Virus record (IMG/VR): IMGVR_UViG_3300045115_000211
Coordinates: 1 to 64,000 of that record
Length of the DNA: 64,000 bases
From: a virus
Strand: one strand, 5' to 3'
This document shows, one piece after another, positions 1 to 64,000 of this stretch. The notes beneath the pieces were generated by a model. That model searched no databases and was not told the DNA's origin. It saw nothing but the letters and a program-made list of their open reading frames with translations. Positions within the stretch are counted from its first letter, which is position 1. The number at the start of each line of letters is the position of its first letter. A program made the translations under genes and the position numbers.

Positions 1-2
1 GT

Positions 3-50
3 CTGACGGGGGACGACTCGACCCCATACCAGATAGGCGGTGACAGATGA
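3..50 (+). CDS. C-terminal tail of an upstream gene (partial)
   Basis: The third forward frame is open from the window edge and stops with TGA at 48-50, giving about 15 residues. The stop overlaps the next gene's ATG (47-49) as ATGA, the coupling seen throughout this window, which is the main reason to accept it. Nothing can be said about function. Confidence 0.4.
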   Translation: MTGDDSTPYQIGGDR

Positions 51-301
51 TGGGCTCGTCACGCAACAGGACGATGGAGAGGATGGCGTCGGTCAGCATC
101 GCGGCGTCCGACCTGGCCAAGGAGACGTACGACTCCCGCAACGCCATGAGGCACGGGACGGTCGCGACGATATGCGCCCAGTACGGCGTGACGGTGAGGC
201 GCGAGGGCAAGCTGGCCGTCCTTTCCGCGCGCAGGGGGCGCCTCCAGGCGGTCGTCGAGCTTCTCCACTACTGCGCCGTCGACTACCTGATCGTGTCCTG
301 A
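47..301 (+). CDS. Hypothetical protein, 84 aa
   Basis: Unrecognised small, basic protein. Its start overlaps the preceding stop (ATGA). The N-terminal half is rich in Ser, Arg and Met; the C-terminal half looks like a small alpha/beta fold with hydrophobic strands. No cysteines pair up as a metal site and there is no membrane segment. It ends about 15 bases before the -10 element of the SIS isomerase gene, so it probably closes an operon entering from the left. Confidence 0.6.
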   Translation: MMGSSRNRTMERMASVSIAASDLAKETYDSRNAMRHGTVATICAQYGVTVRREGKLAVLSARRGRLQAVVELLHYCAVDYLIVS

Positions 302-315
302 CGCCGCGGTCCCTG

Positions 316-321
316 TATAAT
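316..321 (+). promoter_or_regulatory. -10 element TATAAT, leaderless-type promoter
   Basis: A perfect TATAAT is followed by six bases and then the ATG at 328, so transcription should begin at or next to the start codon. No convincing -35 lies 17 bases upstream. This is the same geometry as the better-defined leaderless promoters at 7107, 25123 and 33731. Confidence 0.55.
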
Positions 322-327
322 CGGGGC

Positions 328-972
328 ATGAACAGCGACGTCAGCCGGCAGGAGTTGGCGAGGCAAGCCCTCCTGTTCTTCCGCGACACGAGGATGGCGA
401 TGGAGCGCCTGGAATGCTCCGGGATCGTGCCGTCGCTGGTCATGGCCTCGGAATCAATCTGCGGGTGCCGCGGCAAGGTCGTCACGACGGGCATGGGCAA
501 GGCCGGGCACGCCGCCCAGAAGATCGCCTCGACGTTCTCCTCGCTCGGCATCCCGTCCTGCTACCTGCACCCCGCCGAGGCGTCGCACGGGGACATCGGC
601 ATAGCGACCCGGGGCGACATCCTGCTCGTGTTCTCGACGTCGGGGAAGACCCGCGAGGTCATAGAGACGGCGGAGTTGTTCCGCAGGCTGTCGGCCGGGG
701 GGATCGATGACGACGGGGGCAAGGTCGTGTCCATCACGTCCCATCCCGACTCGCCCATCAGGAGCATGTCGGACGTCGTCGTCGACATCGGGATAGTGAG
801 GGAGGCAGGCCACCTTTCCCTGGCGCCGACGACGTCCATCGTCGTGATGCTGGTCGTCGCGGACGCCATCGCCACGATGTGCGCCTGGAGGCGCGGGCTG
901 ACGAAGGACGAGTTCGGCATGCGCCACCACGGCGGGTACCTTGGCAGGAAATGCCGTGGGGAGGAGCCATGA
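328..972 (+). CDS. kdsD: SIS-domain sugar isomerase, arabinose-5-phosphate isomerase-like
   Basis: A 214-residue single SIS (sugar isomerase) domain. The GMGKAGH loop near residues 50-56, the STSGKT phosphate-binding loop near residue 97 and the HPAEASHGD segment match the KdsD/KpsF/GutQ family, which interconverts ribulose-5-phosphate and arabinose-5-phosphate for KDO synthesis. Cellular KdsD usually has two C-terminal CBS domains (about 320-330 aa); they are absent here, as in known short SIS-only isomerases. The ATG at 328 was chosen because the upstream extension is low-complexity and a TATAAT ends seven bases before it. The last codons overlap the next ATG. A role in remodelling host lipopolysaccharide sugar pools is inference; other sugar-phosphate substrates are possible. 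Confidence 0.8.
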   Translation: MNSDVSRQELARQALLFFRDTRMAMERLECSGIVPSLVMASESICGCRGKVVTTGMGKAGHAAQKIASTFSSLGIPSCYLHPAEASHGDIGIATRGDILLVFSTSGKTREVIETAELFRRLSAGGIDDDGGKVVSITSHPDSPIRSMSDVVVDIGIVREAGHLSLAPTTSIVVMLVVADAIATMCAWRRGLTKDEFGMRHHGGYLGRKCRGEEP

Positions 973-1232
973 GCGGCGACAAGGCGGCGAGCGGCGACAA
1001 GGCGTCCTTCGCGACCTTCTGCAGGAAGCACCGCATCGCGGAGGACAGCATCCGCTGGAGGGCGATAGGCGACAAGAGCGTGAAGATTTCCGTGGCGAAG
1101 TCGGACTTCGAGTCCGGAGGATGGAACCTCATGTCCGTCGGCCTCATGTTCGCCCTGCGGGAGCTGGGGGTCAGCCTCGACGTGACGATGAGGGACACGA
1201 AGCGCGACATCGAGATAGTCGTCGAGAAATAG
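969..1232 (+). CDS. Hypothetical protein, 87 aa
   Basis: Unrecognised. ATG overlaps the isomerase stop as ATGA, so the two are translationally coupled. It begins with a near-repeat of five residues (SGDKA). The rest looks like a compact alpha/beta domain ending in alternating charged and hydrophobic residues. No signal peptide, metal site or membrane segment. Confidence 0.6.
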   Translation: MSGDKAASGDKASFATFCRKHRIAEDSIRWRAIGDKSVKISVAKSDFESGGWNLMSVGLMFALRELGVSLDVTMRDTKRDIEIVVEK

Positions 1233-1246
1233 GAAGGAGCAGCACG

Positions 1247-2638
1247 ATGCCAATGAAGGCCAAGCCCGATCCGAAGATGGTCTCGATCACCGCGATGGTA
1301 GGCGGCGGAATCACTGGCGGCGTGCCCGACGCCGACGTCTTCGACATCGATGGGGTGGAGGACAGCGCGGACGGGTCGACCGTGATCGACCTCACGGGGA
1401 AGTTCAAGCAGCCGTCGGGAGTCGTCAAGCTGTACAGGCACCCGTCGGAGTACGCCCTCGCCATGTACGCCGTCACGAAGCTGGTCAACCAGTTCGGCAA
1501 GATCGTCAGGAACGCGCGGGCCATCAACGGGGAGCCGTCCGTGACCTCGATCGGAACCGACGTCAGGACGGTCACGACCGTCTACAACGACGTGTGCGCC
1601 ACGCTGGAGTTCGACAAGGGCGACGGCAAGCCTCCGGCCACGGGTATGGTGCAGACCATCATGCTGGACGAGGGGTTCAGGGTGTCGTTCGCGGCGCCGC
1701 GCAAGGACTGGGTGGCCCTGATCGAGAAGGCCTACAACAGGATGCTGGAGGCCCACAACTTCTACCAGGGCAAGACCCTGCGCTTCGGGCGCGAGTGCGT
1801 CGAGTTCATCCCGGTGCCGTCCACGAGGATGGACGACGCGATCCTGCCCAAGACGACCACGGACGAGATCGAGCTCAACGTCATGCAGTTCCTGAGGAAC
1901 CCCAAGATGCACGCCATCACCAAGAAGCGCGGCATCCTGTTCTATGGGCCGCCGGGCACGGGCAAGACCACGAGCATCAAGGCGATGTTCAAGGCCCTGT
2001 TCGACAGCAAGATCACCTGCATCTACGTTTCGGACGCCAGCTTCGACAAGCTGTCGGTCGAGGACGTCTTCGGCTTCATCAACAAGTACCTCGCCCCCGC
2101 GCTGGTGGTTTTCGAGGACATCGACCTGATCGCCCCGGACAGGCGGGACGGCGGCAGCAGGCTGATCGGCCCCCTGCTCTCGGCCCTGAACGGCATCGAG
2201 GAGCAGAGGAAGCCCATCGCCATCGTCGCGACGACCAACCGCGTCGAGGTGCTGGACGCCGCCGTGACGAGGCCGTGCCGCTTCGACCGCAGGATCAAGG
2301 TCGACTTCCCGTCGGAGGCCGACATGCACAGGATCTTCCGCAACGTGTCTGGATTCGACGCCCCGGCAGGGTGCTTCAAGGCCGCCGAGCCTCGGCTCAC
2401 GGGGGCCCACGTCGAGGAGATATACCGCACGGCGGCCCTGCTCGCCGAGCAGCGCGGCAAGCCCGTCGAGGAGTGCGTCTGCGAGGCGGTCGAGACCGTC
2501 AAGAAGCACTTCATGATCGTGTCCCCCAAGGTCAAGGGGTTCGGCGTGGACGACGACCGCCCCAGCGACTCCGGGGTCTGCGCCGAGACCACCTCCCCAG
2601 GGAAGTGCCCCAGGCCACCAGACCCCTTCAGGGGTTGA
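1247..2638 (+). CDS. AAA+ ATPase, BCS1-like
   Basis: About 463 residues. An N-terminal half of unknown fold (to about residue 210) is followed by one AAA module: Walker A GPPGTGKT near residue 232, Walker B VVFEDIDLI near residue 289, sensor-1 ATTNR near residue 328, and a DAAVTRPCRFDRRI segment containing the arginine finger. The DEIELNV stretch before the Walker A and the overall layout resemble the BCS1/YjgR type of AAA proteins common in large phages. It presumably remodels a protein or nucleoprotein complex; the substrate is unknown. A GGAAGGAG ribosome site precedes ATG 1247. The C-terminal 30 residues (Pro, Ser, Asp-rich) look disordered. The stop codon lies inside the -35 of the next promoter. 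Confidence 0.85.
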   Translation: MPMKAKPDPKMVSITAMVGGGITGGVPDADVFDIDGVEDSADGSTVIDLTGKFKQPSGVVKLYRHPSEYALAMYAVTKLVNQFGKIVRNARAINGEPSVTSIGTDVRTVTTVYNDVCATLEFDKGDGKPPATGMVQTIMLDEGFRVSFAAPRKDWVALIEKAYNRMLEAHNFYQGKTLRFGRECVEFIPVPSTRMDDAILPKTTTDEIELNVMQFLRNPKMHAITKKRGILFYGPPGTGKTTSIKAMFKALFDSKITCIYVSDASFDKLSVEDVFGFINKYLAPALVVFEDIDLIAPDRRDGGSRLIGPLLSALNGIEEQRKPIAIVATTNRVEVLDAAVTRPCRFDRRIKVDFPSEADMHRIFRNVSGFDAPAGCFKAAEPRLTGAHVEEIYRTAALLAEQRGKPVEECVCEAVETVKKHFMIVSPKVKGFGVDDDRPSDSGVCAETTSPGKCPRPPDPFRG

Positions 2639-2663
2639 CAGGCCTCCAGGGAGGAGATAGGAT
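2635..2663 (+). promoter_or_regulatory. Promoter TTGACA-N17-TAGGAT
   Basis: TTGACA (2635-2640), a 17-base spacer, and TAGGAT (2658-2663) lie upstream of the nucleotidyltransferase gene. Unlike the leaderless class, this one leaves room for a short leader with a GGAGGA ribosome site before ATG 2685. The -35 overlaps the ATPase stop codon. Confidence 0.65.
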
Positions 2664-2684
2664 TCGCGGACGGAGGACGACAGG

Positions 2685-3329
2685 ATGGCCGACAAGGCAC
2701 TTCTGATGGAGGCCGTGAGGCGCACCGACCTGGACCCGAAGGCAAGGCTGTCCATGGTCAGGGAGTCGGGATCCGTCCTCTACGAGTACGTCGGCGGATC
2801 GCACGCCTATGGCACGTCCCTTCCGACGAGCGACAGGGACGTCAGGGGCGTGTTCTGCCTTCCCGCCAGCGAGTACCTTTCGACGACCAAGCCGGCGGAC
2901 GGGATGCAGGACGACCGCAAGACGGACGGGAAGAAGAGGAACGACGACTTCTTCTTCACGCTCCGGAGGTTCTTCGAGCTCCTCAAGGGGGCCAACCCCA
3001 ACGTCATCGAGGCCCTCTGGATGCCCGAGGACTGCGTCGTCAGCGCCTCGCCCGAGATCAGGCTCGTGATCGCCAGGCGCGAGCTTTTCGTGTCGAAGGC
3101 GTGCCTCGGGTCGCACTTCGGCTACGCCAAGGACCAGATCGCCAAGGCGAGGGGCAAGAACAAAAAAGTGAACAATGCAGGTTTTTACGAACCAGGGATG
3201 AATAAGTTGGTGAGCCTATTGAAGGCTGGGGAGGTCACCAATGAATGGGTCAAGTCTAGGTTCGGAGAGGCAATCCTCAACGAAGCCTTGCGAAGAATGG
3301 AAGTGTCTGGCGTGCGACAAGGAGCTTGA
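2685..3329 (+). CDS. Nucleotidyltransferase, RlaP-like (N-terminal part of split gene)
   Basis: The first about 164 residues match the COG3541 predicted nucleotidyltransferases: GGSHAYGT near residue 38 and TSDRDVRG just after form the GS-x(n)-DxD-type catalytic core, followed by the EALW and FGYAKDQI helix typical of the family. After KNKKVNN (about 3176) codon use becomes AT-richer and the reading frame runs into inserted DNA, ending at 3329 with about 50 unrelated residues. The rest of the family sequence resumes at 4280-4999. The gene is therefore interrupted by the insert at about 3177-4285. Either the insert is removed from RNA, or two polypeptides are made and assemble, as reported for the split NrdA of phage Aeh1. 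Confidence 0.75.
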   Translation: MADKALLMEAVRRTDLDPKARLSMVRESGSVLYEYVGGSHAYGTSLPTSDRDVRGVFCLPASEYLSTTKPADGMQDDRKTDGKKRNDDFFFTLRRFFELLKGANPNVIEALWMPEDCVVSASPEIRLVIARRELFVSKACLGSHFGYAKDQIAKARGKNKKVNNAGFYEPGMNKLVSLLKAGEVTNEWVKSRFGEAILNEALRRMEVSGVRQGA

Positions 3330-4285
3330 GTCGTGCAGGTCACTAGGACAACACGTTCGGTCATATCACGGAACGAAGTTCTATTACGACAAGCACCTGA
3401 AGACTACCACGGAAGGACTTTGTCTGGTTTGCGGAGCATCGACCAGGTTTGTCAACCTGGTTCGTGGGTACAGGCTTCATTGTTCAGACCGTTGTTATCG
3501 AAAAGGGGTTTCTGGAGAGGGCAATCCTTTCTTCGGCAAAACGCATTCGGAGATCGTCAAGCAAGCCATTCTACAGAAACGCCATCCTCCTTCTGGGGTA
3601 AACCATCCAATGTTCGGCCGACGAGGAGCATCTCACCCAGCGTGGGGGCGCCGCCATACTGCGGAAGAACTTGTCAGAATGAGCCGTGCTCTGAAGGGTC
3701 GGAATCCGCCTGTTTTTACGGCAACCGTCTTGAGACGGATGTCGGAAACCCGCCGTGGTCGAAAGCATTCGGAGGAAACAAGACGGAAGATAGGGGAGTC
3801 TGGAAAAGGCAAGCATCATTTGTCGCCAGAGTTGCGCCAGAGAATATCGGCAAAGGTGGCACAGGCTTATGTGGACGGAAGGTTGAACCAGTTCCCATTC
3901 AATTCGGGATGGTATGTCTCCGAACGCTTCGGGAAGACCTTCTTCTACAGAAGTTCGTACGAGTTGAGGGTGGTGAAGATTATGGAGGCAGATGCGGCTG
4001 TGGTAGACCTGGACTACGAACCATTCAAGGTTCGCATTGTGGTCGATGGGGTTGTGCGTCATACGGTTCCAGACTTCCTGGTCAAGATGACCAACGGAGA
4101 GTCGTTCGTCATCGAAGTGAAGCCTCAGAAAATGACGCTTGTGCCAAAGGTTGCCGCCAAACTGGATGCCACCAGGATGTATTTCGAGGGTCAAGGAGTG
4201 GGATATGAAGTTTGGACAGAACGAGAAATCTCTACAAGAGATGGACTGCCATTTGGATGATCCGGACATCAGAAGGTTGATGCGC
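3177..4285 (+). mobile_element. HE-bearing insert splitting the nucleotidyltransferase gene
   Basis: AT-richer island of about 1.1 kb between the two halves of the nucleotidyltransferase. Joining codon AAT (ends 3176) to CCT (starts 4286) restores a family-like NNPRKLDFC junction. The inferred length is not a multiple of three, which argues against an intein. Only about 65 bases lie upstream of the HE gene and 25 downstream, little room for a group I core outside the ORF. The exact ends are approximate. Confidence 0.6.
3241..4260 (+). CDS. Homing endonuclease, zinc finger + NUMOD3 repeats + PD-(D/E)XK-like domain
   Basis: 339 residues. The N-terminus holds a C2H2-type finger (CLAC near residue 23, HVRSYH near residue 38) and a CxxC...CxxxC pair. 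The middle contains several NUMOD3-type repeats (NPFFGK, HPMFGR, HPAWGR, and the EETRRKIGES helix) that bind DNA in HNH and GIY-YIG homing enzymes. The C-terminus carries PDFLV...FVIEVKP, fitting a PD-(D/E)XK nuclease core (D near 277, E near 290, K near 292) instead of HNH or GIY-YIG. A GGGGAGG site precedes ATG 3241. AT-rich third positions contrast with the surrounding GC-rich genes, indicating recent transfer. It likely cuts an uninterrupted copy of the nucleotidyltransferase gene. Confidence 0.8.
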   Translation: MNGSSLGSERQSSTKPCEEWKCLACDKELESCRSLGQHVRSYHGTKFYYDKHLKTTTEGLCLVCGASTRFVNLVRGYRLHCSDRCYRKGVSGEGNPFFGKTHSEIVKQAILQKRHPPSGVNHPMFGRRGASHPAWGRRHTAEELVRMSRALKGRNPPVFTATVLRRMSETRRGRKHSEETRRKIGESGKGKHHLSPELRQRISAKVAQAYVDGRLNQFPFNSGWYVSERFGKTFFYRSSYELRVVKIMEADAAVVDLDYEPFKVRIVVDGVVRHTVPDFLVKMTNGESFVIEVKPQKMTLVPKVAAKLDATRMYFEGQGVGYEVWTEREISTRDGLPFG

Positions 4286-4999
4286 CCTCGGAAACTGGAC
4301 TTCTGCAGGATCATTCCCTGCGTGCCGGGGGCGAAGCCGTGGACTCACCCCGACGTCAAGTCGTCCAGGTTCCCGTTCAGGCCGATCCCCCTGTCCGAGA
4401 TGCCGTGGGTTGACCTCAAGGACTACCACGTGGCCGCCGTCGAGCACATGGCGAGTGCCTACAGGCTCTACTGCTACTACGGCGATCCGGCGTGCAAGGG
4501 CGTCTTCCGCGGCGACGACATGCTGGTCTGCGAGTCGATCCCCGTTGAGGACGAGCACGCCCGGTTCAGCGGCATCCTGCTCTACGACGAGCACGAGTAC
4601 GAGCGCGCCGTCAGGGACTGGAAGTCGTACTGGGACTGGATCGAGAACCGCAACCCCAACAGGTGGCTGGACCAGGAGCGTGGCAACCTGACCTTCGACC
4701 AGAAGAACATGACGCACTGCGTAAGGCTGCTCTGGTCCGGGCTGAACATCGTCAGGAACGGGGAGCCGATCGTCAGGTTCGACGGGGAGCAGCTCGGATA
4801 CCTGATGGCCTTGCGGACGGGCAGGATCACGGACTACGAAGCCGTCATGGCGAAGGTCGAGGGGCTCGTCGCCGAGATGGACGAGGCCGCCAAGACGTCC
4901 CCGATCCCGGAGTCCATCGACGAGGCGGCGGTCGAGGGTCTGCACGCGGAGGTGTCGCGGATGGCGTGGGACAGGCTGTTCGGGGAGAAGGTGGCATAG
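4280..4999 (+). CDS. Nucleotidyltransferase, RlaP-like (C-terminal part of split gene)
   Basis: 239 residues continuing the COG3541-like protein begun at 2685. The LDFCRII start, the AAVEHMASAYRLY segment, and FDQKNMTHCVRLLWSG...GEPIVRFDGEQ match the C-terminal helical region of this family, including the DxKnxxHxxRLL signature. ATG 4280 is preceded by AGAAGG, so independent translation is possible. If the insert is spliced from RNA, the ATG is instead internal intron/exon sequence. Codon use returns to the GC-rich style of the backbone after about 4290. Confidence 0.7.
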   Translation: MRPRKLDFCRIIPCVPGAKPWTHPDVKSSRFPFRPIPLSEMPWVDLKDYHVAAVEHMASAYRLYCYYGDPACKGVFRGDDMLVCESIPVEDEHARFSGILLYDEHEYERAVRDWKSYWDWIENRNPNRWLDQERGNLTFDQKNMTHCVRLLWSGLNIVRNGEPIVRFDGEQLGYLMALRTGRITDYEAVMAKVEGLVAEMDEAAKTSPIPESIDEAAVEGLHAEVSRMAWDRLFGEKVA

Positions 5000-5013
5000 G
5001 GTCGCTTGAACAC

Positions 5014-5469
5014 ATGATAACGTCATTCAGGGGCGAGCACTTCTTCCTGTCGAACTTCTTCGAGAGGCCGTTCGAATGGGACGGCATGACCTAGAGGTCT
5101 GCCGAGCACGCCTACCAGGCGTCAAAGGCCGACGGCTCCGACAACATAGGCAGGCTCGCCATCAAGATGGCGAGGACCCCAGCGATCGCCAAGCGCCTCG
5201 GGCGCAAGGTCAGGATGAGGGCGGACTGGGACGAGGCCAAGTACGACGTGATGAGGAGCGTCGTCAGGGCCAAGTTCTCCGACCCGGAGATGGCGAGGCT
5301 CCTGCTCGCCACCGGCGACGAGGAACTGGTGGAATTCAACATATGGGGCGATGTCGTTTGGGGTCAATGTGCTGACTCTACTGGGAAATGGGTTGGTCAG
5401 AACTGGCTGGGTAAGTTGCTAATGGAACTTCGCATCGACCTTCGGAGAAACGCCGGCCATGATCATTGA
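5014..5469 (+). CDS. NADAR-family N-glycosidase with in-frame amber codon
   Basis: Reading through one TAG gives a full NADAR (YbiA/DUF1768) domain: FRGEHFFLSNF at the start, SAEHAYQA just after the TAG, and NxWGDxxWG...NxLGKLLMELR at the end. NADAR enzymes cleave ADP-ribose N-glycosidic bonds, including from modified guanine. The TAG at 5092-5094 falls where relatives normally have tyrosine (the T-Y-x-S-x-EHAYQ context), a one-base change from TAT/TAC. Neighbouring genes end in TAG normally, so TAG is not globally recoded. Nonsense mutation, readthrough or sequence error are all possible. The 3' end overlaps the convergent GIY-YIG gene, and codon use turns AT-rich from about 5340. Confidence 0.75.
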
Positions 5470-6163
5470 AGAAATAGCGGTTGGTTTTGTATCCCTTTCG
5501 TTTTTCTGCGGCAATGACGTGAAGTAGAGGATCGAGAGTCCAGCCTTTGTGGTGGAGTTTTCTGCCCCTGACGACCTCACACATTCTCGCTGGCGACAGG
5601 TCGTGGTCTTTGCAGAATTTCCTCATGTTGTGGATTGTGGTTTTCCTTCCGTCTGGCGAATACAGCACGTAGGTTTTCGCACTAACTTCCGACGACCGCT
5701 GGTAGCAGTATGTCGTTCCTGGTTTTCCCCGATTTGCTTCTGACAGTTTCCGCTTGGCGTCTTCGGATAGTCTGATTCCCATATGAGACTTTGACAACTT
5801 TGCCCTTGTCTCTGGCGTGGCTGTTTTCCCAGTCATTTTTGCCGACAGTTTGGCCCTCGTTTCTGCTGATACTGACCCGGTCCCATTTCCGGCACGCAGA
5901 TTGTAACCGTTCGGAGAGAAGGTTCCGAGTTGAGTGGCGTAATGCAACTCCATTCGATCTAGTTCCTCTTGGGACGAGCAAGAACAAATGACCTCGATTT
6001 TGAAGTTGATGGCACCATACTTGGCGATGGCCATGGCGATCGGCATCCTTGTCCTGACGGTGCTTCGCCAACAGTGATGTTTGAAGCGTTGTTGTGTCGT
6101 TCTTGTAGTCTGACCAACATACCGCTTTCCGTTGACCAGGTTTGTGATCAGGTAGACGACCAC
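5378..6163 (-). CDS. GIY-YIG homing endonuclease with NUMOD repeats
   Basis: About 261 residues from a GTG start (6163) preceded by GGGAGG. N-terminal VVYLITNLVNGKRYVGQT is the GIY-YIG nuclease motif (here YLI...YVG), with the catalytic arginine in the QQRFKHH region and the Glu in the LDRMELHYA helix. It is followed by NGYNLRAG and several NUMOD3-type ETRAKLS-x-K repeats, then a NUMOD1-like helix-turn-helix (KTTIHNMRKFCKDHDLS). The gene overlaps a 50-residue zinc ribbon gene on the same strand by 16 bases. AT-rich codons mark it as mobile. It lies against the 3' end of the NADAR gene in convergent orientation. Confidence 0.9.
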   Translation of the reverse strand: MVVYLITNLVNGKRYVGQTTRTTQQRFKHHCWRSTVRTRMPIAMAIAKYGAINFKIEVICSCSSQEELDRMELHYATQLGTFSPNGYNLRAGNGTGSVSAETRAKLSAKMTGKTATPETRAKLSKSHMGIRLSEDAKRKLSEANRGKPGTTYCYQRSSEVSAKTYVLYSPDGRKTTIHNMRKFCKDHDLSPARMCEVVRGRKLHHKGWTLDPLLHVIAAEKRKGYKTNRYFFNDHGRRFSEGRCEVPLATYPASSDQPISQ

Positions 6164-6300
6164 TTTTTCGTCCTCCCGTTCTGGCGCTCGACATCCCAAT
6201 AGGCCGTCTTGCATCTGGGGCACAGCCTAATCTCGGATTTTCTAGGAACCCATTTCCATCCGCATCGTTTGCAGTCTAGGGTTGGCAGTGTGACTTTCAT
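6148..6300 (-). CDS. Small zinc-ribbon protein coupled to a homing endonuclease
   Basis: 50 residues starting MKVTLPTLDCKRCGWKW, with two CxxC knuckles (CKRC at about 10-13 and CPRC at about 29-32) spaced as in a zinc ribbon, then TAYWD. Its stop lies inside the start of the GIY-YIG gene, so the two are translationally coupled. A second copy of this layout (MKVKLQFLKCLKC..., 42 aa) precedes the HE at 32613-33568. The small ribbon probably binds DNA or assists the nuclease; its precise role is unknown. Confidence 0.75.
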   Translation of the reverse strand: MKVTLPTLDCKRCGWKWVPRKSEIRLCPRCKTAYWDVERQNGRTKKWSST

Positions 6301-6323
6301 TCTTACCTATTCTCTATACCATC

Positions 6324-6336
6324 GGTAAATCCCTGC
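6324..6336 (-). repeat. HE-cassette upstream motif GGTAAATCCCTGC (copy 1)
   Basis: A 13-base sequence identical to 33717-33729. In both places it lies exactly 23 bases upstream of the ATG of the small zinc-ribbon gene and borders the next gene's promoter on the other side. A related GGGAAATCC sits 24 bases upstream of the ribbon-helix-helix gene ending at 55861. It may be an operator or the outer end of the mobile cassette. Confidence 0.6.
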
Positions 6337-6344
6337 TTGCTGTG

Positions 6345-6350
6345 TATAAT
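6345..6350 (+). promoter_or_regulatory. -10 element TATAAT, leaderless-type promoter
   Basis: TATAAT followed by six bases and ATG 6357. No good -35 lies 17 bases upstream; instead the end of the adjacent HE cassette (CCCTGC) occupies that region, suggesting the cassette may have replaced or disturbed the original -35. Confidence 0.55.
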
Positions 6351-6356
6351 GCTGAC

Positions 6357-7097
6357 ATGAGCAGACGCATCAGGCAGCAAAACGGCCTAGACATCCCGCC
6401 GAAGATCAGCGTCGAGGTGTCGGCGGCGTGCACGAGGAGGTGCCCGTGGTGCCCCCAGCACGACCACACGAGGATGCAGGAGCTGATGCCGCTTGAGGTC
6501 ATCGAGAAGATAGCCAGGGAACTGGCGGCCGTCGGGTTCGACGGGACCTTCGGCCTGCACCTCTTCAACGAGCCGCTGGCCGACGCCAGGCTGGAGGACA
6601 TCGTCCGAAGGGTCAAGGCCATCCTCCCCAAGGCCGCCGTCTACTTCCACACGAACGGCGACCTCCTGACCGTCGAGCGAGTCAGGGGGCTGCTCGCCGC
6701 CGGCCTCGACCACATGACGGTCAACCACTATGACGGGCAGTCCCAGGAGCGGTTCTCCGCCCTGTGGGGGCAGCTTTCCGACGACGAGCGCGCCCGCGTG
6801 AGGGACAGGAAGTTCAGGCACCACCACATCTACAACCGCGCGGGCCTCGTGGCCACGAAGAGGCAGGTCCCCCTGCAGAGGCAGTGTCGGCGCATCCGCC
6901 AGATGTGCGTGAACTACCGGGGTGACGTCGTGCTGTGCTGCAACGACTTCCTCGGGCAGGTCAGCGTCGGCAACGTGAGGGACAAGGGCGTCGTCGAGCT
7001 CTTCAACGACCCCGTCCTCAAGCGCTACCGCGAGCTGCTGCAAGGAGGCAAGAGGGCGGGACTCAAGATGTGCGACAGGTGCGACCTCTTCGGCTGA
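6357..7097 (+). CDS. Radical SAM protein with C-terminal cysteine cluster
   Basis: 246 residues. CTRRCPWC near residues 24-31 is the CX3CX2C motif that binds the S-adenosylmethionine 4Fe-4S cluster, and it is followed by a strand-loop pattern consistent with a partial TIM barrel (GLHLFNEPL, YFHTNGDLL, DHMTVNHYDG). The C-terminus has a shortened SPASM-like set of cysteines (C near residues 174, 182, 191-192 and CDRC near 240). Such proteins modify peptides or small molecules; the substrate here is unknown and no precursor peptide is recognised next door. ATG 6357 fits the leaderless promoter. Confidence 0.85.
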   Translation: MSRRIRQQNGLDIPPKISVEVSAACTRRCPWCPQHDHTRMQELMPLEVIEKIARELAAVGFDGTFGLHLFNEPLADARLEDIVRRVKAILPKAAVYFHTNGDLLTVERVRGLLAAGLDHMTVNHYDGQSQERFSALWGQLSDDERARVRDRKFRHHHIYNRAGLVATKRQVPLQRQCRRIRQMCVNYRGDVVLCCNDFLGQVSVGNVRDKGVVELFNDPVLKRYRELLQGGKRAGLKMCDRCDLFG

Positions 7098-7106
7098 CGA
7101 GACGGG

Positions 7107-7135
7107 TTGACTCCTTCGCCTCCGTGTCGTACAAT
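7107..7135 (+). promoter_or_regulatory. Leaderless promoter TTGACT-N17-TACAAT
   Basis: TTGACT (7107-7112), exactly 17 bases, TACAAT (7130-7135), then six bases to ATG 7142. With a normal distance of about seven bases between the -10 and the transcription start, the transcript would begin at the A of the start codon. Confidence 0.75.
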
Positions 7136-7141
7136 CCGCCC

Positions 7142-7381
7142 ATGAGCTGGAAGAGGATACCGGCGGACAAGCAGGAGGTCGCGCTCGACGAGTGTCCGTT
7201 CTGCAGGACGGGGGAGACGTATTTCCTGTCCAGCGACAAGCCGCCGTTCCTCCAGATCGTCCACTATCCCCTGAAGGGGGTGGTGTGCCCGGCGCGGATG
7301 GAACAGGTCTGCGACAGCCAGGCCCAGGGGGCATCGTGGTGGAACGACAGGACGCCGAAGAAGGGGGTCGAGGAGACATGA
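7142..7381 (+). CDS. Lar-like zinc-ribbon protein, 79 aa
   Basis: CPFC near residues 18-21, a second cysteine pair further on (C near 49 and 57) and a terminal A-x-WWNDR segment match the layout of Lar-type restriction-alleviation zinc ribbons (CPFC...A...WN.R). Function by family: modulation of type I restriction in E. coli prophages, but most phage members are uncharacterised. It is the first gene of a coupled pair; its stop overlaps the RtcB start (ATGA). Confidence 0.6.
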   Translation: MSWKRIPADKQEVALDECPFCRTGETYFLSSDKPPFLQIVHYPLKGVVCPARMEQVCDSQAQGASWWNDRTPKKGVEET

Positions 7382-8796
7382 TAACGGGAAGGGACCTCAT
7401 CGACTGGGGCGTCAAGGGACCAGCCATCAAGACCGGGCTCCGCCTGCTCGTGCCGAACCCCAAGGACTTCGGCAGGGCGCAGATCGAGGCCAAGGTGAGG
7501 GACATCGTCGCCGACCCCTCGGCGTTCTTGGGCGACTGCGTCCCATGGGTGGCGTCGCTCGCCGCCGCAATGGCCTCCAAGGCCGAGGAGGACGCGAAGG
7601 CCACGCCCATTCGCATGTCCAAGAACCATTGTCCACTGACCATCTTCGGCGACTCGATGATCGAGCCCGGGGCCATCGGCCAGATACACGTCGCCGCCAA
7701 GCTCCCCATCTCCGTCAGGGCCGCTTTGATGCCAGACGCGCATCAGGGATACGGAATTCCGATTGGTGGGGTGCTGGCGACGGACAATGTGGTCATACCT
7801 TGGGCGGTCGGCGTCGACATATCGTGCCGCATGCAAATGACTATCTTCGACATCCCTGCAAAGGATGCGTCTGGAATGAAGGATCGCCTTGTCAACGTGC
7901 TTTCGTCCAACACGGTGTTCGGGGCTGGTCAAGACATTGATGTGAAGGTTGACTCAAGGGTTCTTGATGATGTTCGGTTCGACCTTCCATCCATCAGGGG
8001 CTTGCACCTGCGAGACTTGGCCACCAGACAGTGCGGAACTAGCGGCGGTGGGAACCACTTCGTATCATTCGGGTTCGTGTCGTTGCCAGAATTCGACGGG
8101 GAAAGGCTCGCCGTTTTGTCGCATTCTGGCTCTCGTGGGGTTGGGTACAAGATCGCAGATGTTTTCTCCAAGATGGCCGAGAAGGAATGCCCGCTTCCTG
8201 GGGATGCGAGGCGGCTCGCATGGCTTCGTATGGACTCGGATGCTGGGCGCGAATACTGGGACGCCATGATGTTGGCGGCAGATTTTGCCAAGGCGTGTCA
8301 TGATGTGATCCATGGCAGGATAACGAGGGCCATCAAGGCGGAAAGGGTCGGGTTCTTCGAGAACGTGCACAACCTCGCATGGAGAGAGCGACTTGTTGAT
8401 GGCAGGGATGTCATCGTTCATCGCAAGGGGGCTACCCCTGCCCATCTCGGAGTGTATGGGATCATCCCTGGGTCAATGACAACCCCCGTCTATGTTTGCA
8501 GGGGCAAGGGAAACGAGGCATACCTTTTCTCGTCATCTCATGGGGCTGGTCGCCTTATGTCGCGCAAGGCAGCCAAGGAGCAGTTCACAATGGCGCAGAT
8601 GAGGGGCGACTTGGATGTGGCGGGCGTCACCCTGATCGGCGGTTCGCTTGATGAGTGCTCGATGGCCTACAAGGATGTCACGAAGGTTATGGCATGCCAG
8701 AGCGAATCCGTTGATGTCATCGGGTCGTTCCGCTCGTTCATTGTTCGTATGGCGGGAGAGAGCGCGAAGCCGTGGGAGAAAGACATCGGAGAGTAG
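7378..8796 (+). CDS. rtcB: RNA-splicing ligase RtcB
   Basis: 472 residues with the RtcB signatures in order: PDAHQGYGIPIGG, GVDISCRM (Mn-binding Cys near residue 148), GTSGGGNHF (His), HSGSRGVG, HRKGATPA (the nucleotidylated His region) and SSHGAGR. RtcB joins 2',3'-cyclic phosphate or 3'-phosphate ends to 5'-OH RNA using GTP. In phages it can repair tRNAs cut by host anticodon nucleases (inference here). The start overlaps the preceding stop. From about 7730 onward codon use shifts from GC-rich to a visibly AT-richer style until the gene end, next to a GIY-YIG HE gene, suggesting the 3' part was replaced by co-conversion during homing. Confidence 0.95.
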   Translation: MITGRDLIDWGVKGPAIKTGLRLLVPNPKDFGRAQIEAKVRDIVADPSAFLGDCVPWVASLAAAMASKAEEDAKATPIRMSKNHCPLTIFGDSMIEPGAIGQIHVAAKLPISVRAALMPDAHQGYGIPIGGVLATDNVVIPWAVGVDISCRMQMTIFDIPAKDASGMKDRLVNVLSSNTVFGAGQDIDVKVDSRVLDDVRFDLPSIRGLHLRDLATRQCGTSGGGNHFVSFGFVSLPEFDGERLAVLSHSGSRGVGYKIADVFSKMAEKECPLPGDARRLAWLRMDSDAGREYWDAMMLAADFAKACHDVIHGRITRAIKAERVGFFENVHNLAWRERLVDGRDVIVHRKGATPAHLGVYGIIPGSMTTPVYVCRGKGNEAYLFSSSHGAGRLMSRKAAKEQFTMAQMRGDLDVAGVTLIGGSLDECSMAYKDVTKVMACQSESVDVIGSFRSFIVRMAGESAKPWEKDIGE

Positions 8797-8855
8797 GATT
8801 CGGATGCAGGATTGTTTGATTCGGTTGCGGAATGATGTGCGTAGGAGGCAACCCT

Positions 8856-9599
8856 ATGTACATCTACAAGACGACCAACCTGCTAAACGGGAAAATCTAT
8901 GTCGGACAGTCCAAGTTCAACCCAGAGGATAATCCGACCTATCTTGGGTCTGGCTGTCTTCTTATCAGGGCAGTACGATGCTATGGCTCACAGAACTTCC
9001 GGAAGGAGATTCTTGAACTGTGCGACAACAAGGACCAACTTTGCGAGCGAGAGCGGTACTGGATTGCGACCCTGAAGTCGAATGTCCGTGGAGTGGGGTA
9101 CAACATCTGCGAAGGAGGAACTTGGGGAGACACGTTCTCGTCCAACCCTCGCGCGGAGGAGTTGCGGACCAAGTTCAGGGAGCTAAACGGCGGGCAACGC
9201 AACCCGAACTACGGCAACAGGTGGACGACAGAACAGAGATTGGCGGCATCGCGACGATGCAAGCGTACCAACAGAATCATCGACAAGGAGACTGGCCTGA
9301 ACGTCGCCAAGTTGCCGCATGTGCGGAGAAAAATCTCCGACACGAAGAAGGGACTATTGAACCCGCAGGCGTTCTTGTGGAGGTTGATTTCCCCCATAAA
9401 CGAGGAGTTCCTGATAGAGGGCGGCGTTAAGGACGGGGTCAAAAGGTTCGGGGTCGACTACCAACAGTTCCGTCGTAAAGTCGGAGACAACATAAGGGTA
9501 AACAGAGCAGGGTGGATGTTGATTAGGGTTCCGGCTCAAGATGCCAGGTTCCATCAGAGGCTTTTGGAAGGCGAGGACTGGGACTCGTGTTGTGGTTGA
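8856..9599 (+). CDS. GIY-YIG homing endonuclease
   Basis: 247 residues. MYIYKTTNLLNGKIYVGQS contains the GIY-YIG pair (YIY, YVG); the catalytic Glu is probably in the CERERYWI helix, followed by GYNICEGG. One NUMOD3-like repeat (NPNYGN...EQRLAAS) and a C-terminal helix-turn-helix-like region (VKRFGVDYQQFRRKV) follow. ATG 8856 has a TAGGAGG site seven bases upstream; an earlier in-frame ATG at 8832 lacks one. It stands alone 60 bases after rtcB, so it is a free-standing HE, likely targeting rtcB. Confidence 0.85.
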   Translation: MYIYKTTNLLNGKIYVGQSKFNPEDNPTYLGSGCLLIRAVRCYGSQNFRKEILELCDNKDQLCERERYWIATLKSNVRGVGYNICEGGTWGDTFSSNPRAEELRTKFRELNGGQRNPNYGNRWTTEQRLAASRRCKRTNRIIDKETGLNVAKLPHVRRKISDTKKGLLNPQAFLWRLISPINEEFLIEGGVKDGVKRFGVDYQQFRRKVGDNIRVNRAGWMLIRVPAQDARFHQRLLEGEDWDSCCG

Positions 9600-9626
9600 T
9601 AATGTATGGCAGAAGGGGGACGGGGA

Positions 9627-9860
9627 ATGACAAGGCTGCAGAGGCTGTCGTTGGAGCGTGTCAAGAAACTCCTGGAAGGACTCCACCGAGGCTTCCCAGG
9701 CCCAATGTACTTGCCGACGGGCCTGGATGCCAAAGACCAGAAGCGCATCGAGGAGGAGCACCGCGAAAAGATCAGAAAGAACTGGGCGGAGGACTCGTCG
9801 GCGTGCACGGAGATGACGGGGATTCTGGACGCCATCCTTGCCGAGAAGGAGGAGGAATGA
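9627..9860 (+). CDS. Hypothetical protein, 77 aa
   Basis: Unrecognised, highly charged and probably all-helical (many Lys, Glu and Arg). ATG 9627 is preferred over ATG 9606 because a GGGGGACGGGGA ribosome site lies just upstream, and GATAAT at 9598-9603 would place the transcription start near 9610. Its stop overlaps the next start. Confidence 0.55.
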   Translation: MTRLQRLSLERVKKLLEGLHRGFPGPMYLPTGLDAKDQKRIEEEHREKIRKNWAEDSSACTEMTGILDAILAEKEEE

Positions 9861-10192
9861 GCAGGCCTCTCGACCAGATGACCGACGTGCAGGGCGCCAG
9901 GAGGATCCTCGTCCTGTGGGTCCCCCGGAAGTTCTCCCGCTGGAAGAGGTTCGGATGGGGTGCCTGCATGGGGCGCCTGTGGGTGCAGTTCACCCCAGGG
10001 GAGAAGACCGGCGGGGTCGACGTCAGGTCCCTGCCGCGCCTCGGGTCTGAATGCCAAAGGGCTCTCGCCTGCCTGCACATCGCCGTCGAAGAGGACGCGG
10101 CGTTCGACGTGAACCGGAAGGTCGGAGCATACCTTGACGAACTGGAGCGCTGGTGCGGAGCCGACCGCTCCGCGATGCGCGGGGGATCATGA
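9857..10192 (+). CDS. Hypothetical protein, 111 aa
   Basis: Unrecognised basic protein starting at the ATGA overlap with the preceding stop. Tryptophan- and arginine-rich N-terminal half (KFSRWKRFGWG), then a helical C-terminal half with a repeated acidic pattern. No metal site or membrane segment. It belongs to a run of small genes (9627-10824) between rtcB and the MBL-fold gene. Confidence 0.55.
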   Translation: MSRPLDQMTDVQGARRILVLWVPRKFSRWKRFGWGACMGRLWVQFTPGEKTGGVDVRSLPRLGSECQRALACLHIAVEEDAAFDVNRKVGAYLDELERWCGADRSAMRGGS

Positions 10193-10193
10193 C

Positions 10194-10550
10194 GTGAGCA
10201 GGCAGAAGAGGAGAGCCGAGGATCGGGGCTACGTGATGGCGTGGGACTCCGAAGTCCCGATGTACGGGGACGCCCCTCTGGCCCATGACTTCGTCGCCGT
10301 CATGGGGATCGTGTTCGTGGAACGCGCCAAGTTCGAGGCGATGGGAAGGTTCGCGTCCCACGATCCCGCCGTAGTGTCGTTCGAGAACGGGAGCGTCTCG
10401 GTCAAGGTCTTCAAGGCCGCCGGCAGCAAGGCGTGGCTCAAGAAGGCGCTTCCGGGCAAGGTCAAGGAGGCCCTCGAAGCGGCATACGCCGACAGGGCGG
10501 CCACGATGGCCGGTAAGATCAAGAAGGCACACCAGAAGGCGAAGCCGTAG
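10194..10550 (+). CDS. Hypothetical protein, 118 aa (GTG start)
   Basis: Unrecognised. GTG 10194 preceded by GGGGGAT was chosen; the ATG at 10189 stops after two codons in its frame. The start and end are strongly basic (RQKRRAEDR; KIKKAHQKAKP), flanking a hydrophobic alpha/beta middle. This could be a nucleic-acid-binding protein, but there is no recognisable motif. Confidence 0.5.
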   Translation: MSRQKRRAEDRGYVMAWDSEVPMYGDAPLAHDFVAVMGIVFVERAKFEAMGRFASHDPAVVSFENGSVSVKVFKAAGSKAWLKKALPGKVKEALEAAYADRAATMAGKIKKAHQKAKP

Positions 10551-10566
10551 AACAGGAGTACTAGGG

Positions 10567-10824
10567 ATGAGCTGGGAATACAACGTCGTCGACTGGCAGG
10601 ATCGGGCCCGCAAGTCGGAGCGCAAGGCGCGGCGCCTTGGCAAGGAACTCAAGGACATCAAGGGATCCCGCAAGCCCGTCGATATGACCCGTTGCGCCGC
10701 CGCCGTCGTGCGAGGCCTGAACGAGAAGCAGTGGGACAAGGCCGTCTGCATGGGCGCCACGGCCGACTCCTGGCTCAATGGCCTGTTCGAATACCTGCGC
10801 CAGCAGGGAGTGGAGCTCAAGTAG
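10567..10824 (+). CDS. Hypothetical protein, 85 aa
   Basis: Unrecognised. Preceded by AGGAGT. A basic, helical first half (ARKSERKARRLGKELKDIK) suggests a coiled coil or nucleic-acid contact. The second half resembles a small helical domain. The gene ends shortly before the promoter of the MBL-fold gene. Confidence 0.55.
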   Translation: MSWEYNVVDWQDRARKSERKARRLGKELKDIKGSRKPVDMTRCAAAVVRGLNEKQWDKAVCMGATADSWLNGLFEYLRQQGVELK

Positions 10825-10835
10825 CCATTCCTCGG

Positions 10836-10864
10836 TTGACTCTTCCGGCCGAACATGGCATCCT
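10836..10864 (+). promoter_or_regulatory. Promoter TTGACT-N17-CATCCT
   Basis: TTGACT (10836-10841), a 17-base spacer and CATCCT (10859-10864), leaving a leader of about 25 bases with a GAGGAGG ribosome site before ATG 10897. Confidence 0.6.
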
Positions 10865-10896
10865 TCTCGCCGTGAGCAACGAGGAGGAAACACATC

Positions 10897-11799
10897 ATGT
10901 CCGTCCGTCGCGACATCATCGACAGCTTCAGGGGTTTCTCCATGGCGATGTGCTCGACGTGGCTCTGGCACAGGCCTAGCCGCTCGATGTTCGACGCCGG
11001 GGAGGGCATCAGCCCCCACATGAGGAACCACGTCTTCGCCATCGAGAACGTGTTCCTCACCCACGGGCACCACGACCACCTCGGAGGGGTCGCCGGGCTC
11101 GCCCTCGCAAGGGGCGCCGCCCGCGGCGACAAGGACAAGCCGTTCGTGATCTTCCATCCCGGCGGGTGGGGCGAGATCGAGGCGCTCAAGAGGTACATCG
11201 ATGCCGTCTGCGACAACAGCCGCGTGATCGCCTGGAAGGAGATCGTCCCGGGCGACTCCGTGACCATGTCCGACGACGGCAAGACGTCCGTCAGGGCGTT
11301 CGAGGTCAGGCATGCCAGCAGGCTCTGCCTCGGCTACGCGATGGTCGAGAAGAGGGTCAGGCTCCGCAAGGAGTTCTCTGGCCTTCCCGGCAAGGAGATC
11401 GCCGCCATCGCCGCCGAGAGGGGCAGGGACGCGATCAACGAGCCGTACGAGAAGATCGTCTTCGCGTACTCCGGGGACTGCTCCGGGGTCGACCCCGACT
11501 CCGTCCCCGGCGCCGACGTGCTCTTCCACGAGGGCACGTTCGTCGAGAAGGGCGAGCTCGTCGGGGATGGCGAGGAGACCGCCATGCGCGCCGGGGGCGG
11601 CCATTCGACCGTCCGCGGGGCCGTCGGGGTCGCCGCCAAGGCCGGGGTCGGAGTCCTCGTGCTCGTGCACCTCTCCATGAGGTATTCGGTCGAGTCCGCC
11701 GTGGCCGAGGCGCGCGCGACGGCCGGCGAGTTCGGGTTCGCCGGCGGGATCAGTCTGCTCCACGGCAGCCGAATGATCGAGGTGGGGGCGGCTTCATGA
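10897..11799 (+). CDS. Metallo-beta-lactamase-fold hydrolase, RNase Z-like
   Basis: 300 residues. THGHHDHLGG near residue 52 is the HxHxDH zinc-binding motif; FDAGEG upstream, YSGDCSG near residue 190, FHEGTF near 210 and GHSTVRGA near 232 follow the RNase Z/ElaC order, with a final His near 254. RNase Z trims tRNA 3' ends; other MBL-fold phosphodiesterases share the motifs. A role in processing the phage tRNAs is plausible but unproven, and the tRNAs here encode CCA. The gene overlaps the metallophosphoesterase start (ATGA). Confidence 0.8.
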   Translation: MSVRRDIIDSFRGFSMAMCSTWLWHRPSRSMFDAGEGISPHMRNHVFAIENVFLTHGHHDHLGGVAGLALARGAARGDKDKPFVIFHPGGWGEIEALKRYIDAVCDNSRVIAWKEIVPGDSVTMSDDGKTSVRAFEVRHASRLCLGYAMVEKRVRLRKEFSGLPGKEIAAIAAERGRDAINEPYEKIVFAYSGDCSGVDPDSVPGADVLFHEGTFVEKGELVGDGEETAMRAGGGHSTVRGAVGVAAKAGVGVLVLVHLSMRYSVESAVAEARATAGEFGFAGGISLLHGSRMIEVGAAS

Positions 11800-12872
11800 A
11801 CACCTTCGTGATCGCCGATCCCCACCTAGACCACGAGGACATCATCCTGCACTGCAGGAGGCCGTGGTGCGTCCCCAACCCGGCGTACGATCCCGCGCTC
11901 CCCTTCGACTTCAAGGGGAACAACCCCCTGACGGTCACGAGGGAATCGATGGAGGCGCACAACCAGGCGTTCCACGACGCGTGGAACAGGATGGTCGGGA
12001 GGCGCGACAGGGTCATAGTCGTCGGAGACTTCGCGTTCAGGAACCACGCGAGGCACGCGGCGGCCCTGAACGGGCACAAGGTGCTGGTGCTGGGCAACCA
12101 CGACGACATGAGCAAGGAGGCCATGGGCCACTTCTCCGAGGTGCACGACTTCGGCTGCGTGAGGAGGATGGACACGGGCAGGCTGCCGGACGGCGGGGCG
12201 GAAAGGGAGAAGGTCACGTTCTGCCACTACGCGATGCGGGCTTGGCCCGGATCGTGGGAGGGCACTGCGGCCCTGCACGGACACAGCCACGGCAGGATGC
12301 CTGAGCTGGACATCCTCCTGTCGTTCGACGTCGGCGTGGACGTCTGGGGGTACTTCCCGATCCCGTGGGAGGCCATACGGCTCAGGATCGACCAGAAGCG
12401 CGCCTCGATGGGGGCCAGGGAGGCTTCGGAGAATGGGGACGGCAGGGCAAGGGGGGCATATTCGCCCGATCCCGACGAGCGCGTGCTGGAATCGAGGGCC
12501 AGGAACTTGGCCGTCCTCAAGGCGGTCGGAATCGAGGTGCCTCAGGACCACTTCTCCATGTCGGTCGAGTGCGTGGCGGCCGTGCGGGCCCAGCGCGAGG
12601 CCGACAGGATGGTGTCGTCCGTCGTGGCGACCGCGGGGGCGACGAACCGCCACGGCAGGACGTACGACAGGGCATACCTGCGCTCGATCGCTGACGGTTC
12701 GTCCCTGTTCTGGGACGAGGGCTCCGGAACGCTGACGTTCAGGTGCAGGACGGGGTTCGCCGCCGACCAGGAGGCGGTGCGCAGGTTCTTCAAGGACAGG
12801 CTGTCGGGCGGATCCGCGGCCACAGGGACAGGGGAGGACGCAAATGGACAGGATGGCGGAAAGGCAGTATGA
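11796..12872 (+). CDS. Metallophosphoesterase with C-terminal extension
   Basis: 358 residues. IADPHLDHED, VVGDFAF, LVLGNHDD, FCHYAMR and LHGHSHG (order D-x-H, GD, GNHD, H, GHxH) are the calcineurin-like phosphoesterase motifs, all within residues 6-165. The HLDHEDI variant resembles the YfcE/phage-type phosphoesterases. About 170 further residues of unknown function follow, with charged linkers. Translationally coupled to the MBL-fold gene, so the two may act on the same substrates. It overlaps the start of the sigma-factor gene by 29 bases. Confidence 0.85.
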   Translation: MNTFVIADPHLDHEDIILHCRRPWCVPNPAYDPALPFDFKGNNPLTVTRESMEAHNQAFHDAWNRMVGRRDRVIVVGDFAFRNHARHAAALNGHKVLVLGNHDDMSKEAMGHFSEVHDFGCVRRMDTGRLPDGGAEREKVTFCHYAMRAWPGSWEGTAALHGHSHGRMPELDILLSFDVGVDVWGYFPIPWEAIRLRIDQKRASMGAREASENGDGRARGAYSPDPDERVLESRARNLAVLKAVGIEVPQDHFSMSVECVAAVRAQREADRMVSSVVATAGATNRHGRTYDRAYLRSIADGSSLFWDEGSGTLTFRCRTGFAADQEAVRRFFKDRLSGGSAATGTGEDANGQDGGKAV

Positions 12873-13629
12873 GGCTCACGCCAGGGCGGTGCCTGCGATC
12901 ACCCCGGCGCGCGAGAAGGAGCTGTCCAAGCTGATCCTCGGCGGCGACACGTCCACGGCGGTCGCGGAGCTGGTCGAGGGCAACATGCGTCTCGTGCTCA
13001 GCCTCACCCGCAAGTACCGTCCGCTCCCCGACTACGTCGACATCCTCTTCGACGGCAACCTCGGCCTCGTCGAGGCCGCCTGCACGTTCGACTCCGATAA
13101 GGGCCGGTTCTCCACGTGGGCCACGCCGAAGATCAGGACCGAGATCAGGGAAGGCATCTACCAGAGGACGTCAGCCCTGTCCTCGCTGCGCTCCGCCATG
13201 GAGGTGCTCAAGAGGGCGGAGGAGTCCGGCAGGGGACGCGACGCCGCCATCGTGAGGCTCGCCATGGCCGGGATCATCCCCCTGTACGGCGACGACGACA
13301 AGCCGATCGACGTCATCGACACGAGCATGGGCAACGTGTCCGACGACCTCCACAAGAGCGACCTCCTCGCCCTCGCGGCCAGGGCCGTGCGCGAGCTTGG
13401 CCTCACGGACGACCAGGTGGAGCTCGTGGCGGAGGCCAACGAGAAGAACGGCAATGGGGAGGCGGTCGCCGCCATGTCGAGGAAGCTGGGCGTCACGCGC
13501 TCCGCCGTCCGGATGATGAGGGCGAAGCTGGTCTGGATGCTCAGGAAGAAGATCCTCGGGTACGTCGGGAAGGACGAGTACCTGCTCCTGTCCGCTACGG
13601 GGCAGCTCCCCGGCAGGCGCTGGAAGTGA
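12844..13629 (+). CDS. Sigma-70-family RNA polymerase sigma factor
   Basis: 261 residues. The N-terminal ITPAREKELSKLIL helix resembles region 1.2. Region 2 is clear: AVAELVEGNMRLVLSLTRKY, then LFDGNLGLVEAACTFDSDKGRFSTWATPKIRTEI (split in the usual way around 2.1-2.4). A C-terminal region 4-like helix-turn-helix (AVAAMSRKLGVTRSAVRMMRAKL) follows a degenerate middle. ATG 12844 has a GGGAGGA site; it overlaps the metallophosphoesterase end. It probably directs host RNA polymerase to a class of phage promoters. The 3' end overlaps the convergent methyltransferase gene by 35 bases. Confidence 0.85.
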   Translation: MDRMAERQYEAHARAVPAITPAREKELSKLILGGDTSTAVAELVEGNMRLVLSLTRKYRPLPDYVDILFDGNLGLVEAACTFDSDKGRFSTWATPKIRTEIREGIYQRTSALSSLRSAMEVLKRAEESGRGRDAAIVRLAMAGIIPLYGDDDKPIDVIDTSMGNVSDDLHKSDLLALAARAVRELGLTDDQVELVAEANEKNGNGEAVAAMSRKLGVTRSAVRMMRAKLVWMLRKKILGYVGKDEYLLLSATGQLPGRRWK

Positions 13630-14371
13630 CCGCCTCCGACGCGCGCCTCCGAGCGTCGGCGGCGTGTTCTGGATCCCTCTCCACGCAGACGAACCTCCTG
13701 CCGGAGTTGGCGCACGCCACGGCCGTCGTCCCCGACCCGGAGAAGGGATCCAGCACGACGTCGCCGGGGTCGCTGTACGTCCTGACGAGGTACTCGAACA
13801 GGGGGACCGGCTTCTGGGTGGGGTGGACCTTCGACCTGTCGCGGTTCCCCACCACGTCGCAGGGAAGCACGGAGTGGGGGTTGACCTGCGCGCTCCACAC
13901 GAATGGGACGCCCCCGTCGACCGAGTAGAGCTTCGAGGCCCCGTTCCTGTACGAGTAGCCCCTGCGGCTGTGGTTCTGCGACGTGAGCGACCCGGTGACC
14001 TTCTGCGGGTTGAACTTCGGGGCCCTGCGGCAGAACACGGCGACCGTCTCGTGCCGCCTCATCGGCGCCTTGCCGGCGAGCATCATCCCGGAAGGCGCGT
14101 TCTTCACCCACACCCAGTCGTGCCTGAACATCCGCCTCGCGCTGGCTATCAGGTCGGTCGTGAAGGGCTGGGCGCACGTGAGGACGAAGGCGCACCCCGG
14201 CTTGCCGACGCGCAGGAGCATGGCCCACATGTCCGCCAGCCGGGGTGCGACGTCCCACTCCAGGGCCGTCTTGCCGTATGGGGGGTCGGTCAGCACCATG
14301 TCGAAGCTGGCCTCGGGCAATGTCGGCAGGACGTCGAAGCAGTCGCCCTCAAGCACCACGTCCGTCTGCAC
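13595..14371 (-). CDS. DNA N4/N6-methyltransferase, beta-class
   Basis: 258 residues from GTG 14371 (GGTGGAGGGG upstream). DPPYGK near residue 28 is catalytic motif IV, and DPFSGSGTT near residue 215 is the AdoMet-binding motif I, so the order is beta-class. HPTQKPV precedes motif I as in many phage and type III-like adenine or cytosine-N4 methyltransferases. No cognate restriction gene is nearby, suggesting a solitary, protective enzyme. It is third in a minus-strand operon after nrdJ and a 68-residue ORF. Confidence 0.85.
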   Translation of the reverse strand: MQTDVVLEGDCFDVLPTLPEASFDMVLTDPPYGKTALEWDVAPRLADMWAMLLRVGKPGCAFVLTCAQPFTTDLIASARRMFRHDWVWVKNAPSGMMLAGKAPMRRHETVAVFCRRAPKFNPQKVTGSLTSQNHSRRGYSYRNGASKLYSVDGGVPFVWSAQVNPHSVLPCDVVGNRDRSKVHPTQKPVPLFEYLVRTYSDPGDVVLDPFSGSGTTAVACANSGRRFVCVERDPEHAADARRRASEAVTSSACRGAAP

Positions 14372-14555
14372 GCTTGCCCCTCCACCAGTTGAGAAGGCCA
14401 TACTTCGCCAGGGCCATGTTCCACAGGACACCAGGCAACCTCGGGAACACGACGCGAGGCTTGACCTTCCAGATCCACCAGAGGAACGCCGGGACGAGCC
14501 ACGGCAGGTTCTCCAGCGTCCCGTAGTGCTGGTTCGTCATCCCGCGCTTCGCCAT
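14349..14555 (-). CDS. Small tryptophan-rich protein, 68 aa
   Basis: Unrecognised. A hydrophobic stretch near residues 17-30 (LPWLVPAFLWWIW) could be a membrane or interfacial helix, followed by a basic tail. It lies between the nrdJ stop and the methyltransferase start, overlapping the latter by about 23 bases, as expected for an operon member. Confidence 0.5.
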   Translation of the reverse strand: MAKRGMTNQHYGTLENLPWLVPAFLWWIWKVKPRVVFPRLPGVLWNMALAKYGLLNWWRGKRADGRGA

Positions 14556-14562
14556 CGCGCCC

Positions 14563-17133
14563 TCACGAGCAGTTGGACGTGCCGCAGATCAGGCACGACG
14601 GGCACCCGCCCTTGTAGACCATCTTCGCCGCATGGCAGTTGGGGCATTCGAGACCGGAGTTCTCCCCCTCCTCGATGTACGACTTGAGGACACGGGCCAA
14701 CGCCCTGTTGTAGGACTGGAAGTCGTCCTCGGGATCCTTCGTGAGCTGCTCGCAGACGAACTTGATGGGGACGCCGTGCCTCAGGCCGAGGCTCACGATG
14801 CGCGAGAACGTGGCGTGCTCGTAGTCGGAGAAGACCTTGGCGATGTTGTTGATCACCATCCTCTTGGTCTCGCCGTCGTTCTCCAGGGCCCCCAGCACGA
14901 GGTCGTACATCGTGCGGTCGCCGTGCTTTCCGTCCTTGAGTATCCAGCCCGTCTTGAACTTCCTCGGGACCTCAAGGTCCTCGCTCTCCCCGCCGAACAC
15001 CTCGTACGGCTGGCCCTTGAGCTTGCCGACCAGGAAGACCCACTGCGAGGACTTGTCCTTGCCCCTGCCCTTGACCGTCGTCCTGACGATGTCGCATTCG
15101 AGCACTTCGGGGCGCTTCGGCGCCGACGACATGATGACGCGCCCCGGACGCCCTCCCTGCTTGACGAGCGCCTTGAACTTGTCGGCGGCGTCGTCGCAGT
15201 TGTCGCAGTTGCCGTTCTGCGACCCCTTGGACACGAGGATGCCCTCGCGGCTCCCCTCGCGGTAGACGGTGATGCCCTTGCAGCCGAGCTCCCATGCGTC
15301 CATGTAGATCTGGGCGACCGTCTCGATGGCGACGTCCTTCGGCAGGTTGACCGTCGAGGAGATCGCGTGGTCGACGAATGCCGTGGCGGCGGCCTGCATC
15401 CTGACGCGCCTGGAGTGGTCGATCTCGCCGGCCTGCGCCCCGGCGTACGGGCTCTCATCCATCCCCTTGCCCGTGACCTTGCAGAACAGCCCGAGCCCGG
15501 GGTGCCTGACCTCGAAGTGCCTGTACCTCTCTCCGTCGCTGCCCACGGAGTCGGCGTCGCCCTTGTCGCCGGCGACCATCTTCTTCTTCCGGACGTACGA
15601 GGCGAGGAACACCGGCTCGAACCCCGACGTCGTGCCGTAGTTGCCGTCGCTGCACCACGTCAGGTTGCTGACGGTCCCGGCGGGGGCGGTCGTCAGGCAC
15701 GCGATGTTGCGGCGCCCGTGCCTCGCCATGTCTTCGAGGACGTCCTTGGGCAGCCTGGAAAGGAACGGGTGCCCCTTCTCCCTCTTGGCGTCGAACAGCG
15801 GGAACTTCCCGCGCTCCTTGGCGAGGACGACGGATTGCCTGTAGGCGTTGTCCCTGAGCGCGGCGTAGACCTGCTCGACGAACCCGACCGACGCGTCGTC
15901 GCCGTACTTGTGCCCCAGCATCGCCACGGCGTCGCCGAGGGCGGTGATCCCCAGCCCCGTCCTCCTGCCGCTGACGCACTTGTCCCTGACCATCCTCCAG
16001 AGAGACAGCTCGTTGGCCTTCACGTCGGGGGGCTCGGGGTCGGCTTCGACCTTGGCGATGATGCGCTCGACGCTCTCGATCTCGATGTCCACGAGGTCGT
16101 CGGTGATCCGCATCGCCATCCCCACGTGCCTGGCGAACAGCTCGAAGTCGAACCTCGCCTCCCTGGTGAACGGGTCGATGACGTAGGAGCAGAGGTTGAG
16201 GACGACGAGGATGCAACTGGAGCCCTCGGCGAGCGGCAACTCACTGCACGGGTTGGTCGTGACCGTGGCGAAGCCGAGGTCGGAGTAGCAGTCGGCGGGG
16301 CTGTTGCGGGTGATGCTGTCCCAGAACAGGACGCCCGGCTCGGCCTTCAGGAAGGCGTGCTTGACGATCTCGTCCCACACCTCCTTCGCCGAGATCCGTG
16401 ACCGCATCGATGGCTTCTCGGCATCGACGGGCCACCGCAGCTCGTAGTCCTTGCCGGTCTTCACCGCCCGCATGAACTCGTCCGTGAGGCGCAGCGAGAT
16501 GTTGGCCCCCGTGATCGCCGCCAGCTCCAGTTTGGAGCGCACGAAGCTGAGCACCTCCGGGTGGTGGACGGAGCACGAGATCATGAGCGCCCCGCGCCTC
16601 CCGTGCTGCGCCACCTCCTTGGAGGTGTTGGAGAAGCGCCGCATGAAGACGATGACCCCGTCGGTCGTGTGGGCGGCGTTGTGGGTCGGCAGGCCCTTCG
16701 GGCGTATGGGCGACACGTCGATGCCGACGCCGCCGCGGCGCTTGCTGATCTGCGCTATGCGCTCGTCGGCGCGGCAGATCCCGCCGTAGCTGTCCACCGT
16801 GGCGATGGCGAAGCAGTTGGACTGCGACACGATCTGGTGCGGGTTCCCCACGCCGAACATCGGGCTGCCCTGCGGCACGACGTGCTTGAAGTCCTTGAAC
16901 AGGGCGAAGATGTCCTGCTCGGACATGGGGTTGGGGTATTTCCCCTCTATCCTCGCGAACTCCCTGGCGAGCCGCCTGTGCATGTCGGCGGGCGTCAGCT
17001 CGTGGTACTTCCCTCCGTTGTCGCGCAGCGCGTACTTCTTCGTCCAGATGTCCGCCGCCAGCTCGTTGCCACCGAAATACTCAAGGGCAGCGGCGTGCAC
17101 CTCCTCGAACTCATGGGGCTTCTTGTCAGGCAT
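14563..17133 (-). CDS. nrdJ: Class II (adenosylcobalamin-dependent) ribonucleotide reductase
   Basis: About 856 residues. QSNCFAIA near residue 104 and NPCSELPL near 297 supply the redox cysteine and active-site loop, TTAPAGTVSN near 483 is the phosphate-binding loop, and RRGGVGIDVS and RISAKEVWDEIV are typical. A TSCPD-like domain (DGKHGDRTMYDL) and a terminal zinc knuckle (CPNC...CPSCLIC) follow, as in NrdJ of about 700-900 residues. No small-subunit or activase gene is next to it, consistent with B12 dependence. It supplies dNTPs for phage replication. ATG 17133 is preceded by AAGAGGACAAA; upstream residues of the open frame are not family-like. Confidence 0.93.
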   Translation of the reverse strand: MPDKKPHEFEEVHAAALEYFGGNELAADIWTKKYALRDNGGKYHELTPADMHRRLAREFARIEGKYPNPMSEQDIFALFKDFKHVVPQGSPMFGVGNPHQIVSQSNCFAIATVDSYGGICRADERIAQISKRRGGVGIDVSPIRPKGLPTHNAAHTTDGVIVFMRRFSNTSKEVAQHGRRGALMISCSVHHPEVLSFVRSKLELAAITGANISLRLTDEFMRAVKTGKDYELRWPVDAEKPSMRSRISAKEVWDEIVKHAFLKAEPGVLFWDSITRNSPADCYSDLGFATVTTNPCSELPLAEGSSCILVVLNLCSYVIDPFTREARFDFELFARHVGMAMRITDDLVDIEIESVERIIAKVEADPEPPDVKANELSLWRMVRDKCVSGRRTGLGITALGDAVAMLGHKYGDDASVGFVEQVYAALRDNAYRQSVVLAKERGKFPLFDAKREKGHPFLSRLPKDVLEDMARHGRRNIACLTTAPAGTVSNLTWCSDGNYGTTSGFEPVFLASYVRKKKMVAGDKGDADSVGSDGERYRHFEVRHPGLGLFCKVTGKGMDESPYAGAQAGEIDHSRRVRMQAAATAFVDHAISSTVNLPKDVAIETVAQIYMDAWELGCKGITVYREGSREGILVSKGSQNGNCDNCDDAADKFKALVKQGGRPGRVIMSSAPKRPEVLECDIVRTTVKGRGKDKSSQWVFLVGKLKGQPYEVFGGESEDLEVPRKFKTGWILKDGKHGDRTMYDLVLGALENDGETKRMVINNIAKVFSDYEHATFSRIVSLGLRHGVPIKFVCEQLTKDPEDDFQSYNRALARVLKSYIEEGENSGLECPNCHAAKMVYKGGCPSCLICGTSNCS

Positions 17134-17166
17134 TTTGTCCTCTTTCGACGTGCGTGACGGCGCCAC

Positions 17167-17207
17167 ATTCTACAACCGGCAGGCGCCGCCCGAGGCGCCA
17201 TCGCCGG
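17167..17207 (-). promoter_or_regulatory. nrdJ promoter with dyad over the -35 region
   Basis: On the minus strand TAGAAT (17172-17167) lies 33 bases upstream of the nrdJ ATG. The bases at 17176-17207 form a strong imperfect inverted repeat (CCGGC/GCCGG outer arms, GGCGCC inner arms) just where the -35 would be. An operator or an upstream terminator are both possible. The region 17208-17355 otherwise shows nothing recognisable. Confidence 0.4.
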
Positions 17208-17359
17208 TCATCCGGGGGTCACGTCGACAGACCTTCCCTTATGGGGTACTGAAGAGTTCTTCTCCGGAGCGGCGGTCCCACCCAATCCCCATGGGGCACC
17301 TTTTTTGACAGAACAACCACCCACTGAAGTCAAGCGGCCGGAGGGCCGCAAGGCCCCTG

Positions 17360-17365
17360 TATAAT
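17360..17365 (+). promoter_or_regulatory. -10 element TATAAT, leaderless-type promoter
   Basis: TATAAT followed by GGGCCC and ATG 17372. The preceding 30 bases contain a GC-rich inverted repeat (GGGCCGCAAGGCCC) in place of a consensus -35. Confidence 0.6.
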
Positions 17366-17371
17366 GGGCCC

Positions 17372-18349
17372 ATGGCAAGCGACTTCACGGTTGCGTCCCT
17401 GTTCTCCGGGGCCGGTGGGATGGACATTGGCTTCGAGAAGGCGGGCTTCCACGTCGTCTGGGCGAACGACATCGACAAGGACGCGTGCGAGACGCACAGG
17501 CGGTGGTCGTCCGCCGAGGTCGTGTGCGCCGACGTGTGCGCCGTCGGAGCCACTGCGATGCCCAGGACGGACGTGATCGTCGGAGGGTTCCCGTGCCAGG
17601 GATTCAGCCTCGGCGGCCCGCGCCAGGTCGACGACGGGCGCAATGTGATGTACAGGCACTTCGTGCGCTGCGTCGGGCACCACCGCCCCCTCGCCTTCGT
17701 GGCGGAGAACGTGCAGGGGATCCTCTCGATAGGGGGAGGCACGGCGGTCGTGCGGAAGATCATGGGCGACTTCGAGGACCTGGGGTACGTCGTCGTGAAC
17801 CAGACGCTCGACGCCAGCCGCCACGGAGTCCCGCAGGAGCGCCTCCGCGTCATCTTCGTCGGGCTGCTCAAGGACGCCTTCGGCATCGCCGGAGGGGAGG
17901 AACTCGGGGACTACGAGAGCCCGTTCAGGTTCCCCGAGGATGACGACGGCCGCTCGCCGATGTCCGGCGTCCTCGCCGGGATTCCCGATCCCGACCCCGC
18001 GGACGTGTGCATGGACAGGTTCTCCCCGCGGTACATGAGCCGCAACAGGAGGAGGGACTGGATGGAGCCGTCGTTCACGATACCCGCGATGGCCAAGCAG
18101 GTCCCCCTGCACCCCTCGTCCCCGCCGATGAGGAAGGTCGGCAAGGACGCGTGGGAGTTCGGCGACGGCGAGACGAGGCGACTGTCATGGAGGGAGGCGG
18201 CGCTCGTGCAGACCTTCCCGGCAGGGCTGGAGTTCGCCGGCGACCTGAGGTCGAGGTACAGGCAGGTCGGCAACGCCGTCCCCTGCGCCCTGGCGGAGAG
18301 GGTGGCGCGCAGACTGATGTCCGCCATGGTCAGGGCTCGACCGCGGTGA
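17372..18349 (+). CDS. DNA cytosine-C5 methyltransferase
   Basis: 325 residues with the C5-methyltransferase motif series: LFSGAGGMDIG (I), VWANDID (II), GGFPCQGFS (IV, catalytic Cys near residue 75), VAENVQGI (VI, ENV), PQERLRVIFVG (VIII) and QVGNAVP (X). The variable region between VIII and X sets target specificity, which cannot be read here. First of three C5-methyltransferases in the window; all start right after a -10 element. The last 20 bases overlap the convergent glycosyltransferase gene. Confidence 0.95.
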   Translation: MASDFTVASLFSGAGGMDIGFEKAGFHVVWANDIDKDACETHRRWSSAEVVCADVCAVGATAMPRTDVIVGGFPCQGFSLGGPRQVDDGRNVMYRHFVRCVGHHRPLAFVAENVQGILSIGGGTAVVRKIMGDFEDLGYVVVNQTLDASRHGVPQERLRVIFVGLLKDAFGIAGGEELGDYESPFRFPEDDDGRSPMSGVLAGIPDPDPADVCMDRFSPRYMSRNRRRDWMEPSFTIPAMAKQVPLHPSSPPMRKVGKDAWEFGDGETRRLSWREAALVQTFPAGLEFAGDLRSRYRQVGNAVPCALAERVARRLMSAMVRARPR

Positions 18350-19373
18350 CGGCAAGCCCGTCCAGCCAGACCTCGACGGCGCTCCTGTTCGCGCGGCGCA
18401 GGCCGCGCCTGTTGAGCCACACCCCGAGCGCGCCCAGCCGCCGGGCGATCCCCATCGTGGCGACCATGTCGTCAAGGTCGTTGGGATCCGCATGCAGGGG
18501 CCACGACATCCAGTAGATGTCCTCGGACCCGACCGTGGGCAGCCCCGCCGCCACCATGTCGGCCGCGACGATGTTGAAGGTCTCCGTCAGGGAGACCTGC
18601 ATCCCCAGATCCATCGGCGGCAGCACGCAGTAGACCAGCCTGTCGTGCGGGTACCACGGGTGCTCGACGAGCCTGTGGCCGCCGCTGGCGTCGAACATCG
18701 CCCGCAGGTTCCGCACGACGCGGTCCCCGCCCTGCTCCTCGCGCCCGTGGTTCACGTGGAAGGCGACCTTCCTGCCGATCCGGCTCGCGAACATGATCGC
18801 GGCGGCGGCCTGGGCGTAGTGGTTCTTGAGCGGCCTGATGGCCCCGAAGCAGGCCACGTTCAGGCGGCAGGGATCGAGGTCGACGATGATCGGCTCCTCG
18901 GGCGGAGGGGGCGCGACGTAGGCGTTGGGCAGCATCATGGACCGGCACCCGAAGACGTCCCGCATGAGCTCGTCGGTCTCGCGTGAGTTGGCCGACATCC
19001 ACAGGTTGCGGAGGAACGCCTGGAGCCCGGAGTAGGCGGCGATCCATTCCGACGCTATGCCCTCCATCGCGAGGAACGGCGGCTTGCTGTGGACGCGCAC
19101 GTTCCACGACACGCCGCGGTGCCTGCGGCACAGCTCCTCCAGCTTGTCCGGCGTGACCCAGAGGGCGTGGATGACGACGTGGGTCGGGCGGTGCTGGCAG
19201 ACCACCCTGTCTATGCCGTTGGCGTCGACCACGGCCTCGACCGTCGCCTCCACTCCGTGGCGGTTGAGGATGGAGGCGAGCATCCTGGCGGAGTTGAGAA
19301 GGCCGAACGATATGCCGTAGGAATCGACCCTCTTCTTGCACACGAACAGGACCTTGAAATCGCGCTGTGGCAT
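18330..19373 (-). CDS. Glycosyltransferase-like protein (GT-B, family 4-like)
   Basis: 347 residues. The open frame runs further upstream, but ATG 19373 starts a compact FKVLFVCKKRVDSYG strand typical of an N-terminal Rossmann domain. FGAIRPLKNH near residue 185 and a later MQVSLTETFNIVAADMVAAGLPTVGS segment are the acceptor-to-donor and nucleotide-sugar-binding motifs (E-x7-E type; here T-E-T-F-N). It could decorate modified DNA bases or host surface glycans; no specific substrate is indicated. Convergent with the C5-methyltransferase. Confidence 0.75.
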   Translation of the reverse strand: MPQRDFKVLFVCKKRVDSYGISFGLLNSARMLASILNRHGVEATVEAVVDANGIDRVVCQHRPTHVVIHALWVTPDKLEELCRRHRGVSWNVRVHSKPPFLAMEGIASEWIAAYSGLQAFLRNLWMSANSRETDELMRDVFGCRSMMLPNAYVAPPPPEEPIIVDLDPCRLNVACFGAIRPLKNHYAQAAAAIMFASRIGRKVAFHVNHGREEQGGDRVVRNLRAMFDASGGHRLVEHPWYPHDRLVYCVLPPMDLGMQVSLTETFNIVAADMVAAGLPTVGSEDIYWMSWPLHADPNDLDDMVATMGIARRLGALGVWLNRRGLRRANRSAVEVWLDGLAVTAVEP

Positions 19374-19489
19374 CGTGGTTACTCCCAAATGGCGCTGTTG
19401 GCGTGCGGCATCTGGCTCCTCTCGGACCCCTCGTGCCGCCTCACGCATAGTGCTTGCATGGCCCGTGGTCGATTCCCTTCTTTTCGCTG

Positions 19490-19495
19490 TACAAT
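19490..19495 (+). promoter_or_regulatory. -10 element TACAAT
   Basis: TACAAT lies 17 bases upstream of ATG 19513, leaving a short leader with GGGAGG as ribosome site. No clear -35. Confidence 0.4.
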
Positions 19496-19512
19496 GCCAG
19501 CGGGAGGCTCGC

Positions 19513-20046
19513 ATGCTGCTGTACCACGGCACGAACATGGACAACGCCCTTGCCATACTTGGCAAGAACAGGGACGGCTTCTTCGGCGCCGGGACGTGGT
19601 TCGGCAGCGCCCTTGAGGTCGCCCTCATCTTCGGCGGGGAGTGGGTCTTCTGCGTGTTCCTGGACCCCACGCCCGGATGGGCCAGGATGGACGGGGTGAC
19701 GGATTGCGGCGAGAGGCAATGGCAGTGCAGGAACCCGGAGCCGCTGCCGTCGTACGGCAACGTCATATGGCTCAGGAGGTTCTCCTCGGAGTTGCTGGTC
19801 TGGGGGGACGTCGCGAACGAGAGGCTGCGAGCCCACCACCAGAGGATCGTCAACCCAGGCAGGACGATGTGCGTGGACTGCTCCGGGCACGGGGAGGTCG
19901 GCCCAGGCTTCGACGGATTCATGCGGGACTGCTATGTGCGCCGCTCCATTCCGAGGCCCCACACGGAGATCTGCGGGCGGTGCGGCGGGTACGGAGCCTT
20001 GGGAGTCAAGGAGGAGATGGACGCCGGCCTCGTCAGGCGAAGATGA
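19513..20046 (+). CDS. Putative ADP-ribosyltransferase-fold protein with zinc-knuckle tail
   Basis: 177 residues. LYHGTN at residues 3-8, an A-x-x-I-L helix, then GFFGAGTWFGSAL resemble the YHGT...G-x-(Y/W)F...A pattern of PARP/RES-type ADP-ribosyltransferase folds. A catalytic Glu cannot be placed with confidence. The C-terminal third has two CxxC knuckles (CVDCSGHG, CGRCGGYG) like a DnaJ zinc domain. If active, it would consume NAD to modify a target; a NADAR gene occurs 14 kb upstream. The fold call is tentative. Confidence 0.45.
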   Translation: MLLYHGTNMDNALAILGKNRDGFFGAGTWFGSALEVALIFGGEWVFCVFLDPTPGWARMDGVTDCGERQWQCRNPEPLPSYGNVIWLRRFSSELLVWGDVANERLRAHHQRIVNPGRTMCVDCSGHGEVGPGFDGFMRDCYVRRSIPRPHTEICGRCGGYGALGVKEEMDAGLVRRR

Positions 20047-20518
20047 ACTCGAAGCCCTTCGTCATCAGGTAGACGCATGGTCGGCCGCCCCAGTGCGACC
20101 TCGCGAAGTAGGACGACGGGTCGTCCGCGACGAGCTCGTCCATCTGCTCGCCCAGCGGCCTGTCGGGGTCGTCGAGGATGGCCGACGTCTCGCACGAGCG
20201 CATGAGCTCGTCCCGGCCGATCTCGACGCGGTCGCGGATCATCTCCTGCCACTTGCGCTCGCCTCCCGGCTGCCGGCGCAGCACGTCGCACTGGCCGAGG
20301 TAGCGCATCTGGTCTTGAGGCCTGCGATCCTTCCAGCGCCATCCGACCGCCTGCGGGTCGTGCTCGGGCCACTTCTTGACCGACAGGGCGACCCCTCCAC
20401 GCGAGCCGTCCCTCTGCGAGTATGACGGCTCGTAGACCTCGACCTCGGAAGGGTCTGCCCCGCGCGGGAACTCGGACATGGGGCGCAGCGTGGCGCCGGA
20501 TATGCGGACGATCCTCAT
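20033..20518 (-). CDS. Hypothetical protein, 161 aa (MRIVRI family)
   Basis: Unrecognised. Begins MRIVRIS, and its neighbour (20515-20940) begins MRIVRIA and overlaps it by four bases. A third protein nearby (22671-23432) begins MRMLRIA. The rest is hydrophilic with many aromatic and Arg/Asp residues; no cysteine cluster or membrane helix. Possibly a small paralog family sharing an N-terminal strand. Confidence 0.55.
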   Translation of the reverse strand: MRIVRISGATLRPMSEFPRGADPSEVEVYEPSYSQRDGSRGGVALSVKKWPEHDPQAVGWRWKDRRPQDQMRYLGQCDVLRRQPGGERKWQEMIRDRVEIGRDELMRSCETSAILDDPDRPLGEQMDELVADDPSSYFARSHWGGRPCVYLMTKGFEFIFA

Positions 20519-20940
20519 GCCATGACCTCGACGAATTTCGACGGCACGTCGCGAAGGGGAGGCCGCACGGGCGGCATCCTGGTTTTCGGCCACGTTATGG
20601 GATAGTGCTCGCGGATCGGATCGCCCCGCAGCCGGTATTCGGTTCGGTAGGGGTTGTCCAAGATTCTTCTTCGGCGCAACTCCATCCGCTCCGGACCGAG
20701 AGCCGAGCTCGAACGATAGTCCTTCGCCATGCAATGCGGGCACTCGTCGTCGTCAGACTGGTAGAACCTGACGCGCCCGTCGGAGTCCTCGATCTCCTTG
20801 AGTGGCAACCCGTTTGGCCCAAGCCACATCCGGTTGCGGCACCTATGGCAGTCCCATGACCACCTCGCGCGGAGACGTCCTGGACTGACCTCAAGAGGGT
20901 TGGCTGGCTCCGGGGTCTGCGCTATGCGGACGATCCTCAT
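20515..20940 (-). CDS. Hypothetical zinc-binding protein, 141 aa (MRIVRI family)
   Basis: Begins MRIVRIA. CHRC near residue 31 and CPHC near residue 67 are two knuckles of a probable zinc ribbon, separated by a short beta-rich segment. The C-terminus is rich in Arg and Pro. Coupled to the gene after it (20033-20518) by an ATGA overlap. Function unknown. Confidence 0.6.
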   Translation of the reverse strand: MRIVRIAQTPEPANPLEVSPGRLRARWSWDCHRCRNRMWLGPNGLPLKEIEDSDGRVRFYQSDDDECPHCMAKDYRSSSALGPERMELRRRRILDNPYRTEYRLRGDPIREHYPITWPKTRMPPVRPPLRDVPSKFVEVMA

Positions 20941-20947
20941 GCCAGGA

Positions 20948-21229
20948 TCATTCCTGTGGAGTGGGAACGGTTCCTGCCTGGGACTGCCCCTCGCTCGACC
21001 GCAGGACCTCGATGCGCCTGAGCTTGGACGTGATGTCGCGCTTGTCGTCCACCCGCAGCACCGACTCGTCGGCGAGGACGAGGTGCTTTCCGTCGGGCAG
21101 CAGGTCGACGTGGAACCTGACCTTCCGGCAGGTCCCCGCCTTGACCGTCGTGAACCTGCCGACCTCCAGGTCGGTCGCGCTGCCGTCGTCGTAGACGAAG
21201 CGGAGCCACATGCGAGGTTGGTCTTTCAT
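20948..21229 (-). CDS. Hypothetical protein, 93 aa
   Basis: Unrecognised beta-rich protein (WLRFVYDDGS, VGRFTTVKAG, VRFHVDLL) followed by a charged tail. It begins two bases after the 3' end of the tRNA-Gln gene, suggesting co-transcription with the tRNA cluster on the minus strand. Confidence 0.55.
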   Translation of the reverse strand: MKDQPRMWLRFVYDDGSATDLEVGRFTTVKAGTCRKVRFHVDLLPDGKHLVLADESVLRVDDKRDITSKLRRIEVLRSSEGQSQAGTVPTPQE

Positions 21230-21230
21230 C

Positions 21231-21304
21231 TGGTTGCCCCGACCGGGTTCGAGCCGATGCGAAGGCCTTCAAAGGGCCTCATGCTGCCATTACATCACGG
21301 GGCA
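21231..21304 (-). tRNA. tRNA-Gln (anticodon UUG)
   Basis: Folds as a complete cloverleaf: acceptor TGCCCCG/CGGGGCA, anticodon stem AGGCC/GGCCT with loop CTTTGAA (anticodon TTG), T stem ATCGG/CCGGT with a CTCGAAC loop, discriminator A and encoded CCA. Reads CAA. Last tRNA of a minus-strand cluster. Confidence 0.9.
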
Positions 21305-21310
21305 TTCGAA

Positions 21311-21384
21311 TGGCTGCCCGAAGAGGATTTGAACCTCTACCGACTGAGTCAGAGTCAGTCATGCTACCGTTACACCATCGGGCA
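21311..21384 (-). tRNA. tRNA-Gln (anticodon CUG)
   Basis: Acceptor TGCCCGA/TCGGGCA, anticodon stem ACTGA/TCAGT with loop CTCTGAC (anticodon CTG), T stem AGAGG/CCTCT with TTCAAAT loop, discriminator G and encoded CCA. Reads CAG. Together with the UUG tRNA it covers both glutamine codons. Confidence 0.9.
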
Positions 21385-21391
21385 ATCGCTA

Positions 21392-22213
21392 CTACTTATG
21401 CTTGGTTTCCCCCAGTATTCTACTGATCGTACTAGGGTCATATCCGAGTTGTTTGGCTATTTCCGTTTGAGTCAAGCCGTCATTCCGCAGACTCTGTACC
21501 AAACCCCGATCAGCCGGCCTACGCACCTTGTGTGGACACAGTTTTCCGACGATGCCGCTTATGGCTCCCTTGGAATACCCCAGCCTTTTCGCAATAACGA
21601 TCTGTTTGACTCCCATCCTGTAAAGCCTAACCACCTCTTCCTTGTTAGCTGGCTTCGGCTTCTCGCGATACGACGTCATCCGAGTTTCGATCACGTCCCA
21701 TAGCCTAGTCAAGCGTTCTGCGTTCACGTGTTTCTTGGCATGACAGTTCGAGCATATGACGGTGCACTTGTCGAGTTCTGCTAGGACATCCTCCCAGTCT
21801 GCCTTGATTTGTCGTGTCGCAAGGGCGCTTATTGAGAACGCTTTGTCGCCATGATGGTGGAACTCCAAACTTGAACACCCAATATCTGTATGTCCACATT
21901 CCGAACACGCCTTTGCCCCAACCAAACGCAACAGGTTCTGCCTTGCAAGGGCGTTCCTTCCTGGATTGGCATGCAACCTTTCATGACAGTTGGAACAGAG
22001 AAGTTCGCACTTTTTAACCTCGGCCTCAATGACGCTCCATCTCGACCACTTGATGCTGTTGATGCCTGCCGACTTCTCGTTCGGATGGTGGAACTCCAAG
22101 CATCTGATGTCCGATTCGCCACACCGCTTGCATCGGTTTCCCAGCAGGCTGGCTGCGATCCTCTTCTTGGCCCACACCAGCACGAACGACTGATCCGTCT
22201 TACTAAGTTGCAT
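21392..22213 (-). CDS. HNH homing endonuclease inside the tRNA cluster
   Basis: 273 residues. Two tandem HNH-type zinc modules: CKRCG...CLEFHHPNEK...CSNCHERLH and CSECG...SLEFHHHGDK...CSNCHAKKH. The C-terminal part has helix-turn-helix repeats (VVRLYRMGVKQIVIAKRLG; LTQTEIAKQLG) for DNA recognition. ATG 22213 with GGAG upstream was chosen because the longer frame would run into the neighbouring tRNA gene. AT-rich codon use. It lies between tRNA genes without interrupting any, and is a close relative in layout of the HE at 25924. Confidence 0.88.
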   Translation of the reverse strand: MQLSKTDQSFVLVWAKKRIAASLLGNRCKRCGESDIRCLEFHHPNEKSAGINSIKWSRWSVIEAEVKKCELLCSNCHERLHANPGRNALARQNLLRLVGAKACSECGHTDIGCSSLEFHHHGDKAFSISALATRQIKADWEDVLAELDKCTVICSNCHAKKHVNAERLTRLWDVIETRMTSYREKPKPANKEEVVRLYRMGVKQIVIAKRLGYSKGAISGIVGKLCPHKVRRPADRGLVQSLRNDGLTQTEIAKQLGYDPSTISRILGETKHK

Positions 22214-22278
22214 GTTTGGGTCTCCTTCGCCGTTTATTCGAGAGACCCGAACCTGAAACCCTCCTATGTCAAAGAACA

Positions 22279-22377
22279 TGGCTGGCTTGGCAGGACTCGA
22301 ACCTGCACGCACGCCCATTTACGAGCGTCACGGATCGCTTAACAGGCGATTCCCTTACCAGTTAGGGCAACAAGCCA
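22279..22377 (-). tRNA. Class II-shaped tRNA with GUU (Asn) anticodon
   Basis: 99 bases. Acceptor TGGCTTG/CAAGCCA, anticodon stem ATCGC/GCGAT with loop CTGTTAA (anticodon GTT), T stem GCAGG/CCTGC with TTCGAGT loop, discriminator G, encoded CCA. Between the anticodon and T stems lie 27 bases that form a 6-bp extra arm (ACGCTC/GGGCGT). Long extra arms normally mark Leu, Ser or Tyr tRNAs; Asn tRNAs have 4-5 bases there. The D arm (CCC...GGGA) also looks Tyr/Ser-like. A regular tRNA-Asn(GUU) lies next to it. Confidence 0.8.
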
Positions 22378-22390
22378 ATCCTTCTCATTC

Positions 22391-22467
22391 TGGCAGCCAG
22401 GACAGGACTTGAACCTGCAGTCTCCTCCTCAACAGGGAGGCGGGATACCATTCCCCTCCACCTGGCT
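22391..22467 (-). tRNA. tRNA-Asn (anticodon GUU)
   Basis: Acceptor AGCCAGG/CCTGGCT, anticodon stem CCTCC/GGAGG with loop CTGTTGA (anticodon GTT), a five-base variable loop, T stem GCAGG/CCTGT with TTCAAGT loop, discriminator G and encoded CCA. First gene of the minus-strand tRNA cluster. Confidence 0.88.
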
Positions 22468-22541
22468 ATCGAGCCTTAAAACATTTCGGCCGCCGAGCAT
22501 CCCTGCCCGACGGCCCACCCTAGTCGCTGGTCAGCAGAACT

Positions 22542-22583
22542 CAACCAGCCGGGTGCCCGTCGGGCGTCCGGTTTTGCTGGTTG
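22542..22583 (-). ncRNA. Structured segment in the tRNA leader
   Basis: CAACCAGC/GCTGGTTG arms (8 bp, perfect) enclose a second short stem and a GCCC-gac-GGGC hairpin. It lies between the probable tRNA promoter (22633-22661) and the first tRNA. It could be a processing signal, a terminator for leftward transcripts or a small RNA. The rest of the 200-base gap holds no gene. Confidence 0.3.
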
Positions 22584-22632
22584 TTATTCTGGATGACAGC
22601 GATCATGTTCTTTTCCGTCCTCGCAATGGGAT

Positions 22633-22661
22633 AGTATGCCGGAAACCCCGTCCCGCGTCAA
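22633..22661 (-). promoter_or_regulatory. Probable tRNA-cluster promoter TTGACG-N17-CATACT
   Basis: On the minus strand TTGACG (22661-22656), 17 bases, CATACT (22638-22633). It sits directly after the stop of the 22671-23432 gene and points into the tRNA cluster. Confidence 0.5.
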
Positions 22662-22670
22662 CGGCTTTGT

Positions 22671-23432
22671 TCAGGACATCGAGATCATCCAACCGCCGGC
22701 GCCGAGCGACGCCGCATGCGGCAGCCCTGCGGCGGCGAGGCCCTCCTCGAACCTCTCGCGGTCGGACGGCGTCTGGCACATGGCGTCCCTGATCCTCGCC
22801 ACGTCGTGGGCGTGGCCGAGGCGGAAGCCGATCGCCACGAGGTGCCACGCCAGGCGCGTGTCGTTGACCTCGTAGGCCCCGTCGCGCCTGCGGATCGCCC
22901 TGATCCCCTCGCCGAAGCTCAGCGTCTCGGCCACCTCGGGGCCTATCCGCACCGGGAGGCGGAAGCGCAACTGGTGGTGCCATTTGTTCGTGCCCTCGGG
23001 CGACACCTCGAAGTTGGGGTCGCCGCCAGGGTCGACGCCCGCCAGGGACTGGTATCGTCTGGCGACCTGTATCTCCTCGTCGCTGGGGACCTGGGCGTGG
23101 AGGTTGGCGCACCCTGCGAGCAGGGCGACCGAGAATATCTCCTCGCTCCCCCTCGTGAGCGTCGGGCGCACGCCTTGCTCGCGGAGCCTCTCGTTCCTCA
23201 TCCGCCTGATGACCCTGCCCTGGTCCTCCATGTCGAGCCTTTGGGTCTCCCCGACGTGGTCGCCGCCGACGTACTCGACGTCCATCATCCCGCTGGTCGG
23301 GAGGATCGCCATGACCATGTACTCGCCCTTGTGGTTCGACTGCGTCTCCCCGGTGGCGAACGTGACGTCAGGAGTCCTCTTGCAGGTGTATTCGTCGGCG
23401 AAGTCCCCTTCGGCTATCCTGAGCATGCGCAT
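22671..23432 (-). CDS. Hypothetical protein, 253 aa
   Basis: Unrecognised. Start taken at the ATG giving MRMLRIAEG, preceded by AGGTGG and resembling the MRIVRI starts of two nearby proteins; an in-frame ATG seven codons upstream (23453) lacks a ribosome site. The sequence looks globular and mixed alpha/beta. There is one CANLHAQ segment but no obvious catalytic motif. It precedes the tRNA cluster on the same strand. Confidence 0.6.
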   Translation of the reverse strand: MRMLRIAEGDFADEYTCKRTPDVTFATGETQSNHKGEYMVMAILPTSGMMDVEYVGGDHVGETQRLDMEDQGRVIRRMRNERLREQGVRPTLTRGSEEIFSVALLAGCANLHAQVPSDEEIQVARRYQSLAGVDPGGDPNFEVSPEGTNKWHHQLRFRLPVRIGPEVAETLSFGEGIRAIRRRDGAYEVNDTRLAWHLVAIGFRLGHAHDVARIRDAMCQTPSDRERFEEGLAAAGLPHAASLGAGGWMISMS

Positions 23433-23470
23433 GCCACCTATTTCCTTGGCCATCGCCAGAGCCCCTGCCG

Positions 23471-23499
23471 TTGACTCCGCGGGCGTCTCGCGATACAAT
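23471..23499 (+). promoter_or_regulatory. Near-leaderless promoter TTGACT-N17-TACAAT
   Basis: TTGACT (23471-23476), 17 bases, TACAAT (23494-23499), seven bases, ATG 23507. Divergent to the 22671-23432 gene. Confidence 0.75.
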
Positions 23500-23506
23500 G
23501 CCGCCA

Positions 23507-23962
23507 ATGAAAGCCAAGAATGGCCATTACGATATGTCGGGCCTGAAGGTCGGCGACAAGTTCCTCGGATGCCCCGCGTGCCATTTCCGTCACGAGGCGG
23601 AGGCGGCGGCCAAGCCGGAATGCCCCGACTGCCGCGGGAGGATGAACGTCTGTCACGTCGAGCTGGTCGACGTCATGCGCCTCCGCGATCTCGTGGCGAT
23701 GAGGGACAGGCTGGTCGACGCGATGCGCGTGAACCATCCCGACGACACGATGACGGACGACTGGGCGAGTTCGGCCCGCTTGACGGTCGTCCGGCAGGCC
23801 GTCGCCCGCCGGAAGGCCAACATCGGCGTCGAGTCGAGGGACGGCCTGCTGTGGCGTGACGGCCGTTCCCTCGATTGCCTGGAGGCCGACAGGCTCGCCA
23901 TGGGGGATGGGTACTTCTGCGCCGAGCAACTCGTCAAGGCCATGGCGGAAGGCAGTCAATGA
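23507..23962 (+). CDS. Hypothetical zinc-ribbon protein, 151 aa
   Basis: CPAC near residue 23 and CPDC near residue 41 form a probable zinc ribbon near the N-terminus; a mainly helical C-terminal region of about 100 residues follows. No known family recognised. First gene of a coupled run (23507-25119) read from the near-leaderless promoter. Confidence 0.65.
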   Translation: MKAKNGHYDMSGLKVGDKFLGCPACHFRHEAEAAAKPECPDCRGRMNVCHVELVDVMRLRDLVAMRDRLVDAMRVNHPDDTMTDDWASSARLTVVRQAVARRKANIGVESRDGLLWRDGRSLDCLEADRLAMGDGYFCAEQLVKAMAEGSQ

Positions 23963-24198
23963 AGGCCATGATCGTCGCGATCCTGCCGTGGGTGATGTCC
24001 GCCGCGACCTGCCTGTCCCTCTGGATGGCCGGCAGCAAGGACAGGCGGGCGTGGCTCGCCCTGCTGGGCGTCCAGGTCCTGTGGTTCGTCTGGGTGCCCC
24101 TGTCCGGCAACTGGGGGCTGATGCCGGGCGTCGTGGCGTACACGGCCGTCGCCTTCCGCAACCACGTCAGGTGGAAGAGGGAGTCCCGCGATGCCTGA
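23959..24198 (+). CDS. Small membrane protein, 79 aa
   Basis: Two predicted membrane segments (about residues 4-23 and 32-50), with a possible third near 53-65, and a basic C-terminus. Start overlaps the preceding stop (ATGA); the end overlaps the next start by eight bases. Function unknown; small phage inner-membrane proteins of this type include superinfection-exclusion and lysis accessory proteins. Confidence 0.6.
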   Translation: MKAMIVAILPWVMSAATCLSLWMAGSKDRRAWLALLGVQVLWFVWVPLSGNWGLMPGVVAYTAVAFRNHVRWKRESRDA

Positions 24199-24487
24199 CG
24201 ACAGGTGTTCATTCTGCGACAGGACTGGCTGCGCCGGGATGCACTATCACCACGTCGTGCCGCGATGCAAGGGAGGCGAGGACACGGTCCCGACCTGCGG
24301 CTCGTGCGGGTCGTTCATCCACGGCACGTGGTCCCACAACGAGCTCCGCGACGTGTTCAACACGGTCGAGAAGATCAAGGCTGACGAGCGGTTCCGGAAG
24401 TACCTGCGCTGGATCCGCAAGCAGCCGCCGGAGACGAAGTTCAAGACCGACCGCAGGAACGGTCGGGCGGAAGGGAAGTACCGATGA
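24191..24487 (+). CDS. Small HNH-type protein, 98 aa
   Basis: CSFCDRTGC at the start, then HYHHVVPRCKGGEDTVPTCGSC and FIH: a compact HNH-like zinc fold (HH of the HNH near residues 20-21, the CxxC near 36-39, and a terminal H). GC-rich codons and the operon position suggest a resident phage gene, not a homing enzyme. Possible roles are nicking or a regulatory zinc protein. Confidence 0.65.
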   Translation: MPDDRCSFCDRTGCAGMHYHHVVPRCKGGEDTVPTCGSCGSFIHGTWSHNELRDVFNTVEKIKADERFRKYLRWIRKQPPETKFKTDRRNGRAEGKYR

Positions 24488-25119
24488 GGGTCGATCTTCA
24501 CTTCCACTTCCGCCGTCGCAAGGAAGACCGCCTGCCGCGCCTTGCCGCCATGCTCAAGGAGGCGGAGGCCGCCGGCATCGGCGGCATGGCCCTGCTCGAC
24601 CACGACTGGTTCCCCACGGACGAGGTCATGGCGTTCGCCCGGGAATCCGCCCCATCGATCACGTTCTGGCGGGCGTGCGAGCTCACGATCTTCGACGAGG
24701 CGCGCGGCCACAAGGACCACGTCGTGGTCGCGTCCGACGCCCCGCTGGATCTCGCCGTCTCCGGCGGGCTTTCCACGAAGGACATCGGTCTGCTCGTCAA
24801 GGCCCTTGAGGGCCGAAACGACGTCCTGACGATGCTCGCCCATCCGTTCCGCCGCCGTCACGCCCTGTCCTTCGATCTCCACCAGTTCCGGCCGACGCTC
24901 ATCGATGCGATCGGGAGGTCGGCGAACCAAGAGGCCCTGCGCTCGGTCACGCGCCTTGCGGCGGCATGGGGGATGGGTCTGGCGTGCGCGTCCGACTCGC
25001 ACAGGCGGGGGGACGTCGGAAGGCACTACATGGACTTCATTGGCGCCCCCAAGACGATCAGGGAGCTCGCGCTGGAGTGCTGCCTGTCGAGGTACAGGCT
25101 TGTCGCGGCGGGCAAGTAG
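24484..25119 (+). CDS. PHP-domain phosphoesterase
   Basis: 211 residues. DLHFHF at residues 4-9 (HxH), LLDHDWF near 38-44 (D-H), the RACELTIF Glu near 62, MLAHPFRR near 118 and CASDSHRRGD near 164 (DSH) follow the PHP metal-binding series. PHP enzymes hydrolyse phosphoesters (histidinol phosphate, nucleotides, DNA 3' ends). Substrate unknown. Start overlaps the HNH gene stop. Confidence 0.85.
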   Translation: MRVDLHFHFRRRKEDRLPRLAAMLKEAEAAGIGGMALLDHDWFPTDEVMAFARESAPSITFWRACELTIFDEARGHKDHVVVASDAPLDLAVSGGLSTKDIGLLVKALEGRNDVLTMLAHPFRRRHALSFDLHQFRPTLIDAIGRSANQEALRSVTRLAAAWGMGLACASDSHRRGDVGRHYMDFIGAPKTIRELALECCLSRYRLVAAGK

Positions 25120-25122
25120 GGC

Positions 25123-25151
25123 TTGACTCCGTGGCCGCAAGGATGTATCCT
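25123..25151 (+). promoter_or_regulatory. Leaderless promoter TTGACT-N17-TATCCT
   Basis: TTGACT (25123-25128), 17 bases, TATCCT (25146-25151), six bases, ATG 25158: one of the clearest leaderless arrangements in the window. Confidence 0.72.
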
Positions 25152-25157
25152 TTCCAC

Positions 25158-25364
25158 ATGAGCGAGCCTATCGAGCCTGATGCCGTCTTCGAAAAGAGGA
25201 GCGTGCCCTGCCGCATCATCAAGGGTTGGGAAGGCGCTGGGAGGACGGGGCAATACTTCGGGAGGTTCTTCTCGGGCGGGCAATGGTGGGCCGTCGTGAA
25301 GTGGGACGACGAGGACGATCCTGACCTGCACAAGACGTGCGGTCTGGACCTGTTCAGGATGTGA
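25158..25364 (+). CDS. Hypothetical protein, 68 aa
   Basis: Unrecognised small beta-rich protein (FEKRSVPCRIIKGWEG, WWAVVKWDDED). The pattern resembles small SH3-like or KOW-like barrels, but this is only an impression. Expressed from its own leaderless promoter. Confidence 0.6.
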   Translation: MSEPIEPDAVFEKRSVPCRIIKGWEGAGRTGQYFGRFFSGGQWWAVVKWDDEDDPDLHKTCGLDLFRM

Positions 25365-25366
25365 CG

Positions 25367-25510
25367 ATGAGGGCATACTCCATCGGCGTCGGAACCAAGG
25401 GCCTGTCGGGCAGGCGCAGGTCGAAGGACACGCCGCACCGCCGGCGTTGCCTGCGCGTGGACAGGAAGGCCGCACGGCGGGAGGCAGCGATCGAGGCGAG
25501 GGCGACATGA
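25367..25510 (+). CDS. Very basic 47-residue peptide
   Basis: ATG 25367 follows the previous stop directly and its TGA overlaps the next ATG (ATGA), which supports translation. About a third of residues are Arg or Lys (SGRRRSKD, HRRRCLRVDRKAARREA). Nucleic-acid binding is plausible; no family recognised. Confidence 0.5.
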   Translation: MRAYSIGVGTKGLSGRRRSKDTPHRRRCLRVDRKAARREAAIEARAT

Positions 25511-25887
25511 CGTTCTTGGGCTTCGTCTGCGCATGGCTGGTCGGATCCGTCCTCTGCTACGCGAAGCAGATGGGGACCTGCTCCGCCACGTTCTCGCACG
25601 GGTTCCGCAGGAACCTGTCGCGGTTCCCGTCGCTCTGGCGCGACTTCGACGCGCGATGGCTTGAGGTCAGGGGAAGGGCGCGCTCCTGCGCCAGGTTCAC
25701 GTTTTGGTTCTCCGTCATGACCTCGTGGATCGGCTTGCTCATCGACGTCTTGTGCAGGCCCACGTGCCTGGCGAACTGGGCGCTGTGGCACGACATGCCG
25801 AGCGAGGAGGAGGGGCGCAGGGCGGCGGGCGAGGCGCACAAGGCGTACTTGACGGGTCTCGGAATATCTCCACAAAAAGACTTCTAG
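25507..25887 (+). CDS. Hypothetical membrane-anchored protein, 126 aa
   Basis: An N-terminal hydrophobic helix (residues 2-17) and a second one near 65-83 (FTFWFSVMTSWIGLLIDVL) flank a basic, aromatic-rich segment. Unrecognised. The last ten codons are AT-richer, at the border of the following HE island. Confidence 0.55.
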   Translation: MTFLGFVCAWLVGSVLCYAKQMGTCSATFSHGFRRNLSRFPSLWRDFDARWLEVRGRARSCARFTFWFSVMTSWIGLLIDVLCRPTCLANWALWHDMPSEEEGRRAAGEAHKAYLTGLGISPQKDF

Positions 25888-25923
25888 GCAGGGTTGATAT
25901 GCGAAGTTGTCGAATGATATGCC

Positions 25924-26706
25924 ATGACAACGCATATTGCTCCGAAGCCATACATCCGCAATCCATCCAAAAGAGATGCCGCTCGCGACTCTCGCAAGAC
26001 CTATGTCCTTCGATGGGCGAAAAAGCTCAAGGCGATCACTGTTGCTGGTGGCAAATGCAGTCGCTGTGGAGATGACAGACCATTCGTTCTCAGTTTTCAT
26101 CATCGCGACTCGACCGCCAAAGAACGCAGCCTGTGCTCGTTGTTCGGCGCGCACGCCAGATGGGAAGTGGTAGAGGAGGAAATCAAAGGTTGCCACTTGC
26201 TATGCGAGAACTGTCACCGGGAAACGCACGCCGAATCGTCTCCCGAATGTGATCGTCAACGCCTGAACAAGGACGTGTGTCTTCAGTTTGTTGGGCGGTC
26301 AAGTTGCTCTAGGTGTGGGTACTCCAAGAGCAATTGGGCGTTGGAATTCCATCATGTTCGCGGCGCAAAGGACGCCAAGATCGCACGGCACATATGGGCC
26401 CATGCCTGGCGAAGCGTCGGTGACCTCCAAGCCAGCGTTGTTGCGGAGTTGGATAAGTGCGTGTTGCTCTGTTCCAACTGCCACAAGGATTTTCATTTCG
26501 ATCACGACAGGTATGCCTCGGCCAGTGACGAAATCCTGTCCAAGGCGCTAACGATGAGAACCAAGCCCAAGGTGGATGTCGAGCGAGTCATCCGTCTTGG
26601 CCAGTCCGGGATGACGACCAAGGATGTTGCGGTTGCGGTCGGATGCTCGTACTGCAGGGCGTACGAGATACTGAAGTCGAACAGCCTGCACAGAAGCAGC
26701 AGATAG
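25924..26706 (+). CDS. HNH homing endonuclease (tandem HNH modules)
   Basis: 260 residues. Two modules: CSRCGDD...LSFHHRD...CENCHRETH and CSRCGYS...LEFHHVRG...CSNCHKDFH, then a helix-turn-helix tail (MTTKDVAVAVGCSYCRAYEIL). Same architecture as the HE at 21392-22213 (tandem HNH then HTH), so the two are relatives. AT-rich island; the following gene is also AT-rich in its first half, suggesting co-conversion. Free-standing between a membrane-protein gene and an amidohydrolase gene. Confidence 0.88.
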   Translation: MTTHIAPKPYIRNPSKRDAARDSRKTYVLRWAKKLKAITVAGGKCSRCGDDRPFVLSFHHRDSTAKERSLCSLFGAHARWEVVEEEIKGCHLLCENCHRETHAESSPECDRQRLNKDVCLQFVGRSSCSRCGYSKSNWALEFHHVRGAKDAKIARHIWAHAWRSVGDLQASVVAELDKCVLLCSNCHKDFHFDHDRYASASDEILSKALTMRTKPKVDVERVIRLGQSGMTTKDVAVAVGCSYCRAYEILKSNSLHRSSR

Positions 26707-26709
26707 TCG

Positions 26710-26738
26710 TTGACAGCCCCCGCCCGCCGTGCTATCCT
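26710..26738 (+). promoter_or_regulatory. Promoter TTGACA-N17-TATCCT
   Basis: TTGACA (26710-26715), 17 bases, TATCCT (26733-26738), with a short leader carrying AGGAGA before ATG 26762. Confidence 0.7.
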
Positions 26739-26761
26739 CTTTATGAATACAGGAGATTGAC

Positions 26762-27655
26762 ATGCGCATAGCCATTGTCCAGACCAACCCAGTCCCTGGG
26801 GATTTCGACGGCAACTGTCGGCAAATCATTGACGGCATCCGCTCCGCTGGTGAAGCGGATTTGATTGTCGCTCCGGAACTTTCCATCCCCGGCTATCTCT
26901 GCCGAGACGCCATGTTGACGGAGGGGTTCGTCGACGCAAATCTTGCGGCCTTGGGGAAGTTGCTGGATGAGTCGAAGTGCTTTCCGTCGGTCACGATATT
27001 CGTCGGATACGCCGAAAGGAATGCGACCGGTTGTGGGAAGCCGCTTTTCAATTCCGCGGCGGTCGTCAGGAACGGGATGCGGATCGCCAACTATCGCAAG
27101 CATCTCCTGCCGTTCTACGACGTCTTCGATGAGGGCAGATACTTCGAGCCAGGTCGCGATCTGTGTGTGGTCGACATGTGTGGCGCGAAGTTCGGGGTTG
27201 TGATATGCGAGGACATTTGGATGGACAAAATGGTCAGCGAGTACCTTTACGATGACAACCCAGTCGAAGCCTACCGCCGCCTCGGCGTCTGCAACCTGAT
27301 CTCCCTGAACAGCAGCCCCTACGTCTTCGGCAAGCCGCACAGGCGCCAGCAGATGATCCGCGACGTGGCCAAGCTCGGCAAGCCCAGCAGGTCTGCGAGC
27401 CAGGCAGTCGAGCGATGGATAGACGCCCACCAGCCGGAGCATGCCGGCAAGATCGTCAACCACATCGTGACCAACGGTCACTACCTGCGGACGCTCCCGC
27501 ACGGCGCCCCAGTGTTCGACCTCGAAGGGCTGAGCGTGTGCGTGGCCGACTGCATGCCGCAGTCCAACCAAGTCGGCAACGGACTCCAGCCCATCTTCTG
27601 GCCCGACGGCTCGCTGACCTACTCGTGGGAGTGGCGCGGCGCCGTCCTGCTGTAG
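26762..27655 (+). CDS. Carbon-nitrogen hydrolase, NAD synthetase glutaminase-like; C-terminus divergent
   Basis: 297 residues. APELSIPGY (catalytic Glu near 43), YRKHLLP (Lys near 113) and GVVICEDIW (Cys near 148) are the nitrilase-family triad, with the wording closest to the glutaminase domain of glutamine-dependent NAD synthetase. After LNSSPYVFGKPHRRQQM (near 190) the sequence stops resembling that family, and the ATP-binding synthetase domain is absent. The first about 510 bases are AT-richer, the rest GC-rich, so the gene looks mosaic. It may supply ammonia to a separate synthetase or hydrolyse another amide; a damaged gene is also possible. Confidence 0.75.
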   Translation: MRIAIVQTNPVPGDFDGNCRQIIDGIRSAGEADLIVAPELSIPGYLCRDAMLTEGFVDANLAALGKLLDESKCFPSVTIFVGYAERNATGCGKPLFNSAAVVRNGMRIANYRKHLLPFYDVFDEGRYFEPGRDLCVVDMCGAKFGVVICEDIWMDKMVSEYLYDDNPVEAYRRLGVCNLISLNSSPYVFGKPHRRQQMIRDVAKLGKPSRSASQAVERWIDAHQPEHAGKIVNHIVTNGHYLRTLPHGAPVFDLEGLSVCVADCMPQSNQVGNGLQPIFWPDGSLTYSWEWRGAVLL

Positions 27656-27674
27656 AATGGGGCAGGAGGCAGAC

Positions 27675-27902
27675 ATGGCGAAGCGCAAGGAGTTCGCGGC
27701 GGCCTGCCGTTACGCCTACCCGAACAGGGGGGCGGAGAGCGTGGAGCAGGCGACGCTGGAGTGCGCCGAGAGATGCCGCAAGGCACTCGGAGACGACATG
27801 AAGGTCGATGGCGTCTCCGTGGTGGCGATGCCGGACCAGACCGCCCTGGTGACCGTCCTGGCTTCCATGACGAGGGAAGAGTCGGATCCGCAGGAGGAGT
27901 AG
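27675..27902 (+). CDS. Hypothetical protein, 75 aa
   Basis: Unrecognised, helical N-terminal half and a small beta C-terminal half. CAERC near residues 32-36 is a single cysteine pair. AGGAGG precedes ATG 27675, with TAGAAT about 20 bases upstream as a possible -10. Confidence 0.55.
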   Translation: MAKRKEFAAACRYAYPNRGAESVEQATLECAERCRKALGDDMKVDGVSVVAMPDQTALVTVLASMTREESDPQEE

Positions 27903-27903
27903 C

Positions 27904-28101
27904 GTGAGCGAGGACATGTCAATTGCCCTGTCGCGTCTCAAGGCGGTCCCGTGGCTGGTCATCCCCGGACTGTTGTGCGGGTTGCTTTGCGGCGGATGGT
28001 GGGGCGTCCTGTTCGTCCTGTCGGCCACCGGAGGGGCCATTGGAGTCGGCCTTCTGATCTCGATGCTGGTTCCCCCAAGCCACGGCGGGTTCGTCAGGTA
28101 G
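27904..28101 (+). CDS. Small membrane protein, 65 aa (GTG start)
   Basis: Two hydrophobic segments (about residues 16-31 and 34-56) with glycine-rich turns; likely an inner-membrane hairpin. GTG start one base after the preceding stop, with GGAGGAG upstream. Function unknown; holin-like size and topology, but no specific match. Confidence 0.55.
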   Translation: MSEDMSIALSRLKAVPWLVIPGLLCGLLCGGWWGVLFVLSATGGAIGVGLLISMLVPPSHGGFVR

Positions 28102-28105
28102 CGAA

Positions 28106-28336
28106 ATGGGAACGACCAGACACCCAGCGGACACCGACGGCATCCTCGACAGGTGCTCCGAATGCGGGGAGAGGGCAAGGTACACATCCAAAGACGACGG
28201 ATCGCTCCTCTGGGGAGTCGAGTGTTCCGAATGCGCCAACTGCATTGACTTCCACCAGTCTAGGGACAGGGCAATGATCGTCTGGAACCAGACCCAGAGG
28301 CGCAACCTAGCGAACAGAGCGGGGGGATGCGATTAG
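28106..28336 (+). CDS. Lar-like zinc-ribbon protein, 76 aa
   Basis: CSECGERARY near residue 17 and CSECANC near residue 40 form a zinc ribbon, followed by a terminal RAMIVWNQTQRRN, matching the Lar/phage zinc-ribbon layout (C4 plus A...WN). A second member of this type is at 7142-7381. Role unknown beyond the family association with restriction alleviation. Confidence 0.55.
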   Translation: MGTTRHPADTDGILDRCSECGERARYTSKDDGSLLWGVECSECANCIDFHQSRDRAMIVWNQTQRRNLANRAGGCD

Positions 28337-28345
28337 GAGGCCGAC

Positions 28346-28720
28346 GTGGACAAGACGAAGTGCGACAAGTGCAGGGAGGCGGAGGCGACCGTCTACTTCG
28401 CCGCGATCAGCGGCAAGGGGCGCGCGTCAAGGCACCGCTATTGCCCCAAGTGCGCCAAGGAGGAGCGCGTCAGGCTGCTCCCCAGCGTGATCCCGCAAGG
28501 ACAGCAGCCATCGTCCGTGCTCGACATGGTCAGGCAGGAGCTGGACAAGACCGCCTCGGGGGAGCCGACAGCGGCGGAGACGACCGAACAGGCCGTCAAG
28601 CGCCTGAACAGGGCCATGCAGGCCGCCATCGCCAAGGAGGACTACGAGAAGGCGGCCAAGATCAGGGACGAGATCGCCGCCATCCAGCCCCAGGGCGGGA
28701 CCAAGGACCAGACGAAGTGA
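28346..28720 (+). CDS. McsA-like protein: zinc knuckles plus UVR motif
   Basis: 124 residues from GTG 28346 (AGGAGG upstream). N-terminal CDKC and CPKC pairs (near 6-9 and 34-37) are followed by a flexible Gln/Ser/Thr linker and a C-terminal UVR motif (LNRAMQAAIAKEDYEKAAKIRDEI), the same order as McsA and as UvrB-UvrC interaction motifs. McsA activates the arginine kinase McsB and helps feed proteins to Clp protease. A ClpP homologue is encoded at 45498. A link between the two is inference. Confidence 0.7.
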   Translation: MDKTKCDKCREAEATVYFAAISGKGRASRHRYCPKCAKEERVRLLPSVIPQGQQPSSVLDMVRQELDKTASGEPTAAETTEQAVKRLNRAMQAAIAKEDYEKAAKIRDEIAAIQPQGGTKDQTK

Positions 28721-29013
28721 GCCCCGGCAGGATCTCAAGTTGGCTGCGATCGAAGCCTGGCGAGTCCGACCTGTTCGGCACGAACGTAAGGCTCACGTGG
28801 AGGAAATTCCTCGCCTTCGGCCTCCGCAGGAGGAGGTCAACGTGCAGGAAGACTGGTCATGAGATGAATCCGATCGACCTGGCGATCATCGCGATCAAGG
28901 CCGGAGCCCTGAACAGGGAGGCCCTGTGCGACTCGACCGCCGAGCGCCCCCGTTGCGGCAGGAGGCTGGTCTTCAGGTTCTCGGCGAAGGCTATCGGACC
29001 ATCCGCGCCCTGA
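28717..29013 (+). CDS. Doubtful small protein, up to 98 aa
   Basis: GTG 28717 overlaps the preceding stop (GTGA), as real starts often do here, but the composition is Arg/Ser-rich and not clearly protein-like. An internal ATG at 28864 gives a better hydrophobic helix (PIDLAIIAIKAGAL). It overlaps the convergent holin-like gene by 23 bases. Low confidence. Confidence 0.3.
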   Translation: MSPGRISSWLRSKPGESDLFGTNVRLTWRKFLAFGLRRRRSTCRKTGHEMNPIDLAIIAIKAGALNREALCDSTAERPRCGRRLVFRFSAKAIGPSAP

Positions 29014-29236
29014 CCGCCCTGTTGTGGGTCTCCGCCCGCGCCTTCGTGGCGGCCATCGTCGGGGCCTGCAGCACGAGGTTGACGATCGCGAGGATTCCCG
29101 CCTGCAGCTTCGGGTCGATGGCGACCCCGAAGTATTGCGTGGCGATCAGGCATCCGACCGTCACGACGTTCGTCCAGAGGGTCACGCTCTTGTACCACAC
29201 CGTCTTCGCCACCGGGATCGTGGTCTCTTCGCTCAT
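28991..29236 (-). CDS. Holin-like small membrane protein, 81 aa
   Basis: From ATG 29236: a short polar start, WYKSVTLWTNVVTVGCLIATQYFG, then a second hydrophobic helix (AGILAIVNLVLQ) and a basic tail. The K-S-x-T-x-W-x-N opening followed by AI-x-N-x-V-L-(R/Q) is common in phage holin-type proteins. It lies alone on the minus strand, divergent from 29352. Lysis role is tentative. Confidence 0.5.
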   Translation of the reverse strand: MSEETTIPVAKTVWYKSVTLWTNVVTVGCLIATQYFGVAIDPKLQAGILAIVNLVLQAPTMAATKARAETHNRAVRARMVR

Positions 29237-29302
29237 GGCTTCCTCCGCTTTCGCTTGTCCAGGACTGGTACTTCGCCGGCCACGCCCGTCTACCCTTCCT
29301 GG

Positions 29303-29331
29303 TTGACCGGGGGCGTCGGACATGCTACATT
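29303..29331 (+). promoter_or_regulatory. Promoter TTGACC-N17-TACATT
   Basis: TTGACC (29303-29308), 17 bases, TACATT (29326-29331), followed by AAGGAGG and ATG 29352. Confidence 0.6.
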
Positions 29332-29351
29332 ATACAGCGAAGGAGGCCAGA

Positions 29352-29654
29352 ATGGCGACTTACGTCATCAGGATGACGCACGGCGAGTTCCTGACGGCCG
29401 GGGAGGTGGTCAAGGAGACGCCGTCGGGCTACTCCGTCAAGGGGATCGAGGGCTGCCATTTCTCCCACGTCGGGGGGAGGTTCCCCAAGGACGAGGTCGT
29501 GTTCGTGTCGGACGACAAGGCGAAGGTCGTCCGCCTGATGGCCTTCTACCTCGTCCTGTGGAGGCAGCACGGCGCGGTGATCGACGCCGCGAACAAGGCG
29601 TACAGGGAGTCCCTCGCGGCGATCACGGGACGGGATCCTAGGTCGGGAGCGTGA
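29352..29654 (+). CDS. Hypothetical protein, 100 aa
   Basis: Unrecognised. Beta-rich first half (VIRMTHGEFL, YSVKGIEG) and a helical second half. A good AAGGAGG site precedes ATG 29352. Its 3' end overlaps a convergent 76-residue gene by 17 bases. Confidence 0.6.
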   Translation: MATYVIRMTHGEFLTAGEVVKETPSGYSVKGIEGCHFSHVGGRFPKDEVVFVSDDKAKVVRLMAFYLVLWRQHGAVIDAANKAYRESLAAITGRDPRSGA

Positions 29655-29868
29655 AGTTCCAGTCCGACGTGACCCCCGCCTCGTCGTCCGGGATGTCGTC
29701 GGGATCGCGCTTGTACAATGGCCTCGGGGGAGGCAGAGGCACCGTGCCCCAGTTCACGTCCGTTTCGTCAGGCATGAAGACGAGCGGCGTCGGCAGTGGA
29801 TCCTCCACGTCGAAGCGCCTTCCTGCGGCGATGACATCGTCCATCGGGTTGTCAATCGGTCCGTCCAT
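29638..29868 (-). CDS. Hypothetical acidic, proline-rich protein, 76 aa
   Basis: Starts MDGPIDNPMDD and is rich in Asp and Pro throughout (LPPPRP, DPDDIPDDEA), so probably disordered. Transcription would come from the minus-strand half of the palindromic -10 at 29887-29900, divergent from the second C5-methyltransferase. Confidence 0.45.
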   Translation of the reverse strand: MDGPIDNPMDDVIAAGRRFDVEDPLPTPLVFMPDETDVNWGTVPLPPPRPLYKRDPDDIPDDEAGVTSDWNFTLPT

Positions 29869-29886
29869 GCCATATACTTCCACGCC

Positions 29887-29900
29887 GCATTGTACAATGC
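29887..29900. promoter_or_regulatory. Palindromic divergent -10 (GCATTGTACAATGC)
   Basis: A perfect 14-base palindrome contains TACAAT on both strands. On the plus strand it lies six bases before ATG 29905 (leaderless methyltransferase); on the minus strand it lies about 20 bases before ATG 29868. RNA polymerase could open the same sequence in either direction, or the dyad could be an operator. Confidence 0.5.
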
Positions 29901-29904
29901 CAAC

Positions 29905-30978
29905 ATGACAACACGGCAGGACAGGGAAAGACCGACGCCGATGGAGCCTCGCGTCCTCGCGGACGACACCTTGAAGGTGCTTTCCCTGTTCGCCGGCTGC
30001 GGCGGGATGGACCTCGGGTTCGAGCAGGCCGGGTTCGCCGTGGCCGCCGCCAACGAGTTCTGGCATCCCGCCGCCGAGACCTACCGGAGGAACTTCCCGG
30101 GCACGGTCCTCGTCGAGGGGGACATCAACGACCCCAGCGTCAAGGGCGACCTCGTGGCGGCCTGCGGAGGATCGTGCGACGTCCTGATCGGCGGCCCGCC
30201 CTGCCAGGCCTACTCCATGGCCGGAAGGCGCGACCCCAACGACCCCAGGGGCAGGCTGTTCGAGGCCTACGTCGAGATGGTCGGCAGGGTCAGACCAATG
30301 TTCACGGTCATGGAGAACGTCAAGGGCCTGCTCTCGATGAGGCACGACGGCGTGAGGGTGAGGGACCTCATCCACGCGAGGATGGACGAGGCGGGATACC
30401 AGGTCTTCACCAAGGTCCTCGACGCGGCCGACTACGGCGTCCCGCAGCACAGGGAGAGGGTCATCATCCTCGGCGCGAGGAAGGACGTCGCCTTCGACCC
30501 CCCAGGCATGAGCCCGTTCCCGCCCCATACCCACTCCAGACAGATGGACATGTTCGAGCCCTTGGCGCCCCATGTGTCGGTGCGCACGGCCATCGCCGAC
30601 ATCGCCGACCTGCCAGAGGATCCGGGAAGCAACCACGTCTTCACCAAGCACTCGCCAGAGTACGTCAAGAGGATACACATGACGCCATGGGGGAGCAGCG
30701 TCACGAGGTACTCGGAGGCGTGCTTCCGATGCCACCCGGACTTCCCGAGCAAGACCGTCAAGGCCAACAACGGTGGCGTGTTCATCCACTACGACAAGGA
30801 CAGGTGCATGTCGGCGCGCGAGCTGGCGAGGCTCCAGGGGTTCCCCGACCAACACGTGTTCCACGGGACCAAAGGAGACGTGCTCAAGCAGATAGGCAAC
30901 GCCGTGCCGCCGCCGCTCGCCAAGGCGATTGCGGAGAAATTACGCAATTTGACGCAGGGTTTGGCGTTGAAGGTATAG
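29905..30978 (+). CDS. DNA cytosine-C5 methyltransferase
   Basis: 357 residues. LFAGCGGMDLGFEQAGF (motif I), GGPPCQAYS (IV), VMENVKGL (VI), PQHRERVIILG (VIII) and QIGNAVPPPL (X). The target-recognition region between VIII and X differs from the other two C5 enzymes in this window, so a different target is likely. ATG 29905 fits the leaderless spacing. The last dozen codons (from about 30935) are AT-rich and continue into an HE cassette, which may have replaced the original 3' end. Confidence 0.95.
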   Translation: MTTRQDRERPTPMEPRVLADDTLKVLSLFAGCGGMDLGFEQAGFAVAAANEFWHPAAETYRRNFPGTVLVEGDINDPSVKGDLVAACGGSCDVLIGGPPCQAYSMAGRRDPNDPRGRLFEAYVEMVGRVRPMFTVMENVKGLLSMRHDGVRVRDLIHARMDEAGYQVFTKVLDAADYGVPQHRERVIILGARKDVAFDPPGMSPFPPHTHSRQMDMFEPLAPHVSVRTAIADIADLPEDPGSNHVFTKHSPEYVKRIHMTPWGSSVTRYSEACFRCHPDFPSKTVKANNGGVFIHYDKDRCMSARELARLQGFPDQHVFHGTKGDVLKQIGNAVPPPLAKAIAEKLRNLTQGLALKV

Positions 30979-30990
30979 AATGGTATAGAC

Positions 30991-31158
30991 ATGAAGAAAA
31001 AGAAGACTGGTCTGTATGTCAAGTTGACAGCCGATGATGTCACAACTATCAGGGAATTGCGAAAAAGGTTTGCGGTCAACATATCCCAGTTGGTCAGGAT
31101 AGCCTTGCGTCGCAACCTAGACGCGCTCATCCAATCGGGCGGAGATGCCAGCCGATGA
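30991..31158 (+). CDS. Ribbon-helix-helix-like protein coupled to an HNH endonuclease
   Basis: 55 residues: a Lys-rich start, one strand (GLYVKLTADD), and two helices with VNISQLVRIALRRNLD, the S-x-L-V-R turn typical of ribbon-helix-helix repressors. Its stop overlaps the HNH gene's ATG. The same pairing occurs at 55703-55861. Probably a repressor or targeting partner of the endonuclease cassette. Confidence 0.65.
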   Translation: MKKKKTGLYVKLTADDVTTIRELRKRFAVNISQLVRIALRRNLDALIQSGGDASR

Positions 31159-31877
31159 ACAGACCAATTGACACAAGCTTAGACGCAAAGGTGATCGATC
31201 TGTATGTCAATCATCGATGGACTATGCGTCGCATAGCACGCTCGCTCGAAACAGATCACCATGCGGTTCAGAGGCTTCTTGCTCGCCATGCAGTCGCCAT
31301 TGACAAGAGGGGAAGGGTATGCGAACCGTTCTCGGCGGAACACCGCAGGAAGTTGTCAGAAGCAAAAGTCAAGAACCCATCAGGTCACGCCTTCAAGAAA
31401 GGGGAGAAGCATTCTTGGCCCACTTGGTCGAAAGGCAAGAAAATGACGCACGATTTCAGGCTCAAGCAGATTCGGGTAAAGTTCGGATTGGATGACGTCT
31501 ATGACTTGAGTCCGTACGTTGACCTAGATCGTTTTCTTTTCTTGAGTCGATTAATTTGCAAACTGCGGAAATGGCTTGGCAGCACGGAATCCGAGAAACA
31601 TCGGGCACAGTTGGATTTTATCAAGAGGTTTTACTTCGACCAGTCTTTCAACCTGCTGTACGACGGGTGGGTCAAGAGTGGAAGGAACAAATGGCATCGG
31701 CCATCGCTTGACCACCGAACCCCCAAGTCAAGGGGCGGAACATTTGACTTGGACAACCTGCGTTTCATAACATGGTTTGAAAACAGAGCGAAGGCTGACA
31801 TGGACGACAAGGAGTGGCGAAAGTTCAAGTCTGAAACGAAGACGACTTCATCCTTGTTCGTAGACCAACCCCAATGA
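31155..31877 (+). CDS. HNH homing endonuclease
   Basis: 240 residues. An N-terminal helix-turn-helix (WTMRRIARSLETDHHAVQRLL) is followed by a NUMOD3-like segment (FSAEHRRKLSEAK) and a C-terminal HNH (SLDHRTPKSRGGTFDLDNLRFITWFENRAK). AT-rich codons. Translationally coupled to the ribbon-helix-helix gene before it and overlapping the methyltransferase start after it by four bases (ATGA). Confidence 0.85.
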   Translation: MNRPIDTSLDAKVIDLYVNHRWTMRRIARSLETDHHAVQRLLARHAVAIDKRGRVCEPFSAEHRRKLSEAKVKNPSGHAFKKGEKHSWPTWSKGKKMTHDFRLKQIRVKFGLDDVYDLSPYVDLDRFLFLSRLICKLRKWLGSTESEKHRAQLDFIKRFYFDQSFNLLYDGWVKSGRNKWHRPSLDHRTPKSRGGTFDLDNLRFITWFENRAKADMDDKEWRKFKSETKTTSSLFVDQPQ

Positions 31878-32677
31878 ACACCGCATCCGAAGAGACCATA
31901 CTGACCGAAGGCATTCTTGTTCCAGACGCCATCGTTCAAGGGGATTGTCTGAAACTCATGCCTCTTGTTCCTGACCATTCTGTCGATCTTGTGTTGGCAG
32001 ATTTGCCTTACGGGACGACCCAAAATCAGTGGGACTCCGTCATACCGTTGGAGCCACTGTGGGCGCAGTACGACAGGCTGCTGTCCAAGGACGGGGTCGT
32101 GGTCCTCACGGCGCAGGGGAAGTTCTCCGCTATGCTGATCCTTGCGGCCCCGGAATCGATCCCGTACAGGTACTCCGCCGTCTGGTGCAAGCGCAACCAC
32201 ACGAACCAGCTCAACGCCAAGAGGCAACTCCTCCGCAAGCACGAGGACGTGCTCGTGTTCTACCGCGGGGACCCGGCCTACAACCCGCAGGGACTCGTCA
32301 GGAAGGGCACGCTCACCAAGCAAGGCAAGACCTCCACGACCTGCTACGGTGAACAAAAGCGTGACCCCTACGTGCAGGAGTGGACGAACTGGCCCACGAC
32401 GCTCATCGAGGTCGACGGGAAGACCAGCAGAACCCACCCGACTGAAAAGCCATTGGCATTGTGGGTTTATTTGATGAGGACATTCAGCAACGAGGGAGGC
32501 TTGGTTTTAGATAACTGTTCTGGCTCTGGTACAACTGCCGTGGCGGCCAGGATGTTCGGAAGGCGTTTTGTTTGTATCGAAAAGGACGCAGACATACACG
32601 CAAAATCGCTGGTCAGACTGGAACAAGAGGCTCCAGTTTGTGACCTATTTGGCTCAACGATTCCAGGGTCTTCCTGA
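31874..32677 (+). CDS. DNA N4/N6-methyltransferase, beta-class
   Basis: 267 residues. ADLPYGTTQNQWD near residue 46 is motif IV (DLPY variant of DPPY), SRTHPTEKP near 186, and DNCSGSGTTAVAA near 213 is motif I, the order of beta-class enzymes. Different from the 13595-14371 enzyme in the target region. GC-rich in the middle but AT-rich at both ends, where it meets HE genes, consistent with co-conversion from two sides. The 3' end overlaps a convergent HE gene by 65 bases. Confidence 0.88.
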   Translation: MNTASEETILTEGILVPDAIVQGDCLKLMPLVPDHSVDLVLADLPYGTTQNQWDSVIPLEPLWAQYDRLLSKDGVVVLTAQGKFSAMLILAAPESIPYRYSAVWCKRNHTNQLNAKRQLLRKHEDVLVFYRGDPAYNPQGLVRKGTLTKQGKTSTTCYGEQKRDPYVQEWTNWPTTLIEVDGKTSRTHPTEKPLALWVYLMRTFSNEGGLVLDNCSGSGTTAVAARMFGRRFVCIEKDADIHAKSLVRLEQEAPVCDLFGSTIPGSS

Positions 32678-33568
32678 TGCTGTCTTTGACCATCTCCTTG
32701 GACTGACTCACATCGTGCTCCCAAAAACGCAGAACAGTGTACCCGCACTTGCGCATGTATGCGTCTTGTGACCTGTCGAGGTTCATTCTTTTGGTCTGTC
32801 TTGGGCCCGGATTTCGATAGCCATGCCAGTAGTCTCCGTCCCATTGAATGACGAGGCTTGTCCCATCAACAACCGCATCTACGACGAATTTGTCGGAGAT
32901 CAGCACTTGGGTCGAGAACGAGAGACCCAACTCCCGAAGAATGGCAGATCCATTTTCTTCGAGGCTGGTAGGCTTTTGACGCCGTTGTTGTGCAAGGTTG
33001 CCTGCGATGACGGCGTTTCGTTTCCAGTCTGGGCATGCGTTTCTGCACGCCATTGAGCAGTACAGAACGGCAGCGAATTTCTTTTTGCACGGGCTGCGTC
33101 TGAACACCTTTCCGCATGTTTTGCAGGTGTGCTCAACCTTGTGTCTTCCTTGATAGTCGTTGTGGCATTTTGGGTCACAAAAGCAGTTTTTGATAGCCTT
33201 CCCAAGGGGATGTAGATTGGAACGCCGCAGTTTTTGCACCTCGATTCTGTTCCCGTAAGTCTTGTTTGCCCGAAACAGGCCCCAGAGCAATAGATCTGCT
33301 TGTCGTGGCTTGGTTGAAATTTCTTGCCGCATCGCTTGCAAACCTTGGGCGTGCTTCGAGAGGCAACGCCGGCGCATTTTCTCGAACAGTATTTGCCTGT
33401 GCGATGCTGGTTGACCACGAATCCCCTCCCGCACACGCGGCACTCTTCCATTCTTGACATCGCATCTGGGCGATAGCACCGCATTGAGCAGAAACGATAC
33501 GGTTTGTATCCGACGCGGGAAAACCCTTTTCCGCACCTCTGGCAAACATATTGACTGATGTGTCTCAT
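32613..33568 (-). pseudogene. Zinc-knuckle, Vsr/EDxHD-like homing endonuclease with a -1 frame disruption
   Basis: From ATG 33568 a series of at least five zinc knuckles (CxxC...CxxxC: CQRCGKGF, CRVCGRGF, CKRCGKKF, CKNCG, CKTCGKVF) is followed by a Vsr/DUF559-like nuclease domain (ALLREL-type helix, FVVDAVVDGTSLVIQWDGDYWHG, YTVLRFWEHDV). The N-terminal knuckles and the rest lie in different frames: the switch is at about 33203-33210, where one missing base in a run (ATCCCCTTGGG) explains it. Either an inactivating deletion, a sequence error or frameshifting. Coupled to the small zinc ribbon gene 33565-33693. Confidence 0.7.
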
Positions 33569-33693
33569 GACTTGCTCTTTGGCACATCCCAATATGCCGT
33601 CTTGCACTTTGGGCACATCCTCACGTCGCTTTTCCTGGGAACCCACTTCCAATCGCATTTCAGGCACTTGAGGAATTGGAGTTTGACTTTCAT
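33565..33693 (-). CDS. Small zinc-ribbon protein coupled to a homing endonuclease
   Basis: 42 residues, MKVKLQFLKCLKCDWKWVPR..., with CLKC and CPKC knuckles and TAYWD near the end: a clear paralog of the ribbon at 6148-6300. Its stop overlaps the ATG of the downstream HE (ATGA). Repeated association with unrelated nuclease types (GIY-YIG and Vsr-like) suggests a shared accessory role. Confidence 0.75.
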   Translation of the reverse strand: MKVKLQFLKCLKCDWKWVPRKSDVRMCPKCKTAYWDVPKSKS

Positions 33694-33716
33694 GGACACT
33701 CATACGATGTTACATA

Positions 33717-33729
33717 GGTAAATCCCTGC
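33717..33729 (-). repeat. HE-cassette upstream motif GGTAAATCCCTGC (copy 2)
   Basis: Identical to 6324-6336 and at the same 23-base distance from its zinc-ribbon start codon. Immediately next to it (33731) begins the -35 of the Vsr gene promoter. Confidence 0.6.
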
Positions 33730-33730
33730 A

Positions 33731-33759
33731 TTGACTTTCGGTAGCGAGGCGCCTATAAT
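33731..33759 (+). promoter_or_regulatory. Leaderless promoter TTGACT-N17-TATAAT
   Basis: TTGACT (33731-33736), 17 bases, TATAAT (33754-33759), six bases, GTG 33766. The strongest consensus match of the leaderless class. Confidence 0.8.
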
Positions 33760-33765
33760 GCCAGC

Positions 33766-34179
33766 GTGAGAAAAGAAACCAAAGCGCAGATCAGCCACCG
33801 GATGGCCCTCATCCGCGGCAAGTGGACCCTGCCGGAGAGGCAGGCCCATGGGTTCCTGAAGTCCATCCACGCCAGGCACAGGATGCACCCCACGATGCCT
33901 TCCAAGGACATGGGGCATCCTGACGTCGCCCTGTCGGGGACGCGCACCGTCCTGTTCGCCCACGGATGCTTCTGGCACGACTGCCCGGCGTGCGCCAGGG
34001 ACAAGGCGAGGATGAAGCCCTTCTGGAGGGACAAGGTCACGAGGAACGCCGCCAGGGACGGGCGCCAACTCGCCGCCTTGCGATCCGCCGGGTGGAACCC
34101 CGTCGTCATCTGGGAGCACGACTTCAGGAGCGGCGCCTACAAGGGGTTGTTGAGGCTGGCAGTGGACGGGGCACGATAG
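33766..34179 (+). CDS. vsr: Very-short-patch-repair endonuclease
   Basis: 137 residues from GTG 33766. Vsr motifs in order: MALIRGKWTLPERQ, HPDVALSGTRTVLFAHGCFWHDC (metal Asp and the FxHGCFWH signature) and GWNPVVIWEHD. Vsr nicks next to T:G mismatches produced by deamination of 5-methylcytosine. Its presence fits with three C5-methyltransferases in the same genome; the three and vsr share the leaderless start arrangement. Confidence 0.92.
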   Translation: MRKETKAQISHRMALIRGKWTLPERQAHGFLKSIHARHRMHPTMPSKDMGHPDVALSGTRTVLFAHGCFWHDCPACARDKARMKPFWRDKVTRNAARDGRQLAALRSAGWNPVVIWEHDFRSGAYKGLLRLAVDGAR

Positions 34180-34192
34180 GGCGAGGCATGGG

Positions 34193-34987
34193 ATGCTGGT
34201 CATCGATGCGAACGGAAGGCTGAAGACGCCGGACGGCGTCCCCCTGGACGATTACGTGTGGCGCCGCCAGTACCGGGTCGGCGCCGACGGGACGTCGCGC
34301 CTCGCATTCTCGATGATGGGGGTCACGCGCGAGTCGTACATGGGGACCCCAGAGCCCAACCCGCGAGGGCCATTGCGGGTCATGTTCGTGCCGCCGGACG
34401 GCGTCTTCGTGCCTTCCAGCAGGCTGGTCGCGCTGAGGCCCTGCTGCGAGCACATCTCCGTCACCTTGTCGAGGGGATACCACGCCAGCGAGGACGTCAA
34501 CCCCGTCGCGGCCGATCCTTCCAGGATGTCCTACGAGATCGACGCCATAGCCGCCGTGATCTGCGAACCCGCCTCGCCTGCCGCTCCAGCCCCGTCGCCG
34601 CTGGAAGCCGTGGCCGCGGCGCGCATAGTCGCGGGATCCATATTGACGATCGATGACTCCACTTGTCTCGTGCGGCTCGCCATCGGAGGCGAGCACCCCA
34701 TCGGGGTCGCCACCGCCGCCCCCGACTCCGACGGCAACGTGGAGGCTTTCCTGTCGTCGGGAGAGACCGTCAGACTCCAGTCCAGGCAGGCCATCGTCGT
34801 CGAGCACGGCGAGCGCCTGCCGACGGTGCCCGCCGAACAGTGGCTTATCCGCGAGAGGATGCGGGAGGCCATGCGAGCCGCCCGACCGACCAGCAAACCC
34901 GGCAACCCCTTCGGCGGGCCGGCCGTCCCTTCCGATCCTGAAGTCGGCGACTTCAGGATCGCGGAGGAGGACGAGTTGCTGGGGTAG
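34193..34987 (+). CDS. Hypothetical protein, 264 aa
   Basis: Unrecognised, mostly beta-strand pattern in the first 130 residues, then an Ala/Pro linker, another beta domain, and a helical acidic tail (EEDELLG). No signal peptide, metal site or catalytic motif. Stands between vsr and the LemA operon. Could be a structural or DNA-associated protein. Confidence 0.6.
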   Translation: MLVIDANGRLKTPDGVPLDDYVWRRQYRVGADGTSRLAFSMMGVTRESYMGTPEPNPRGPLRVMFVPPDGVFVPSSRLVALRPCCEHISVTLSRGYHASEDVNPVAADPSRMSYEIDAIAAVICEPASPAAPAPSPLEAVAAARIVAGSILTIDDSTCLVRLAIGGEHPIGVATAAPDSDGNVEAFLSSGETVRLQSRQAIVVEHGERLPTVPAEQWLIRERMREAMRAARPTSKPGNPFGGPAVPSDPEVGDFRIAEEDELLG

Positions 34988-35016
34988 TTGACTCCGGATC
35001 GGCCAGCCCCTATAAT
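34988..35016 (+). promoter_or_regulatory. Promoter TTGACT-N17-TATAAT
   Basis: TTGACT (34988-34993), 17 bases, TATAAT (35011-35016). Here a leader of about 48 bases with GGAGG precedes ATG 35071, so this consensus promoter is not leaderless. Confidence 0.75.
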
Positions 35017-35070
35017 GGGCGCCTGAAGGACGGAAATCTGAAAGGCTGGCAATCCACAAAGGAGGACGGG

Positions 35071-35691
35071 ATGAACGGGTTCGGATCGAGGAACGGCGGG
35101 GTCGGGCTGTACGTGCTGCTGGGGATCGGTGTCGTGGCGGTGTTCCTGGCGTTTATGCTGATGGGCTGGAGCAACGCCGAGCGGGCGCAGCGCAACCTGC
35201 TGACGGCCAAGCAGAAGGACAACACGTCCGAGTTCGACAACCTCAAGAAGAAGATCAACGGCATCGTGTCCATCCCCGAGGCCAAGATGGACGCGCTCAA
35301 GTCGATCTTCGTCGAGCACGCCCAGGCCCGCACGTCCGGCGGCAGCCAGGACGGCTCGCTGATGAAGTGGGTCACGGAGTCCGTGCCCAACGTCGGCGAC
35401 GCCGCCGGCATCTATGACCAGGTGCTGAACCTCGTCGTGGCGTCCCGCGACTCGTGGACGCAGCGCCAGAAGGAAATCCTCGACATGAAGAGGGTGCACG
35501 ACAACATCCTCGACCTCGGGTTCCGCGGCCTGTTCCTGACGTCGGTGCTCGGCAGGCAGAAGATCGAAGTCGTAATCGTGACGTCCGTCGCGACGAAGCG
35601 CGCCTTCGAGACCGGCGAGGACAACGACGACGGCACCCTGTTCAAGCGCAGGGCCGACAAGCCCTCCGAGAAGACCGCCGTCGAGAAGTAG
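35071..35691 (+). CDS. lemA: LemA-family membrane protein
   Basis: 206 residues. One N-terminal membrane helix (about residues 11-31) is followed by a long helical domain with the LemA hallmarks: N-x-L-x-x-A-x-Q-K-D near residue 42, a central Q/N-rich helix, and a final LGRQKIEVVI segment. LemA proteins face the outside or periplasm with unknown function and often sit beside another membrane protein, as here. Large phages frequently carry them. Confidence 0.8.
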   Translation: MNGFGSRNGGVGLYVLLGIGVVAVFLAFMLMGWSNAERAQRNLLTAKQKDNTSEFDNLKKKINGIVSIPEAKMDALKSIFVEHAQARTSGGSQDGSLMKWVTESVPNVGDAAGIYDQVLNLVVASRDSWTQRQKEILDMKRVHDNILDLGFRGLFLTSVLGRQKIEVVIVTSVATKRAFETGEDNDDGTLFKRRADKPSEKTAVEK

Positions 35692-35697
35692 GGGACC

Positions 35698-35961
35698 ATG
35701 ATCTTCACGCTCGGCAGGAAGGACATCTACGAGCCGCTCTTCGTCGACCCGGACAAGCCTCCGAGGAAGGCGAAGGGCGGTAGCGTCTGGCAGACCTGGG
35801 GCGGGGCCGAGAAGCACAGGCTCTCGATGCCGAAGCCCAACGACTTCGCCGTGTACGGCGTCGGCGCCGACTGGCACAGCTCGCAGGTAAGGGCCGAGGA
35901 GAGGGGCGTCGAATGGCGCTCCTTGACGGTCGATGCTCCCCTCGTGAGGATAGCCGTCTGA
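35698..35961 (+). CDS. Hypothetical protein, 87 aa
   Basis: Unrecognised soluble protein between lemA and its probable membrane partner. Starts seven bases after the lemA stop with GGGGACC as a weak ribosome site; its stop overlaps the next ATG. Basic N-terminal half; no motif. Confidence 0.55.
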   Translation: MIFTLGRKDIYEPLFVDPDKPPRKAKGGSVWQTWGGAEKHRLSMPKPNDFAVYGVGADWHSSQVRAEERGVEWRSLTVDAPLVRIAV

Positions 35962-37190
35962 TGAGCGACATGGGCATGTCCTTCTTCTACGGGATGGCGA
36001 TGCTGCCGATCCTGATCGGCCTGTTCCTCTTCGCCAAGAAGCGCGAGGTCGTGTGGTGGGAGTGGCTCGCGGGCTGCGGCCTCGCCCTGCTGATGGCGGT
36101 CATATTCCATTGGATCGCCCTTGAGGCGCAGTGCCGCGACCACGAGGTCTTCTCCGGCAAGGTCGTCTCGGCGACACATCACCCCTGGTGGCAGGCCCGC
36201 GAGGAGGTTGACGACTACGAGGACGAGGAGTACACGGACTCCGAAGGCAACAAGCACACCAGGCGCAAGAAGGTCGGTTCGCACTACGAGTACCACGACC
36301 ATCCCGAGCATTGGACGTGCGAGGCGGACTTCGGATCGTACTCCTCGACCGTCGAGTACGAGATCGACCAGGCGTTCTTCCGCCAGATCGCGGCCAACTT
36401 CTGCGGCGGCAGCCTGCGGACCGTGCAGCCGTGGAAGTCGGACTTCTACAAGGGCGACAAGAACGAATACGTCGCCGACAACAAGACGGGCTACGTCTAC
36501 CCAACGACCCGCTGGATGGCCTTCAAGAACCGCGTCAAGGCGTCCCCCAGCCTGTACTCCTTCGCCCCGGTCCCCAAGGACGCCAAGGTCTTCCCGTACC
36601 CGGCCTGCAAGGACCCGTTCGCCTCCGACAGGCTCGTGGGGACGGCGAGGCAGACCATCCCCTTGAGGGACTTCGACGTGATGTGCTCGTCCCTCGGCCC
36701 AAGGAAGAAGGTCAACCTGATCATGGTCGGGTTCGGCGAGGCCGGATCCGAGGCGGCCCACGTGCAGGAGGCTGCCTGGGTTGGCGGCAAGAAGAACGAC
36801 CTCGTCCTCTGCTACGGCGGCAAGGACCAGAGGAAGCCGTCCTGGACGTACGTGTTCGGCTGGACGGACAAGGCCATCGTGAAGGTCAACCTCCAGTCCA
36901 TCCTGCTGAAGAACCCCATCGACGCGACGATCCTGCCACTCGTCGAGGCGGAGGTCTCCAGGAACTACGAGATCAAGGAATGGAGGGACTTCAGCTACCT
37001 CCAGGTCGAGCCGCCGGCGTGGTCGTACTGGGTCTACATCTTCGTGATGGTCGGCGCCCAGGTCGGGTTCTGGTTCTGGGCCAGGTCGAACGAGTTCGGG
37101 AAGGACACGCCGCGCGGATCCGGCCCGAGGAACCCCTTCGACAGGACCTTCGGCGGGTTCGGGTCGGGCGGCAGGAGGCTGTTCCGGTGA
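35961..37190 (+). CDS. Membrane protein, likely LemA partner, 409 aa
   Basis: Two N-terminal membrane helices (about residues 6-24 and 33-50), a large soluble domain, and a C-terminal membrane helix (about 355-376), ending in a Gly/Arg/Phe-rich tail. The soluble domain contains CRDH, HWTC and several acidic runs. This layout (LemA followed by a multi-helix membrane protein with an external domain) recurs in bacteria and large phages; biochemical role unknown. Confidence 0.65.
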   Translation: MSDMGMSFFYGMAMLPILIGLFLFAKKREVVWWEWLAGCGLALLMAVIFHWIALEAQCRDHEVFSGKVVSATHHPWWQAREEVDDYEDEEYTDSEGNKHTRRKKVGSHYEYHDHPEHWTCEADFGSYSSTVEYEIDQAFFRQIAANFCGGSLRTVQPWKSDFYKGDKNEYVADNKTGYVYPTTRWMAFKNRVKASPSLYSFAPVPKDAKVFPYPACKDPFASDRLVGTARQTIPLRDFDVMCSSLGPRKKVNLIMVGFGEAGSEAAHVQEAAWVGGKKNDLVLCYGGKDQRKPSWTYVFGWTDKAIVKVNLQSILLKNPIDATILPLVEAEVSRNYEIKEWRDFSYLQVEPPAWSYWVYIFVMVGAQVGFWFWARSNEFGKDTPRGSGPRNPFDRTFGGFGSGGRRLFR

Positions 37191-37450
37191 AGGATGGCGA
37201 CAAGACCTGCTGGAAGACCTGGAACCCCGACGGGCGCGGCCCGCGCGGAACATGCTGCTGCAACTGCGCGAGCCACAGGTCGCTCTGGTCGCACCCGTGG
37301 GTCGACGGCAAGCCCGTGACCCACAGGACCGGGTGGGCTTGCGTGTCCTCCGGACTGAGCACGCGCAAGGCCACGTTGAGCAACAGGCATGGGCTGTGCG
37401 AGCTGTACGAGCCGAGGGCAGCCGCCAAGGCGGAACGGAGGTTGTCATGA
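37187..37450 (+). CDS. Cysteine-rich small protein, 87 aa (GTG start)
   Basis: GTG 37187 overlaps the preceding stop (GTGA). CCCNC near residue 23, plus a further Cys near 50 and 70, suggests a metal-binding fold; several Trp and His residues. The C-terminal part is basic. Unrecognised. Confidence 0.5.
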   Translation: MKDGDKTCWKTWNPDGRGPRGTCCCNCASHRSLWSHPWVDGKPVTHRTGWACVSSGLSTRKATLSNRHGLCELYEPRAAAKAERRLS

Positions 37451-38028
37451 AACAGGAAGTTGTTCTCGACTGCGGGGAGGCGAACAAGACGCCGGTCTAC
37501 TGCGTGTGGTTCGGTCCAGTACAGAGCCCGATGCCAGAGTTCTCTCTCGGAGTTCCCGTCGCAAAGGCCGAGTTCTTGGCTGCGCTGAAGAGGTTCGACA
37601 AGAACTACACCACATACGTCATTCGCACCGTCAAGATGGCGTCCAGTCCAGACGAGGACAGAAACCCGCCTGATCGGTACTCCCAAGAGTTCATCCGGCC
37701 AAATGGGAGGCTGTTCAGGGTGTGGATACTGCACACTCACATGACATCACTCGTCGTACGGGCAAACGACCCCGGCAATGTCGCCCCCGTGGTCGTGGGG
37801 TGGCTGTCGAACAACGAAAAGATGGGCCGCATCCAGAAGGTGACTGAGCTCCCCCTGTACATCGAGGACGACGACGGGGAGGAATGCGGCGACCTGGACT
37901 ACAGGAGGTTCGATGGGCCTCCGAAGACGGCCGGGGACTTCGACATCGTGGCGTACGCGAGCATCTTCGACGACAGGAGGAAGGATGAGGATCGCAAGCA
38001 TAGTAAGCGGCGGTCAAGCCGGCGCTGA
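37447..38028 (+). CDS. Hypothetical protein, 193 aa
   Basis: Unrecognised mixed alpha/beta protein. Start overlaps the previous stop (ATGA). The first two thirds are slightly AT-richer than neighbours. The C-terminus is very basic (DRKHSKRRSSRR) and overlaps the next gene by 44 bases. Confidence 0.6.
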   Translation: MKQEVVLDCGEANKTPVYCVWFGPVQSPMPEFSLGVPVAKAEFLAALKRFDKNYTTYVIRTVKMASSPDEDRNPPDRYSQEFIRPNGRLFRVWILHTHMTSLVVRANDPGNVAPVVVGWLSNNEKMGRIQKVTELPLYIEDDDGEECGDLDYRRFDGPPKTAGDFDIVAYASIFDDRRKDEDRKHSKRRSSRR

Positions 38029-38461
38029 CCGTGCGGGGCTTGACGCGGCCATCTCCAGTGGCGTCCCCCACGGAGGGTGGGTGCCGAGGGGCAGGCGTTC
38101 CGAGGACGGCACGGTCCCGGAGAAGTATGCCCTCAAGGAGACTGGGGCTCCCGGATACCTCGTCAGGACGCGGCTCAACGCGACGATCTCGGACGCCACG
38201 GTGGTCTTCACGCACGGAACCCCGCGGTCAGGATCGGCCAGGACGATCGAGATCGCGGCCAGCCTCGGCAAGCCGTGCCTGCACGTCGACCTGGACGGCC
38301 AGGGTGACCACATCGCCGCCGTGCTGGGATGGCTCGAAGGCTTGCCCCAGGGGCGCGGCGTCCTCAACGTGGCCGGCAGCCGCGAGTCGTCGTGGCCCGG
38401 CATCGGGGACGAGGTGCGGCGTATAATGCTGGTCGTCATCGAGAGGGGGACGAAGGCATGA
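37985..38461 (+). CDS. Putative molybdenum-cofactor-carrier-like SLOG protein
   Basis: 158 residues. IVSGGQAGADRAGLDAAI at the start, HGGWVPRGRRSEDG, PEKYALKET and R-x-NATISDATVVF...GSARTIEIA..LGKPCLHVDL match the putative molybdenum carrier (PF12694) group of the SLOG/Rossmann superfamily. SLOG proteins bind nucleotides or related ligands; some act as NAD-derived signal sensors in defence. Whether this protein binds molybdenum cofactor or a nucleotide signal is not clear. Stop overlaps the prepilin-like ORF start. Confidence 0.75.
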   Translation: MRIASIVSGGQAGADRAGLDAAISSGVPHGGWVPRGRRSEDGTVPEKYALKETGAPGYLVRTRLNATISDATVVFTHGTPRSGSARTIEIAASLGKPCLHVDLDGQGDHIAAVLGWLEGLPQGRGVLNVAGSRESSWPGIGDEVRRIMLVVIERGTKA

Positions 38462-38556
38462 GTGCCAAGAACGGGTTCACGCTGATCGAACTTCTGGTGG
38501 TCATCGCGATCAAAGGCGTCACGGGAGTGACGACCGAAGGGAGGAACGTACCGTGA
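38458..38556 (+). CDS. Prepilin-like micropeptide, 32 aa
   Basis: MSAKNGFTLIELLVVIAIK... is a textbook type IV prepilin N-terminal methylation motif: Gly(-1), Phe(+1), Glu(+5), then a hydrophobic helix. The peptide ends only 14 residues after the motif core, so there is no pilin globular domain. ATG overlaps the previous stop (ATGA), and the stop overlaps the GTG of the next gene, supporting real translation. It could be processed by host prepilin peptidase and interfere with pilus assembly, or be a remnant. Function is inference. Confidence 0.65.
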   Translation: MSAKNGFTLIELLVVIAIKGVTGVTTEGRNVP

Positions 38557-38967
38557 ACGCACTGGTTCGGATTTTCCATCGACACACGTGGGCCTACGCG
38601 CTTGGAGTATCGCCAGGCGTGTTCAGTGGCGATCCGCGCCCGCTGTGGCGTCCGCCGCGCTTGTCCGGTTTGTGGGAGACGCGAAGAGATCGAGCACTAT
38701 GGCCGCGTCGTCACGGTTGACGGCGTGGAGTACATGGCAGACCCACAATGGCGGGAGAGTGAGCCGAACATCTGCATCATGGCGAGCATCATCGTGCCGG
38801 CGGTCAAGGGGTTCAGGAGCGGGGAGTCTGGGCGCGTCCATTCGGCTCCCCCAGCGTCGACCCAGTCGTCAGCCCCGGCGTCGCATGGAAATGGCGATGC
38901 CTCCGTCGTCGTCGATGGGCACTCGTATGTCCACGACCCGGCGTGCCGCGACGCCTCGCACAGGTAG
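38553..38967 (+). CDS. Zinc-ribbon protein with an apparent frameshift
   Basis: GTG 38553 has a GGGAGG site and codes for MNALVRIFHRHTWAYA; the protein-like continuation (LEYRQACSV...CPVCGRREEIEHYG) lies in the +1 frame from about 38602. One extra C in GCGCTTGG would explain the switch. The second frame runs to 38967 with a Ser/Pro/Ala-rich linker and a terminal HSYVHDPAC segment. No function assigned. Confidence 0.4.
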
Positions 38968-38973
38968 GAGTGG

Positions 38974-39726
38974 ATGGAACTCGACCGCAGGACGGAGGGG
39001 GTCAGGGCAAGCTGCCGCGTTGCGGCGGCCGTCATGGCGGCGGTTCAGCCGACCGTCAGGGCAGGGTCGTCCACGCTCGACGTGGACGCCGTGGCCGCCG
39101 AGACCATGCGCAGGATGGGAGTCAGGAGCGCCTTCCTCGGGCACCACGGGTTCCCAGGCTCCGTGTGCATCTCGATCAACGAGGAGGTGCTGCACGGCAT
39201 CCCCTCGCGGACGAGGACCATATCCCCCGGTGACATCGTCAAGGTTGACCTCGGGGTGGTCAAGGACGGCTTCTACAGCGACATGGCGCAGACGTTCGTC
39301 ATCGACGACGGCGAGGATGCGACCAGGCGGAAGAGGTCGCTGATGGACGCCGCCTTGTCCGCCCTGATGGCTGGGATAGCCGCCGTCAAGGACGGGGAGA
39401 AGGTCCTAGCCGTCGCCACAGCCATCAGCGGTGTCCTCAGGTCGAGGGGCTACGAGCCGATCGATGGGATGTCTGGCCACGGCGTCGGCGTCAGGCTCCA
39501 CGAGCCGCCGCAGGTCCCGAACAGGATCGAGGGTTGGGACTGCAGTGCGGTCATGCGGAGGGGCATGACCCTGGCCATCGAGCCGATGGTCGGGCTGGGG
39601 TCTCCAAAGGCCAGGTTCAGGAGCGACGGGTGGACGGTCGTCATGTCAGACGGGCTTCCTTCCGCCCACTTCGAGCACACGGTGCTCGTCACCGACGGGC
39701 AGGCAGAGGTGCTGACGGTAGTCTGA
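38974..39726 (+). CDS. map: Methionine aminopeptidase, type I
   Basis: 250 residues with the full pita-bread metal set: VKVDLGVVKDGFYSDMAQTF (Asp 90s, Asp 100s), SGHGVGVRLHEPP (His near 168), MTLAIEPM (Glu near 200) and AHFEHTVLVT (Glu near 231). FPGSVCISINEEVLHGIP near residue 60 is the substrate-loop signature. Removes N-terminal Met from nascent proteins; phage copies may support expression of large amounts of phage protein (inference). GGAG upstream of ATG 38974. Confidence 0.93.
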   Translation: MELDRRTEGVRASCRVAAAVMAAVQPTVRAGSSTLDVDAVAAETMRRMGVRSAFLGHHGFPGSVCISINEEVLHGIPSRTRTISPGDIVKVDLGVVKDGFYSDMAQTFVIDDGEDATRRKRSLMDAALSALMAGIAAVKDGEKVLAVATAISGVLRSRGYEPIDGMSGHGVGVRLHEPPQVPNRIEGWDCSAVMRRGMTLAIEPMVGLGSPKARFRSDGWTVVMSDGLPSAHFEHTVLVTDGQAEVLTVV

Positions 39727-39741
39727 CGTCCGGAGAACACG

Positions 39742-39936
39742 ATGGGCAAGCCTCGCGACGAATGGGGCGGTGACGACGGGCGCGACAGGCGCGACCGCCA
39801 CGAGAAGGTCAACTCTTGCGAGGACTGCGGCGAGAACGGCGGCCGCAGGAGGTTCGAACGCGGCATCGACCTCGGGTTCCTGTGCGACTCCTGCTGGCGC
39901 GAGTCGCAGGCCGAGGCAGACCTCGCATCCGAATAG
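39742..39936 (+). CDS. Hypothetical zinc-binding protein, 64 aa
   Basis: Highly charged start (Asp/Arg-rich) followed by CEDCGENGGRRRFERGIDLGFLCDSC: two CxxC knuckles around a short hairpin, a minimal zinc ribbon. Acidic tail. Unrecognised function. Confidence 0.6.
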   Translation: MGKPRDEWGGDDGRDRRDRHEKVNSCEDCGENGGRRRFERGIDLGFLCDSCWRESQAEADLASE

Positions 39937-39943
39937 CCTGCTG

Positions 39944-39949
39944 TATAAT
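39944..39949 (+). promoter_or_regulatory. -10 element TATAAT, leaderless-type promoter
   Basis: TATAAT, six bases, ATG 39956. No consensus -35. Confidence 0.6.
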
Positions 39950-39955
39950 GCCCGC

Positions 39956-41038
39956 ATGGCAACCATCTTCAGCCTCTTCACCGGAGCCGGAGGCCTTGAC
40001 CTCGGGTTCGCACAGGCTGGGTTCCGCACGACCCTCGTCGTCGAGACCGACAAGGCCTGTTGCGACACGTTCGTAGCGAACTTCCACGGCGACCTGACGT
40101 CGGTCAACGGTCCCGTCGAGAACGTGTCGTTCTCCGAGGATTCCCCGGGATTGCTGGAGGTTGCGTTCCGTGGAGCGGAATTCGAGAACCGCTTCCTTCA
40201 GCCACATCCAGACGTCGTGATAGGAGGGGCCCCTTGCCAGGCGTTCTCGGTGGCTGGCCTTCAGAACCCAGACGACCCGAGGGGCACCCTGGTGGGCGAG
40301 TTCGTCAGGATCGTCAGGGAGGTCAGACCGAAGGCGTTCGTCCTGGAGAACGTGCCCCGCCTCCTGACCTCGACGAAGCCCCATGCCGAAGCCGCCAGGC
40401 TGTCCGTGCTTGCCCTGCATGACGTCGGCTACTCCGTCACGACGCACGTCCTGAACGCCAGGGACTTCGGCATCCCGCAGTCCCGCGAGAGGGTCTTCTT
40501 CGTCGGGATGATGAGTCCACTCCCCCACCTCCGGGCCTCTTCCACCGACGGCCACATGTTCCCCCACAGGACTGCCGGCGAAGTGCTGCGCGAGATCGGA
40601 AGGGAAGGAAGGGGAAACGTGCCGAACGCCAAGGTCCAGCCGTCCAAGAAGCCCATCCTCCGTCTGACCCCGTACGCCGGGATGCTGTTCAACGGGACAG
40701 GCAGGCCGATCAGGCTGGACGGGTTGTCTGGCGCCCTGCCGGCATCGATGGGAGGGAACCGCACGCCCATCATCGACGACGAGGAACTGTACGACGGGGC
40801 AGAGCCGTGGGTCGTCCGGTACCACTCCAGGCTCGTGGCCGGCGGGGCACCGGAAGCCTCGGCGCCTGTGAGGCTGCGCAGGATGACGACCGTCGAGGCG
40901 GCGGCCTTCCAGGGGTTCCCGTCCGGCTTCAAGTTCCGTGGGAGCCAAAGCAGCGTGTTCAGGCAGATCGGCAACGCCGTCCCTCCCCCGATGGCGCGCG
41001 CCGTGGCGATGGCGGTCAAGGAGCACATGGGGCTTTGA
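39956..41038 (+). CDS. DNA cytosine-C5 methyltransferase
   Basis: 360 residues. LFTGAGGLDLGFAQAGF (motif I), GGAPCQAFS (IV; Ala replaces the first Pro of GGPPC), VLENVPRLL (VI), PQSRERVFFVG (VIII) and QIGNAVPPPMA (X). The target-recognition region is larger than in the 17372 enzyme. Third C5-methyltransferase in the window and again leaderless. Confidence 0.95.
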   Translation: MATIFSLFTGAGGLDLGFAQAGFRTTLVVETDKACCDTFVANFHGDLTSVNGPVENVSFSEDSPGLLEVAFRGAEFENRFLQPHPDVVIGGAPCQAFSVAGLQNPDDPRGTLVGEFVRIVREVRPKAFVLENVPRLLTSTKPHAEAARLSVLALHDVGYSVTTHVLNARDFGIPQSRERVFFVGMMSPLPHLRASSTDGHMFPHRTAGEVLREIGREGRGNVPNAKVQPSKKPILRLTPYAGMLFNGTGRPIRLDGLSGALPASMGGNRTPIIDDEELYDGAEPWVVRYHSRLVAGGAPEASAPVRLRRMTTVEAAAFQGFPSGFKFRGSQSSVFRQIGNAVPPPMARAVAMAVKEHMGL

Positions 41039-41048
41039 GGAGGCAGTC

Positions 41049-41261
41049 ATGAGGCAGGCCGTGTTCGGGTTCGCTGGCACACAGTCGCTCGCGCTGAAGT
41101 TGATGAACGTGTTCGAGCGCCACGGGGCGAGCATCGTTGCGATAACCGAGTCGCCGTGCAAGCACGACATCGACAGGTTCAAGGTGTTCGGGTTCGTCGA
41201 GGAGCAGTCGCAGGCCGATGCCATCGCGAAGGAAATCGATAAGTTGCGGCAGGGGGCTTGA
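41049..41261 (+). CDS. Hypothetical protein, 70 aa
   Basis: Unrecognised small alpha/beta protein (VFGFAGTQSLALKL opening, then SIVAITESP), with GGAGG upstream of ATG 41049. The FAGT...A pattern is reminiscent of a short Rossmann strand-loop-helix but too short to classify. Confidence 0.55.
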   Translation: MRQAVFGFAGTQSLALKLMNVFERHGASIVAITESPCKHDIDRFKVFGFVEEQSQADAIAKEIDKLRQGA

Positions 41262-41286
41262 CTCCGCATCGGACATGTCGTATCGT
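41258..41286 (+). promoter_or_regulatory. Promoter TTGACT-N17-TATCGT
   Basis: TTGACT (41258-41263), 17 bases, TATCGT (41281-41286), a leader with ACGGAG before ATG 41307. It drives the orphan 5' fragment of the radical SAM gene and perhaps the HE behind it. Confidence 0.65.
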
Positions 41287-41306
41287 GTTGGCGAACGGAG
41301 AATCGC

Positions 41307-41399
41307 ATGCCGAAGACAGCCAAGCCAGTTAGCGGGACGGGAGAGTGGGCGGCCCACGTCGCCAACATCCAGAACGGGTGTGAGCACGACTGGCGATAA
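41307..41399 (+). pseudogene. Orphan 5' fragment of the SplB-like radical SAM gene
   Basis: 30 codons (MPKTAKPVSGTGEWAAHVANIQNGCEHDW...) match the start of the gene at 42374 (KPVSGTKEWACHSVNIQTGCENDC). The match ends at the second Cys codon of the radical SAM motif, where TGC has become TGG followed by a stop. The fragment has the original promoter, and the intact-looking copy lies behind the intervening HE. This is the expected footprint of an HE that inserted at this site together with a substitute 5' end. Confidence 0.7.
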
Positions 41400-41486
41400 A
41401 TCGTGGCAGGGATTTGACGATGTATTCGAGAATGACCATAGCAATGACCTCAACGGCTGCAAACACGGCAGTCGAAAGGAGTTGCT

Positions 41487-42377
41487 ATGGAACAGACGCT
41501 CGTATGCAGGAAGTGCGGAAAGGACTGCGGCCATCGTCGGGCGATGCTTGGGTATGTGAAGCAACGAATCCTGGTCAAGTCCTGCGACCAATGTCGGGCG
41601 GATTCCAAGACCAAGATGCGGGCGTTGATGGCGGAACGCAATCGCAGTCCAAAGATGCGGGCGTTGAGCTCGAAGAGAATGCGTCGGCTCAACCCAATGC
41701 ACGATGCCAGAGTTGCTTTGCGGGTGGCCGAGACGAACAGAGAGGCGTATCGGACTGGACAAAGGCGTTCGTCGTTCTGCGATCCGGAGACGAAGTCCAA
41801 GGCGGAGGATGGCTCCAGAAGGTTTTGGGGGAGCGAACGGTCAAGAGAACTGAAGGAACGATTCAGGAAGAGAATGTCTCGGTCGAACCCAATGTTCGAT
41901 CCGCAGACCGTAGAGAGGGTTCAAGCAACCCTACGGGATGGTCGCTCCTCAGGACGCATCATCACCCCAAGAGGGAAGTTGCATTGGCTATGGAAGGGGA
42001 ACCGTTCGTTCAACCTTGTGGTTCGATCAAGGCTCTACAAAGTGTGGACAATCCCTGCCGTGGTCAGGGACGGATTTGCTTGCGTACTGTGCGGCAGAGG
42101 ACAATGCTCGTTGCAGGTTCATCATCTCAAGCCACTATCCGTCATCATCGGGGCGGTTCTAGCAAGAGAGGGAGTGCTGGATGTCGAGAGTTTGGCTGGT
42201 TCAGAGCGATACTCTCAACTGGCCGATTTGGTTGTCTCGGAGCATCGTTTGGAGGATGGAATCACGGTTTGCAGGCGGTGTCACGCTTCCATAGATCGTC
42301 AGTATCGTGGGCATGAGATGCTGAACCAAGACAGATTGAGCAACGGGATGCAAGCCGTTAGGCAGAGGACTTCATGA
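41487..42377 (+). CDS. HNH homing endonuclease
   Basis: 296 residues. CRKCGKDCG near the start and CDQC form an N-terminal zinc module. Repeated R-x-N-P-M-x-D segments (LNPMHD, SNPMFD) resemble NUMOD-type DNA-binding repeats. The C-terminal part has CVLCGRGQCSLQVHHLKP...ITVCRRCHASIDRQ, an HNH zinc nuclease. GGAG precedes ATG 41487. AT-rich codons. It separates the orphan 5' fragment from the full radical SAM gene and overlaps the latter's ATG. Confidence 0.85.
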   Translation: MEQTLVCRKCGKDCGHRRAMLGYVKQRILVKSCDQCRADSKTKMRALMAERNRSPKMRALSSKRMRRLNPMHDARVALRVAETNREAYRTGQRRSSFCDPETKSKAEDGSRRFWGSERSRELKERFRKRMSRSNPMFDPQTVERVQATLRDGRSSGRIITPRGKLHWLWKGNRSFNLVVRSRLYKVWTIPAVVRDGFACVLCGRGQCSLQVHHLKPLSVIIGAVLAREGVLDVESLAGSERYSQLADLVVSEHRLEDGITVCRRCHASIDRQYRGHEMLNQDRLSNGMQAVRQRTS

Positions 42378-43174
42378 CAAAACCAGTTAGTGGAACCAAA
42401 GAATGGGCTTGCCATTCCGTCAACATTCAGACGGGATGCGAAAACGACTGCAGATATGGGTATTGCAAGGCCCAAGCCATCAGGTTCGGGAAGGCGACTC
42501 CCGAGTCTTGGAGCCATCCAGTAATCAACCAAAAGGCAGTCAACCAAAAGAGAAGGAAATTGGACGGAACCGTGATGTATCCTACCCAGCACGACATCAC
42601 TCCCGCCAATCTATTGCCATCCATCGGGGTGCTCTGCAAGATGCTGGCCGCCGGCAACAAGGTCCTGATCGTGTCCAAGCCCCACCTGGAATGCGTGCAG
42701 GCCATGGTCACGCAGCTCGACCAGTGGAGGGGACGGGTTCTCTTCCGCTTCACCATCGGCTCGGTCGATGACGATGTGCTCGGCTTCTGGGAGCCGCACG
42801 CCCCCAAGTTCGGCGAACGCCTCAAGGCGTTGCGGCACGCCTATGCCAACGGGTTCGAGACCAGCGTATCGTGCGAGCCGATGCTGGACGACCACGTCCG
42901 GGATGTCATCGAGGAGGTCAGGCCGTATGTCACGGACGCCGTCTGGATCGGCAAACCCAACAAACTGATGTTGCGCGCCGGCATGAACATGGGGTCGCTA
43001 CCTGAGGCGTCGGAGACAATCAAGAGAGCCAACATCCTGATCTCTACGTTCACGGACGACTTCGTCTGGACCCTGTACCGCCAGTACGATGACGACCCGA
43101 TGGTGAAGTGGAAGGACTCGATCAAGCAGGTCATCGGCCTGCCGCGACCGACGGTCAAGGGGATGGACAAGTGA
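42374..43174 (+). CDS. SplB-like radical SAM protein with altered cysteine motif
   Basis: 266 residues. VNIQTGCENDCRYGYCKAQ corresponds to the VN-x-x-x-GCxxxCxYC radical SAM signature of spore-photoproduct-lyase-like proteins, but the third cluster Cys is Gly and a Cys occurs two positions later (CX3CX4C). Later segments (VLIVSKPHLECVQAM, FTIGSVDDDVLGFWEPHAP, ETSVSCEPMLDD, AVWIGKPNK) fit the same barrel. The first about 250 bases are AT-rich (imported with the HE), the remainder GC-rich. Substrate unknown; cluster binding may be impaired. Confidence 0.7.
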   Translation: MTKPVSGTKEWACHSVNIQTGCENDCRYGYCKAQAIRFGKATPESWSHPVINQKAVNQKRRKLDGTVMYPTQHDITPANLLPSIGVLCKMLAAGNKVLIVSKPHLECVQAMVTQLDQWRGRVLFRFTIGSVDDDVLGFWEPHAPKFGERLKALRHAYANGFETSVSCEPMLDDHVRDVIEEVRPYVTDAVWIGKPNKLMLRAGMNMGSLPEASETIKRANILISTFTDDFVWTLYRQYDDDPMVKWKDSIKQVIGLPRPTVKGMDK

Positions 43175-43353
43175 AGGAAGATGAACGGGCGTTTGGATTC
43201 GGGCAAGACCCACAGGTTCGCCTTCTCCCCAGGGCCGCCAGGTGGCCGAGGATGGTCACGCGGGAGGAATTCGAGACGATGGAGAGGGCAAGGAAAGAAA
43301 CCAAGTGCGTACTGTGCGAGGCTGGGATACCCCTCAGGAGGGCAATGGCATGA
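43171..43353 (+). CDS. Hypothetical protein, 60 aa (GTG start)
   Basis: GTG 43171 overlaps the preceding stop (GTGA) and its own stop overlaps the next ATG, so translation is likely. One CVLC pair near residue 47; otherwise basic. Unrecognised. Confidence 0.45.
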   Translation: MKEDERAFGFGQDPQVRLLPRAARWPRMVTREEFETMERARKETKCVLCEAGIPLRRAMA

Positions 43354-43826
43354 CGACCGACACGTCCGCGGTAGACAGGGACATCGAGCGCGAACTTTCT
43401 GATCAGGATGTCTACCCTCCCGACCTCGTGGTCGCCATGACCATCTGGGGAGAGGCGAGGGGCGAGCCGGTCGATGGCAAGCGGGCCGTGGCGGGAGTCA
43501 TCAGCAACCGCGCCGTCCGGCGCAGCATCAGGACGGGCTATCCCGTCTTCCTGGCCGCGTCGGAGGTTTGCCTCGCCCCGCGCCAGTTCAGTTGCTGGAA
43601 GGACGGCAAGTTCGTCCAGCAGAAGCCCGACGAGTCCTCGGACGCCTGGGTCGACTGCGTCGCGGCCGCCAAGGAAATCTTCCTCGACTCCTACGACCCG
43701 CCCACTGGCGCCACGCACTACTACGCCGTGGGGGCGTGCGAGCGTCCAAGCTGGGCCGACAGGATGGAGTACGTCGGCAAGGTCGGAAGGCACCTGTTCT
43801 ACTTCGAGGACGGATGGAGGGGCTGA
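43350..43826 (+). CDS. Cell-wall hydrolase, SleB-like (Hydrolase_2)
   Basis: 158 residues. MTIWGEARGEPVDGKRAVAGVISNRA (catalytic Glu in WGEARGE), CLAPRQFSCW and GATHYYA...PSWA match the SleB/CwlJ Hydrolase_2 domain, a lytic transglycosylase-type peptidoglycan enzyme. No signal peptide, so it would need a holin or other export route. A likely endolysin or virion-associated lysin. Start overlaps the previous stop (ATGA). Confidence 0.87.
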   Translation: MTTDTSAVDRDIERELSDQDVYPPDLVVAMTIWGEARGEPVDGKRAVAGVISNRAVRRSIRTGYPVFLAASEVCLAPRQFSCWKDGKFVQQKPDESSDAWVDCVAAAKEIFLDSYDPPTGATHYYAVGACERPSWADRMEYVGKVGRHLFYFEDGWRG

Positions 43827-43828
43827 CC

Positions 43829-44284
43829 ATGGGCGAGAATTGCGGCTTCGAGCCTATCCTGTGCTTCGCTAGGAACGCCAGGCAGACGCCTGACGAGGTC
43901 TTCGACATGCTGCAGGAGCGCATGATGGCCCTGCTCGGCAAGGCGTACGCCGACAAGGGGATGGGGACCTGCGTGTGGGACGGCAAGGCGAGCGAAGAGG
44001 AGTCCGGGGCGCTGTCGGACTGGCAGGCGTCTTCCGTCCTGCTCACGGCCGAAGACTTCGACCGCCTCGGGGCACCCCTTGGCCTGTCCATGGCGGACGT
44101 GCTCGGGCGGCCGCGGGTGCCCAAGGCGTACGGGGACGCCATCGCGAGGCGCATCAAGGCCTCGCGCGACGCCGGCATCGATCCCGTGGCGTGCTTCGTC
44201 ACGCTGTCGGCGTTCGACCGGATTGGCGACATGGTGGCCGACCGCAAGGCGATGAGCGAGACGCAAAGGGAGGGCATGGCATGA
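43829..44284 (+). CDS. Hypothetical protein, 151 aa
   Basis: Unrecognised, mainly helical (DEVFDMLQERMMALLGKAY; a long C-terminal helical region). Two bases after the hydrolase stop; its end overlaps the next ATG. Lies between the lysin-like gene and a small membrane protein, so a lysis-cassette role is possible but unsupported. Confidence 0.55.
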   Translation: MGENCGFEPILCFARNARQTPDEVFDMLQERMMALLGKAYADKGMGTCVWDGKASEEESGALSDWQASSVLLTAEDFDRLGAPLGLSMADVLGRPRVPKAYGDAIARRIKASRDAGIDPVACFVTLSAFDRIGDMVADRKAMSETQREGMA

Positions 44285-44523
44285 CTGGCATAGCTGGATG
44301 GACCTCGTGGATTCTTCGGCTGAACGGCCGGTACGACTCCCTCAAGGACAGGGCAAGGCTGGCGATCCTGGTCGCCCTCGTCATGCCCTTCATCGTTCTC
44401 GTCAACGTGGGATGTGCCATCTGGTCGTTCCCCGTGCTATTGCTTGGTTTCGCATGGTTCGGGGTGTTGTTCTGCTTCAGGATGGCGTGGCTGTGCGGAT
44501 CCAGGACGAGGAGGGCCGGCTGA
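44281..44523 (+). CDS. Small membrane protein, 80 aa
   Basis: Two membrane helices (about residues 26-46 and 47-70) after a short amphipathic start, with a basic C-terminus. Location three genes after the SleB-like hydrolase and its two-helix topology would suit a holin or antiholin. No sequence family recognised. Confidence 0.6.
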   Translation: MTGIAGWTSWILRLNGRYDSLKDRARLAILVALVMPFIVLVNVGCAIWSFPVLLLGFAWFGVLFCFRMAWLCGSRTRRAG

Positions 44524-45041
44524 TGGGCAACACGAAGTCCGCATGGACAAGGACATCGGACGGCGAGGCGAAGGGCGAGGCCACCCTCGTCATCCTCAAG
44601 CCCGACGCGGTCGCCCGCGGCCTGATCGGAGAGATCGTGGGGAGGCTGGAGCGCAAGGGTCTTGAGATCCTGGCAATGCGGATGCACCCCATCAGCAAGG
44701 CGGAGGCCGTCGCGCTCTACTCCGAGCACGAGGGGAAGCTGTTCTTCGACAGGCTGGTCGGGTTCACGGTGTCCGGACCGTCCGTTCTCATGGTCGTCCG
44801 CGGCAACAACGCCATCGACGTCGTGAGGGCGATGATGGGGGCGACCGACTGCGCGAAGGCGGCCCCAGGGACGATCCGCGGCGACCTCGGAATCACGTCC
44901 TTCGAGAAGACCCTGGTGCATGCCTCAAGGACGCCGCAGGACTTCGACAGGGAGTGGCACATCTTCGAATGGCATGGCGACGCCCATCGGCTTCCCTACA
45001 GGTCGGATCGCGGTTCGGCCTATTCGGAGATGGACGAATGA
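44523..45041 (+). CDS. ndk: Nucleoside diphosphate kinase
   Basis: 172 residues. TLVILKPDAV is the NDK opening, RGLIGEIVGRLE and LEILAMRM follow, and GTIRGDLG plus LVHASRTPQD corresponds to the GTIRGD...N-x-x-H-(G/A)-S active site (phospho-His in VHAS). A 25-residue C-terminal tail extends past the usual end. Equilibrates NTP and dNTP pools and fits with nrdJ in nucleotide supply. Start overlaps the preceding stop (TGATG). Confidence 0.9.
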   Translation: MGNTKSAWTRTSDGEAKGEATLVILKPDAVARGLIGEIVGRLERKGLEILAMRMHPISKAEAVALYSEHEGKLFFDRLVGFTVSGPSVLMVVRGNNAIDVVRAMMGATDCAKAAPGTIRGDLGITSFEKTLVHASRTPQDFDREWHIFEWHGDAHRLPYRSDRGSAYSEMDE

Positions 45042-45229
45042 GCGGCGACAAGGACGGCGGGTTGCCAAGGTTCTTCTGCGGCCAATGCGGGGGGCTTTGG
45101 TGCGTGTGGTGGGGAGGGGACGCCCCGTACGTCTACGGGTTCGTCGACCGGGCCACGGCCGAGCGACTGACGAACGAACTCAACAGGCGCCTCGATGCCC
45201 TGGTCAAGGGAAGGGATGGGGCGAAATGA
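45038..45229 (+). CDS. Small zinc-knuckle protein, 63 aa
   Basis: One CGQC pair and GLWCVWW close to the start, then a helical tail rich in Asp, Glu, Arg and Lys. Starts at the ATGA overlap with ndk. The opening MSGDKDGG resembles that of the protein at 969. Unrecognised. Confidence 0.5.
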
Positions 45230-45501
45230 TCGAGGCACGCGACACGGAGAAGTACGGCAGGCTCAGCGACGGCGAGCGCGAGAGGCTTGGAAGGCAGCTC
45301 GGCATGCTCGGCGACCGCGGAAGGATATGCTCCGGCACGAAGGGGGAGGTCGAGGACGAGATCGTCAAGTGGGTCGAGGAGCTCCGGATGGAGTTCCCAT
45401 CGACCTACAGGTCGCACAGCACCTGCAGGGCCCATGCCGTGAGGCTGGCGAACCGTATAATGGGGATAGTCGAGGCAAAGAAAGGGAAGGAAGCAACATG
45501 A
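45226..45501 (+). CDS. Hypothetical protein, 91 aa
   Basis: Unrecognised, all-helical and highly charged. ATG 45226 overlaps the previous stop; its own stop overlaps clpP. A TATAAT at 45456 inside the gene could be a promoter for clpP, though no -35 is visible. Confidence 0.5.
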
Positions 45502-46091
45502 GGACGAGCGGCAACCTGGTCCCGATCGTGATCGAGCAGACGCAGCGCGGGGAGAGGGCATACGACATCTACTCGCGGCTCCTCAAGGACCGCATCCTGT
45601 TCATCGGCACCGGGATCGATGACGAGGTCGCGAACAGCGTCATCGCCCAGCTCCTCTTCCTGCAGGGCGACGACGCCGAGAAGGAGGTCAGCCTCTACAT
45701 CAACTCGCCCGGCGGGCACGTCACGGCGGGGCTGGCGATCTACGACACCATCCGGTTCCTCAAGTGCCCCGTGGCGACCTACTGCGTCGGGCAGGCCGCC
45801 AGCATGGCGGCGGTGCTCCTGTCGGCCGGCACGAAGGGCAAGCGGTTCGCCCTCCCGAACGCGAGGGTGATGATCCACCAGCCGTGGGGCGGGGCGCAGG
45901 GGCAGGCGTCCGACGTCGAGATCCAGGCGAGGGAGATCGTCAGGGTCAAGGCCCGCATCAACGAGATCCTCGCCGCCACGACCGGCAAGCCCCTCAAGGC
46001 CGTCGAGAAGGACACGGACCGCGACTTCTTCATGGACGCCGACGAGGCCGTCAAGTACGGCATCGTGGACAAGGTCGTCGGGAAGCCGTGA
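45498..46091 (+). CDS. clpP: ATP-dependent Clp protease proteolytic subunit
   Basis: 197 residues. [16 protein letters not shown] and [19 protein letters not shown] open the ClpP fold. [14 protein letters not shown] holds the nucleophile Ser (near 100), [11 protein letters not shown] the His (near 124), and [12 protein letters not shown] the Asp region. Ends with [11 protein letters not shown] as in bacterial ClpP. It would need a host ClpX/ClpA partner. May remodel host proteome or mature virion proteins; the McsA-like protein at 28346 could be functionally related (inference). Confidence 0.94.
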
Positions 46092-46336
46092 GCCCTGATC
46101 TCGTCAGAGTGGCCGCGATCCTGCCGTTCTGGCGGTACGCGGTCGGGCCCGCGTCGTCGCACTCCGCGGCCGTCCCGTTCTACAGGCTCGGGTCGGCAGA
46201 GGCGTTCTTCGAGGAGACGAGGCGCAGTCTTCCTTGGGCCGGGTGCGTGCTCTACCGGAGGCGAGGATGGAGCGGGATCGAGACGTTGAGGGAGCACGAG
46301 CCGGCAAAGGCGGTTGACTCCCAAGGGAACGGATGA
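46088..46336 (+). CDS. Hypothetical protein, 82 aa (GTG start)
   Basis: GTG 46088 overlaps the clpP stop (GTGA). Unrecognised; short hydrophobic start ([15 protein letters not shown]), then polar. The 3' end contains the -35 and part of the -10 for ligA. Confidence 0.45.
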
Positions 46337-46342
46337 TAGGAT
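46314..46342 (+). promoter_or_regulatory. Near-leaderless promoter TTGACT-N17-TAGGAT
   Basis: TTGACT (46314-46319), 17 bases, TAGGAT (46337-46342), seven bases, ATG 46350. Confidence 0.72.
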
Positions 46343-46349
46343 TCTGCCC

Positions 46350-48296
46350 ATGGGAACGAACCTCCACCAGCATTCCTGGCACACGAACGTCGCCGAGCTC
46401 GAAGGCCTGATCCGCTACCACCAGCGGCTCTACTATGATCTGAACGCCCCCGAGATCAGCGACGCCGACTTCGACGCGATGTGGGAGAGGCTCAACGAGC
46501 TGGCCCCCCATTCGCCCGTCCTCATGGAACGGTCGCAGTTCGACGCCGACTACCAGCACGCCTTCCCCATGGGGTCGCTGGAGAAGTGCAAGACCCCCGA
46601 GGAGATCGTCCGCCGCCTGGGCGGCAAGTCCAGGGACAACAAGGGCACGGTCACGGCCAAGCTGGACGGGGCGTCCCTGACGGTCCACTACGAGAACGGC
46701 AGGATCGTCCGCGCCGTCACCCGCGGCAGGACGGAGACGGGCAAGGGCAAGATCGTGACGGCGAACGCCCTGGCCATCCCGTCCATCCCAAGGACCATCC
46801 CGATCAACAACCCCGTCGAGGTCCGCGGCGAGTGCGTCATCCTCCTGTCCGACTGGGCGTCCATCGCCGACAAGTACAAGAACCCCCGCAACGCCGCCAG
46901 CGGCGGCCTGTCGTGCCAGGACCCCCGCGAGACGGCGGCGAGGAAGATCACCTTCGTCGCCTGCAAGGTCGTCAGGTACATGCGGACGATCATCGACACG
47001 CAGCCGCTCGCCGAGCTCGTCAACTGGGGCTTCGTCGTTCCCAGGGCGATGGACGTCGACCTGTCGAGCGTCGAGGGCGTCAAGGAGCTCATCGAGACCT
47101 GGCTGGAATGCCGCAGCTCTCTGGACTACTGGAACGACGGCATCGTGGTCCGCATCGCCGACCAGGACGTCTACAACAGCCTCGGGTTCTCCGGCGTGTG
47201 CCCCAACGGGGCCTGCGCCTACAAGTTCGAGAACGAGAGGGCGAGGACCGTCCTGCGCAGGATCGAGACGGAGACCGGCAGGCTGGGCTTCGTGACCCCC
47301 GTGGCGGTCTTTGACCCCGTCGAGCTCGGCGGGGCGACGGTCGAGCGATGCTCGCTCCACAACTGGGAGTGGATGAGGGTCCACGGCAACCCGTCCATAG
47401 GGGCCGAGATCACGGTCGAGAAGTGCGGGGACATCATCCCCGGCCTCGCGTCGGTCGAGAAGCCCGGCAACGGGGACACGGGCGAGCCGGTCGCCTGCCC
47501 GTCGTGCGGGTGCTCTCCCCTCGTCAGGGTCGACACGCAGGACGGCGAGGGCCGCAAGCTCAAGTGCGCCAACGGAATGGCGTGCCCGGCGCAGCGCCGC
47601 GACGCGATCCTCAACATCCTCCGCAAGCTGGAGATCAAGGGGATGGCGGAGACGACCCTCGACAAGATCGTGGCGGCAGGGCTCGTCAAGGACCCGTGGG
47701 ACATCTTCGCCGTCAGCGACGACCTCTCGAAGGCCGGACTCGGGGACGGCGAGATCCGCAACATCCTGGGCGAGCTGCGGGGGCGCCAAGGCAAGCCGAC
47801 CAACATCCTGGCCGCCGTGGGGGTCGAGGGCTGGGGGCGCAGGATGTTCGCCAAGCTCCAGAAGAACGCCCCGGCGTTCACGGACGACCGCCTTCTGTCG
47901 GGAGACTTCCCGTACGAGGAGGTCAGGGACGCCGTCGGCCCGGCGAAGGCGCGGGTGCTGTCCCTGGCGTTCGCCGAGGGGTCGTACCACAGGCTGTTCC
48001 TGCAGGGTCTGCTCAAGTGGGTCGCGCCCGTCGCCAAGGAAGCTGGCGATGCGACCAACGCCGTTGGCGGAAGCCTTTCCGGCAAGACCTTCCTGCTCAC
48101 GGGCACGCTGTCCAAGTCCCGCAAGCTCGTCGAGGCGGACATCGTGGCCGCCGGCGGCGCGATCGCCTCGGGGGTCAGCAAGAACCTGGACTTCCTCGTC
48201 GTCGGAGACGACCCGGGGTCGAAGGTCGACAAGGCCGCGAAGCTGGGAGTGAAGACGCTGGACGAAGCGGAACTGTACGCGATGATCGGCGGATGA
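46350..48296 (+). CDS. ligA: NAD-dependent DNA ligase
   Basis: 648 residues with the complete LigA order: domain Ia YHQRLYYDLNAPEISDADFD, adenylation site TAKLDGASLTV (Lys near 107), RNAASGGL, NDGIVVRI, OB fold with VELGGATVERCSLHN, a C4 zinc site (CPSC...C...C), helix-hairpin-helix region (KLEIKGMAETTLDKIVAAGL) and a C-terminal BRCT domain (SLSGKTFLLTGTLS). Joins nicks using NAD. Expressed from a near-leaderless promoter. Confidence 0.96.
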   Translation: MGTNLHQHSWHTNVAELEGLIRYHQRLYYDLNAPEISDADFDAMWERLNELAPHSPVLMERSQFDADYQHAFPMGSLEKCKTPEEIVRRLGGKSRDNKGTVTAKLDGASLTVHYENGRIVRAVTRGRTETGKGKIVTANALAIPSIPRTIPINNPVEVRGECVILLSDWASIADKYKNPRNAASGGLSCQDPRETAARKITFVACKVVRYMRTIIDTQPLAELVNWGFVVPRAMDVDLSSVEGVKELIETWLECRSSLDYWNDGIVVRIADQDVYNSLGFSGVCPNGACAYKFENERARTVLRRIETETGRLGFVTPVAVFDPVELGGATVERCSLHNWEWMRVHGNPSIGAEITVEKCGDIIPGLASVEKPGNGDTGEPVACPSCGCSPLVRVDTQDGEGRKLKCANGMACPAQRRDAILNILRKLEIKGMAETTLDKIVAAGLVKDPWDIFAVSDDLSKAGLGDGEIRNILGELRGRQGKPTNILAAVGVEGWGRRMFAKLQKNAPAFTDDRLLSGDFPYEEVRDAVGPAKARVLSLAFAEGSYHRLFLQGLLKWVAPVAKEAGDATNAVGGSLSGKTFLLTGTLSKSRKLVEADIVAAGGAIASGVSKNLDFLVVGDDPGSKVDKAAKLGVKTLDEAELYAMIGG

Positions 48297-48297
48297 C

Positions 48298-48528
48298 ATG
48301 GCGACAGCCACGGGTAAGGTCAAGATGGCGGTTGCGGTCGTCAAGGCGCTCCGCGCGTCCTGGGAGACGCCGTCCGCGTCCGACCCGGATGTCAAGCGAT
48401 GGGCCGGCAAGCCGCTCAACGAGCTCAAGAGGAAGCACGACTGGGCCGTCCAGGCGATAAGCGCGATGACGTGGAACACGATGCTGGCCGGAGGGCCAGT
48501 CACTCCGCTCGGGAGGCGGAAGCGATAG
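48298..48528 (+). CDS. Hypothetical protein, 76 aa
   Basis: Unrecognised basic, helical protein starting one base after the ligA stop. No motif. The three following ORFs are linked to it by short gaps. Confidence 0.55.
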   Translation: MATATGKVKMAVAVVKALRASWETPSASDPDVKRWAGKPLNELKRKHDWAVQAISAMTWNTMLAGGPVTPLGRRKR

Positions 48529-48546
48529 CCAACGGGAGCCGAAAAC

Positions 48547-48636
48547 ATGTCACACACGACACAGGGAAGGGTGGCGACGTTCATCCACGACGGAGGCGTC
48601 GAAGGGGTGGAACTGCTTCCAAGGGAGGTCACATGA
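48547..48636 (+). CDS. Possible 29-residue peptide
   Basis: ATG 48547 encodes a short acidic peptide whose stop overlaps the next gene's ATG (ATGA), the usual coupling here. Too short to classify. Confidence 0.35.
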   Translation: MSHTTQGRVATFIHDGGVEGVELLPREVT

Positions 48637-49046
48637 GGACCCAGGTATTCGCCCATCGCGGCATCGTGGGCATCAAGTCGAACCCGGACGCCGAGGGGCT
48701 GCTCAACAGGCCCATGGACCCCGGACAGCTCGGCTTCGTCGTGGACGGCGCACACGTGGACATCCACCCCGACGCCATCGAAGCCCTGAAGACGGTCAAG
48801 AAGTCTGCCGACTGCATCGGCGACGTCGATGTGTTCAGGGGGAACGACGGCAAGGTCGTCTTCTCATGGCTGGGCGGGCCCATGCGCATAATCGATCCCG
48901 CCACCTGCGACGGGAGCCGCGACTATGACCCGAGCCTGCTTGTGCCCAACCCGGGCGTGCAAGTCGATCCCGACTTCGTGGCATGCGTCGAGAGCAAGTT
49001 CGCGGGGGCGCCAACCCAAGCGGGACCCGGCGCGAAGGAGGAATGA
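48633..49046 (+). CDS. Hypothetical protein, 137 aa
   Basis: Unrecognised mixed alpha/beta protein with AGGGAGG before ATG 48633. Contains a DVDVFRGNDGKVVFSWLGG beta segment; the C-terminal 30 residues look disordered. Stop overlaps the next start. Confidence 0.55.
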   Translation: MRTQVFAHRGIVGIKSNPDAEGLLNRPMDPGQLGFVVDGAHVDIHPDAIEALKTVKKSADCIGDVDVFRGNDGKVVFSWLGGPMRIIDPATCDGSRDYDPSLLVPNPGVQVDPDFVACVESKFAGAPTQAGPGAKEE

Positions 49047-49504
49047 CGATGCACCTTCAATACGAGCACCACGGGACGATGGTCTGGGTCAGGGAAGACC
49101 TCAAGGGCAAGCACAGGTCGTTCCGCCTGTGCCACTCGTGCGCCAGGTTCAAGCCTGGGCAGCCCGACAACTGCCACATCGCAAACGACACCTACCAGAA
49201 CTGCGTCAGGCACGGCCTGACGACCCCCGTGTTCGAGTGCCCAGCCTTCGACCACCGCAAGGACAGGCCGACGTCGGGGCAGGTCGTCACGCTGGAGGAG
49301 GCCAAGCAGGACGAAGGGCTGCGCAAGGAGCTGGCGGGAGCCATGGTCATGATCCGCTCGCGGGAGCATGGCGCCTTCTGGCGGGAGAACTGCTGCGGAT
49401 ACACCGACCAGGCGTGGCAGGCAGGCGCCTACAGGTTCGAGGACGCCTACGAGAACACGTCCCATTGCGACAGGAGCAAGGGCATCGAGTTCGTCGTGCT
49501 CTAG
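49043..49504 (+). CDS. Cysteine-rich hypothetical protein, 153 aa
   Basis: CHSC near residue 30, C near 44, C near 53 and FECP near 65 space out like a zinc- or iron-sulfur-binding fold, followed by a helical segment and CCGY near 115. Some phage proteins with 'CHxCxxFxPG...NC.IA' layouts are of unknown function. No closer assignment. Confidence 0.55.
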   Translation: MTMHLQYEHHGTMVWVREDLKGKHRSFRLCHSCARFKPGQPDNCHIANDTYQNCVRHGLTTPVFECPAFDHRKDRPTSGQVVTLEEAKQDEGLRKELAGAMVMIRSREHGAFWRENCCGYTDQAWQAGAYRFEDAYENTSHCDRSKGIEFVVL

Positions 49505-49514
49505 GAGGACCGCC

Positions 49515-49754
49515 ATGGGAAAGCTATACGTCGTGAGGGACGCCACCGGCAGGCAATGGCTGTGCCCGTCGAAGCCTGTGCTCGTCGGCTCTCCGCCGAA
49601 CAGGCGTTGGGAGATCAAGGTAAGCCCGATCGACACGGTGGGGGTGTGCAAGGAGAACGGCTGCATCATGCTGGGGCCGGTAGACGCCCTCGACAGGTCG
49701 TGCTTCGACGGCGAGGACGAGTGGAAGGCATACCCGGTCGGGATCGCCCTGTGA
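49515..49754 (+). CDS. Hypothetical protein, 79 aa
   Basis: Unrecognised beta-rich protein (KLYVVRDATGRQWLCP, RWEIKVSPID). AGGAGG precedes ATG 49515. No motif. Confidence 0.55.
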   Translation: MGKLYVVRDATGRQWLCPSKPVLVGSPPNRRWEIKVSPIDTVGVCKENGCIMLGPVDALDRSCFDGEDEWKAYPVGIAL

Positions 49755-49805
49755 CAGCGGGACGAACATTGGAGCGCGGATGGACCGGGGCTTGACCGTC
49801 GGCTG

Positions 49806-49811
49806 TAGAAT
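49806..49811 (+). promoter_or_regulatory. -10 element TAGAAT, leaderless-type promoter
   Basis: TAGAAT, six bases, ATG 49818. The only TTGACC nearby is eight bases upstream of the -10, too close to be a normal -35. Confidence 0.45.
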
Positions 49812-49817
49812 GCCAGT

Positions 49818-50207
49818 ATGTCGAAGTTCATGAGACAAGAGCAGGGGGATCGAGTTCGTCATCCTGCGGGATGCGTTGTGGGCGGCGAAAGGACAAACGG
49901 GAAGACCTGCAAGAGGCAGGACGGGTGCTCCACTCACGCATGGACGAGCCTCAAAAGCGGTCCTTGCCAATCCAAGGACTCGTGCAAGGACTACAAGCCC
50001 GTGTCCGCCACCTCGCTTCTTCCTCGGCTTCACAGCCACCCGACGCTTGAGCGCAAGCTCGGCGTTCCAGAGGGGCATGCCATCATCGACTCCGAGGCGT
50101 TCCTCTTGCTGCGCGAAATCCACGGCATGGGTCCCATCCGCCGCAAGCCCGACGTGCCGCGCGACAGGCGCGGCGTGAACGTCGGCGAATGGATCGACGC
50201 GAACTGA
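49818..50207 (+). CDS. Hypothetical protein, 129 aa
   Basis: Unrecognised. Several cysteines in the first half (C near 19, 31, 37, 49 and 56) without a clear ribbon spacing; the second half is soluble and charged, ending in GVNVGEWIDAN. Leaderless start inferred from the -10 position. Confidence 0.5.
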   Translation: MSKFMRQEQGDRVRHPAGCVVGGERTNGKTCKRQDGCSTHAWTSLKSGPCQSKDSCKDYKPVSATSLLPRLHSHPTLERKLGVPEGHAIIDSEAFLLLREIHGMGPIRRKPDVPRDRRGVNVGEWIDAN

Positions 50208-50218
50208 GGCGAGCATCC

Positions 50219-50389
50219 ATGGCCGACTGCGTCATGTGTGGAGCCCCAATCCCGGACCGGCAGCGCACCTGCAGCATGTGCTACGGCGATCCCGACCACG
50301 GGAGCGACGGCTACTACAGGCGGTGGCTTGAGGAACAGGCAAGACAGGCCGAGGAACGCCGGCAAGAGCCGGAACCGCAGGAGCGGTAG
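50219..50389 (+). CDS. Small zinc-ribbon protein, 56 aa
   Basis: CVMCGAPIPDRQRTCSMCYG gives two CxxC knuckles at the very N-terminus, followed by a charged helix (EEQARQAEERRQ). Start chosen at ATG 50219, giving MADC.... Function unknown. Confidence 0.55.
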   Translation: MADCVMCGAPIPDRQRTCSMCYGDPDHGSDGYYRRWLEEQARQAEERRQEPEPQER

Positions 50390-50392
50390 AAT
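50387..50392 (+). promoter_or_regulatory. -10 element TAGAAT, leaderless-type promoter
   Basis: TAGAAT, five bases, ATG 50398. No -35 match at the normal distance. Confidence 0.4.
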
Positions 50393-50397
50393 GGGAT

Positions 50398-50997
50398 ATG
50401 CCGAAGTTCAGCGTCATCCTGGCGGATCCTCCCTGGCGCTTCGCCCCCATGGGCATAGACCCGTCGGTCGTCGCCGACAGGTACAAGGGCAGGTCTGCCG
50501 AGAGCCACTACGACACGATGGGCAGCCAGGAGTTGACGAGTCTCCCGGTGGCGAGCATAGCCGGCAATCCGTCCGTGCTGTTCCTGTGGACGACCAGCCC
50601 CTTCCTGTCGCACGCCATCTGCACGATGTCCGCATGGGGGTTCCGGTACAAGACCGTCGCCTTCGCATGGATCAAGCAGAACAAGGCGGGGACTGACTGG
50701 GCTTCCGGGATGGGGTGGTACACGCTGTCCAACGTCGAGCTGTGCATCCTCGGGACCAAGGGGGCCACCCTCAAGCGGCAATGCCGGAACGTGAGGCAAC
50801 TCGTCGTGGCACCGAGGCGCGAGCACAGCAGGAAGCCCGACGAGGTCAGGGCACGGATCGAGCGGATGTACGGCCCCGTGCCCAAGGTCGAGCTGTTCGC
50901 GCGGGAGCGGGCCGACGGGTGGACGTGTCTCGGCAACGAGGTGACTGGGAACGACATGGCCGAGGACATCATGGCCTTGGCGGAGGAGCGGCGATGA
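50398..50997 (+). CDS. MT-A70-family adenine N6-methyltransferase
   Basis: 199 residues. ILADPPWRF near residue 8 is the DPPW catalytic motif; SHYDTM, LFLWTTSPFL, AWGFRYKTVAFAWIKQN and the C-terminal PRREHSRKPDEVRARIERM...KVELFARER match the MT-A70/phage adenine methyltransferase family. Target could be DNA or RNA; phage members usually methylate DNA adenine. Confidence 0.9.
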   Translation: MPKFSVILADPPWRFAPMGIDPSVVADRYKGRSAESHYDTMGSQELTSLPVASIAGNPSVLFLWTTSPFLSHAICTMSAWGFRYKTVAFAWIKQNKAGTDWASGMGWYTLSNVELCILGTKGATLKRQCRNVRQLVVAPRREHSRKPDEVRARIERMYGPVPKVELFARERADGWTCLGNEVTGNDMAEDIMALAEERR

Positions 50998-51260
50998 GCA
51001 CGAACTACGTCCAGCATGGCAAGATCGGGTGCCCGGTGTGCGGTAAGCAACGCGACCACCTCAAGATATGGCGCAACATAGGCGGGGTTCCATACTGCGC
51101 CTGCGAGGACTGCATCGACCTGTCCTTGGACGACCCATGCGAGACGAAGGAGAAGCTCGTCGAGGCGCTGCTCAGGATGGGGTTCAGGGCCGGCAGGGAG
51201 CACACTTCCGGGCAGGTCACAGGCTTCCTGTCCCGCCTCTCGGATCCTAAAGGCCGTTGA
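50994..51260 (+). CDS. Hypothetical zinc-binding protein, 88 aa
   Basis: CPVC near residue 13 and CACEDC near 38 form a probable zinc ribbon; a helical tail follows. Start overlaps the methyltransferase stop (ATGA); its stop lies in the next promoter's -35. Confidence 0.6.
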   Translation: MSTNYVQHGKIGCPVCGKQRDHLKIWRNIGGVPYCACEDCIDLSLDDPCETKEKLVEALLRMGFRAGREHTSGQVTGFLSRLSDPKGR

Positions 51261-51285
51261 CTCCACCCTGCGGATTTGGCATCAT
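51257..51285 (+). promoter_or_regulatory. Promoter TTGACT-N17-CATCAT
   Basis: TTGACT (51257-51262), 17 bases, CATCAT (51280-51285), with a leader of about 20 bases before ATG 51313. Confidence 0.55.
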
Positions 51286-51312
51286 CGCTGTGGTCACGGC
51301 GACAGGCAATCC

Positions 51313-51702
51313 ATGCGCATCCTCGTGGACAGGGAGAACGCGGTGGTGGACGAGCTCAGGGCCAAGATGGCCAAGCCCGACCGCAGGCCGGCGTACCGCA
51401 CCGCCACCAGGGACTTCGTCGTGGACGGGTGGGACGGCGAAATGCCGATCCTTCGGGGGATGGGGCAGGTGGCCGTCGCGAGGGGGCAGACCCTGAAGAT
51501 CCCCAGGATGATGAGGCACGGGTACCTCGGCGTCACGGCGGACCTCGACGGGGACGGGACGGTGCAGGCCGTGATGCCGCATCGCGACGACAGGATCGCC
51601 GACCTGCGCTGGACGCGGGAGCCGACGGGCTTCGACCCGCAGGACGACGCCGACAGGAGGTTCGACGAGATGGTCGGGGGACAGGAGGACATCTTCCAAT
51701 GA
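51313..51702 (+). CDS. Hypothetical protein, 129 aa
   Basis: Unrecognised soluble protein, rich in Arg and Asp, with repeated short beta segments. No motif. Stop overlaps the next start (ATGA). Confidence 0.55.
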   Translation: MRILVDRENAVVDELRAKMAKPDRRPAYRTATRDFVVDGWDGEMPILRGMGQVAVARGQTLKIPRMMRHGYLGVTADLDGDGTVQAVMPHRDDRIADLRWTREPTGFDPQDDADRRFDEMVGGQEDIFQ

Positions 51703-51959
51703 GCGACTTCGAGAAGGACAGCGACTGTGTGGCGTACGCCCTCAACCTGTGGGCCAACTTCATCGAGACGGGAGACCTCACGTTGACGCACGACGATGTC
51801 GTCGGCCATCTTAAGGCTCTTGAATCCAACGACCAGACGTTCTCATGCCGCCACGAGAGGCAGACTCTGTTCGGCAAGCTGAAGGTCCTGACTGGGGACC
51901 AGAAGGCGTTCGTGGCGAGGCTGCGGGAACTTGCCAAAAAGCACAGGACTGCGTCTTGA
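51699..51959 (+). CDS. Hypothetical protein, 86 aa
   Basis: Unrecognised, all-helical. The 3' half (from about 51811) is antisense to the C-terminal coding region of the convergent LAGLIDADG HE gene, and the last 60 bases are AT-richer. The HE probably landed at or just beyond its 3' end. Confidence 0.55.
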   Translation: MSDFEKDSDCVAYALNLWANFIETGDLTLTHDDVVGHLKALESNDQTFSCRHERQTLFGKLKVLTGDQKAFVARLRELAKKHRTAS

Positions 51960-52923
51960 TGTGACGAGACAACGCATCTGAAGAGCATTTGAATTTCCTG
52001 TCCAGAAAAACGGTGGCATCGTGATAGAGGTATTGGTACATCCGAAAGAAGTTGCGCATCCCGTTGTGCTCGATCCTTACGACCCTTCCGCTTCGGGAGT
52101 TGTTTCTCGGTTTGGCTCTCCTCATTCCGCACTCGCGGCACACGACTTCATCAACATGGTTGATGAATTCAATCGTTCCTATCATTCCGAACGAGCAACT
52201 GCCAGAGTTTGTCTTACTGATAGACCACCAGCCATCCCCATCGAAGTACCCCCGGATGAAATGCCTAACAAGGTTTTCTCTGATGTGGGGGAATGTCAGG
52301 CTTTCGGATTTCCTTGGCGTAACGCCACACGAAATAAGAGCCTTTGCAACAAGGCTGGAAAAGACTTTCAAATGAGTTCTGTGCCGAGTTTTCCCCGTTT
52401 GTTTGTCAATGTACTGGTCGAAGGAGATGGGATGGTCGGATTTCATAGCCGACCTAATCTTTTCCAAGTGCCCACAGTCCTTCCTGTTCAAACACAGCCT
52501 GAACCCTCGTGTTTTGTTGTCGTTGTCGACGCACCCGTCGGCGGCAATGAACCCAAGCCAATAGGCCTTATCCTCGGAATCGATGCTATCAAAGAAGTGC
52601 TCATCGACGGCATGAGTTCTGCGATGTCTTGTCTCAAAGACGCCTTGTGTTTCGAGGATTTGCTTGACCTTGTTGTAATGGAGGTCAAAACTTCGTGCTA
52701 TCTTGCTGGTTGGACATCCATCAGCAAACATCCTTATGACCGCTTGGAGGGTCTCGTGTGGAACGGGACACTGATCTTGGGCTATCAGGGCCGCTCTCCT
52801 CAAACAACTCTTGACCGTATTGCGGCCCAACCCCATCTCGACGGACAGCCTTCTTATCGCTTGTCCCGCATTGAATCTACGGATGATTTCTTCCGTCACT
52901 TGCTCGGACAGTTTGGCTGGCAT
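51811..52923 (-). CDS. LAGLIDADG homing endonuclease
   Basis: 370 residues. N-terminal helix-turn-helix repeats (RRLSVEMGLGRNTVKSCLRR; TSKIARSFDLHYNKVKQIL) are followed by two LAGLIDADG helices: YWLGFIAADGCVD near residue 140 and HFIRGYFDGDGWW near 225, each ending in the catalytic acid. The recognisable domain ends around FLDRKFKCSSDAL (near residue 312). The last about 55 residues are GC-rich and antisense to the neighbouring gene, so the native stop was probably lost on insertion. Free-standing between an unknown gene and coaD. Confidence 0.88.
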   Translation of the reverse strand: MPAKLSEQVTEEIIRRFNAGQAIRRLSVEMGLGRNTVKSCLRRAALIAQDQCPVPHETLQAVIRMFADGCPTSKIARSFDLHYNKVKQILETQGVFETRHRRTHAVDEHFFDSIDSEDKAYWLGFIAADGCVDNDNKTRGFRLCLNRKDCGHLEKIRSAMKSDHPISFDQYIDKQTGKTRHRTHLKVFSSLVAKALISCGVTPRKSESLTFPHIRENLVRHFIRGYFDGDGWWSISKTNSGSCSFGMIGTIEFINHVDEVVCRECGMRRAKPRNNSRSGRVVRIEHNGMRNFFRMYQYLYHDATVFLDRKFKCSSDALSRHIKTQSCAFWQVPAASPRTPSGPQSGPSACRTESASRGGMRTSGRWIQEP

Positions 52924-52994
52924 ATTTCATCCTTCGATGCCGTCAATCAAAAACCCTTCTCGGGATGCTGGATGTTTCAACCATAGGAGATCAC

Positions 52995-54161
52995 ATGAGA
53001 ATAGGCCTATATGCCGCAACTCTTGACCCCATCACGAAGGGCCACCGCTGGATCATCGACGAGGCCGCCGGAATGTTCGACAAGCTCGTGGTCGCGGTCG
53101 CCGACAACCACGAGAAGCGCGGCAAGGTCATGTTCAGCGCCGAGGAGCGCGTCGCCATGGTCAAGGACACCCTCCCCCTTGGCCTCGAACTCGGCAATGA
53201 CGTCGAGGTCGTGACGTACGCCGGCGGGCATACCCCGCCGTTCACGGCGCGGTTCGCCAAGGCCATCGGGGCGACGCACCTCATCCGCGGCATCCGCAAC
53301 GAGGCGGACTTCACGGCGGAGCAGGCAATCCGTCACGTCAACCAGGACATCTGCCCGGAGGTCAGGACCGTCTTCCTCGTGCCGCCGCGGCACCTCTCGG
53401 AGGTCAGCTCCAGCATGGTCAAGGGCCTTGTCGGGTTCGACGGGTGGCGGGACGTCGTGGAGCGGTACGTCGATTCGCCTGTCGTGAAGCGGTTCCAGGC
53501 CAGGCGGCTGGAGGCCAGCGAGGTCCTGATGCGCCTGGGAGCGTCATACTCGTGCGCCTTCGCCGCCAAACAGTTCCTCGACAAGGCGTACGGGGACATG
53601 TCCGAGTCCAGCCGGGTCTACCACAACGACCGCCACATCAGGGAGTGCCTTGGGCTGATGGACATGGTGGTTTCCGACAGCCACGTCAGCCCCCAGGACT
53701 TCGACGAGATCGCCGCCGCCCTATGGTTCCACGACTGCGTCTACGACGTCGGGTCGAAGAACAACGAGACCCGCAGCGCTGGGGAGTTCGGGAGGTTCGC
53801 CTCCGAGATCAACACGGACGTCGTGGCGACCGTCAAGAGGATGATCGAAGGCACGAGGGAGCATGCGTTCAGCGGCGAGCACAAGGCGAACGTCGTCAGC
53901 GACATCGATATGGCGATCCTCGCGGCGCCGGCGGCGAGGTTCGGAGAGTACGAGGACGCGATCCGGCGCGAGTACGGCCACATCCCCGACCCAATGTTCT
54001 ACCCAGCCCGAAGGAGGTTCCTTGAGAGCTGCCTAGCCGGGCCGGTCTACTATGCCGAGAAGTTCCGGCCGCTTCGCGCGCGGATGGCCGAAAACGTCCG
54101 GCGGCTGCTGGCGACCGAGCCGTACGCCAAGAGGTGGGATCTGCAAGGCAATGAGGGATAA
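52995..54161 (+). CDS. coaD: Phosphopantetheine adenylyltransferase fused to an HD-domain protein
   Basis: 388 residues. Residues 1-160 are a CoaD nucleotidyltransferase: LYAATLDPITKGH (T/HxGH motif), VAVADNHEKRGKVMFS, THLIRGIRNEADF and a closing VSSSMVKG. Residues about 170-380 are an HD phosphohydrolase-like domain (VYHNDRHIRECL near 208; ALWFHDCVYD near 245, then a helix with NNETRSA), resembling COG4339-type predicted metal-dependent phosphohydrolases. CoaD adenylates 4'-phosphopantetheine to dephospho-CoA. The HD domain may hydrolyse a related nucleotide. The arrangement is not one I know from cellular CoaD. Codon use is uniformly GC-rich, so this is a resident phage gene. Confidence 0.87.
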   Translation: MRIGLYAATLDPITKGHRWIIDEAAGMFDKLVVAVADNHEKRGKVMFSAEERVAMVKDTLPLGLELGNDVEVVTYAGGHTPPFTARFAKAIGATHLIRGIRNEADFTAEQAIRHVNQDICPEVRTVFLVPPRHLSEVSSSMVKGLVGFDGWRDVVERYVDSPVVKRFQARRLEASEVLMRLGASYSCAFAAKQFLDKAYGDMSESSRVYHNDRHIRECLGLMDMVVSDSHVSPQDFDEIAAALWFHDCVYDVGSKNNETRSAGEFGRFASEINTDVVATVKRMIEGTREHAFSGEHKANVVSDIDMAILAAPAARFGEYEDAIRREYGHIPDPMFYPARRRFLESCLAGPVYYAEKFRPLRARMAENVRRLLATEPYAKRWDLQGNEG

Positions 54162-54369
54162 GTCCACCATAACAACGGCCGACGCCGAGAGGCTCCTGTC
54201 GAAGGGGTGGAGACTGACGGAACACAAGTGCGTCTTCCATGGCCATTCCTACTACGTGCATGACGAGTCCAGAAGGGGGCTTTGTGGCAGCGCGGCTTAC
54301 ATCAACAGGGACGTCTTCGATGCGCTCGTCAAGCGCGGACATCGTCCAGTCCGCCGCACGCATGCGTGA
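54151..54369 (+). CDS. Hypothetical protein, 72 aa
   Basis: Unrecognised. Overlaps the end of coaD by 11 bases. HGHSYYVHDESRRG and CVFHG suggest a short beta motif also glimpsed in the zinc-type protein at 38553-38967 (HSYVHDPAC), but similarity is weak. Confidence 0.5.
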   Translation: MRDKSTITTADAERLLSKGWRLTEHKCVFHGHSYYVHDESRRGLCGSAAYINRDVFDALVKRGHRPVRRTHA

Positions 54370-54706
54370 CCCGTCCTTCGCGTCTCTTTTCCTGTCCGAG
54401 CCGTCAGGATGGAGCGACCGCGACCGCAGGGCCGACGCAGCGACCGAGGAATACGAGTCGCGGTGCGAGTCCTTCGACAGGGCCGTGTGCCGGAGGAGGA
54501 ACGAGAGGGGAATAGCCATCCCGACGCTTCCCGGCGAACTGTGGGAGATCAACAGGCACGCCAGGAAGGTCCAGAAGGACGTCTGCGACAGGCACGGGGT
54601 GGAATGGAAGGCATTGAGGGAGGCCTTGTGGCGCCTCGACAGGAGCGGAACGATCGTCCGTCGCGCCGCCGCGCCGCCGAAGGAGAGACAGCGATGTGCG
54701 ACATGA
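54362..54706 (+). CDS. Hypothetical protein, 114 aa
   Basis: Unrecognised, helical and charged. ATG 54362 overlaps the preceding stop by eight bases; its own end overlaps the next start by 13. Rich in Arg, Glu and Asp, possibly nucleic-acid-associated. Confidence 0.5.
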   Translation: MRDPSFASLFLSEPSGWSDRDRRADAATEEYESRCESFDRAVCRRRNERGIAIPTLPGELWEINRHARKVQKDVCDRHGVEWKALREALWRLDRSGTIVRRAAAPPKERQRCAT

Positions 54707-55023
54707 GGATCCAGGACAAGGCGGAGTACCGCCGCCTGCTCGACGAGATCGGAGCCGACTACTGCCCCGAGGGGAGGTACTGCATCTTCAAGGAGTTCCT
54801 CGTGGCGTCGCACCCCTCGCGTCGCCTGCTCGTCCAACTCAAGTGCTGCGACAAGGCAAAGTTCGCGTGGAGCAAGGACGGCGGCAAGGACATCGGATGG
54901 GAGGAGACGCTAAAACGCTGGGTAGATTCGGGATTGGCAAGGCGCTTTGCGGAGGTCTACGCGGACTCCCTTTCTCCAAGGGAAGTGTTCAGAATGACAT
55001 TCGAACAGCCGCAAGTCTCTTGA
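54694..55023 (+). CDS. Hypothetical protein, 109 aa
   Basis: Unrecognised. A CDMR start and internal CCDKA do not make an obvious metal site. The last about 35 codons (from 54910) turn AT-rich and overlap the convergent GIY-YIG gene by 67 bases, implying that the 3' end was altered when the HE arrived. Confidence 0.5.
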   Translation: MCDMRIQDKAEYRRLLDEIGADYCPEGRYCIFKEFLVASHPSRRLLVQLKCCDKAKFAWSKDGGKDIGWEETLKRWVDSGLARRFAEVYADSLSPREVFRMTFEQPQVS

Positions 55024-55706
55024 TCGTCGGCACCTTCACGATGCTTGGCTCCATTCGTGTTCCCCATCAGAGCTTTTCTGATTTTGTCCCTAGTTTCTTG
55101 GGATACTGGGTGTCCCATTCTTGCAGCACTCATCTTGGCTCGTGTGACGTCAGATATGATCTTGCCAGTTTCAGATTGACTGATCTTCAGACGCACCGAT
55201 GCTGGGATATGCCGACCCCAGTTGGGGCTTTTCGACCCCCTGAAAGCCTTGGATATTTTCGCTTTAGTCGCTTCCGACTGTGGGTGTCCTGGTTTCCCCA
55301 GTTTCGCAACTCGCATCAGCATCTTTGTATGCTCTGAATGAGGTCCGCGTTTCTTCCCAAGTTTGGCAATGCTCATCCTCCTGCGACTTTCTTCGCTATG
55401 CCTTGGCGCATGACCGCCGCCCATCATATTGTATCCATGGGCCCTGTCGGTAGTCCTATATGCGGCAATCAGGCGAGATTCTGCCTCGTCCAAGTTTTCA
55501 GGAGCGCAGTGCTCCAAGACTTCGAAAACAAAAGCATCCTCTCCGTGCTTGTTCCATGCGGCCTGAAGGTGGCGATTTGGATGGAATCCACGACGCAGTT
55601 GTCCCCTGTGCCCATTCCATCTGTTCCTGATGTCCATGGATTGACCGATGTTCCGCTTCCCGTTGACGGTGTTCGTGATGCTGTATATGCCGCTCATCTT
55701 GCTCAC
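54957..55706 (-). CDS. GIY-YIG homing endonuclease with NUMOD3 repeats
   Basis: 249 residues from GTG 55706, which overlaps the stop of the upstream ribbon-helix-helix gene. SGIYSITNTVNGKRNIGQS is the GIY-YIG motif with NIG in place of YVG; RNRWNGHR holds the catalytic Arg, and LDEAESRLIAAY the Glu. NGYNMMGGG and four NUMOD3 repeats (EESRRRMSIAKLGK, EHTKMLMRVAKLGK, EATKAKISKAFRGS, DVTRAKMSAARMGH) follow. AT-rich island. The unusual N in the second tripeptide may weaken catalysis. Confidence 0.9.
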   Translation of the reverse strand: MSKMSGIYSITNTVNGKRNIGQSMDIRNRWNGHRGQLRRGFHPNRHLQAAWNKHGEDAFVFEVLEHCAPENLDEAESRLIAAYRTTDRAHGYNMMGGGHAPRHSEESRRRMSIAKLGKKRGPHSEHTKMLMRVAKLGKPGHPQSEATKAKISKAFRGSKSPNWGRHIPASVRLKISQSETGKIISDVTRAKMSAARMGHPVSQETRDKIRKALMGNTNGAKHREGADDQETCGCSNVILNTSLGERESA

Positions 55707-55861
55707 TTCGCGCCTCCTTCGACCCTTTCGAATGCTTCTTTGATAAGGTTCCTGACGAGTTGGGAAAGGTTCACGGAATGCTTTTTCTTGAGGACGTCGA
55801 GCATGCGTCTCTCTTCGACCCCTATTTCGACATAGAATCCAATGCGCTTGTCTGTATTCAT
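55703..55861 (-). CDS. Ribbon-helix-helix-like protein coupled to a GIY-YIG endonuclease
   Basis: 52 residues: MNTDKRIGFYVEIGVEE strand, then two helices with VNLSQLVRNLIKEAF, very like the 30991-31158 protein (VNISQLVRIALRRN). Its stop overlaps the GIY-YIG start. TATAGAGAA lies shortly upstream of its ATG, and GGGAAATCC (55886-55894) 24 bases upstream. Confidence 0.7.
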   Translation of the reverse strand: MNTDKRIGFYVEIGVEERRMLDVLKKKHSVNLSQLVRNLIKEAFERVEGGAK

Positions 55862-55885
55862 GCCCTATGGTTCTCTATAACGACT

Positions 55886-55894
55886 GGGAAATCC
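55886..55894 (-). repeat. HE-cassette upstream motif, degenerate copy GGGAAATCC
   Basis: One-base variant of the first nine bases of the GGTAAATCCCTGC motif at 6324 and 33717, at 24 bases from its small-gene start codon (23 in the other two). The TATAGAGAA between motif and start is shared with the copy at 6301-6323. Confidence 0.4.
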
Positions 55895-55911
55895 TTCGTC
55901 CATTTTGACCG

Positions 55912-55940
55912 TTGACTTCCCTGTCGGGGCATGCTACGAT
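55912..55940 (+). promoter_or_regulatory. Promoter TTGACT-N17-TACGAT
   Basis: TTGACT (55912-55917), 17 bases, TACGAT (55935-55940). Drives the plus-strand genes starting at 55967/56008. It lies just outside the HE cassette end. Confidence 0.65.
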
Positions 55941-55966
55941 GCAGGGCGAAAGGAAGGTCAGGACCG

Positions 55967-56011
55967 ATGGGCGAGGCGATTGAGATGGTGGAAGAGGAGG
56001 TGTTCCCATGA
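55967..56011 (+). CDS. Possible 14-residue leader peptide
   Basis: ATG 55967, preceded by AGGAAGG, encodes MGEAIEMVEEEVFP and its TGA overlaps the ATG at 56008. Could be a translation-coupling leader for the next gene; no attenuator structure was noticed. Confidence 0.3.
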   Translation: MGEAIEMVEEEVFP

Positions 56012-56901
56012 TCAGCAGGAGCAGGTCGAGCGGTGATTGGGCGTTGAACGTGTTCGAGGGGTTCCGCATCGATACGATGCTGCCGAAGCACACGAGGGTC
56101 CGCGAGCTGGCGAAGCAGGCCCAACAGGGCGGGATCATCCAGAACGCGGTCGGCGACGGCGCATCGTCCGACCCGTTCGTGTCCATGAAGGTCCAGAGGT
56201 GGGGCACCTTCAACGGCTGGGCCGATGGCGACTCCAAGGATCTGCCAGGATGGCGCCGCAAGGCCGTCAGGTTCTTCGAGCGCGCCCTCGGCGTCGCCCC
56301 GGCCCGCAGGGACGACCCTCCGAGCGGCAGGATCGACCCCCTCAGGGTTCTCATGGAGGCGAAGGTGTCCCTCGCGGAAGTCCGCAACTGCATGGACAGG
56401 ATGGCGGCCTACGACGAGGCGATACGGCAGGCGGCGCAGGGAGGCCAGACCGCGCGGGTCGAGAAGCTGATGCTGGCCCGCAAGACAGTCCAGCAGGAGA
56501 GCGTCCTTCTCGCCGGCGGCTTCGGCAGGTTCCTGTCCGAGGCCCAGGCGATAGAGTTCGCGTCGAAGTGCCAGAAGGGGTTGCGGCTCGACTGGGCGGC
56601 CAACTTCGTCCGCCCCTTCCCTCCGGACGCCCTCGCCCGCAAGAAGGCGGCCGACGAGCTGATGGTGTTCGACAACTACGCCTTGCTGCACTACGACCCC
56701 AAGGCGAAGGCGTTCTCGCTGACGGCCGCGCAGGAGGCGGCCAAGCGCGACCCCATCCTGTTCGGGCTGATCGAGGGGGTCAGGAAGCTGTACTTCGTGG
56801 CGGACTGGAAGGACGACGAGTGCGACCTGACGATGGACGAGGTCGCGAGGGTGCTGGGGCACGGCCCAGGGGAAATCGGGATCGATCCGACGAGGGAATA
56901 G
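56008..56901 (+). CDS. Hypothetical protein, 297 aa
   Basis: Unrecognised, largely helical. Segments such as VEKLMLARKTVQQESVLLAGGFGRFLSEAQAIEFA suggest long helices. No metal site, signal peptide or nucleotide-binding loop. The largest unassigned protein of this region; GC-rich and single-domain in appearance. Confidence 0.65.
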   Translation: MISRSRSSGDWALNVFEGFRIDTMLPKHTRVRELAKQAQQGGIIQNAVGDGASSDPFVSMKVQRWGTFNGWADGDSKDLPGWRRKAVRFFERALGVAPARRDDPPSGRIDPLRVLMEAKVSLAEVRNCMDRMAAYDEAIRQAAQGGQTARVEKLMLARKTVQQESVLLAGGFGRFLSEAQAIEFASKCQKGLRLDWAANFVRPFPPDALARKKAADELMVFDNYALLHYDPKAKAFSLTAAQEAAKRDPILFGLIEGVRKLYFVADWKDDECDLTMDEVARVLGHGPGEIGIDPTRE

Positions 56902-56914
56902 GAAGGCGACCGCG

Positions 56915-57496
56915 ATGGGCGACGAGCACGAGTGGATGGGCAGGGTGGCCGGCGAGGCGAGGTTCGCCGCCAACCACAACGGCAGGGAGTGGTTCGAGAC
57001 CAAGTTCGTCCCTTCCCTGCCCGAGGAGCACAGGGCGTTCGCCCTGGGGAAGCTGGCGGAGTACGAGCGGAGGCGCGCCAACGCGGGAGCGGCGGCAGGC
57101 GAGAAGCACGCCAGAAGCTGCCCCTACCGCCGCGCCGGGCTCGTGCCGATCCGGACCGTCCTGGCCAACGTGGGCGGACGCGTGGTCGTCGAGGGGAACG
57201 TGGTCAGTTGCGACTCGTGGCGCATCCACCTGTACGCCGCGAAGGGCGTCAGGTGCGCCCATTGCGGGATGGAGGGCACCACGTTCGCCGCCGAGAGGGC
57301 CAAGTCGCAGTCCACGCCCAAGTACCACCTCAACCTCTACCACGTCGCCGAGGGCGGCGAGGAGACCATGATCACGGTCGACCACATCGTGCCCAAGTCG
57401 AGGGGCGGCGGGAACCACGTCTCCAACCTCCAGCCCCTCTGCATCAAGTGCAACGGGCGCAAGGGCGACAGGATGCCGTCCGACGAGGCGGCATAG
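56915..57496 (+). CDS. HNH endonuclease-domain protein, 193 aa
   Basis: N-terminal 60 residues helical, a middle basic-and-beta region with CAHCG near residue 111, and a C-terminal HNH: TVDHIVPKSRGGGNHVSNLQPLCIKCNGRKGDR. GC-rich codons matching the neighbours indicate a resident gene instead of a recent homing enzyme. Possible role in DNA packaging nicking or repair; not assignable. Confidence 0.8.
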   Translation: MGDEHEWMGRVAGEARFAANHNGREWFETKFVPSLPEEHRAFALGKLAEYERRRANAGAAAGEKHARSCPYRRAGLVPIRTVLANVGGRVVVEGNVVSCDSWRIHLYAAKGVRCAHCGMEGTTFAAERAKSQSTPKYHLNLYHVAEGGEETMITVDHIVPKSRGGGNHVSNLQPLCIKCNGRKGDRMPSDEAA

Positions 57497-57518
57497 GGAA
57501 AGGAAGCCTGGTGAAGCC

Positions 57519-58034
57519 GTGGACGACATGGGACTCGCTAGGGCCTTCGCGGAGTCCGATCCTGGGCTCAGGGTCTTCGTCCGGTCATGCCTGCGCGACG
57601 ACTCCGACGCGGACGACGTCGTGCAGGAAGTCTGGCTCACGGTCGTCCGCAAGCTGCCGTCGTACGACAGCTCAAGGTCGTTCAGGGCATGGGTCTTCGG
57701 CATCGCGAGGATGCAGGTGCTCAAGTGGCGCCAGTCCAAGGCCAGGCGCCGGGAGTTCGCCGTGCCGGACGAGACCATCGCCCAGATGTCGCAGGCCGTC
57801 GAGGACGGGCCTGTCGGGCCCAGCGCGTGCGAGGACGCCATACGCAGGTGCCTCGAAAGGATGGGCGGAAGGCCGAGGGAGATGCTGCGCCTCAAGTACG
57901 CCGTCGGGCTGAAGTCGGCCGAGATCGCCAGGAGGCTGGGGATGACGTCGGGGGCGGTGGACATGGGGCTGACGAGGGCCCGCAGGGCCCTGCGCGCGGC
58001 GGTCACGGGCATGTTGAGGAGGGAGGGGGAATGA
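57519..58034 (+). CDS. ECF-type RNA polymerase sigma factor
   Basis: 171 residues (GTG 57519; ATG 57528 is an alternative). Region 2: LRVFVRSCLRDDSDADDVVQEVWLTVVRKLPSYDSSRSFRAWVFGIARMQVLKWRQ. Region 4: MGGRPREMLRLKYAVGLKSAEIARRLGMTSGAVDMGLTRARRALR. This two-domain layout is the ECF (group 4) pattern. No anti-sigma gene is adjacent. Second sigma-like gene in the window; it may control a timed class of phage promoters. Confidence 0.9.
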   Translation: MDDMGLARAFAESDPGLRVFVRSCLRDDSDADDVVQEVWLTVVRKLPSYDSSRSFRAWVFGIARMQVLKWRQSKARRREFAVPDETIAQMSQAVEDGPVGPSACEDAIRRCLERMGGRPREMLRLKYAVGLKSAEIARRLGMTSGAVDMGLTRARRALRAAVTGMLRREGE

Positions 58035-58510
58035 GCATCGCTGTTTTCGGGGACATCGTCGAGGGCAACGGCAGGACGATCCGGCAGAACAACATGGCAA
58101 GGGCGCACGCCATCCCGCTGGGGGCGTTCGTGGAGATCGACTGCCCGGACGTCCCGGAGTGGCACGGGTGCCGCCTGTTCGTCGTCAGGCACGACAGGGA
58201 CTGCGACGGGACCCCCCTCTATTCCCTCGGGAAGAAGGGCGAGGACAACCCCTATGCCCTCCGGCTCAACCAGTGCAACGGGTGGAGCGAGGAAAGCCTG
58301 AAGGTCGTCAGGAACCCGCAGGAGGAGACATGCAAAGGAAGTGCGTCTGCAACGGCGGCGGCCATATGTGGTACGCCGACTCGTTCGACAAGGACAACGG
58401 CAAGCCTTGCTCGTGGTGCAATCCCGCAGGGCTTGCCAAAAAGCACGGCGGCAGGCTTGGCGAGATCAGCGTCTGCGGCGTGTGGTCGGGGGCCAAGAGC
58501 CACAGGCTGA
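58031..58510 (+). CDS. Hypothetical protein, up to 159 aa; tail overlaps next gene
   Basis: ATG 58031 overlaps the sigma-factor stop. The first about 100 residues look globular (FVEIDCPDVPEWHGCRLFVVRHDRD). At 58322-58332, where a GAGACATGA-type stop/start would be expected, the sequence reads ACATGC, so the frame stays open for 180 bases through the next gene as Ala/Thr/Arg-rich filler. The natural stop may have been lost. Confidence 0.5.
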   Translation: MSIAVFGDIVEGNGRTIRQNNMARAHAIPLGAFVEIDCPDVPEWHGCRLFVVRHDRDCDGTPLYSLGKKGEDNPYALRLNQCNGWSEESLKVVRNPQEETCKGSASATAAAICGTPTRSTRTTASLARGAIPQGLPKSTAAGLARSASAACGRGPRATG

Positions 58511-58650
58511 CCGCCAGGTACGCCTGCGGATGCTCCTCCGCGATCCACGGGAACGGGCACCTGTCCCGCAAGCCGACGAGGATGCCGACCCTGTGCGCCA
58601 GGCACAAGAAGCCCATGACGTCGTTCCGCGAGTCGATGGTGATGGAGTGA
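58330..58650 (+). CDS. Cysteine-rich hypothetical protein, 106 aa
   Basis: CVCNGGGHMWY near the start and CSWC near residue 27 resemble a DnaJ-type or zinc-ribbon knuckle; C near 50, CGC near 67 and CARH near 91 add more potential ligands. GGAGGAG precedes ATG 58330. Function unknown. Confidence 0.6.
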   Translation: MQRKCVCNGGGHMWYADSFDKDNGKPCSWCNPAGLAKKHGGRLGEISVCGVWSGAKSHRLTARYACGCSSAIHGNGHLSRKPTRMPTLCARHKKPMTSFRESMVME

Positions 58651-58871
58651 TGCGACCGGAAGGTGGAATCAGGAAGGGGACGCGTGTCCGGGTGCTGCTG
58701 GACGGCGAGGACGAGCCTTGCCTCGGCGAGCTGCTTGAGTCCCACGTCCAGGGATCCGAGGACATGACCCACTCCACGTCCATCCTGCTCGACGACGGGA
58801 GGGTCGTCCAGTCCGACGGGTGCTGCTGGCTGCCTTGCAACCAGCTCGCCCCTTTGCCGTTGACTCCGTGA
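58650..58871 (+). CDS. Hypothetical protein, 73 aa
   Basis: Unrecognised beta-rich protein (KGTRVRVLLDGEDEPCLGELLES; STSILLDDGRVVQSDG), starting at a TGATG overlap. Resembles small SH3-like domains only in pattern. Its stop falls in the spacer of the next promoter. Confidence 0.5.
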   Translation: MRPEGGIRKGTRVRVLLDGEDEPCLGELLESHVQGSEDMTHSTSILLDDGRVVQSDGCCWLPCNQLAPLPLTP

Positions 58872-58889
58872 CGGTATTCCGCTATGATG
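58861..58889 (+). promoter_or_regulatory. Promoter TTGACT-N17-TATGAT
   Basis: TTGACT (58861-58866), 17 bases, TATGAT (58884-58889), then a leader with GAAGGAGGGG before ATG 58918. Probable main promoter of the coaB-pth2-coaC run. Confidence 0.72.
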
Positions 58890-58917
58890 TCGTTGCCCTG
58901 AAGGAGGGGAACCGAAC

Positions 58918-59553
58918 ATGAAGACGGCAGAATACGCGATCGACCGCAAGGAGTTCGAGAGGTTCTGGGAGCGCGTCCAGAAGGAGGCCAAGCGCCTCTT
59001 CCCGGACGACAGCGGCGGCTCGCGCGTCGAGGTCAGGATGCGCGACTGCACCCGGGAGACAAGCACCGACGGGCTGCCCGTGCCCCACGCTCACAACATC
59101 GAGACGGACGTCGAGTGGCGCGCCGCCATCGGCTACCTGTCCTGCAACGCCAAGTCCGCCGCCGAGCGCCTCGACACGTACCTGCGCCTGCACGACATGG
59201 AGAGGCGAGCGGCCGAAGGCAAGGCGGCCCTCGCCAGCGAGTTCGAGGCCCTCGCCCAGTCCCTCGGGGTCACGATCCGCTTCGGAATTCGGCCTGTCCT
59301 GCCGAAAGGAACGACGTGGGATCACGCCCCGTTCGGCTCCTCGCGCACGGTGGCTGGGCACCCGTCCTCCTTCAGTTGCGACAACCTCTGGGAGTACCGC
59401 GATGGCGACCGCAAGAAGATGGTGGCCTGGGCGAAGGACGGGATTTCCGCCGTCCTCAAGACGGGCGGGGCGACTCCCAAGTTCTTCCTGATCGAGCCTC
59501 ACGAGTCGTCGGGGTCGCTGTGGGCGTCCGTCGCCAAGGAGACGCAGGCATGA
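58918..59553 (+). CDS. Hypothetical protein, 211 aa
   Basis: Unrecognised soluble, helical-then-beta protein. The N-terminal half has helices rich in Glu, Arg and Lys; the second half has GIRPVLPKGTTWDHAPFG and FSCDNLWEY. No motif. First gene of a coupled operon ending in coaC. Confidence 0.6.
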   Translation: MKTAEYAIDRKEFERFWERVQKEAKRLFPDDSGGSRVEVRMRDCTRETSTDGLPVPHAHNIETDVEWRAAIGYLSCNAKSAAERLDTYLRLHDMERRAAEGKAALASEFEALAQSLGVTIRFGIRPVLPKGTTWDHAPFGSSRTVAGHPSSFSCDNLWEYRDGDRKKMVAWAKDGISAVLKTGGATPKFFLIEPHESSGSLWASVAKETQA

Positions 59554-59717
59554 AGGTCCACATCGTCAGGATGTACGGGAACGTCGAGGCCATCTGCGAC
59601 AACGAGGCCGACGTCGGGCGCATCAGGAGGGAACTCCTGGAAGGCGAGGAGCTCAAGGAAGACATCGTCGAGGTCGAGACTGTCGAGACGAACCAGGTCA
59701 TCGGAGACCACGGATGA
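59550..59717 (+). CDS. Hypothetical acidic protein, 55 aa
   Basis: Unrecognised; a strand (VHIVRMYGN) followed by an acidic helix (RRELLEGEELKEDIVEVETVE). ATGA overlaps at both ends couple it to its neighbours, including coaB. Confidence 0.5.
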   Translation: MKVHIVRMYGNVEAICDNEADVGRIRRELLEGEELKEDIVEVETVETNQVIGDHG

Positions 59718-60505
59718 AGGTACTGCTGACGAGCGGAGGGACGCGTACGGCGATCGATGCGGTGCGCCATGTGGGCAACATGTCCTCTGGCACCTTCGGG
59801 AACCACCTCTGCAGGGCGTTCCTTGAGGCTGGCCACGACGTGACGTTCCTGTACGCCAAGGGCAGCAAGTGCCCGCACGAGCTGCGTCTGTCGCTTGGGC
59901 AGGCATTGCTGGAACCCCAAAGCGACGACTGGACGTCCTGTGTCCAGCACGGTCTTGGCGATCTCGTGGCGGAACAGTTCGGCTTCCTGGCGTCGTGCCG
60001 GGACAGGTATCGCCCCACTTGGTACGACAACTTTGACGGCTACGCCGCCGAATTGTTCCGGCTCATCGGGAGCGTCCGCCCCGACATCGTCGTCCTGGCC
60101 GCCGCCGTGAGCGACTACGCCCCCGTCAAGGCGGAGGGCAAGATCAGCTCCGAGCTGGACGAGATGACGATACGGCTGGAGAAGACCCCGAAGCTCATCC
60201 GCAAGGTCAAGGATGTCCTGCCGGAATGCTTCCTCGTCGGGTTCAAGCTCCTCGTCGACAGCACGCAGGAGCAACTCGAAGCCGCGATGGCGGACCAGAT
60301 GGCGAAGGCGAGGACGGACATGGTGGTCGGCAACGACCTGCGGGACATCAAGGCCGCGAGGCACGTCCTGACGATCCTCGGGATCGACCAGCTCTTCTAC
60401 CGGTTCGATCCTATGCCGGGCGCCGAGCTGGCGAGGGAACTGGCGGAGGAGATCACGACGCAGGCGAGGACGCTCCGCGGCGAGCACCGCCGCATCGGGG
60501 CGTAG
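59714..60505 (+). CDS. coaB: Phosphopantothenate-cysteine ligase
   Basis: 263 residues. VLLTSGGTRTAIDAVRHVGNMSSGTFG is the CoaB/DFP opening, AAAVSDYAPV near 130 and KISSELDEMTIRLEKTPKLIRKV near 145 supply the nucleotide and phosphopantothenate contacts, and FLVGFKLL plus MVVGNDL complete the domain. It joins cysteine to 4'-phosphopantothenate. In most bacteria CoaB is fused to CoaC; here it is free-standing, with CoaC about 1 kb downstream in the same run of genes. Confidence 0.92.
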   Translation: MKVLLTSGGTRTAIDAVRHVGNMSSGTFGNHLCRAFLEAGHDVTFLYAKGSKCPHELRLSLGQALLEPQSDDWTSCVQHGLGDLVAEQFGFLASCRDRYRPTWYDNFDGYAAELFRLIGSVRPDIVVLAAAVSDYAPVKAEGKISSELDEMTIRLEKTPKLIRKVKDVLPECFLVGFKLLVDSTQEQLEAAMADQMAKARTDMVVGNDLRDIKAARHVLTILGIDQLFYRFDPMPGAELARELAEEITTQARTLRGEHRRIGA

Positions 60506-60515
60506 GAGGACGACG

Positions 60516-60719
60516 ATGGCATTCACGTGCAAGGATTGTGCGCCAGAGAGCGCCGGATGGCTGTTCGACTTGGCGATGGGTGTCAGCCGTGGACCGTGCG
60601 AGGACTGCGGCAGGGTCTCCGACTGCATCGACTGGCACGGGGACTCGCGTTCCACCGGCGACAAGCCGAAGGGAGAACCCCTTGACGCGCACAGGTACGA
60701 CAGCCGCGAGGACGAATGA
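60516..60719 (+). CDS. Small zinc-ribbon protein, 67 aa
   Basis: CKDCAPES at residues 5-12 and CEDCGRVSDC near 28 form a probable zinc ribbon; charged tail. GGAGG precedes ATG 60516. Stop overlaps the next start. Function unknown. Confidence 0.55.
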   Translation: MAFTCKDCAPESAGWLFDLAMGVSRGPCEDCGRVSDCIDWHGDSRSTGDKPKGEPLDAHRYDSREDE

Positions 60720-60961
60720 GCCCGAAGCTCGACAGGAAGGACTGGCCCAAGCCGCCTCCGTTCGTGAGGCCGGACAGCCTGTGGCTGGTCGTCTACGAGT
60801 GCCGGTACGACGTGATCAGGGTGTCGCCCCAGGGGGACGGGTTCTTCGCGCCGGGCCAGGACGTCCTGTGGGGGTTCAGCAGCGTGACGGAGTGGGTCAG
60901 GGAGATCGTGCCGCCGGGCGAGGAGGCTGCGAGGGCGGCGTGCCCGAGGTGCGGATGCTAG
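60716..60961 (+). CDS. Hypothetical protein, 81 aa
   Basis: Unrecognised. Beta-rich middle (WLVVYECRYDVIRVS) and a terminal CPRCGC knuckle. Coupled upstream by ATGA. Confidence 0.5.
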   Translation: MSPKLDRKDWPKPPPFVRPDSLWLVVYECRYDVIRVSPQGDGFFAPGQDVLWGFSSVTEWVREIVPPGEEAARAACPRCGC

Positions 60962-60964
60962 GCG

Positions 60965-61039
60965 ATGGACCCCTTCGGGATGGGCGTCGTGGTACACGAC
61001 ATCGGGAAATGCGGAGGGATCAGGGATGTCAAGCACTAG
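60965..61039 (+). CDS. Possible 24-residue peptide
   Basis: ATG 60965 to TAG 61039, overlapping the start of the Pth2 gene by 14 bases. It could merely be leader sequence for pth2. Confidence 0.25.
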   Translation: MDPFGMGVVVHDIGKCGGIRDVKH

Positions 61040-61430
61040 GATGGCGATAGTCGTACGGCGTGACCTGAACATGCCGCCGGGGCTGCTGGCGGCGCAGGTC
61101 CTGCACGTGGGGATGCTGTTCGTGCAGGACTCATGGAAGGTGTGCCGCCACGAACTCGGCGAAGACCGGTATTCCCTTGAGTTCGAGCCTGGCGAATGCG
61201 AGTGGATACAGCAGCCATACGTCGCCGTGCTAGGCGTGGACACGCCCGAGGAGCTCGCGGCCGTCCAGAAGATGGGCGAGGACGAGAAGTTGCCCGTGAG
61301 GGTTTGGAAGGACGTCATACCGTCCAAGGTCCTCGAAGGGCGCGTTCTGGAGTGCGTGGTCGGCATATCCATCGGGCCCGCCGACTCCGACCGGATCAGG
61401 AAGGCGACGGGGACGCTGCCGCTGTTCTGA
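61026..61430 (+). CDS. pth2: Peptidyl-tRNA hydrolase, PTH2 (archaeal/eukaryotic) type
   Basis: 134 residues. IVVRRDLNMPPGLLAAQVLHV is the PTH2 opening, the middle has YVAVLGVDTPEELAAVQKM, and the end VVGISIGPADSDRIRKATGTLPLF is the family's closing signature. PTH2 releases tRNA from stalled peptidyl-tRNA and is typical of archaea and eukaryotes, while most bacteria use an unrelated Pth. A phage copy could recycle tRNAs during fast translation or stress; it pairs conceptually with rtcB. Confidence 0.85.
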   Translation: MSSTRMAIVVRRDLNMPPGLLAAQVLHVGMLFVQDSWKVCRHELGEDRYSLEFEPGECEWIQQPYVAVLGVDTPEELAAVQKMGEDEKLPVRVWKDVIPSKVLEGRVLECVVGISIGPADSDRIRKATGTLPLF

Positions 61431-61440
61431 GGAGGACGAC

Positions 61441-62598
61441 ATGAAGGTGCTGGTGGGCATGACCGGGAGCGTGGCGACGACCATAGCCCCCAAGATCGTC
61501 AAGGCGATCGAGGATGGCGTCCCACTTCTGGACTCCGTCGAGGTCGTGATGACCGACAAGGCCCAGATGTTCTTCGGGGCGGATGCCCTGCGGCGTCAGG
61601 CTGGGGTCAGGGTCTACACGGAGCGGGACGAGTGGATATGGAGCAGGAGAGAGCACCCGAACTTCAACAGCCCATACCCCATCCCACCCGAGGACAAGTG
61701 GCAGAAGGGAGACCCCATCCTGCACGTCGAGCTCGCCAAGCGGTCGTCCTGCCTCGTCATCGCCCCGGCGTCGGCCAACACCCTAGGCAAGATGGCGCAC
61801 GGCATCTGCGACAACCTCCTGACGTCCGTGTTCCTCGCGTGGCGGAGGAGCCGCCCCGTCGTCGTCGCCCCGTCGATGAACTCCCACATGTGGTCGTCCC
61901 CCGTTGTGCAGGCCAGCCTCAAGGACCTGCGGGCGACGAACCCCAACATCGTCGTCGTGCCTCCCGTCGAGAAGGAACTCGCGTGCGGGGACGTGGGGGT
62001 CGGGGCGCTCGCCGACGCGGGCGACATAGCCAAGGCGGTGGCTTGCGCCCTGCGCTGGGACTTCCCCCTTCCGGAGACGACCTGCCCTGGCATCCCCGTC
62101 GGGAACCACCTCGGCTCGTTCGGGATCGTCCGCCGGCATGGCAAGCGCCATTGCGGGGTCGACCTGTACTGCCGGAACGGGACGATGGTCACGGCGGTCG
62201 AGCCCGGGGTCGTCGTCGCCATCGATGGCTTCACCGGGGCGTCCGTCGGCTCGCCATGGTGGAACGAGACCAAGGCGGTCAAGGTGGAGGGGGCGAGCGG
62301 GGTCGTCTGCTACGGTGAAATCAGGCCGTACTTGAGCCTCAAGGTCGGCGACATGCTCGGCAGGGGAGACCCCTTGGGGCAGGTGGAGCAGGTCCTGCCG
62401 GACGGACAGTTGCGCGGCGACATCCCCGGCCACTCGCTATCGATGCTCCACATCCAGCTCTACGAGCATGGCCGCGTCCACAAGGACGAGTCGTGGCTGG
62501 AGGGGCAGCCCCAGCCCGGCGGCGTCCTCGACCCCACGCCCTTCCTGCTGGACTGCTGGAAGGGCCTGACGCTGGACATGCCGGAGGCAAAGGCGTGA
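61441..62598 (+). CDS. coaC: Phosphopantothenoylcysteine decarboxylase fused to an M23-like domain
   Basis: 385 residues. Residues 1-200 are a CoaC flavoprotein: VLVGMTGSVATTIAPKIV, ILHVELAKRSSCLVIAPASANTLGKMAHG (active-site His near 100; SANT flavin motif), DNLLTSV and APSMNSHMW (the PxMNxxMW substrate clamp). Residues about 225-350 read as an M23/LytM-like fold: HCGVDLYCRNGTMVTAVEPGVVVAI (HxxxD near 237) and MLHIQLYEHG near 335, where M23 enzymes have HLHFE; the first His of HxH is Met, so peptidase activity is doubtful. CoaC makes 4'-phosphopantetheine. The fusion of a CoA enzyme with a peptidoglycan-hydrolase-type module is highly unusual. Confidence 0.87.
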   Translation: MKVLVGMTGSVATTIAPKIVKAIEDGVPLLDSVEVVMTDKAQMFFGADALRRQAGVRVYTERDEWIWSRREHPNFNSPYPIPPEDKWQKGDPILHVELAKRSSCLVIAPASANTLGKMAHGICDNLLTSVFLAWRRSRPVVVAPSMNSHMWSSPVVQASLKDLRATNPNIVVVPPVEKELACGDVGVGALADAGDIAKAVACALRWDFPLPETTCPGIPVGNHLGSFGIVRRHGKRHCGVDLYCRNGTMVTAVEPGVVVAIDGFTGASVGSPWWNETKAVKVEGASGVVCYGEIRPYLSLKVGDMLGRGDPLGQVEQVLPDGQLRGDIPGHSLSMLHIQLYEHGRVHKDESWLEGQPQPGGVLDPTPFLLDCWKGLTLDMPEAKA

Positions 62599-62738
62599 AC
62601 ATCCTGATCATCGCAAGGCACAGGATGCGGTACTGGTGGCGCAGGTCAGTTAAGGCCTTGGGGTTCTGCCCAGATTGCTGGAGCATCCTGAACTACACGA
62701 CGAGGGGCAGGCCGATATGCCCGAGGTGCGGGAGGTAG
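62595..62738 (+). CDS. Small zinc-ribbon protein, 47 aa (GTG start)
   Basis: GTG 62595 overlaps the coaC stop (GTGA). CPDC near 25 and CPRC near 43 are the two knuckles; the N-terminus is basic and aromatic. Unknown role. Confidence 0.5.
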   Translation: MNILIIARHRMRYWWRRSVKALGFCPDCWSILNYTTRGRPICPRCGR

Positions 62739-62956
62739 ACCTCCACGTGAAGTGGCACGGCAAACGGTTGCGTGGCGTGACGCGGTGGGAAGTCCGGCAT
62801 TCCGAGGGCGCTGACCACGGTCTGCGCCCGCAGAGGTTCGGTTCGCGACGCGAAGCAGTGCTCCGCGCCCGCGAGTGGAACAAGGACTTTCCGGGACACG
62901 TCGTGTGCCCGGTGTTGCCACACGCCCAGCCTCGCCCTGTTCGTCACATCAAATGA
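62717..62956 (+). CDS. Hypothetical basic protein, 79 aa
   Basis: Unrecognised, Arg/His-rich. ATG 62717 overlaps the preceding gene by 22 bases; GTG 62747, ten bases after a GGAGGT, is an alternative start. No motif. Confidence 0.45.
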   Translation: MPEVREVDLHVKWHGKRLRGVTRWEVRHSEGADHGLRPQRFGSRREAVLRAREWNKDFPGHVVCPVLPHAQPRPVRHIK

Positions 62957-63006
62957 GACAGACGCAGCGGTCAGGACATGCCGCGCCGAAGCGAAAGGAA
63001 ACGGGG

Positions 63007-63252
63007 ATGAGAAAGCACACGGTCAAGGTGACGGTGTCTGGGTCGAGGGGGACAGGGCTCACGACGATCGCCGAAGTTATCCGCCAGGCCCTTGAGCAGG
63101 CCGACTTCGAGTGCGAGGTCTCGTCGGGATTGCAGAGGGAGTTCGACGACCTTCCCGGCGGCTCCTTCGACCTTCGCTGCGGCGCCGTCAGGGAAAAGAC
63201 CATGGTCGTCATCGGGGAACTCGCCTGCCGCCCTGGCAAGGCGGGGAAGTAG
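63007..63252 (+). CDS. Small protein with a degenerate P-loop-like start, 81 aa
   Basis: VKVTVSGSRGTGLTTIAEVIRQAL near the start looks like a Walker A strand-loop-helix (GxxGxGK[ST]) in which the Lys is replaced by Leu. The remaining residues are too few for a full nucleotide-binding fold. Possibly a regulatory remnant of a kinase. GGGGATG provides the start context. Confidence 0.5.
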   Translation: MRKHTVKVTVSGSRGTGLTTIAEVIRQALEQADFECEVSSGLQREFDDLPGGSFDLRCGAVREKTMVVIGELACRPGKAGK

Positions 63253-63254
63253 GC

Positions 63255-63626
63255 ATGGGCTGCATCGAATATCCCGACATGCCGGCCGACGTCGTGCCAG
63301 ACAAGTGCAGGTCGTGCGACGGGCATTGCTGCAAGATATACGCCGACCACGATCACGGAGGCGGCAGGCCGTGGACGGTGTGGTTCGAGGAGTGGTGCGA
63401 GAACTGGCTCGCCGAGTTCGCCGCGACGGAGGCCGACAAGCGCTTCGTCCCGTTGTTCGATCCGCTTGAGGTCCACATGGGAGGCAACGAGCATATGCTC
63501 GCCGACCTGCGGGCGAGGGGCATCGATCCTGACTCGTGCCAGTACCGGGGACAGTCGGGATGCTTGCTTCCGAGGGAGTTCCGACCGAAGGTGTGCAGGC
63601 TGTATGTCTGCAAGGAGGCTCAATGA
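63255..63626 (+). CDS. Cysteine-rich YkgJ-like metal-binding protein, 123 aa
   Basis: CRSCDGHCCKIY near residue 18 and SGCLLPREFRPKVCRLYVC at the end match the CxxCxxxCC...C-x-L....RP..C..Y.C pattern of YkgJ/zinc- or iron-chelating-type proteins. Function of the family is poorly known. Stop overlaps the next ATG. Confidence 0.65.
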   Translation: MGCIEYPDMPADVVPDKCRSCDGHCCKIYADHDHGGGRPWTVWFEEWCENWLAEFAATEADKRFVPLFDPLEVHMGGNEHMLADLRARGIDPDSCQYRGQSGCLLPREFRPKVCRLYVCKEAQ

Positions 63627-64000
63627 AAGAAGTTGTTGAGGCGCGGGCGACCATGAAGGTCCGCAACTTCATGCAAGGGGCGGCGATAGGGGTTCTTCTT
63701 CTTTCGATCGTCGTTGGCGTGCTGTGCGCCATCGGGAACGACCGCCGCAAGGCGACCGCCAGGGGCGTCAGGGTCGGATCGTCGAGCCTGTCCGTCAAGT
63801 TCTCCCCCAAGGGCGGCTGCGCCGACGCCATCGTGGCGGAGATCGGCAAGGCGAAGGAGTCCGTCCTCGTGCTCGCCTACTCGTTCACGTCGCGGCCCAT
63901 CTTCGCCGCCCTGCTGGAGGCCAAGAGGAGAGGGATCGACGTCAAGGTCGTCGTGGACGGCGGCCAACTGGAGGTGAGGTCGCTGGTCTGGGAGTCCTAC
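63623..64000 (+). CDS. Phospholipase D-like protein (partial, cut by window end)
   Basis: 126 residues visible. One membrane helix (about residues 18-38), then SLSVKFSPKGGCADAIVAEIGKAKESVLVLAYSFTSRPIFAALLEAKRRGIDVKVVVDGG, the first half of a PLD/Nuc-type domain. The HKD motif would lie beyond the window. Such proteins can be nucleases or lipid-active enzymes; a membrane-anchored nuclease is plausible. Confidence 0.75.
   Translation, partial: MKEVVEARATMKVRNFMQGAAIGVLLLSIVVGVLCAIGNDRRKATARGVRVGSSSLSVKFSPKGGCADAIVAEIGKAKESVLVLAYSFTSRPIFAALLEAKRRGIDVKVVVDGGQLEVRSLVWESY

Follow-up and report, generated by a model that had tools for sequence, protein, structure and literature searches.

An rlaP gene interrupted by an endonuclease ORF

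The window analyzed here covers the first 64 kb of a virus record of 113,194 bp from an uncultured phage. It contains a gene for an RlaP-family nucleotidyltransferase (rlaP), which is interrupted by a single homing endonuclease ORF (3241-4260). The gene and its insert are laid out as follows:

2685..3191, + strand: RlaP N-half, 169 native residues, with a complete nucleotidyltransferase catalytic core (GS, SDxD and the third Asp)
3192..4282, + strand: insert, 1091 bp (remainder 2 modulo 3), one base ambiguous
3241..4260, + strand: homing endonuclease ORF, 339 aa, with three matches to PF07460 (E=6e-17) and one to PF08722 (E=3.5e-10)
4283..4999, + strand: RlaP C-half, 238 native residues, matching phrog_388 positions 238-336 (E=1e-8)

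RlaP (PF10127) is an RNA ligase-associated nucleotidyltransferase of the Pol-beta type (PMC7824862). The N-half matches PF10127 with E=3.6e-17 and 63.3 bits (curated cut-off 23) and covers positions 37-168 of phrog_388 with E=6e-28. All of the Pol-beta catalytic residues lie in this half (G38 and S39; S49, D50 and D52; D87), which keeps 24 of the 25 columns that at least 85% of relatives conserve. The C-half is 60% identical to the intact relative L015/L024; eight of its nine residues that are invariant among 32 relatives are kept, and the ninth is changed from Ile to Leu. Joined in silico, the two halves give a single continuous match to phrog_388 (positions 37-336, E=1.2e-38, 134 bits). The original prediction, made from the sequence before any database search, had described an RlaP-like gene with its family motifs divided between two flanks by an endonuclease insert. 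The PF10127 and phrog_388 matches agree on the family, the halves match successive stretches of phrog_388, and the endonuclease ORF lies between them, so that this description holds.

The window gene shares with the RlaP family both the catalytic and family motifs and the nearby gene for the RNA ligase RtcB, which is found here some 2.2 kb further along, at 7192-8796 (PF01139, E=5e-76). It differs from the relatives examined, which are all one chain, in being divided over two ORFs. A search of the whole record for a second RlaP found none.

Intact relatives and the boundaries of the insert

For comparison, we kept the best 80 of 354 RlaP relatives in IMG/VR, and all 80 are single uninterrupted ORFs that align in one segment. 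Likewise, the phage records listed as matching a full-length RlaP relative (60 of 210) align to it in one piece, 60 out of 60; no other insert-bearing rlaP gene was seen among these 80 viral loci and 60 phage records. Because the relatives kept and the records listed are uninterrupted, the interruption is neither a family trait nor chance and, as judged from these alignments, is special to this virus among the relatives examined. A DNA-level search of phage records gave no match.

Several intact relatives from IMG/VR (L015/L024, L016/L025 and L027) allowed a closer comparison. Out of 50 highly conserved columns, the window protein retains 43, L024 39 and L025 40, and a relative-rate comparison with the intact sister L024 showed that the window halves are not accelerated. 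Invariant family residues are found in both halves, nine in the N-half and nine in the C-half, suggesting that RlaP activity should need both.

In the relatives, the linker from KKxN to LDFC has a fixed length, as seen in L024 (NHPEPVE/RPKKLDFC, KSNHPEPVERPKKLDFC), L025 (NHPEMFK/KPIKEDFC, MINHPEMFKKPIKEDFC) and L027 (NNPKPVE/RPVKEDYC, KVNNPKPVERPVKEDYC). Alignment to these three gives 3191/4283 as the best join, reading KVNNAGFYE/RPRKLDFC, and as only this join matches the relatives' linker length, the insert is placed at about 3192-4282, with an edge range of 3177-3192 on the left and 4282-4283 on the right. The join proposed originally, NN/PRKLDFC, leaves the linker about five to six residues too short with respect to the relatives, and the insert size given with it, about 1109 bases, is corrected to 1091 bp by the same alignment. 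At the left junction, AGFYE is unlike PKPVE and is written mostly in A- or T-ending codons, and part of it may thus have entered together with the insert, through replacement or co-conversion. If AGFYE is insert-derived, the left edge would lie at about 3177 and some 15 bp of rlaP would have been replaced.

In the structure predicted for an intact relative (mean pLDDT 88), the split falls in a loop between helices (residues 165-173); a search among solved structures gave no close match, the best Foldseek E being 0.007. Another intact relative, L026 (1122-2384), carries a natural in-frame insertion of about 50-60 residues in the very linker that is split in the window, suggesting that the site tolerates change.

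On the left side, the RlaP-N frame runs on into the insert (3192..3329, + strand), which adds a foreign tail of 45 residues before a TGA at 3327-3329 (ORF 2685-3329). The tail has no Pfam match and no relative in viral or genome contigs. Part of it, MNKLVSLLKAGEVTNEWVKSRFGEAILNEALRRME (3198-3302, + strand, in the RlaP-N frame), looks protein-like and, in a different frame, overlaps the beginning of the endonuclease ORF; it may be a former N-terminal endonuclease module cut off by a frameshift. We considered this origin (frame 3, from 3198, possibly through loss of one TGGAA repeat) and set it aside, treating MNKLVSLLKAGEVTNEWVKSRFGEAILNEALRRME as the RlaP-N tail, since no relative of it was found in phage, viral or genome contigs and the finger is where most zinc-finger relatives begin. 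A likeness between MNKLVSLLKAGEVTNEWVKSRFGEAILNEALRRME and the linker insertion of L026 was put down to chance, as 1481 of 5000 shuffles score as high.

A predicted homing endonuclease with a TnsA-type nuclease domain

The ORF in the insert encodes, in order, a C2H2-like zinc finger (CxxC...HxxxxH), a second Cys cluster, three NUMOD3 motifs and a PD-(D/E)XK domain of the TnsA type. The nuclease residues (E, PD and ExK) and those of the zinc finger are intact and align with relatives. By AlphaFold, the nuclease domain matches TnsA 1t0f (Foldseek E=2e-7), and outside the nuclease and finger domains the model is of low confidence (mean pLDDT 62). From its nuclease active site and NUMOD3 modules, the ORF is predicted to be a homing endonuclease.

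Relatives of this protein were found in Vibrio phage pv27 and in L107-L112; in pv27, L107, L108 and L112 the ORF is free-standing and intergenic. The pv27 protein (OR413349, CDS0268) has the same order of finger and nuclease, with 24.5% identity over 93% of the length; it lies between genes and has a shorter NUMOD3 stretch, whereas the window endonuclease splits a gene. Within the record itself, at least four other NUMOD3 endonucleases are apparently intergenic. More broadly, we observed at least five further homing endonuclease genes in the record (GIY-YIG or TnsA-like, most with NUMOD3), apparently all intergenic:

5378-6223 of the window, - strand: homing endonuclease gene
8832-9599 of the window, + strand: homing endonuclease gene
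54957-55706 of the window, - strand: homing endonuclease gene
about 64322-65227 of the record: homing endonuclease gene
about 108124-108927 of the record: homing endonuclease gene

A further match of the nuclease domain is to the head-closure family phrog_218 (E=6e-13). In L108 (2992-4339) and in Stenotrophomonas phage Marzo (L018, about 2985-3989), T4 gp4-like head-completion genes are directly preceded by ORFs resembling zinc-finger endonucleases. This match and these neighborhoods hint at a shared origin.

The GC3 of the endonuclease ORF is 0.55 as compared to 0.90-0.94 in the flanking rlaP halves, suggesting that the insert is probably a fairly recent arrival.

Start signals of the downstream ORFs

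Both ORFs downstream of RlaP-N have a candidate ribosome binding site:

3228..3243, + strand: Shine-Dalgarno-like GGGGAGG ahead of the ATG (3241) that starts the endonuclease ORF
4192..4207, + strand: Shine-Dalgarno-like AAGGAG and ATG 4205, a candidate RlaP-C start inside the endonuclease gene, with 26 foreign residues first

A second in-frame ATG (4280-4282) directly precedes the first native RlaP-C codon, and 3 nt before this ATG there is a weak AGAAGG. The ORFs overlap, by 89 nt between RlaP-N and the endonuclease and by 56 nt between the endonuclease and RlaP-C. In the window, a 6-mer Shine-Dalgarno match precedes 2.7% of ATGs by chance and a 4-mer match 15%; given the 6-mer rate, these start signals support separate translation rather than prove it.

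We looked at the insert for a hairpin that might sequester a ribosome binding site and found none better than chance. A 7-bp inverted repeat, TTGGTGA/TCACCAA, around the endonuclease Shine-Dalgarno was considered as a mobE-like hairpin and rejected: 1.6 such repeats are expected per shuffled insert, and the fold is unexceptional.

A split enzyme or a disrupted gene

Based on these results, our favored reading, held with moderate confidence, is that an endonuclease has split rlaP into two cistrons with neither intron nor intein, the halves most likely reassembling. The course that we infer comprises homing, co-transcription, separate translation and reassembly. A promoterless, free-standing homing endonuclease gene would have entered rlaP at a loop-coding stretch, and a single mRNA would carry, in this order, RlaP-N with its 45-residue insert-encoded tail, the endonuclease and RlaP-C. 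The endonuclease would be made from its own Shine-Dalgarno and the ATG at 3241, and RlaP-C from its own Shine-Dalgarno and the ATG at 4205. By cutting the uninterrupted rlaP of co-infecting relatives near the insertion site, the endonuclease would let repair from the interrupted copy spread the insert. Across the loop, RlaP-N and RlaP-C would most likely bind each other and form a functional nucleotidyltransferase of two chains. Counting for a split enzyme are the intact nuclease, the conserved halves, a Shine-Dalgarno and ATG for each downstream cistron, and an endonuclease type that is free-standing elsewhere; the foreign GC3, the chance rate of Shine-Dalgarno matches and a TAG in the adjoining NADAR gene count against it.

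The serious rival, which we hold to be possible though the less probable of the two, is that of simple disruption, in which a recent endonuclease insertion has turned rlaP into a pseudogene still free of decay, RlaP being dispensable in the phage. RNA-repair genes are accessory in phages, the foreign composition of the insert is consistent with a recent arrival, and the adjoining NADAR gene has an in-frame stop. Under disruption, RlaP function would be lost, since the record has no second RlaP. Arguing against it, neither half is decayed, both downstream ORFs have good start signals, the split is located in a loop, and there are precedents of working split enzymes. The first of these points has to be read with the age of the insert in mind: as the insert looks recent, undecayed halves say little on function, and a new pseudogene would look alike.

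The NADAR gene (5014-5466, + strand) lies directly downstream and is otherwise intact in its coding, with an in-frame TAG at codon 27 (about 5092) that is also present in the second contig of the same virus; it is either a point-mutated pseudogene or read through. A TAG inside this gene suggests that genes of the region may be eroding. This stop had raised the question of TAG recoding, which we rejected, as TAG terminates 25 of 68 likely genes, indicating that it is a stop here.

Intron, assembly artefact and intein

The original prediction had left the choice between a compact intron and a split gene that makes two polypeptides. The latter stands as the best reading. A compact or unrecognized self-splicing intron, consisting mostly of the endonuclease ORF and restoring one RlaP chain, would fit the position of the endonuclease, which sits where the flanks rejoin to a near-seamless RlaP. 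The search for group I and group II cores that had been suggested along with it was run against Rfam and found no family in 2900-4600, whether at the gathering score or with E values up to 5. The endonuclease ORF leaves just 71 bp of the insert uncovered, 49 bp on its left and 22 bp on its right. Group I introns follow a 5' flank that ends in U, and group II introns begin with GUGYG. The boundary bases here are GAA/CCAGGG ... GATG/CGC, the 5' flank ending in GAA and the insert starting with CCAGGG, which fits neither group. In addition, fold energies near both ends are within about 1.5 standard deviations of shuffles. The lack of an Rfam match, the 49 and 22 bp and the missing boundary bases together make an intron very unlikely.

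Even less credit is due to an assembly artefact in which two genomes were joined at the endonuclease: the left junction is known from one contig only and the second contig (L014) stops inside the endonuclease gene at window 3929, but that contig is 100% identical to window 3929-10996, so that both contigs agree on the right junction and on the 7 kb that follow it, the two halves share the genome's GC3 and are neighbors in one family profile, and the record has no second RlaP copy. Finally, an intein or in-frame fusion, to which the 45-residue continuation of the RlaP-N ORF into the insert might point, is excluded by frame and stop codon, in keeping with the earlier argument that an out-of-frame insert is unlikely to be an intein: 1091 bp leaves a remainder of 2 modulo 3, neither half shares its reading frame with the endonuclease, which terminates at a stop codon (4258-4260), Cys, Ser and Thr are absent at the junction, and splicing motifs were not seen.

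Relation to known split genes

Interrupted relative to related phages, with neither intron nor intein, the window rlaP is of the endonuclease-split kind known from nrdA and mobE of Aeromonas phage Aeh1. In both, a free-standing endonuclease ORF lies in a phage enzyme gene that is left in two fragments. The host gene is here rlaP, and the nuclease has a TnsA-type PD-(D/E)XK fold with a zinc finger and NUMOD3, whereas mobE is HNH; a hairpin that would sequester a ribosome binding site, as with mobE, was not found here at better than chance. The Aeh1 NrdA split by mobE is fully functional, with reassembly proven (PMC2988022), whereas for the window halves reassembly is proposed. T4 gene 60, split by mobA, and gene 43 of Aeromonas phage 25, associated with seg43 (PMC2988022), are alike in that one enzyme is split into two polypeptides in association with an endonuclease, and differ in host genes and nuclease families.

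A literature search of partial coverage found no report in which rlaP is the split host or the splitting endonuclease has a TnsA fold. Endonuclease-split genes are already known, and what appears new here, with none earlier found, is the rlaP host together with the TnsA-fold nuclease. To our knowledge, few cases of homing endonucleases splitting enzyme genes without an intron have been described, and the split rlaP extends them to another host gene and another nuclease fold. More tentatively, this naturally split RlaP may be a two-chain RNA-repair enzyme in which the insert-encoded tails (45 residues on the N-half, 26 on the C-half) take part in assembly, and TnsA-fold endonucleases, not only those of the HNH and GIY-YIG families, may split phage genes without an intron.

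In conclusion, an rlaP split by its endonuclease would offer a natural case in which to study how a phage enzyme withstands fission, and it marks a cut-tolerant place in the RlaP chain, which would help to work out its two-part architecture.

Follow-up and report, generated by a model that had tools for sequence, protein, structure and literature searches.

Two protein families that would not be expected in one chain appear to meet in a single viral gene. PPC decarboxylases (CoaC) are, to our knowledge, found standalone or fused to CoaB and never to an M23 fold, and M23 domains are mostly known from peptidoglycan hydrolases and their inactive relatives outside the cytoplasm. A preliminary description of a 64,000-nucleotide stretch of viral DNA (hereafter the window; positions 1 to 64,000 of IMG/VR record IMGVR_UViG_3300045115_000211) nevertheless proposed that one of its genes joins CoaC to a degenerate M23-like module. 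This raises the question of whether the fusion is genuine, and of what an M23-type domain would do when attached to an enzyme of coenzyme A (CoA) synthesis.

One gene encodes a CoaC domain and an M23 fold

The gene is a single plus-strand open reading frame of 385 codons (61441-62598), running from an ATG at 61441 to a stop codon at 62596-62598. A GAGGAGG ribosome-binding sequence lies just 5' of the ATG, and third-position GC stays at 0.87-0.98 along the whole gene, junction included, indicating that no frameshift has joined two genes. AlphaFold2, given an alignment of 51 sequences drawn only from the window and the scanned loci, predicted two domains with a mean pLDDT of 92.4 and a pTM of 0.89; prediction from the single sequence reached a pLDDT of 35, and the alignment-based model was used instead. 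A full-length counterpart was found by tblastn against phage records in the 735-kb phage LR756501 (34% over 97%). A viral scan with the single protein as query gave no matches; profile scans of IMG/VR then yielded 15 more fused records (loci L008, L009, L012, L063, L064, L065, L066, L067, L100, L101, L102, L104, L105, L107 and L113, with L104 and L105 close to each other), for a total of 17 with LR756501 and the window.

CoaC and the M23-fold domain are thus a real fusion within one protein. An artefact of assembly or sequencing, or a chance read-through, has nothing to commend it but the oddity of the arrangement and one relative (L124) whose halves lie in overlapping frames. Against it stand the unbroken codon bias over the junction, the confident two-domain model and the recurrence of this architecture in 16 other phage records, the last of which already refutes it; its probability is virtually nil. 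Related phages therefore do carry the fusion, as the preliminary description had suggested checking, and the joining by error that it had allowed for did not materialize.

The N-terminal half (residues 1-202; 61441-62046, plus strand) was described earlier from flavoprotein decarboxylase motifs in the first 200 residues, in agreement with the Pfam and PDB matches. Residues 1-171 match Pfam Flavoprotein (PF02441) at 6.5e-27, and the top PDB sequence matches are PPC decarboxylases from human (2e-34) and Arabidopsis (7e-32; 1qzu and 1e20). A Foldseek search of the PDB with the fusion model also placed PPC decarboxylases on top (1mvn, 3.5e-18), with all of the matches listed falling on this half. 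Its motif residues H95 (at the active-site histidine position), N147 of PSMN and C182 of ACGDxGxG are invariant across 10 aligned fusions, such that the Flavoprotein fold occurs together with H95 and the PxMN and ACGDxGxG motifs, a fold and set of active-site motifs held in common with CoaC, AtHAL3a and human PPCDC. For both CoaC and CoaBC, the half falls short of the NCBIfam equivalog cut-offs. Judging from these residues and matches, it is probably a working-type FMN phosphopantothenoylcysteine decarboxylase, with PPC decarboxylase activity.

The same fold is found in the peptidyl-cysteine decarboxylases EpiD, MrsD and CypD, which match weakly, and a peptide substrate would suit an M23 fold that processed the same peptide, the two halves then serving a peptide modification system encoded by the phage. 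PPC decarboxylases are, however, far closer in sequence (2e-34 versus 3e-13), and CoaB adjoins, CoaD lies in the same window and relatives carry CoaE, making a peptidyl-cysteine decarboxylase highly improbable.

The C-terminal half carries an M23-fold domain (residues ~206-375; 62056-62565, plus strand). Residues 236-317 match Pfam Peptidase_M23 (PF01551) at 6.6e-5, a significant score under the gathering cut-off, which relatives of the domain exceed (7e-10 and 1.9e-10). This half also matches a PHROG endolysin family (3e-6), and a domain-only family profile compared with solved M23 enzymes matched zoocin A at 1.3e-7. Searched against viral models by Foldseek, the fusion model retrieved PPC decarboxylase and then many Peptidase M23 and endolysin models, from 2.5e-7. 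Because sequence profile and predicted structure agree, the M23 fold is supported, and the different fold that had been named as a refuting outcome did not appear; HMMs, AlphaFold2 and Foldseek bear out both halves of the proposed fusion. The Flavoprotein and M23 folds themselves are both already known.

The bifunctional CoaBC resembles the fusion in being a two-domain protein with CoaC first and of similar length. Its second domain, however, is CoaB (DFP), whereas that of the fusion is M23-like. We rejected ordinary CoaBC as the identity of the protein, since its C-terminal half has no DFP match, leaving no DFP domain C-terminal to CoaC in the chain, and CoaB is a separate gene (59714-60505).

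Residues kept and exchanged in the M23-fold domain

The HxxxD, the later LH and the methionine in place of the first histidine of HxH that had been noticed are all present, as H237-CGV-D241, L336-H337 and Met335. A second changed catalytic position, which had gone unmentioned, lies in the YGH motif, which reads YGE293. In a set of 87 sequences, with every readable member counted and two rows partial, the metal-ligand positions H237, D241 and H337 as well as E293 and M335 are kept in 86/86 readable homologues, at a family identity of only 30-50%. While Hx3D served in finding some family members, E293, M335 and H337 did not, and members recruited through CoaC motifs keep Hx3D as well.

The first histidine of HxH in M23 enzymes is not a zinc ligand but a proposed water activator, and a histidine ~30 residues before HxH (His260 in LytM) may assist water activation (PMC9662197). 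Given these roles, the family has kept its M23 zinc ligands (Hx3D and the second histidine of HxH) and exchanged both catalytic histidines, for Met335 and Glu293. The term degenerate therefore holds insofar as the classical M23 catalytic residues are absent, but the invariance of the replacements and of all three metal ligands indicates a conserved subfamily in its own right rather than one in decay. The retained triad suggests that the domain is occupied by metal.

With the M23 peptidases LytM, lysostaphin and zoocin A, the domain shares the fold, Hx3D and the second histidine of HxH; it differs from them in carrying Glu293 and Met335 for the water-activating histidines, in having no apparent secretion signal and in its CoA/DFP gene context. 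Neither the window protein nor the standalone members read show an apparent signal peptide or wall-binding domain, and the domain is probably cytosolic. LECT2, EnvC and NlpD likewise have an M23 fold minus the catalytic residues (PMC9662197). LECT2-type loss of a catalytic histidine, taken alone, would fit the family, but LECT2, EnvC and NlpD act outside the cytoplasm, whereas the family described here keeps the full metal triad together with invariant replacements and, unlike proteins defined by loss of zinc ligands, retains all three. An M23 domain inside a large metabolic-type protein is also seen in PRK06148 / NF004799 (~1015 aa, with M23 central), in which the region beyond M23 is presumably C-terminal aminotransferase-like. 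We considered PRK06148 as the source of the domain and rejected it, as its M23 keeps the canonical YGH and HLH and scores ~20 bits against the family.

Gene neighbourhoods in phages and bacteria

CoaB lies within ~2.1 kb of the fused gene in all 17 records, and directly follows it in LR756501. In 7 further loci the M23-like domain has its own gene in the vicinity of CoaB and CoaC, and the gene order varies: CoaC-CoaB-M23 (L014), M23-CoaB-CoaC (L114, L117, L119 and, with a 1.8-kb gap, L120), CoaC-M23-CoaB (L121), and, at L124, CoaB with CoaC and M23 behind it in overlapping frames, the last of which may be a frameshift because L124 falls inside a fused group in the domain tree. One more locus (L118) has a partial 72-aa M23-like copy before CoaC. 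At approximately 12 phage CoaB-CoaC loci an M23-like gene is absent from the vicinity, implying that CoaC does not need the domain. As one candidate set was chosen by CoaC motifs, with confirmation using the fused protein, the tally of fused and separate genes was not simply selected for the M23-like domain.

Many large phages carry the domain as a standalone protein of ~155-280 aa; among them are Stenotrophomonas phage RAS14, Xanthomonas phage XacN1 and Pseudomonas phage PA5oct, in which the annotation reads hypothetical protein or M23 peptidase. The neighbour family that recurs on the sense strand is CoaB-like (17 loci). Another small recurrent neighbour group, on mixed strands (6 loci), looks HNH-like by eye. 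No CoaB or CoaC neighbour was found within 2.5 kb for 50/87 M23-like copies, including most standalone phage copies, and among the 32 carrier records searched 30 had no Flavoprotein gene and 19 no DFP gene, from which it follows that the domain has a life outside the CoA pathway too.

The family profile also matched one gene in each of 11 bacterial genomes at ~166-231 bits, the only other match reported in these genomes scoring 21 bits. A DFP gene adjoins 8/14 bacterial M23-like copies. In Alphaproteobacteria (one record is titled Micavibrio) an HTH-DFP-AldolaseII gene mostly lies directly upstream of the M23-like gene, and in a set of 142 genomes from one order 9 had both the domain and DFP-AldolaseII, 2 and 3 had only the one or the other, and 128 had neither (Fisher 2e-10, calculated over genomes that are related to each other). 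The DFP-AldolaseII type is found beside or near the domain in two phage loci as well (L040 and L031). Individual loci illustrate these arrangements: at L132:3439-5456 and similar bacterial loci an HTH-DFP-class II aldolase gene has the M23-like gene directly downstream; in a Novimethylophilus operon (L134:3449-5480) a DFP gene, an ArgC-like reductase gene and the M23-like gene follow one another with overlapping start and stop codons; and at L040:2825-5092 an M23-like-methyltransferase fusion gene comes immediately after a DFP-AldolaseII fusion gene. The domain tree is weakly resolved, with CoaB/C-linked copies scattered over several groups, suggesting without proving that the link to CoaB/C arose more than once.

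These neighbourhoods bear on whether the M23-like half could be a peptidoglycan hydrolase or a wall-binding tether serving lysis or entry. Its fold is M23, its nearest phage family is a PHROG endolysin, and M23 lysins are used by many phages. The canonical catalytic histidine pair, however, is missing in all members, the proteins read show no apparent signal or wall-binding domain, the recurrent neighbours are CoA/DFP enzymes rather than lysis genes, and bacterial genomes carry the domain beside DFP genes. A lytic or tethering role is thus very hard to credit, and the cell-wall tether proposed in the preliminary description is not supported, given the absence of any apparent signal peptide or wall-binding domain and the recurrence of CoaB, CoaC and DFP as neighbours.

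CoA synthesis genes and a proposed role for the M23-fold domain

The CoaB of the window (59714-60505, plus strand), a phosphopantothenate-cysteine ligase-like protein of 263 aa, matches DFP at 3.8e-29 and is closest to the Streptococcus-type CoaB model (4.5e-37) and PDB 2gk4; it scores under the equivalog cut-offs and carries an insertion. A CoaD (phosphopantetheine adenylyltransferase) of 398 aa with a C-terminal extension is encoded at 52965-54161 (plus strand), with 123.7 bits against TIGR01510, above the cut-off of 103.3, and a match to PDB PPAT at 2e-22. Its C-terminal ~200 aa, to which no Pfam or NCBIfam model matched, look HD-hydrolase-like by eye (YHNDRH, FHD), and the full-length arrangement of CoaD plus extension is also seen in the 462-kb phage LR756500 (28% over 90%).

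CoaB, CoaC and CoaD, all encoded in the window, give the phage three of the final four steps of CoA synthesis. In LR756501 and in the L121 phage, CoaD and CoaE lie side by side, in addition to CoaB and CoaC (the LR756501 CoaE/CoaD pair is in L168, 603765-604714, and a second such pair is in L170), the CoaD of the L121 phage being slightly under the cut-off; these two records hold four consecutive late CoA steps per genome. CoaE is also present in the phage of L105. In the phage of fusion locus L064, a gene at L166:1486-2469 has a CoaD-like domain and then a P-loop (GKCCSGKST) kinase-like stretch, possibly a CoaD-kinase fusion. The CoaD, CoaE and CoaB context supports the view that the CoaC half belongs to genuine CoA synthesis, where it would follow the CoaB step of the phage and precede its CoaD step. 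A search of the fusion phages for ACP or PP-binding domains, a possible use of phosphopantetheine, gave none above cut-off.

Combining residues and neighbourhoods, we think it probable that the M23-like half binds metal, is not lytic and serves CoA/DFP enzymes as an M23-fold partner: a cytosolic domain that would work with CoaB-type (DFP) enzymes and not on peptidoglycan. The metal would most likely be retained for chemistry, with Glu293 replacing the water-activating histidine as a possible general base. Whether the domain is an enzyme at all is a speculative and evenly balanced matter. If it is one, it may hydrolyse or otherwise act on an amide-containing small molecule of the pathway, or on a cysteine-containing peptide feeding the pathway; a CoA-pathway amide or a cysteine donor as its substrate is speculative and rather doubtful. 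Possible reactions, none of which we prefer, are those of a pantetheine-type amide hydrolase, a cysteine-donating peptidase and a carrier-release enzyme.

The main alternative, tentative but to be taken seriously, is a non-catalytic module for binding, oligomerisation or regulation, such as a metabolite sensor or a CoaB-CoaC dock; the sensor or scaffold suggested in the preliminary description is thus possible. Both histidines with water-activating roles are replaced, and M23 proteins without catalytic residues mostly serve protein-protein interaction (PMC9662197); fusion and operon linkage would also fit docking. Conversely, invariance of the metal ligands and Glu293 at 30-50% identity goes beyond the usual demands of binding, the partners vary (CoaC, DFP-AldolaseII, methyltransferase), and for many copies no CoA partner lies in the vicinity. 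Given that triad and Glu293 are invariant, an altered metalloenzyme is somewhat favoured over a passive scaffold, and the recurrence of the partnership across many huge phages suggests that CoA metabolism has recruited a wall-enzyme fold.

A broader and unlikely proposal is that this 'YGE-MLH' M23 family forms a new class of cytosolic metalloenzymes partnering CoaB-type ligases in phages and bacteria. The ligase would load a carrier with an amino acid, an exchangeable third enzyme (CoaC, the class II aldolase-like domain or the Novimethylophilus ArgC-like reductase) would modify the amino acid, and the M23-fold enzyme would release or rearrange the product, which could give huge phages their own modified CoA or cysteamine-forming pathway.

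In the open-access literature we found no description of phage CoaB or CoaC, of a CoaC-M23 fusion or of this M23 subfamily in CoA operons; one jumbo phage, PhiMa05, has been reported with a CoaD gene. If the proposed partnership is true, the intact triad, fixed Glu/Met pair and CoaB/DFP linkage would represent a different use of the M23 fold, and the standalone "M23 peptidase" copies of PA5oct and XacN1 have probably been misread as lysis-type enzymes. Phages with CoaB, CoaC and CoaD, and in two records CoaE, would make phage control of host CoA supply testable. The window also encodes a PTH2 peptidyl-tRNA hydrolase (61026-61430, plus strand), whose gene immediately precedes the fusion gene, and a sigma-70-family protein with regions 2 and 4 (57519-58034, plus strand).
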